Assembly (NCBI GenBank): GCA_025350085.1
Contig: JANXYI010000291.1
Location: 1-11,630, forward strand
Length of the DNA stretch: 11,630 nt
Reading direction: 5' to 3'
From: Deltaproteobacteria bacterium
GTDB taxonomy: Bacteria; Desulfobacterota; Desulfovibrionia; Desulfovibrionales; Desulfovibrionaceae
In this document: positions 1-11,630 of the stretch, in pieces
Layout of the letters: each line of letters begins with the position of its first letter
Numbering within the stretch: the stretch's first letter is position 1
Program-made: the position numbers and the translations under genes
The notes under the pieces: generated by a model
Database searches by the model: none
What the model was told of the DNA's origin: nothing
What the model saw: only the letters and a program-made list of their open reading frames with translations

Positions 1-380
1 ACGCCCTGCTTGCCGCGCAGGTTCGAGGGGCGGCTCGACAGGGCCGTGACGCGGAAGCCCGAGGCGAACTTGACCACGAAGGTGAGGATGTCCTTGTCCT
101 CGTCCTTCAGATATTCTTCCTGCACCTCCGTGGCCACCAGCTGGTACTGGCGCGCCCAATCCGCCGCGTCGCGGACGAACTCCTTGGCCATGTCCTGGTT
201 GTAGCCCACGTACCAGCAGTCCATGCCGCCCGCTCCGGACACGGATCCGGCGATGAGCGCGCAGTCGCTGGCCTCGGCCCAGGAGAAGCCCACGCGGCGG
301 CTCTTCTCGCCCACCTTGACGGGCGACTGGTCCGCCACCCAGGCTTGCTGGTAGGGCAGAAGGACGGCCGGGGTGCTCAT
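1..380 (-). CDS. Mu gp28-like terminase large subunit, N-terminal part
   Basis: This is the first 126 codons of the large terminase, the ATPase/nuclease motor that packages phage DNA into the prohead. The protein begins MSTPAVLLPYQQAWVADQSP and continues with EKSRRVGFSWAEA at about residues 25-37, which occupies the place of the Walker A region in Mu gp28-type terminases. Next comes a WYVGYNQDMAKEF segment, which I recognise as typical of this family. The ATG at 380-378 overlaps the stop of the upstream small-terminase gene as ATGA, which fixes the start. The Walker B and nuclease parts lie beyond the left edge. Identification rests on the N-terminal pattern and on the gp27-gp28 gene order. 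Confidence 0.88.
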   Translation of the reverse strand, partial: MSTPAVLLPYQQAWVADQSPVKVGEKSRRVGFSWAEASDCALIAGSVSGAGGMDCWYVGYNQDMAKEFVRDAADWARQYQLVATEVQEEYLKDEDKDILTFVVKFASGFRVTALSSRPSNLRGKQG

Positions 381-946
381 TTGATCCCCAGGATCTCGCG
401 GCGGATGGCGTCCGCCGACTCGGCGGAGAGCCCGCCCTTGCGGGCGGCGGTGACGGCGGTCTCTGCGGCGGCCTTGCGCGCGGCGGCCTCGGCCTGCTCG
501 CGGATCTTGCCCACCAGGTCGGCGTCAGCCTTGCTGGCGCGGGAAAGATGGTCCAGGGCCTTGGACAGGAGCATGGCGCCCATGGGCTCCAGGGTCACGC
601 CCTTGCCCTCGCCCCCCTCGCCGGTCTCGCCGTCCTCGTTCACCTTGAGCAGCAGATCCAGGAGCGCGCCGTGCATCAGCTCCACGTTGAGCCTGGTGGA
701 CTTGGATTCCGGGGCCGCGCCAAGCTTGGCGATGAGCGCGTCGGCCACCTCGCGGCTGCGGCGGATCTTCTCACCCACCTTGTCGAGGTGCTGCTTGTAG
801 CGGCCGATGGCCGAACGGGACACGGCCGCGCCCAGCTGGTTCAGGTGCGCGGTGATCTCGTCCAGCGTGCGGCCCTCGTCGAGGAGCGCGCCGATTTGTT
901 CGCGCAGTTCGGGCGGCAGGCGGCGAACGGTGGACTTGCGCGGCAT
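377..946 (-). CDS. Mu gp27-like protein (DUF3486), putative small terminase subunit
   Basis: A 189-residue protein starting MPRKSTVRRLPPELREQIGA. Residues about 10-55 read as a helix-turn-helix (LDEGRTLDEITAHLNQLG, then VSRSAIGRYKQHLDK), the pattern of the DUF3486/Mu gp27 family. Members of that family are thought to recognise phage DNA for packaging beside the gp28 motor. The rest is helical, with an acidic, Gly-rich loop (NEDGETGEGGEGKG) near residues 103-116 and an Ala-rich helix near the C-terminus. The start at 946 has a good ribosome binding site, GGAGG, about eight bases upstream, inside the end of the preceding gene. The stop overlaps the large-terminase start as ATGA, so the two are probably translationally coupled. 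Confidence 0.88.
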   Translation of the reverse strand: MPRKSTVRRLPPELREQIGALLDEGRTLDEITAHLNQLGAAVSRSAIGRYKQHLDKVGEKIRRSREVADALIAKLGAAPESKSTRLNVELMHGALLDLLLKVNEDGETGEGGEGKGVTLEPMGAMLLSKALDHLSRASKADADLVGKIREQAEAAARKAAAETAVTAARKGGLSAESADAIRREILGIK

Positions 947-949
947 GGT

Positions 950-1249
950 CTACGCCTCCGGCTCGGGACGCTTCACGCCGGGCGTCGTCACGCGGCCAGC
1001 GGCCACGTCCGCCCCGCGCGGGGTGAGCTTGCCCACTGTGACGCAAGAGGCGTGCTCCACCGTCACCAGACCCTGCTCGGCCAGCCAGGCCAAGTCCGTC
1101 TCGATCTTGTCGTGGCTCACCGTGTGGCCCATGGCCTCCAGGGAGGGGCGCAGCACGTAGACATTGAGCCGGTAGCCGGGATCCTCCGCCAGCAGGCGCA
1201 GAATGACCAGGCGGCGGTCCTCGTTCAACAGGCGTTCAAAACTGTTCAC
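950..1249 (-). CDS. Mu gp26-like small winged-helix protein
   Basis: A 99-residue protein starting MNSFERLLNEDRRLVILRLL. The order of segments (RRLVILRLLAEDPGYRLN, then DKIETDLAWLAEQGLVTVE, then a strand TVGKLTPRGADVAAGR) is that of an ArsR-like winged helix ending in the typical 'LTPRG.dvA.G' phrase. Such proteins sit at this point in Mu-like phages between the DUF2730 gene and gp27 and are usually annotated as gp26-like. The function is unknown; the fold suggests DNA binding. The ATG overlaps the upstream stop (ATGA at 1249-1246), and only three bases separate its stop from the next start. Confidence 0.8.
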   Translation of the reverse strand: MNSFERLLNEDRRLVILRLLAEDPGYRLNVYVLRPSLEAMGHTVSHDKIETDLAWLAEQGLVTVEHASCVTVGKLTPRGADVAAGRVTTPGVKRPEPEA

Positions 1250-1638
1250 GGTCTCCTCCCCAAATGATGCTCCATGAGCAGGTTCAGCTGGCGTTCAAAG
1301 CGCTTCATCAATTCCTGCTGTCCCTGCACCGTGGCGGCCAGCGCCTTGATGTCGCCGCGCACGCCCTCGTTCTCCTTGTCCACGATGGCCAAGGCGTCCT
1401 TGGTGGGTGTCTGGGCCACCTTGTCGTGCAGCTCCCCGGCGTTGGCCTCCTGCCTGGCCAGCCGCTCGCCCACTTCCTTGCGGCAGGCCTGGCGGCACTC
1501 CTCGCACTTCTGCGGGGTCACAAAGGCCTTGCGCAGGCTCCACAGCGCCCAAAGCACCAGGACTTGCACCAGGCCGACGAGGCACGTGAGCCCGAAAGCC
1601 CAGGCCTGGCTGGTGGCTGCAAATTCGGCAAGGGTCAC
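1246..1638 (-). CDS. DUF2730 family membrane protein (Mu gp25-like)
   Basis: A 130-residue protein with one membrane helix near residues 13-35 (WAFGLTCLVGLVQVLVLWALW), a cysteine cluster just after it (C45, C48 and C52, spaced CxxC then xxxC), and a long charged coiled-coil tail ending NLLMEHHLGRRP. This is the layout of the DUF2730 family, found in Mu-like phages between the lysis genes and gp26. Its role is not established. I chose the GTG start at 1638 because GGAGG stands about seven bases before it and because GTGA at 1638-1635 overlaps the stop of the spanin-like gene. A longer reading to 1698 is open but has no better signal. The cysteines could be oxidised or bind metal; this is speculation. 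Confidence 0.8.
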   Translation of the reverse strand: MTLAEFAATSQAWAFGLTCLVGLVQVLVLWALWSLRKAFVTPQKCEECRQACRKEVGERLARQEANAGELHDKVAQTPTKDALAIVDKENEGVRGDIKALAATVQGQQELMKRFERQLNLLMEHHLGRRP

Positions 1639-2231
1639 GGCGTGTCCTCCAGGAGCTTGAGCCGCGCCGCGCTCACGGCCACGGCTTCGCGGCACCACTG
1701 GCCCACGTCGCGGATGTGGGCCAACAGGTCTACGGGCTTCACGGATGCGTATCCGCGTACCCCGGCGTCAACGGGTCCGGCGGCTGTGGCGTTGCCTTCA
1801 GCTCCGCCGGTACCGGCGTCTTGATGATGATCGGCGGAGGACAGGCCGAGGGCCTCATTCCACAAGCCCACAAATTCAGGGCCATAGCTGCAATCAGCAG
1901 GAACAGTCGCGGCCGCATGGGCGATCCTCCGGGTTATGTCGGCGCGGGCCGTGACCAGCTCGCGCCGAGCGTTGTAGACTTCCATGGCCAGGGAGTTGGC
2001 GCGGGTGATGGCCGCCTGTTGCTTGCCTGCGGCCTCGCGGTAGGCGGCGGCCACGTTGGCCGCATACTCCGCCTGCAACTCATTGCGGGCGCTGGCCGAA
2101 CCGTGGCTCCAGCCCCACCAAACGCCGCCGAGGGTGCCCGCAAGGGCGAGCACCAGCAGGATGGGCGTCCAAGAAATACCGGTGAACCAGTTCAGCGCAG
2201 TGCCGCCGAAGGTTTTAAGCAGGCCCCACAT
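1635..2231 (-). CDS. Rz-like inner-membrane spanin
   Basis: A 198-residue protein. It has one membrane helix at about residues 20-41 (SWTPILLVLALAGTLGGVWWG), then an Ala-rich coiled coil (about 47-108) with alternating charged residues, and a C-terminal segment VDLLAHIRDVGQWCRE followed by AARLKLLE. That ending is common in phage Rz/LysB-like i-spanins, which span the periplasm and help fuse inner and outer membranes at lysis. The gene follows holin-like and lysozyme genes, which supports the role. Its ATG shares one base with the lysozyme stop (TGATG at 2233-2229). I found no convincing nested lipoprotein (o-spanin) reading inside it. Confidence 0.75.
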   Translation of the reverse strand: MWGLLKTFGGTALNWFTGISWTPILLVLALAGTLGGVWWGWSHGSASARNELQAEYAANVAAAYREAAGKQQAAITRANSLAMEVYNARRELVTARADITRRIAHAAATVPADCSYGPEFVGLWNEALGLSSADHHQDAGTGGAEGNATAAGPVDAGVRGYASVKPVDLLAHIRDVGQWCREAVAVSAARLKLLEDTP

Positions 2232-2989
2232 CAGCGCACCCCCTCACAGTTCACACCCGGCCCCCAGGCCAGGTACTTGGGCTGACGCCGCAGCAGGATC
2301 TGCCTCGGGTAGCCCGTGTTTTCGCGCTTGGCGGCGATGGACCGCCCGGCGTTGGCCAGCTCCACGTTGCCCCACCACCTGGCGGGGTCGAGGCCCTGGC
2401 GCGCGGCCAAGGCCTCGTCGCGGTACACCCAGCCGAGGCCGCCGTTGTAGGCCGCCAGAGCCTTGGCCATGGCGTCGCTCGGGCTGGCCGCCCGGATGCG
2501 CTTGAGGTTGGCCAGGTCGTAGGCCACCAGCGCGCGGATGGCCCAGCCGGGGTTGGTGGGGCTGGCCGGGCCGAGGTCCGGCCTGGTGCGGGCCATGTCC
2601 CGCGCCGTGCCGGGCATGAACTGGCCCAGGCCGCGCGCGCCCACGGGCGAAACCGCCTGCGGGTTCCAGCCGCTTTCCTGTTCGACTTGCGCCGCGAACA
2701 CGGCCACCGGGGCATCAAGACCGACCTCGCAACGAGCCGCACGGATGACCTCGGAGCGATACCGCTGGGCAGCGGCGGGGATAGGTTCAGCGTGGGCGCA
2801 CAAGGGCGAGAGGGCCACAACTGCGGCGGCGCAAGCGAGCACTCGGGCGAGGGCCTCCAGGAACCGGGCGGACAGGGCGAAACCGATGCCCAGAAAGAAC
2901 CCGTTGATGATGCTCCCCAGGACGCGCCCCGCACACAGCAAGGCATCGTCCGGCACTGCCGCGACGAGGCTGGCCAGCCACCTGCGCAT
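2231..2989 (-). CDS. SLT-type lytic transglycosylase, phage endolysin
   Basis: A 252-residue lysozyme-like enzyme that would cleave the glycan strands of peptidoglycan. The SLT/goose-lysozyme fold is shown by EQESGWNP at residues 103-110, with E105 as the likely catalytic acid, then GARGLGQFMPGTA at 117-129 and AYNGG at 180-184. The N-terminal 68 residues are unusual: two hydrophobic stretches (about 24-39 and 47-62) end in SPLCAHA followed by EP, which looks like a signal peptide or a SAR anchor. This suggests Sec export and possibly release independent of the holin. It follows the holin-like gene by 12 bases and overlaps the spanin start by one base. The ribosome binding site before the 2989 ATG is weak (GGGGCTGG), so a later start is possible. 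Confidence 0.88.
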   Translation of the reverse strand: MRRWLASLVAAVPDDALLCAGRVLGSIINGFFLGIGFALSARFLEALARVLACAAAVVALSPLCAHAEPIPAAAQRYRSEVIRAARCEVGLDAPVAVFAAQVEQESGWNPQAVSPVGARGLGQFMPGTARDMARTRPDLGPASPTNPGWAIRALVAYDLANLKRIRAASPSDAMAKALAAYNGGLGWVYRDEALAARQGLDPARWWGNVELANAGRSIAAKRENTGYPRQILLRRQPKYLAWGPGVNCEGVR

Positions 2990-3001
2990 GATCGCCAGCC
3001 C

Positions 3002-3343
3002 CTACAGCGCCAGGGCCATGGCCACGGCCCCGGCGAGCCCTGCCAGGCCCTGGAGCGCGATGGCGATCCAGAGCCGCACCTCGCAGCCGGGCTTGGCCTC
3101 GCGGTGGCCGCTCTCGTCCGGCGGCAGCAAGAGCTTGCTGGGCCGGTTGCAGTCGAGCAATTCGCGCATCACCAGGAAGAGCGTGACGGCTCCGGCGGAG
3201 ATGCAGACTAGCTTGTAGAGCAGCACCGCCACCTGGTGCGGGGCGATGACAGCCACGAGCAGAGCCAGGGCGATGGTGGCGAAGGTGGACCAGCCCATGC
3301 GCCTGGAGTCAATCCAGGCAAGAAGAGCCTTGATGCGATTCAT
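3002..3343 (-). CDS. Holin-like membrane protein
   Basis: A 113-residue protein with three likely membrane helices: about residues 18-36 (GWSTFATIALALLVAVIAP), 38-58 (VAVLLYKLVCISAGAVTLFLV) and 91-113. The first two are followed by a charged loop with a proline pair (LLLPPDESGHREAKPG). Size, topology, the 'VLLYKL' phrase and its position directly before an endolysin fit the putative phage holin proteins of Mu-like phages. Holins form the inner-membrane lesion that times lysis. The ATG at 3343 was chosen because GGAGG lies six bases before it (GGAGGCATCATG). The frame stays open upstream to 3484, but that part has no start signal and no hydrophobic character. The assignment rests on topology and context, not on a conserved motif. 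Confidence 0.75.
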   Translation of the reverse strand: MNRIKALLAWIDSRRMGWSTFATIALALLVAVIAPHQVAVLLYKLVCISAGAVTLFLVMRELLDCNRPSKLLLPPDESGHREAKPGCEVRLWIAIALQGLAGLAGAVAMALAL

Positions 3344-3603
3344 GATGCCTCCACGGTTGCCCCCCGGTGCCCCCTCCCGGCCCGGCGTAAAGCCGAGAGG
3401 AGGCTGGAGGAGTTGATGACGGCAGAACGCCGCATCCGTAGAGGACAGAGTACGTTGGCGGGGGCCGCGCTCTAACGCGGACAAGTGTCAGGGGGCGTTG
3501 GTCTTATGGCAGTATCTGGGATTCTGGCATGTGCGGGGCGGGGGGGTCAAGAGGGAGGGGCCAGGCGCAGACGGTCCAATGACGGCCATCTGCGCCTGGT
3601 CAT
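3344..3603 (-). other. Longest gene-free gap of the leftward operon, before the lysis genes
   Basis: About 260 bases between the Lys/Ala/Pro-repeat gene and the holin-like gene hold no convincing gene on either strand. The part next to the repeat gene carries a strong hairpin (listed separately). The remainder is C-rich on the minus strand and includes TTGACC at about 3548-3543. Because the lysis genes start right after it, this is the natural place for a late or lysis promoter, but I see no well-spaced -10 element and no recognised activator dyad. Confidence 0.35.
3561..3599 (-). terminator. Strong hairpin after the cargo genes, possible terminator without a U-tract
   Basis: Two perfect 11-base arms, CCAGGCGCAGA (3561-3571) and its complement (3589-3599), enclose 17 bases. 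Inside, GG at 3573-3574 can pair with CC at 3586-3587, so the stem can be longer with one mismatch. It starts four bases past the stop of the repeat gene. On the minus strand the stem is followed by a C-rich run rather than T residues, so it is not a classical intrinsic terminator in the operon direction. It may block transcripts with Rho, protect the 3' end of the cargo transcript, or separate cargo from lysis genes. Confidence 0.45.
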
Positions 3604-3777
3604 TCATTTCCGTTTCGGGCCGTCCGGAGCTGGCTTCGTGGGGATTACTGCACCTGTCACCGGAGCCTTTGCTGGGGCCTTTGCTGGGGCCTTTGCCGGG
3701 GTTTTTGCCGGGGTCTTTGCCGGACTCAGAGAGGTAGGCTTAACCGGTTGCGAGGGCGGAGGTGCTTTTTTACTCAT
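3604..3777 (-). CDS. Small basic Lys/Ala/Pro-repeat protein
   Basis: A 57-residue protein beginning MSKKAPPPSQPVKPTSLS, followed by a run of PAKT and PAKA units (about residues 19-39) and a basic tail ending PDGPKRK. The composition (mostly Ala, Lys and Pro, with only a few hydrophobic residues) recalls the tails of histone H1-like and other bacterial DNA-binding proteins; it should be disordered and positively charged. The ATG at 3777 is preceded by AAGGAG seven bases upstream, a good ribosome binding site. The gene follows the three-helix membrane protein by 23 bases and precedes the hairpin. I do not recognise a family, and the function is unknown. Binding of nucleic acid is a guess from charge alone. 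Confidence 0.6.
   Translation of the reverse strand: MSKKAPPPSQPVKPTSLSPAKTPAKTPAKAPAKAPAKAPVTGAVIPTKPAPDGPKRK
3662..3721 (+). repeat. Five 12-base tandem repeats inside the basic-protein gene
   Basis: Five consecutive units of the form GGGGCCTTTGCT (plus strand) run without gaps, differing at one to three bases each. They encode the PAKA/PAKT units on the minus strand. The 12-base period keeps the reading frame, so slippage would change protein length by four residues per unit without a frameshift. Confidence 0.85.
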
Positions 3778-3800
3778 CGGACGCTCCTTTTGTGTTACGG

Positions 3801-4322
3801 CTACCCTGGAAGCCTTGAAATAAAATTTATCGCAGCGAAAGCTCCAAAAGTGATCAATCCGGCCACGAAGCCCCACAAGGAAAACTGGTTCAGCAAGTCA
3901 ATTACCTCGTCTCGCTTCGAACTAATATTTCGAAAATCCTCATCGGCTTCGTATTTTTCATCTATTTGCTTGATGTAATCGTCATGGCAGCGAACGCCAG
4001 TATTGTATACCACGATTGTGGACACGAGCGAAAAAGCAAATAATGCCCACGAGAAAAGAAGTAGTGCAGGGTATTTCACCTCGCCTGCGGGAAGAATCTT
4101 TTCGATGTACGTAATAGAGAGGGCGAGAGAAGCGGACGACAGAGCCAGTACGTATTTGTCTTTCAGATTTGATTGGTCATTTTTACTGGCGATATATGCT
4201 TTGCGGGTATCGGAAAAGAGCTTCCAGCGACGCTCTTCCTTCAGCGAGGGCTCCTCTTCATCATCCTGAGCTGCCTTTGGTGTGTCATCGTCCTCAACCA
4301 TCACCGCCCCCACATTTTCCAT
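3801..4322 (-). CDS. Three-helix membrane protein of the cargo segment
   Basis: A protein of 173 residues from the ATG at 4322. It has an acidic N-terminus (MVEDDD..., DDEEEPS), a charged helix (about residues 27-56), two membrane helices at about 57-77 and 85-107, a charged loop (CHDDYIKQIDEKYEADEDF), and a third membrane helix at about 148-168 before the end FISRLPG. The N-terminal charged helix leading into paired membrane helices loosely recalls SLATT-type and related membrane effectors of bacterial conflict systems, but I cannot assign it to a family. The start is uncertain: no good ribosome binding site precedes 4322, the next ATG is 4301, and the frame is open to a TTG at 4364. It lies 68 bases after the ATPase stop, shares its AT-rich composition and is probably cotranscribed with it. 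Confidence 0.75.
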   Translation of the reverse strand: MENVGAVMVEDDDTPKAAQDDEEEPSLKEERRWKLFSDTRKAYIASKNDQSNLKDKYVLALSSASLALSITYIEKILPAGEVKYPALLLFSWALFAFSLVSTIVVYNTGVRCHDDYIKQIDEKYEADEDFRNISSKRDEVIDLLNQFSLWGFVAGLITFGAFAAINFISRLPG

Positions 4323-4390
4323 TATGGTGTTGCTATGGTACGTTAGGTTGGAGGTCAAGGCCAACTGTAACGGGCATCCATCAGACTTTG

Positions 4391-6145
4391 CTACTGCTCT
4401 ATCAAATGGCGGAGAACAGGAAGAACATCATCGCGTATTTGCATTGCTTCCAATCGGTTGATCAATTGAAAAGGATTATGCATCACGCCATTGAGAATTG
4501 GCATGTGTTCTACCATTCTCTTTTGACTTTGCTTGATGTATATGACCTTTGTTGCGCCCCATATGGCGCTGTTGTTGCTAAGGAAAGAATTCATTTCTTC
4601 CATTTTCGCGACGAAAAGATTTTTCTCTTCCTTGGTAAGCGGTCGCCTAATGCCTTTCTCACGCTGTGCAATACTGTGATTGTTCAATTCGTTAATGATA
4701 TTGTGACGTATACAGTATGTAATCACAGACGATTCATAAAGAATGCGAATCAAAGCCAATCCAGAGTAGGAGAGCGATGGGAGATCGAGCCGTTTAGCTT
4801 CATGAACGAGAGTGAGAAGCTTTTCGGGACAATATTTTTCATCGACATCGTTCGGCAAGATCGTTCGAAATTGATTATGGTCTTCTTTGATTGTTGGTTT
4901 TTGGGCCGGGCATGGTTTGCCGACAGGTTTAGAGACCGTACCTTGGCGTGCTGCGGTAGCAGGTTGTGGTTTGGGAGCGGCAGACGCTGGGGCAGGCTGC
5001 GCTTGCTGAACTGGAGCAGGGGGAATTGAAGAAAGCTGTCCTCCAGTTCTTTTCACCGTCTTTGCTCTATTCGCGAACGAACGCCATTTCTCGGTGAATT
5101 CCCGCATGGCACGAAGAGCAGACTGATAGGGCTTATTGTTGAGATCGACATCAGTCTTCGCTGTATTCCAAGGCAACATAGAGGGGTCATCACATTGAAA
5201 GTTGACCCTGCCGACAAACCCGTAGAATTCAGTATGGAATTTCGTGTCCCAACCCGTCTTTGAACTTCTATCGAATAGAACGATTGCTCTATCGTTGCAG
5301 AGGATTGACCACCCGAACTCATTGGTAAGCGAGCTGTTCCTCGTTAGATCATAATCTTGCTCTGCGGAAAAGCGATGCAGGATGTGTTGTCCGCATTCAA
5401 TGAAAACGGACACTCCGCAGTCAGCCTTGAAGAATTTATATTCAATCGGGAAAGGGCCGTTTTCACGGATCTGAATTTCGCCATTTCGAACGACCTCTCC
5501 ATTGACCTCGACCACGAGTCCGAGTCCGATAAAGCGTCCGTAGCGTTGTCCGATGGCCTTTCGAATTTCATCAATGAAGCCCGCGCTGGAAAACGATAAG
5601 GAGATTTCTTCCGTTGGGCTGCTTATCTCGATTGTGGTCCCAGCCTTACCACTTGTCGGGAATTCAAGAGCAGGTAGGTTCCAATTCTTGTCGTCTTTAA
5701 TATACTGATTTACATCCAGAAGAAGTTCGGCCCTTTCGGCTCCGGTGTCGGTCTTGAGGCTACTGATCTTGCCCAATTTAAAAAGGGCTCGGTTCAGGCC
5801 AACACCGAAAGCCCCGATTCCTAATATATGCTGCGAAGGCTGACCAAAGCGGAGCACAAGTGCTTTGAGTTGTGCCACGGGAATACCGCCGCAGTTGTCT
5901 TCGACGATCAATCCTGATCCGCTCAGAGTGAGCTTAATGGAAAAACCGGAGAATGGTCGAGTTGGTTCTTCTACGCCGTTCTCGCCGAGTCTTTTCAGAA
6001 TCGTTTCACGGGCTGCATCGACCGAATTGTCTATCAGGTCAAAGATGCATGCTTCGGTGCTGAGGTCCCGGGTGAGGCCGTCTACGACGAGTCTTTTATT
6101 GGGACGTGTATCGACTAAAAACTCTTTGCCCTCTCTTTTCGCCAC
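4391..6145 (-). CDS. GHKL (MORC/Hsp90-like) ATPase with unrecognised C-terminal domain
   Basis: A 584-residue protein. The N-terminal GHKL ATP-binding fold shows CIFDLIDNSVDAA at residues 33-45 (N40 is the Mg-binding Asn; D36 stands where many members have Glu), VEDNCGGIP at 81-89 and the lid motif GIGAFGVGLNRA at 109-120, with GTTIEI at 169-174. A transducer-like region follows to about 355. A Pro/Ala/Gln-rich linker spans about 368-420. The C-terminal helical domain (about 425-584) contains LALIRILYESSV and LNGVMHNPFQ. GHKL proteins of the MORC type occur beside restriction-modification genes in bacteria, which fits the methyltransferase 48 bases upstream. The GTG start at 6145 follows GGGGAGG by seven bases. 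The AT-rich composition differs from the phage backbone. A nucleic-acid clamp or switch role in a defence system is inference; no nuclease motif is visible. Confidence 0.88.
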   Translation of the reverse strand: MAKREGKEFLVDTRPNKRLVVDGLTRDLSTEACIFDLIDNSVDAARETILKRLGENGVEEPTRPFSGFSIKLTLSGSGLIVEDNCGGIPVAQLKALVLRFGQPSQHILGIGAFGVGLNRALFKLGKISSLKTDTGAERAELLLDVNQYIKDDKNWNLPALEFPTSGKAGTTIEISSPTEEISLSFSSAGFIDEIRKAIGQRYGRFIGLGLVVEVNGEVVRNGEIQIRENGPFPIEYKFFKADCGVSVFIECGQHILHRFSAEQDYDLTRNSSLTNEFGWSILCNDRAIVLFDRSSKTGWDTKFHTEFYGFVGRVNFQCDDPSMLPWNTAKTDVDLNNKPYQSALRAMREFTEKWRSFANRAKTVKRTGGQLSSIPPAPVQQAQPAPASAAPKPQPATAARQGTVSKPVGKPCPAQKPTIKEDHNQFRTILPNDVDEKYCPEKLLTLVHEAKRLDLPSLSYSGLALIRILYESSVITYCIRHNIINELNNHSIAQREKGIRRPLTKEEKNLFVAKMEEMNSFLSNNSAIWGATKVIYIKQSQKRMVEHMPILNGVMHNPFQLINRLEAMQIRDDVLPVLRHLIEQ

Positions 6146-6193
6146 GTCCGCACCTCCCCTAGGTTATGTATTGAACTCATACACGATAGACGA

Positions 6194-7330
6194 TTAGGCA
6201 GCAAGGGGTACTGCGAGTTTCGCGTTCAGATAATGCAATATCGCATATGAAACGAAAGGCGAAACGCTGTTCCCTATCATTCGGAAGCTGTGCCACTTGG
6301 TGGGATGAAAAACGAACCAGTCAGGGAAGCCCTGAATTCTGGCAGCCTCGCGGACGGTGATGACTCGGCCTTCTTCTGGGTGCAGAGGGCGAACTGCCTG
6401 GAAAGCCCCTTTGTCTCTCCCGGTCCCCGCTCTCAACGTCGGGCTGAGGCCGTTCCATGCCAGCTTTTGCGATCTGCTTATGGGTTCGCTCCTTCCGGGA
6501 GGTGTCTCGGCATAGCGCTTGGCGACTGCTACGCTATGCATGGTCGAGAACAAACCGGAAACGATCCCGGACTGAAGTTTCGTGATGGCTTCATCCCATC
6601 CTAGCCCGGCTGGCGGCGAGCATCTTAATCTAACTGCATATTCCGAAAGCCCGGCGACATCGACCTCGGGGTATTCGGACCACCCGAAATCGGAAGGCTT
6701 TTTCAGGTCCGGAATCGGAGAGGGAAGATCCGCGATGGCATCTCGAACCGTCGAACGTTCACCCGATGGCAACGTGGCAATGTCGCCGACGGAAACAGCA
6801 TCCATACGCTCCGGGTCGTAACCAATCACGACCACTCTGTGCCGGTTGGTGGCCGCTCCAAAGTCAGCAGCGTTCACGATGGTCGGGGAGCATATGTGGT
6901 AACGCTTTGCTACGAGTTCGATGCCACTTTGTAGAACGTTAACGTTCTCGGCATCGAGCAACCCTTCAACATTTTCCATTACGAAGAACTTCGGGCTCAA
7001 CAGATTTACATGCCGGAAGAAGTGATGAACCTGGCTGTTTCTTGGGTCATCCTTGCGCCTTTTGCCGATGCGGCTGAATCCTTGGCAAGGGGGACCGCCG
7101 ATCACTCCATCGGGGCGGTTGGTTCCGAGGAAATGCCGCCACGTTGCAATGTCGATGTCTGCAACGTTGCCTTGGATGGCTTTCGTCCGTGGGAAGTTGA
7201 GGCGGTAGGATGACTGAAGAACTGGATCGATGTCGATTGCGGCGAGGGAACGAAAGCCAGCCAACTCGGCCCCGAGTGTGAACCCACCGCAACCACAGTA
7301 CAAATCCACTATTGTGCACCCTGTCTTCAC
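6194..7330 (-). CDS. DNA (cytosine-5) methyltransferase
   Basis: A 378-residue m5C methyltransferase that would transfer methyl from S-adenosylmethionine to cytosine in a specific DNA site. Motifs in order: I, IVDLYCGCGGFTLGAELAGF (about residues 7-26); II, AIDIDP; IV, GGPPCQGFSRIG, with the catalytic nucleophile C82; VI, MENVEG (118-123); VIII, TNRHRVVVIG (161-170); IX, SPTLRAG (296-302) with ITVREAARIQGFP; X, MIGNSVSPF (351-359). The stretch between VIII and IX (about 175-295) is the target-recognition region, so the site cannot be read from the sequence. I chose the GTG at 7330, with GGAG five bases before it, giving a normal N-terminus. The frame is open to 7480, overlapping the Mor-like gene. 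No cognate endonuclease was recognised nearby, so it is an orphan protective enzyme or the modification arm of an unusual system with the ATPase. Confidence 0.93.
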   Translation of the reverse strand: MKTGCTIVDLYCGCGGFTLGAELAGFRSLAAIDIDPVLQSSYRLNFPRTKAIQGNVADIDIATWRHFLGTNRPDGVIGGPPCQGFSRIGKRRKDDPRNSQVHHFFRHVNLLSPKFFVMENVEGLLDAENVNVLQSGIELVAKRYHICSPTIVNAADFGAATNRHRVVVIGYDPERMDAVSVGDIATLPSGERSTVRDAIADLPSPIPDLKKPSDFGWSEYPEVDVAGLSEYAVRLRCSPPAGLGWDEAITKLQSGIVSGLFSTMHSVAVAKRYAETPPGRSEPISRSQKLAWNGLSPTLRAGTGRDKGAFQAVRPLHPEEGRVITVREAARIQGFPDWFVFHPTKWHSFRMIGNSVSPFVSYAILHYLNAKLAVPLAA

Positions 7331-7394
7331 TATGTCTCCACTCTCGTTAGGATTGCGACCAGTTAGCTTGAACGCCTCATTTTTACAAGAAGAA

Positions 7395-7826
7395 TCATAC
7401 CCCAGGCAGCTTGCACCACCCCTCGCTGCCGCCGCTCTCTTCGCCCTTGTGGCGGCGCACGGTGCGGGCGCTGACGCCAACCTGGCGCGCGGTCTGCTCG
7501 ACGCCTTGCCCGGCGTTCAATGCGCGTTCAATGGCCGCCCAAACGCTCGCCCGGTTGCCCGCGAAGGGGCCGAGGGGCACTTCCACCTCGCCGCTGCCCA
7601 GGGCCTTGGCGATGGCGCGCGCCGCCTCCTGGCCGGTGGCCTGCACAAGCCAGTGCTCCGCGTGCAGAGCCTCAGGTGCGGGGATGTAGGCCCGGCCACC
7701 TCCGCGCGTCTTGGCCAGCTGTATGGCCGCAGGCAGCCCGGCCGCACTCGCCACGGTGGCCAGGACGCCGGGCAGCTGCGCCAGGATATGCTCCGGCAGC
7801 GAGGTAGCGACGTCAGGGCGCGGCAT
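7395..7826 (-). CDS. Mor-like transcription activator
   Basis: A 143-residue protein. Residues 42-53 (GGGRAYIPAPEA) match the GGG.xYIP strand region of the Mor/C family, and residues about 107-126 (GQGVEQTARQVGVSARTVRR) form a C-terminal helix-turn-helix. Mor activates middle transcription in Mu and follows the GemA gene, as here. A second, similar stretch (AKALGSGEVEVPLGP, 74-88) looks like a duplicated strand module, so the protein is not a plain Mor. The ATG at 7826 has GGAGG seven bases upstream (GGAGGCGGAACATG) and overlaps the end of gemA by 14 bases. Its stop marks the border of the cargo. It could act as the only late activator, since no separate C gene was found before the lysis cassette. 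Plain helix-turn-helix phage protein is the cautious alternative. Confidence 0.7.
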   Translation of the reverse strand: MPRPDVATSLPEHILAQLPGVLATVASAAGLPAAIQLAKTRGGGRAYIPAPEALHAEHWLVQATGQEAARAIAKALGSGEVEVPLGPFAGNRASVWAAIERALNAGQGVEQTARQVGVSARTVRRHKGEESGGSEGWCKLPGV

Positions 7827-8325
7827 GTTCCGCCTCCGGCAGTTTTGGTGCGGTGCGCCGCTTACGCTTGCCGCCCTTCATCAATGCCACCATGACCCCG
7901 CGCAGCTGCTCGGCTGTGGCCCACTCCAGGCGGTCGACCCTGTACATGCGCTTCAGGATGGCCGCCGCGTAGTCCCAGGGCACATGCTTGCCCTGGTCCG
8001 TGCCCTTCTCGGACAGCAGCGCCTCGATCTTGGTCAGGAGCAAGGAACGGTCGTAGGGCTTGGCGTTGCCCTTGCCGTGCCCCCGGCCCAGGTTGGCTGG
8101 TGCGCCGTGCTTGTCGCCCTTTCGCTTGCGGGCGGTCTTGGCCTCCCATCCCAGCTTCTCCATGTGTGTGAGCAGCTTCTCCAGGCCCTTCGTGTCCAGA
8201 TCCTTGGAGGACTCCACGCCATGCCTGGCCAGGATCGCGCGGTACTCTCCCTCGCCCAGCTTGAGCTGGGCCTTGGCGATGTGCACCTTGGCCAGCAGGG
8301 ACTTGCGGGTGTCGAAGAACTGCAT
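7813..8325 (-). CDS. gemA: GemA family regulatory protein (Mu gp16, DUF1018)
   Basis: A 170-residue protein starting MQFFDTRKSLLAKVHIAKAQ. The opening 'LAKVHIAKAQLKLGEGEYRAILARHGV', the 'S..dL...GLEKLL.HMEKLGW' segment and the C-terminal half (LLTKIEALLSE, WDYAAAILKRMYRVDRLEW) follow the pattern of the GemA/gp16 family of Mu-like phages. In Mu this early protein affects host gene expression and DNA topology. A basic linker (about residues 64-92, with KTARKRKGDKHG) separates two helical halves, and the C-terminus is Lys/Arg-rich. The ATG at 8325 has CGGAGG six bases upstream. It overlaps the Mor-like start and begins 278 bases after the HU-type gene, with the tRNA-like gene between them on the other strand. 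Confidence 0.87.
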   Translation of the reverse strand: MQFFDTRKSLLAKVHIAKAQLKLGEGEYRAILARHGVESSKDLDTKGLEKLLTHMEKLGWEAKTARKRKGDKHGAPANLGRGHGKGNAKPYDRSLLLTKIEALLSEKGTDQGKHVPWDYAAAILKRMYRVDRLEWATAEQLRGVMVALMKGGKRKRRTAPKLPEAEHAAP

Positions 8326-8358
8326 CGGTGCCTCCGAAAAATAACTGGACCTTGAGCC

Positions 8359-8386
8359 TTGACCGCCTGTCAGCAGTTGTTATTTG
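8359..8386 (+). promoter_or_regulatory. Weak candidate promoter for the tRNA-like gene
   Basis: On the plus strand TTGACC (8359-8364) and TATTTG (8381-8386) are separated by 16 bases and lie 18 bases before the mature 5' end of the tRNA-like gene. The -35 element matches well and the -10 element poorly. On the minus strand the same stretch is the leader of gemA and carries a short direct repeat, TCAAGG, twice in 13 bases. Confidence 0.25.
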
Positions 8387-8403
8387 GTGTTGTCGAATGA
8401 TGT

Positions 8404-8476
8404 GCCCAGGTAGCTCAGTGGATAGAGCAAAGCCCTGCTAAGGCTTGGGTCGGGGGTTCGATTCCCCCCTTGGAAT
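8404..8476 (+). tRNA. tRNA-like gene, anticodon GCT (Ser codons) but class I shape
   Basis: A cloverleaf can be folded in full. D stem GCTC/GAGC (8413-8416, 8425-8428) has loop AGTGGATA. Anticodon stem AAGCC/GGCTT (8430-8434, 8442-8446) has loop CTGCTAA, so the anticodon is GCT. The variable loop GGGTC has five bases. The T stem is GGGGG/CCCCC with loop TTCGATT. T8, A14, G18-G19 and the 15-48 pair are all present. Two features are odd. Serine tRNAs have a long variable arm, and this one does not. The acceptor stem GCCCAGG/CTTGGAA pairs at only five of seven positions (one of them G-T), with the two outermost mismatched, and no CCA is encoded. It is antisense to the early operon and is followed by an intrinsic terminator. 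It may be a functional atypical tRNA, a tRNA mimic, or a decaying remnant. Confidence 0.75.
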
Positions 8477-8481
8477 ATTCT

Positions 8482-8515
8482 CCCCCCTGTGGCCTCTCGG
8501 TCACAGGGGGTTTTT
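8482..8515 (+). terminator. Rho-independent terminator after the tRNA-like gene
   Basis: Arms CCCCCTGTG (8483-8491) and CACAGGGGG (8502-8510) form nine base pairs around a ten-base loop whose outermost G-T can also pair, followed by TTTTTC at 8511. This works only on the plus strand: read the other way the stem is followed by GAGAATATT, with no T-run, so the leftward phage transcript should not stop here. It lies six bases after the tRNA-like gene. Confidence 0.85.
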
Positions 8516-8603
8516 CTTTCCGCTGGCTGCTCATCAGGCCCAGGCAACCACGCCTGGGCGACCGCGCCCGACCTTGGAGGGCCGGGGCGGTTTCGCATGT
8601 TTG

Positions 8604-8879
8604 TCAGGCCTTCAGGGCGTTCTTGAGCGCCTTGCCCACGGTGAACCGCACGGTGGTCTTGGCCGCGATCTCAAGGGGCTTGCCGGTGCGCGGGTTGCGC
8701 CCCGTGCGAGCCTTGCAGCTGTGGGCCTTCAGCTTGCCCAGGCTCGGCAGGGAGACCTCCCCGCCGCCCAGCAGCTCCGCCGCTGCCACGTCGCCCAGGC
8801 TGTTCACGATGCGCTCCACGTCCGACTTCTTGCTCTTGGTGGCCTCGGCCACCATGGAGATGAGTTCCGCCTTGGTCAT
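8604..8879 (-). CDS. HU-family DNA-binding protein
   Basis: A 91-residue HU/IHF-type protein starting MTKAELISMVAEATKSKKSD. The family signature is clear: SLPSLGKLKAHSCKARTGRNP at about residues 43-63, with the DNA-intercalating Pro in RNPRTGKP, then TVRFTVGKALKNAL at the C-terminus. The length is normal for HU. Such dimers bend DNA; in Mu, host HU and IHF assist transposition and repression, so a phage-borne copy could make the element less dependent on the host. The ATG at 8879 is preceded by AAGGAGCAAGGACC, giving a ribosome binding site. It follows the DUF3164 gene by 23 bases. A longer reading upstream in the same frame shadows the DUF3164 gene and is not used. Confidence 0.92.
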   Translation of the reverse strand: MTKAELISMVAEATKSKKSDVERIVNSLGDVAAAELLGGGEVSLPSLGKLKAHSCKARTGRNPRTGKPLEIAAKTTVRFTVGKALKNALKA

Positions 8880-8902
8880 GGTCCTTGCTCCTTGGGTTGA
8901 GG

Positions 8903-9499
8903 TTAAACCGCCGCCATATCCAGCGGGATGGCCGTGTAGGCCCCGCTCTCCTGGCGCTCGTAGATGCGGACATAGGACTTGGTGCCCGTGACCTGGATGC
9001 TGTCGCCAATGGCCTGCATGGCCCCCAGCCAGCGCTCGTCGGTGATGTCCAGGCGCCGCAGGCCCAGGATGCGGGTGGTGGATATCTTGCCCTCCTTGTC
9101 GACCTGGAAGGCCTGGTCGATGAGCGCCTGGATCTCGCTGCGCGTCCCCTGGGTCCAGTCCTTCAGACACTCGTCGATGAGGGCCTTGGCGGCCTGGAGG
9201 CGCTCGTCGAAGGTGATGTGCTCGGCCACCTGGCGGGCGATCTTGAACTTGCCGTCGTAGGACAGCAGGGTCACGTTGCCCTTGTCGCCGCCCACCTTGG
9301 CCCCGTACCGCTCGGCGGAGAGGGCCACGAACGCGCCCACGTCGGCCATCAGCTCGACCTTGAGCTTGCCCAGCAGCTCGTGCATGGCCTTGACCTTGGC
9401 CACCTTCTCCATGACCAGCTCGTGCCGGGCCTTGTCGATTTCCTGTACCTGGGCCAGCGGCACCTGGTGCCCCTGGGCGTTCTCCATGTAACCTTCCAT
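8903..9499 (-). CDS. DUF3164 family phage protein
   Basis: A 198-residue protein. It begins MEGYMENAQGHQVPLAQVQE, has a long charged helix (EIDKARHELVMEKVAKVKAMHELLGKLK), then AERYGAKVGGDKGNVTLLSYDGKFKI at about residues 63-88, and ends with TTRILGLRRLDITDERW and SYVRIYERQESGAYTAIPLD. This pattern is the DUF3164 family, common in the early region of Mu-like phages, where its function is unknown. The ATG at 9499 has AGGAGG nine bases upstream; a second ATG four codons later is possible. It sits between the 62-residue protein and the HU gene. In Mu the Gam end-protection protein is encoded in this part of the early region; I see no Gam homologue here. Confidence 0.85.
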   Translation of the reverse strand: MEGYMENAQGHQVPLAQVQEIDKARHELVMEKVAKVKAMHELLGKLKVELMADVGAFVALSAERYGAKVGGDKGNVTLLSYDGKFKIARQVAEHITFDERLQAAKALIDECLKDWTQGTRSEIQALIDQAFQVDKEGKISTTRILGLRRLDITDERWLGAMQAIGDSIQVTGTKSYVRIYERQESGAYTAIPLDMAAV

Positions 9500-9512
9500 G
9501 ATGCGCTTCCTC

Positions 9513-9701
9513 CTACTGTCTGTTGATGTTGGCGACGGGGATGGTGATGACGAGCACGGCCGACTCCAGGTGGCGTGCCGAATCCGAGGCGTCCTTCAGC
9601 TCGGCGCAGGCCACGCGCAGCAGCTCGTACACTTCCGGGTGCACCTGGCCGCCCAACCCGCGCAGGGTCTTGGTTACGCCGTCGATCTTCTCGTGGATCA
9701 T
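9513..9701 (-). CDS. Small early phage protein, function unknown
   Basis: A 62-residue protein starting MIHEKIDGVTKTLRGLGGQV and ending VITIPVANINRQ. It is mainly helical, with a central HPEVYELLRVACAELKDASD segment, and carries no motif I recognise. The start is well supported: AAGGAGG stands five bases before the ATG at 9701, and that ATG overlaps the upstream stop as ATGA (9701-9698). Thirteen bases separate it from the DUF3164 gene. It belongs to the early operon by position. Confidence 0.75.
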   Translation of the reverse strand: MIHEKIDGVTKTLRGLGGQVHPEVYELLRVACAELKDASDSARHLESAVLVITIPVANINRQ

Positions 9702-10093
9702 GATGCCTCCTTGGAGTTGATTCTGCTGTGGATGCAGCCGCTGCGGCAGGCGGTGTACAGCCGCACGCGCTGGGGGTTGGTGGCTGCCCAGGGCTGCCTC
9801 TGGATCTCCAGGCAGCGATCCGCCGCGATCTCGCCCGCTGCCGGGCAGTTGACCACGGCGGAGAGGTAGGCCCCGCGCACGGCCTGCTCGATGCGGACCA
9901 GCGGAGCCTTGTACTTGGCGGCCAGAACCTGATTCACCGCGCCCGCGCTGTAGCCGATGCGATCGGCCACCTGGCGCTGGCTGGTGCGATCGCATTCCTC
10001 GGCCAGGGTGGTGATCCAGTCCGGGCAGCCGCCCAGCTCGGCCCAGGCGGCGCGGGCGGTGTCCACGGCCTTCTTCTTGGCGGTCGGGCTCAT
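9698..10093 (-). CDS. Helix-turn-helix protein with a cysteine-bearing C-terminus
   Basis: A 131-residue protein. Residues about 38-62 (SQRQVADRIGYSAGAVNQVLAAKY) form a Cro/XRE-type helix-turn-helix. The C-terminal part (83-122) carries C83, C94, C116 and C120 with H122 in the pattern NCPAAGEI, ADRCLEIQ, NPQRVRLYTACRSGCIHS, which I recognise from small regulators in Mu-like early operons and which could bind a metal. It probably controls phage or host transcription, or acts near replication; the target is unknown. It overlaps both neighbours by four bases (ATGA at 10093-10090 and 9701-9698), so translation is coupled along the operon. Confidence 0.8.
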   Translation of the reverse strand: MSPTAKKKAVDTARAAWAELGGCPDWITTLAEECDRTSQRQVADRIGYSAGAVNQVLAAKYKAPLVRIEQAVRGAYLSAVVNCPAAGEIAADRCLEIQRQPWAATNPQRVRLYTACRSGCIHSRINSKEAS

Positions 10094-10668
10094 GCGTCGA
10101 TCTCCTCGTGCCAGGCGATGCGGCCCAGGTTGGGGTCAAAGACCACCTTGGCCCGCGTCACCATGGGCGACAGAGGACCGGTGTTTTTGGCCAGGCGGTA
10201 GACGGCCTTGGAGGTCGGCGTGGCGGGCTTCTGGACGGCCAGGTACCCGGCGTGCAGGAGGTGCTTGACGTAGCACCGCGCGTCCTCTTCGGAGACCCGC
10301 ACGTCCTCGGTGCTCGCGGTCACGGCGAGGTCCACGTAAGTGAACGTGCCGCCCATCTTCATGGCCCGCCACAGGTTCTCGCGGCAGCGGCCCATGAGAG
10401 ACGGGCTGCCGTCACGCTGGAGCTTCGGGGCCTCCATGCCCACGTCGCGCACCAGCTCGAACACGATCCGCGTGAAGCGCCCCCCGGAGCGGTCGGCCTT
10501 GAGAAAACCGCCAGCCAGCAGGCGCTGCACGTAGTCCCTCACCGTGTCGCGGTCCCAGCGGAACAGGTCCGCGTAGGTGAACCGGCGCATGGTGCGCATG
10601 ACTTCCCACATGGCCTGGCGGCCATAGGGCTTGCCGCTTGCGGCCAGCTCCACGGCTCCCTTGTTCAT
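10090..10668 (-). CDS. Double winged-helix phage protein
   Basis: A 192-residue protein built from two similar halves. The first (about residues 18-75) reads AMWEVMRTMRRFTYADLF, DTVRDYVQRLLAGGFLKADR, IVFELVRDVG. The second (about 99-165) reads NLWRAMKMGGTFTYVDLA, DARCYVKHLLHAGYLAVQK, AVYRLAKNTG. Each half looks like a winged helix: helix, 'FTY.DL', recognition helix, then a wing ending in a Y/F-x-L strand. The C-terminus (MVTRAKVVFDPNLGRIAWHE) lies outside the repeats. Two DNA-contacting modules in one chain suggest binding to a pseudo-symmetric or paired site, perhaps in transposition or early control; that is inference. The ATG overlaps the MuB-like stop as ATGA (10668-10665). I do not know a named family. 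Confidence 0.78.
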   Translation of the reverse strand: MNKGAVELAASGKPYGRQAMWEVMRTMRRFTYADLFRWDRDTVRDYVQRLLAGGFLKADRSGGRFTRIVFELVRDVGMEAPKLQRDGSPSLMGRCRENLWRAMKMGGTFTYVDLAVTASTEDVRVSEEDARCYVKHLLHAGYLAVQKPATPTSKAVYRLAKNTGPLSPMVTRAKVVFDPNLGRIAWHEEIDA

Positions 10669-11444
10669 GCGACCCTCCGCAGGGGCACTCCCGCCGGGTT
10701 CCCGGTGAAGATCTCGCCCTGGTACTCGGCCAGGCCGATCTCCTTCAGGCCGCCCGCCACCGCGAACTCGCGCACACGGTCCAGGTTCACGCAGATTCGC
10801 CGCACGCTGCCGCCGCTGGCCTCCAGCAGCCGGGCTTGCAGATCCAGCCCCACTGTGGCCGTGGGGCAGTACAGCTTGGCCAGCACGCGGGCGTCAGACT
10901 CACAGGCGGGCTGGGCGGCCTGCCAGTCGAGCATCCGGCCGTGCACGCGCTCGTAGCGCGTCAGGTTCTGCGGCAGGCCTTCCTCGCCGATGAGGATGAT
11001 GGCCGCCTGGCTTGATTCGTAGATGTCGCGCACCACCTCGATCATGCCCTTGACCAGCAGGTGGTCAGCCTCGTCGATGAAGAGCGGGCGGCGGGACAGC
11101 GAGAGCTGTTCGCCCACCTGGTCCATCATCTGCGGGATGGTGCCCGCCGGACGGATGCCCATCTCGGCCAGGATGCTGGCCAGCATGTGCTTGCGCGTCC
11201 ACACGCTCTTGATCTGGATGTGGTAGGCGCGGTGCTTGTTGGCCGCGAAGATGGCCGCGAAGGTCTTGCCCAGGCCGCTGCGGCCGTGGAAGGTGGCCAT
11301 GCCGGGCAGGCCATAGGGCCGCCCCATGACGCGCTCTACCAGCGCGGAAAACAGCACCACGTTGCGCAAGGGCGCGATGGTTCCCGCAGTCCCCGCGCCC
11401 TGTCCATTGGCCGGTCCGTTGACTTGTCCGCCGTGTTTCGTCAT
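10665..11444 (-). CDS. MuB-like AAA ATPase, transposition target protein
   Basis: A 259-residue ATPase. Walker A is GRSGLGKT at about residues 54-61, Walker B is PLFIDEADHLL at about 120-130, and IILIGEEGLPQNLTRYERVHGR (about 149-170) supplies sensor and arginine positions. This is the AAA family of MuB and related transposon ATPases. MuB forms ATP-dependent filaments on target DNA, delivers it to the transposase and gives target immunity. Position right after the transposase supports the call. It lacks a clear N-terminal helix-turn-helix: residues before about 25 are Gly/Asn/Gln-rich, and the chain is shorter than Mu MuB (312 residues). Two ATGs stand in tandem at 11447 and 11444; GGAG is six bases before the second, which I chose. 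A longer frame to 11495 has no start signal. Confidence 0.9.
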   Translation of the reverse strand: MTKHGGQVNGPANGQGAGTAGTIAPLRNVVLFSALVERVMGRPYGLPGMATFHGRSGLGKTFAAIFAANKHRAYHIQIKSVWTRKHMLASILAEMGIRPAGTIPQMMDQVGEQLSLSRRPLFIDEADHLLVKGMIEVVRDIYESSQAAIILIGEEGLPQNLTRYERVHGRMLDWQAAQPACESDARVLAKLYCPTATVGLDLQARLLEASGGSVRRICVNLDRVREFAVAGGLKEIGLAEYQGEIFTGNPAGVPLRRVA

Positions 11445-11516
11445 CATCGACTCCTCTCGTTTCAAGTTCCCCAAAGGCCCTGCCTGGCGCGCCAACGCCG
11501 GGCGGGGCCGCGCCGT

Positions 11517-11630
11517 TTACAGACCAGCGCCCGCCGCAGCTTGCGGCAGCCACAGATCGCCAAATTCCTCGTAGACATTGCGGCAGCCCAGGTATTCCGG
11601 GCTGCTCTGGTAGCCGTGCAGCCAGCGCAG
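11517..11630 (-). CDS. Mu-like transposase (MuA homologue), C-terminal tail
   Basis: The last 37 codons of a gene cut by the right edge. They read LRWLHGYQSSPEYLG, then NVYEEFGDLWLPQ, and end AAAGAGL before TAA at 11519-11517. No catalytic DDE residue falls in this piece. The call rests on position: in Mu-like elements the gene directly before the MuB-type ATPase is the transposase A gene, and the tail is a plausible end for it. Its stop is 72 bases before the ATPase start. That gap is GC-rich, includes the palindrome GGCGCGCC and holds the AGGAG for the ATPase. Another early protein is possible but less likely. Confidence 0.7.
   Translation of the reverse strand: MRWLHGYQSSPEYLGCRNVYEEFGDLWLPQAAAGAGL

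Follow-up and report, generated by a model that had tools for sequence, protein, structure and literature searches.

Does the row of minus-strand genes lying between the late activator and the lysis genes of this locus form a defence module, and if so, which of the genes belong to it? The first-pass annotation of the window (the whole stretch of DNA analyzed here, 11,630 nucleotides) had described three adjacent same-strand genes there, for an m5C methyltransferase, a MORC-like ATPase, and a membrane protein, and had proposed that they act together in defence or exclusion. All three are present between the Mor-like activator and the holin. Read from the Mor-like side, the order is methyltransferase, ATPase, membrane protein, and a 57-aa open reading frame (ORF), which also falls within the interval given by that annotation (Table 1). 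The gap of 48 bp between methyltransferase and ATPase agrees with that annotation. The gap of 68 bp reported before the membrane protein is obtained with a start at ATG 4322, but the best start is ATG 4301, which matches the start of the homologue P0122. The last two genes are AT-rich, as had been noted: GC content is 55.5% for the methyltransferase, 47.7% for the ATPase, and 46.7% for the membrane protein, compared to 68% for the flanking positions 1 to 3000 and 7396 to 11630.

Table 1. Coordinates of the cargo genes and neighboring features in the window
Feature	Position	Strand	Basis
Holin	3002-3343	-	Holin_2-3 E=9e-8 on longer ORF 3002-3484; phrog_1528
Conserved stretch, cargo to holin, ~210 bp	3347-3557	.	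~80% identity in L040 and L054
Variable cargo slot of Mu-like phage	about 3558-7395	.	Limits of nucleotide homology in L040, L054, L038, L041
57-aa Pro/Ala/Lys-rich ORF	3604-3777	-	AAAGGAG before ATG
Three-helix membrane protein, 166 aa	3801-4301	-	Hydropathy; homologue start
MORC-type GHKL ATPase with HEPN-like C-terminal domain, 584 aa	4391-6145	-	HATPase_c_3; structure models
HEPN-like C-terminal domain, residues 418-584 (167 residues)	4394-4894	-	
GHKL and S5 ATPase module, residues 14-371	5033-6106	-	
m5C DNA methyltransferase, 378 aa, GTG start	6194-7330	-	Pfam DNA_methylase E=2.1e-57
Mor-like late transcription activator	7395-7826	-	phrog_836 E=2.3e-19

A variable cargo slot in a Mu-like prophage

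Predicted gene content places the window within a Mu-like prophage. We identified genes for an AAA ATPase, an HU-family protein, GemA, the Mor-like activator, the holin, an SLT endolysin, an Rz-like spanin, and Gp27; judging by its position, we take the AAA ATPase to be MuB-like. The Mor-like gene scored 21.8 bits against the Pfam Mor model, under the cutoff of 24.9. A DNA-level search of the window against phage records returned no match.

Nucleotide comparison with four related phage loci delimited the slot. Homology to the window ends at 7397 and restarts at 3557 in L040, with corresponding positions of 7399 and 3558 in L054, 7405 and 3555 in L038, and 7405 and 3494 in L041. Between these limits, L040 carries a 349-aa gene together with a counterpart of the window's membrane protein at 47% identity (the same proteins occur in L026 and in contig 9 of genome G002, L027), L054 carries genes of 322 and 488 aa (the same proteins occur in L039), and L038 carries two genes, of 316 and 177 aa, the latter encoding four hydrophobic segments. 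L041 carries genes of 180, 387, and 296 aa, the last of which is AbiTii (Pfam E=1.2e-41; PADLOC E=3.7e-44). A fifth relative, L006, was assigned to the slot via its Mor-like and SLT matches; it shares nucleotide homology with the window over 5068 to 8059, and its gene order is methyltransferase, ATPase, Vsr, then a DUF3800 ORF that overlaps the end of Vsr. The contents thus differ between the homology limits, giving six slot contents in six phage loci, with the methyltransferase-ATPase pair in two of them (the window and L006). Methyltransferase, ATPase, and Vsr were not found in L038, L040, L041, or L054 (tblastn, E≤1e-3, stretch covered at each locus). A methyltransferase alone at this position in Mu-like relatives, the arrangement that the first-pass annotation had named as speaking against a module, was not seen: among five readable slots, one holds methyltransferase plus ATPase and four hold neither. 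The sequence of L037 stops at the slot, and its slot content is not included.

Other cargo in this slot merits description in its own right. Candidate defence pairs lie at L040:8673-11289 (349 aa plus membrane protein), L038:1374-2820 (316 aa plus the 177-aa protein with four hydrophobic segments), and L054:1532-4006 (322 plus 488 aa, scanned as L039); none of them matched a Pfam family above cutoff or a PADLOC model. The AbiTii-family gene lies at L041:11273-12163, preceded by the 180- and 387-aa genes. The Mor-like gene also has a copy on contig 127 of genome G003 (L055), with two stops within the match and other cargo-like ORFs nearby. The conserved stretch just upstream of the holin, which aligns partially in L041 and L038, is perhaps a lysis promoter region.

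The location of the pair beside a late activator, together with reports that eukaryotic MORC proteins compact DNA, would suit a role in prophage control, with phage genes silenced, or their timing set, through methylation and compaction by MORC. We consider such a role very unlikely, given that the four related phages do without the pair and use the slot for other cargo. Moreover, a Mor-like gene match was found in L006 only, of 17 viral and genome loci, so its distribution is not limited to Mu-like phages.

The methyltransferase-ATPase pair and the membrane protein

We scored 7993 candidates and detected 341 homologues of the ATPase at E≤0.001; the closest among the best 120 of these is labelled Desulfovibrio sp. 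(75%), which suggests a Desulfovibrio-like host. A scan of viral contigs with the ATPase sequence alone as query gave no relative, and the same scan with the ATPase alignment as query gave five. For the neighborhood analysis we tabulated 18 independent relatives: 5 viral and 12 genome loci, minus one duplicate contig, plus L065 and L036. Duplicates were dropped (L009=L018, L056=L020, L057=L016, L058=L015, L064=L018, L066=L036), and short tail-less GHKL proteins (L001-L003, L059-L063, L067-L069) were left out. We retained L022, whose tail is unaligned with that of the window (match 9-440) but matches the PADLOC model PD-Lambda-5_A (E=1.5e-14).

A methyltransferase gene neighbors the ATPase gene in 18/18 relatives, and in 16 it immediately precedes the ATPase gene in the same orientation, with a spacing of -4 to 46 bp. 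The exceptions are L011, with the methyltransferase 332 bp away (41% identical), and L022, with a convergent methyltransferase downstream. Genomic context thus indicates that methyltransferase and ATPase are a conserved unit. The unit is rare: full-length tailed forms occur in three of 349 genomes from the family to which a Paraburkholderia record belongs and three of 298 from the genus of a Pseudomonas record (centre included in both counts), and 98 relatives of the host genome yielded one ATPase match only, of 39 residues (E=9.1e-4). It also looks mobile. L007 and L018 adjoin S24-type repressor genes, as in other prophages.

Some loci show other arrangements. In a genome of the Pseudomonas group, genes for a methyltransferase, a tailed ATPase, Bro-N, HNH, and Vsr stand in one row (L036:3565-8729). 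Among the short GHKL proteins, eight loci (L059-L063 and L067-L069) include five with methyltransferase sequence within ~1.5 kb. In the filamentous phage PfAC20 (L001:268-3711), genes for a C5 methyltransferase and a Methyltransf_35 protein form a block with that of a short GHKL ATPase, and a DISARM-annotated plasmid locus (L003:1832-12370) has a short GHKL ATPase beside an MmeI-annotated enzyme and a methyltransferase.

The membrane protein has three hydrophobic 19-residue segments with mean hydropathy of 1.35 to 2.32. A profile search, in which 7997 candidates were scored, defined a family of 38 proteins; searches against annotated phages and plasmids gave no match. Relatives of the membrane protein were found beside the pair in 0/18 relatives (profile and tblastn, flanks covered), with the qualification that L008, L010, L011, L012, and L065 have <1.5 kb of 3' flank, where a membrane protein or Vsr gene could escape notice. 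The family does occur with other partners: the 349-aa gene in the same phage slot (L040/L027), a YaaC protein (L028), and a DUF2188/PDC-S16 gene adjoining the Gabija genes GajA/GajB (L077:1094-5992). A distant relative follows a TIR-domain gene (L078:4449-6090), and the relative in L079 has no clear partner. Methyltransferase and ATPase were not found at the loci of these relatives (tblastn, stretch covered).

The proposed module is therefore supported for its first two genes and not for its third. A membrane protein serving as effector of the methyltransferase-ATPase pair would account for the adjacency and similar AT-richness in the window, and the TIR and Gabija neighbors of its distant relatives could be cited in its favor; however, given that it was not found beside any of the 18 relatives of the pair in the flanks covered and that its family occurs in the same slot with a different partner, we rejected the three-gene module on co-occurrence and regard it as highly improbable. 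Only adjacency in the window links the membrane protein to the pair. Because it was found beside the pair in none of the 18 relatives and its own relatives have other partners, it is probably separate cargo, and it could itself act as an effector of defence or exclusion.

We likewise count the 57-aa ORF, in which Pro-Ala-Lys units are repeated at 3664-3720 (by eye), as separate slot cargo. It is possibly a detached tail of the membrane protein in a different frame, since some homologues of that protein have a fused Pro/Lys-rich tail; local alignment with the L040 tail gave a modest score of 55, reached by 3/500 shuffles. A profile match that had seemed to support this origin was dropped, as it lies in another frame.

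The ATPase and its HEPN-like tail

The first-pass annotation had credited the methyltransferase with all key motifs, and PPCQG, ENV, and NRHR were found. The gene likely starts at GTG 7330, preceded by GGAG, and not at 7394. The protein is 79% identical to its counterpart in L006 and matches PADLOC MTase_II (E=8.8e-96), as expected for the methyltransferase component of a Type II restriction-modification (R-M) system. In comparison with L006, pN/pS was 0.127/0.687 for the methyltransferase and 0.253/0.846 for the ATPase, which indicates purifying selection on both genes; synonymous sites were close to saturation or already saturated.

The ATPase gene starts at GTG 6145, preceded by AGGGGAGG, and its product matches HATPase_c_3 (E=5e-7, 30.3 bits, cutoff 25). 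Asp83 and four glycines of the GHKL ATP-binding motifs are identical in 22/22 aligned sequences, and an S5 domain follows the GHKL domain. The N-box residue, Glu in other GHKL proteins, is Asp (residue 36) in all 22. The GhXhhpXXRhl motif, which distinguishes MORC from paraMORC, was present near residue 278 in 22/22. By modelled fold and defining motif, the N-terminus is thus classified as MORC, in agreement with the MORC-like assignment made at first.

The C-terminal tail models as a helical, HEPN-like fold, a feature beyond the reach of the first-pass annotation. It has no Pfam family match, and the catalytic HEPN motif Rx4-6H is absent from it and from 59/64 aligned tails; an Arg at -5, -6, or -7 from the invariant His was found in 5/64, always at -6. 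His556, Arg467, Glu471, and Arg571 are invariant in the aligned tails. Matches to PADLOC PD-Lambda-5_A connect the tail to a known defence system: the window protein matches over residues 339-580 only (E=5e-6), and this model was the most frequent PADLOC model in 20/22 homologues at E≤0.01. The ATPase does not match PD-lambda-5 A over its whole length, and the window enzyme, as a C5 methyltransferase, is not PD-lambda-5 B. In the PD-lambda-5 locus L035, A (E=4.2e-62) adjoins B (E=7.4e-108), which is a D12 adenine methyltransferase. Direct profile comparison of the tail with the L035 A protein was weak (probability 5%, E=0.007, 37 columns). The L035 A protein (L035:5098-7491) has an N-terminus that is ParB-like by eye and a tail of the kind found on the MORC ATPase.

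Possible modes of action and relation to known systems

The usual third gene of the pair in relatives is Vsr, not the membrane protein. Vsr genes lie near the pair in 9/18 relatives (L006, L012, L013, L016, L017, L019, L020, L021, and L036), all nine matching Pfam Vsr; the profile that recovers these loci was built from seven of them. No Vsr remnant was seen in the window, where the best tblastn hit (E=0.016) lies outside the slot, and Vsr was not found in the window's own genome (G000, 73.8% complete). The first-pass annotation had described a compact locus with neither nuclease nor helicase. Indeed, no helicase was seen among the selection of relatives' neighbors that was scanned by family; as for the nuclease, the tail does lack the usual catalytic motif, but it is HEPN-like and half of the relatives have Vsr.

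These neighbors suggest two further explanations. First, the locus may be a DNA-cutting R-M system, in which MORC directs a nuclease to unmethylated sites by loading or recruitment (candidates are Vsr-like, HNH, and host enzymes) and the tail is only a binding module. The Vsr genes, the HNH and Bro-N genes of L036, the absence of Rx4-6H from the window tail, and the published account of MORC/paraMORC loci as nuclease-containing R-M systems (Iyer, Abhiman and Aravind 2008, PMC2292703) all fit this explanation. We nevertheless think it unlikely, given that Pfam searches found no nuclease domain in methyltransferase or ATPase and no Vsr was found in the window or in its 73.8%-complete genome. Second, the pair may serve methylation upkeep instead of defence, with the methyltransferase shielding phage DNA from host restriction and a MutL-like MORC acting with Vsr to repair deaminated m5C. 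Vsr adjacency and the interaction of E. coli MutL with Vsr (PMC2292703) would be expected under this explanation, yet Vsr is missing from the window and from 9/18 relatives (flanks covered; five relatives with <1.5 kb of 3' flank), and the tail shared with PD-lambda-5_A is left without a role. We regard methylation upkeep as decidedly unlikely.

The reading we prefer, to which we give an even chance, is that the methyltransferase and the MORC-HEPN ATPase are a two-gene, prophage-borne defence pair that combines restriction with an abortive-infection-like response. The methyltransferase would methylate the lysogen's own DNA at a cytosine site, presumably as a self mark, and the ATPase, as an ATP-driven clamp of GHKL and S5 domains, may act as the sensor that surveys DNA or its complexes. 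On unmarked DNA, such as that of an invading phage, the clamp would close and the HEPN-like tail would be released or activated; the tail, as putative effector, would then halt infection via RNA or cell physiology. A defence role, as first proposed, fits the locus because AbiTii occupies the slot of one related phage and the tail matches PD-lambda-5_A models. A variant without DNA cutting, in which a true MORC reads cytosine methylation, traps unmarked DNA topologically, and silences or aborts through a non-canonical HEPN-like tail, seems to us improbable.

We found no experimental study of a methyltransferase plus MORC-HEPN pair among the open-licence papers surveyed; however, related systems have been described. 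A partnership of prokaryotic MORCs with DNA methylases was predicted as early as 2008 (PMC2292703). As here, the MORC/paraMORC R-M loci in that work include MORC proteins with GHKL and S5 domains and the defining motif, cytosine methylase and Vsr neighbors, and a minority without helicase genes; its account of these loci describes no HEPN-type tail on MORC, and the conserved core here is two genes. In R-M neighborhoods, paraMORC ATPases can carry a fused HEPN (Ymh) domain, for which a PrrC/RloC-like role was proposed (Anantharaman et al. 2013, PMC3710099). The shared idea is a GHKL ATPase with a C-terminal HEPN domain in an R-M neighborhood, whereas the window tail has no Pfam family and no Rx4-6H, and the ATPase motif is that of MORC. 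The PrrC/RloC anticodon nucleases themselves likewise provide an ATPase-HEPN protein as suicidal R-M backup; unlike the window protein, they have an unrelated ABC-type ATPase and a catalytic HEPN nuclease (PMC3710099).

Two other systems pair a methyltransferase with a comparable protein. C5 methylases lie upstream of the HEF_HK paraMORC-like ATPase and Response_reg_2, often with Vsr (Bellieny-Rabelo et al. 2021, PMC8011034). That system resembles ours in having a C5 methylase upstream of an HATPase_c_3 protein with Vsr nearby, and Desulfovibrio is among its genera; however, HEF_HK was not among the Pfam hits of the window tail or of 16 tails, and no response-regulator-like partner was noticed at the pair. 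PD-lambda-5 is a defence system obtained by experimental selection, for which RM+Abi logic was proposed (Vassallo et al. 2022, PMC9519451). It also combines a DNA methyltransferase with a protein bearing a similar tail, but its homologue in L035 has an adenine methyltransferase and an N-terminus that looks ParB-like, not GHKL. WonAB of V. cholerae was considered as a GHKL relative and set aside, since WonA is described as an ABC ATPase and the GHKL protein there as VcSduA, of Shedu type.

Overall, the best reading is that the pair is a variant of the kinds predicted in 2008 and 2013. What is new, as judged from the predicted proteins, is that an m5C methyltransferase is combined with an ATPase that is MORC by its motif and has a HEPN-like tail belonging to no Pfam family. 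As units of this kind go, the pair is very small, comprising a methyltransferase and a single MORC whose tail is effector-like, and it is found in phages. The comparison suggests a common logic of PD-lambda-5 and the MORC pair, in which a methyltransferase is accompanied by a protein that couples a sensor domain to a tail of this type. If the MORC does read methylation, the pair would parallel, in a phage-borne prokaryotic system, the link between MORC and DNA methylation in eukaryotic silencing.
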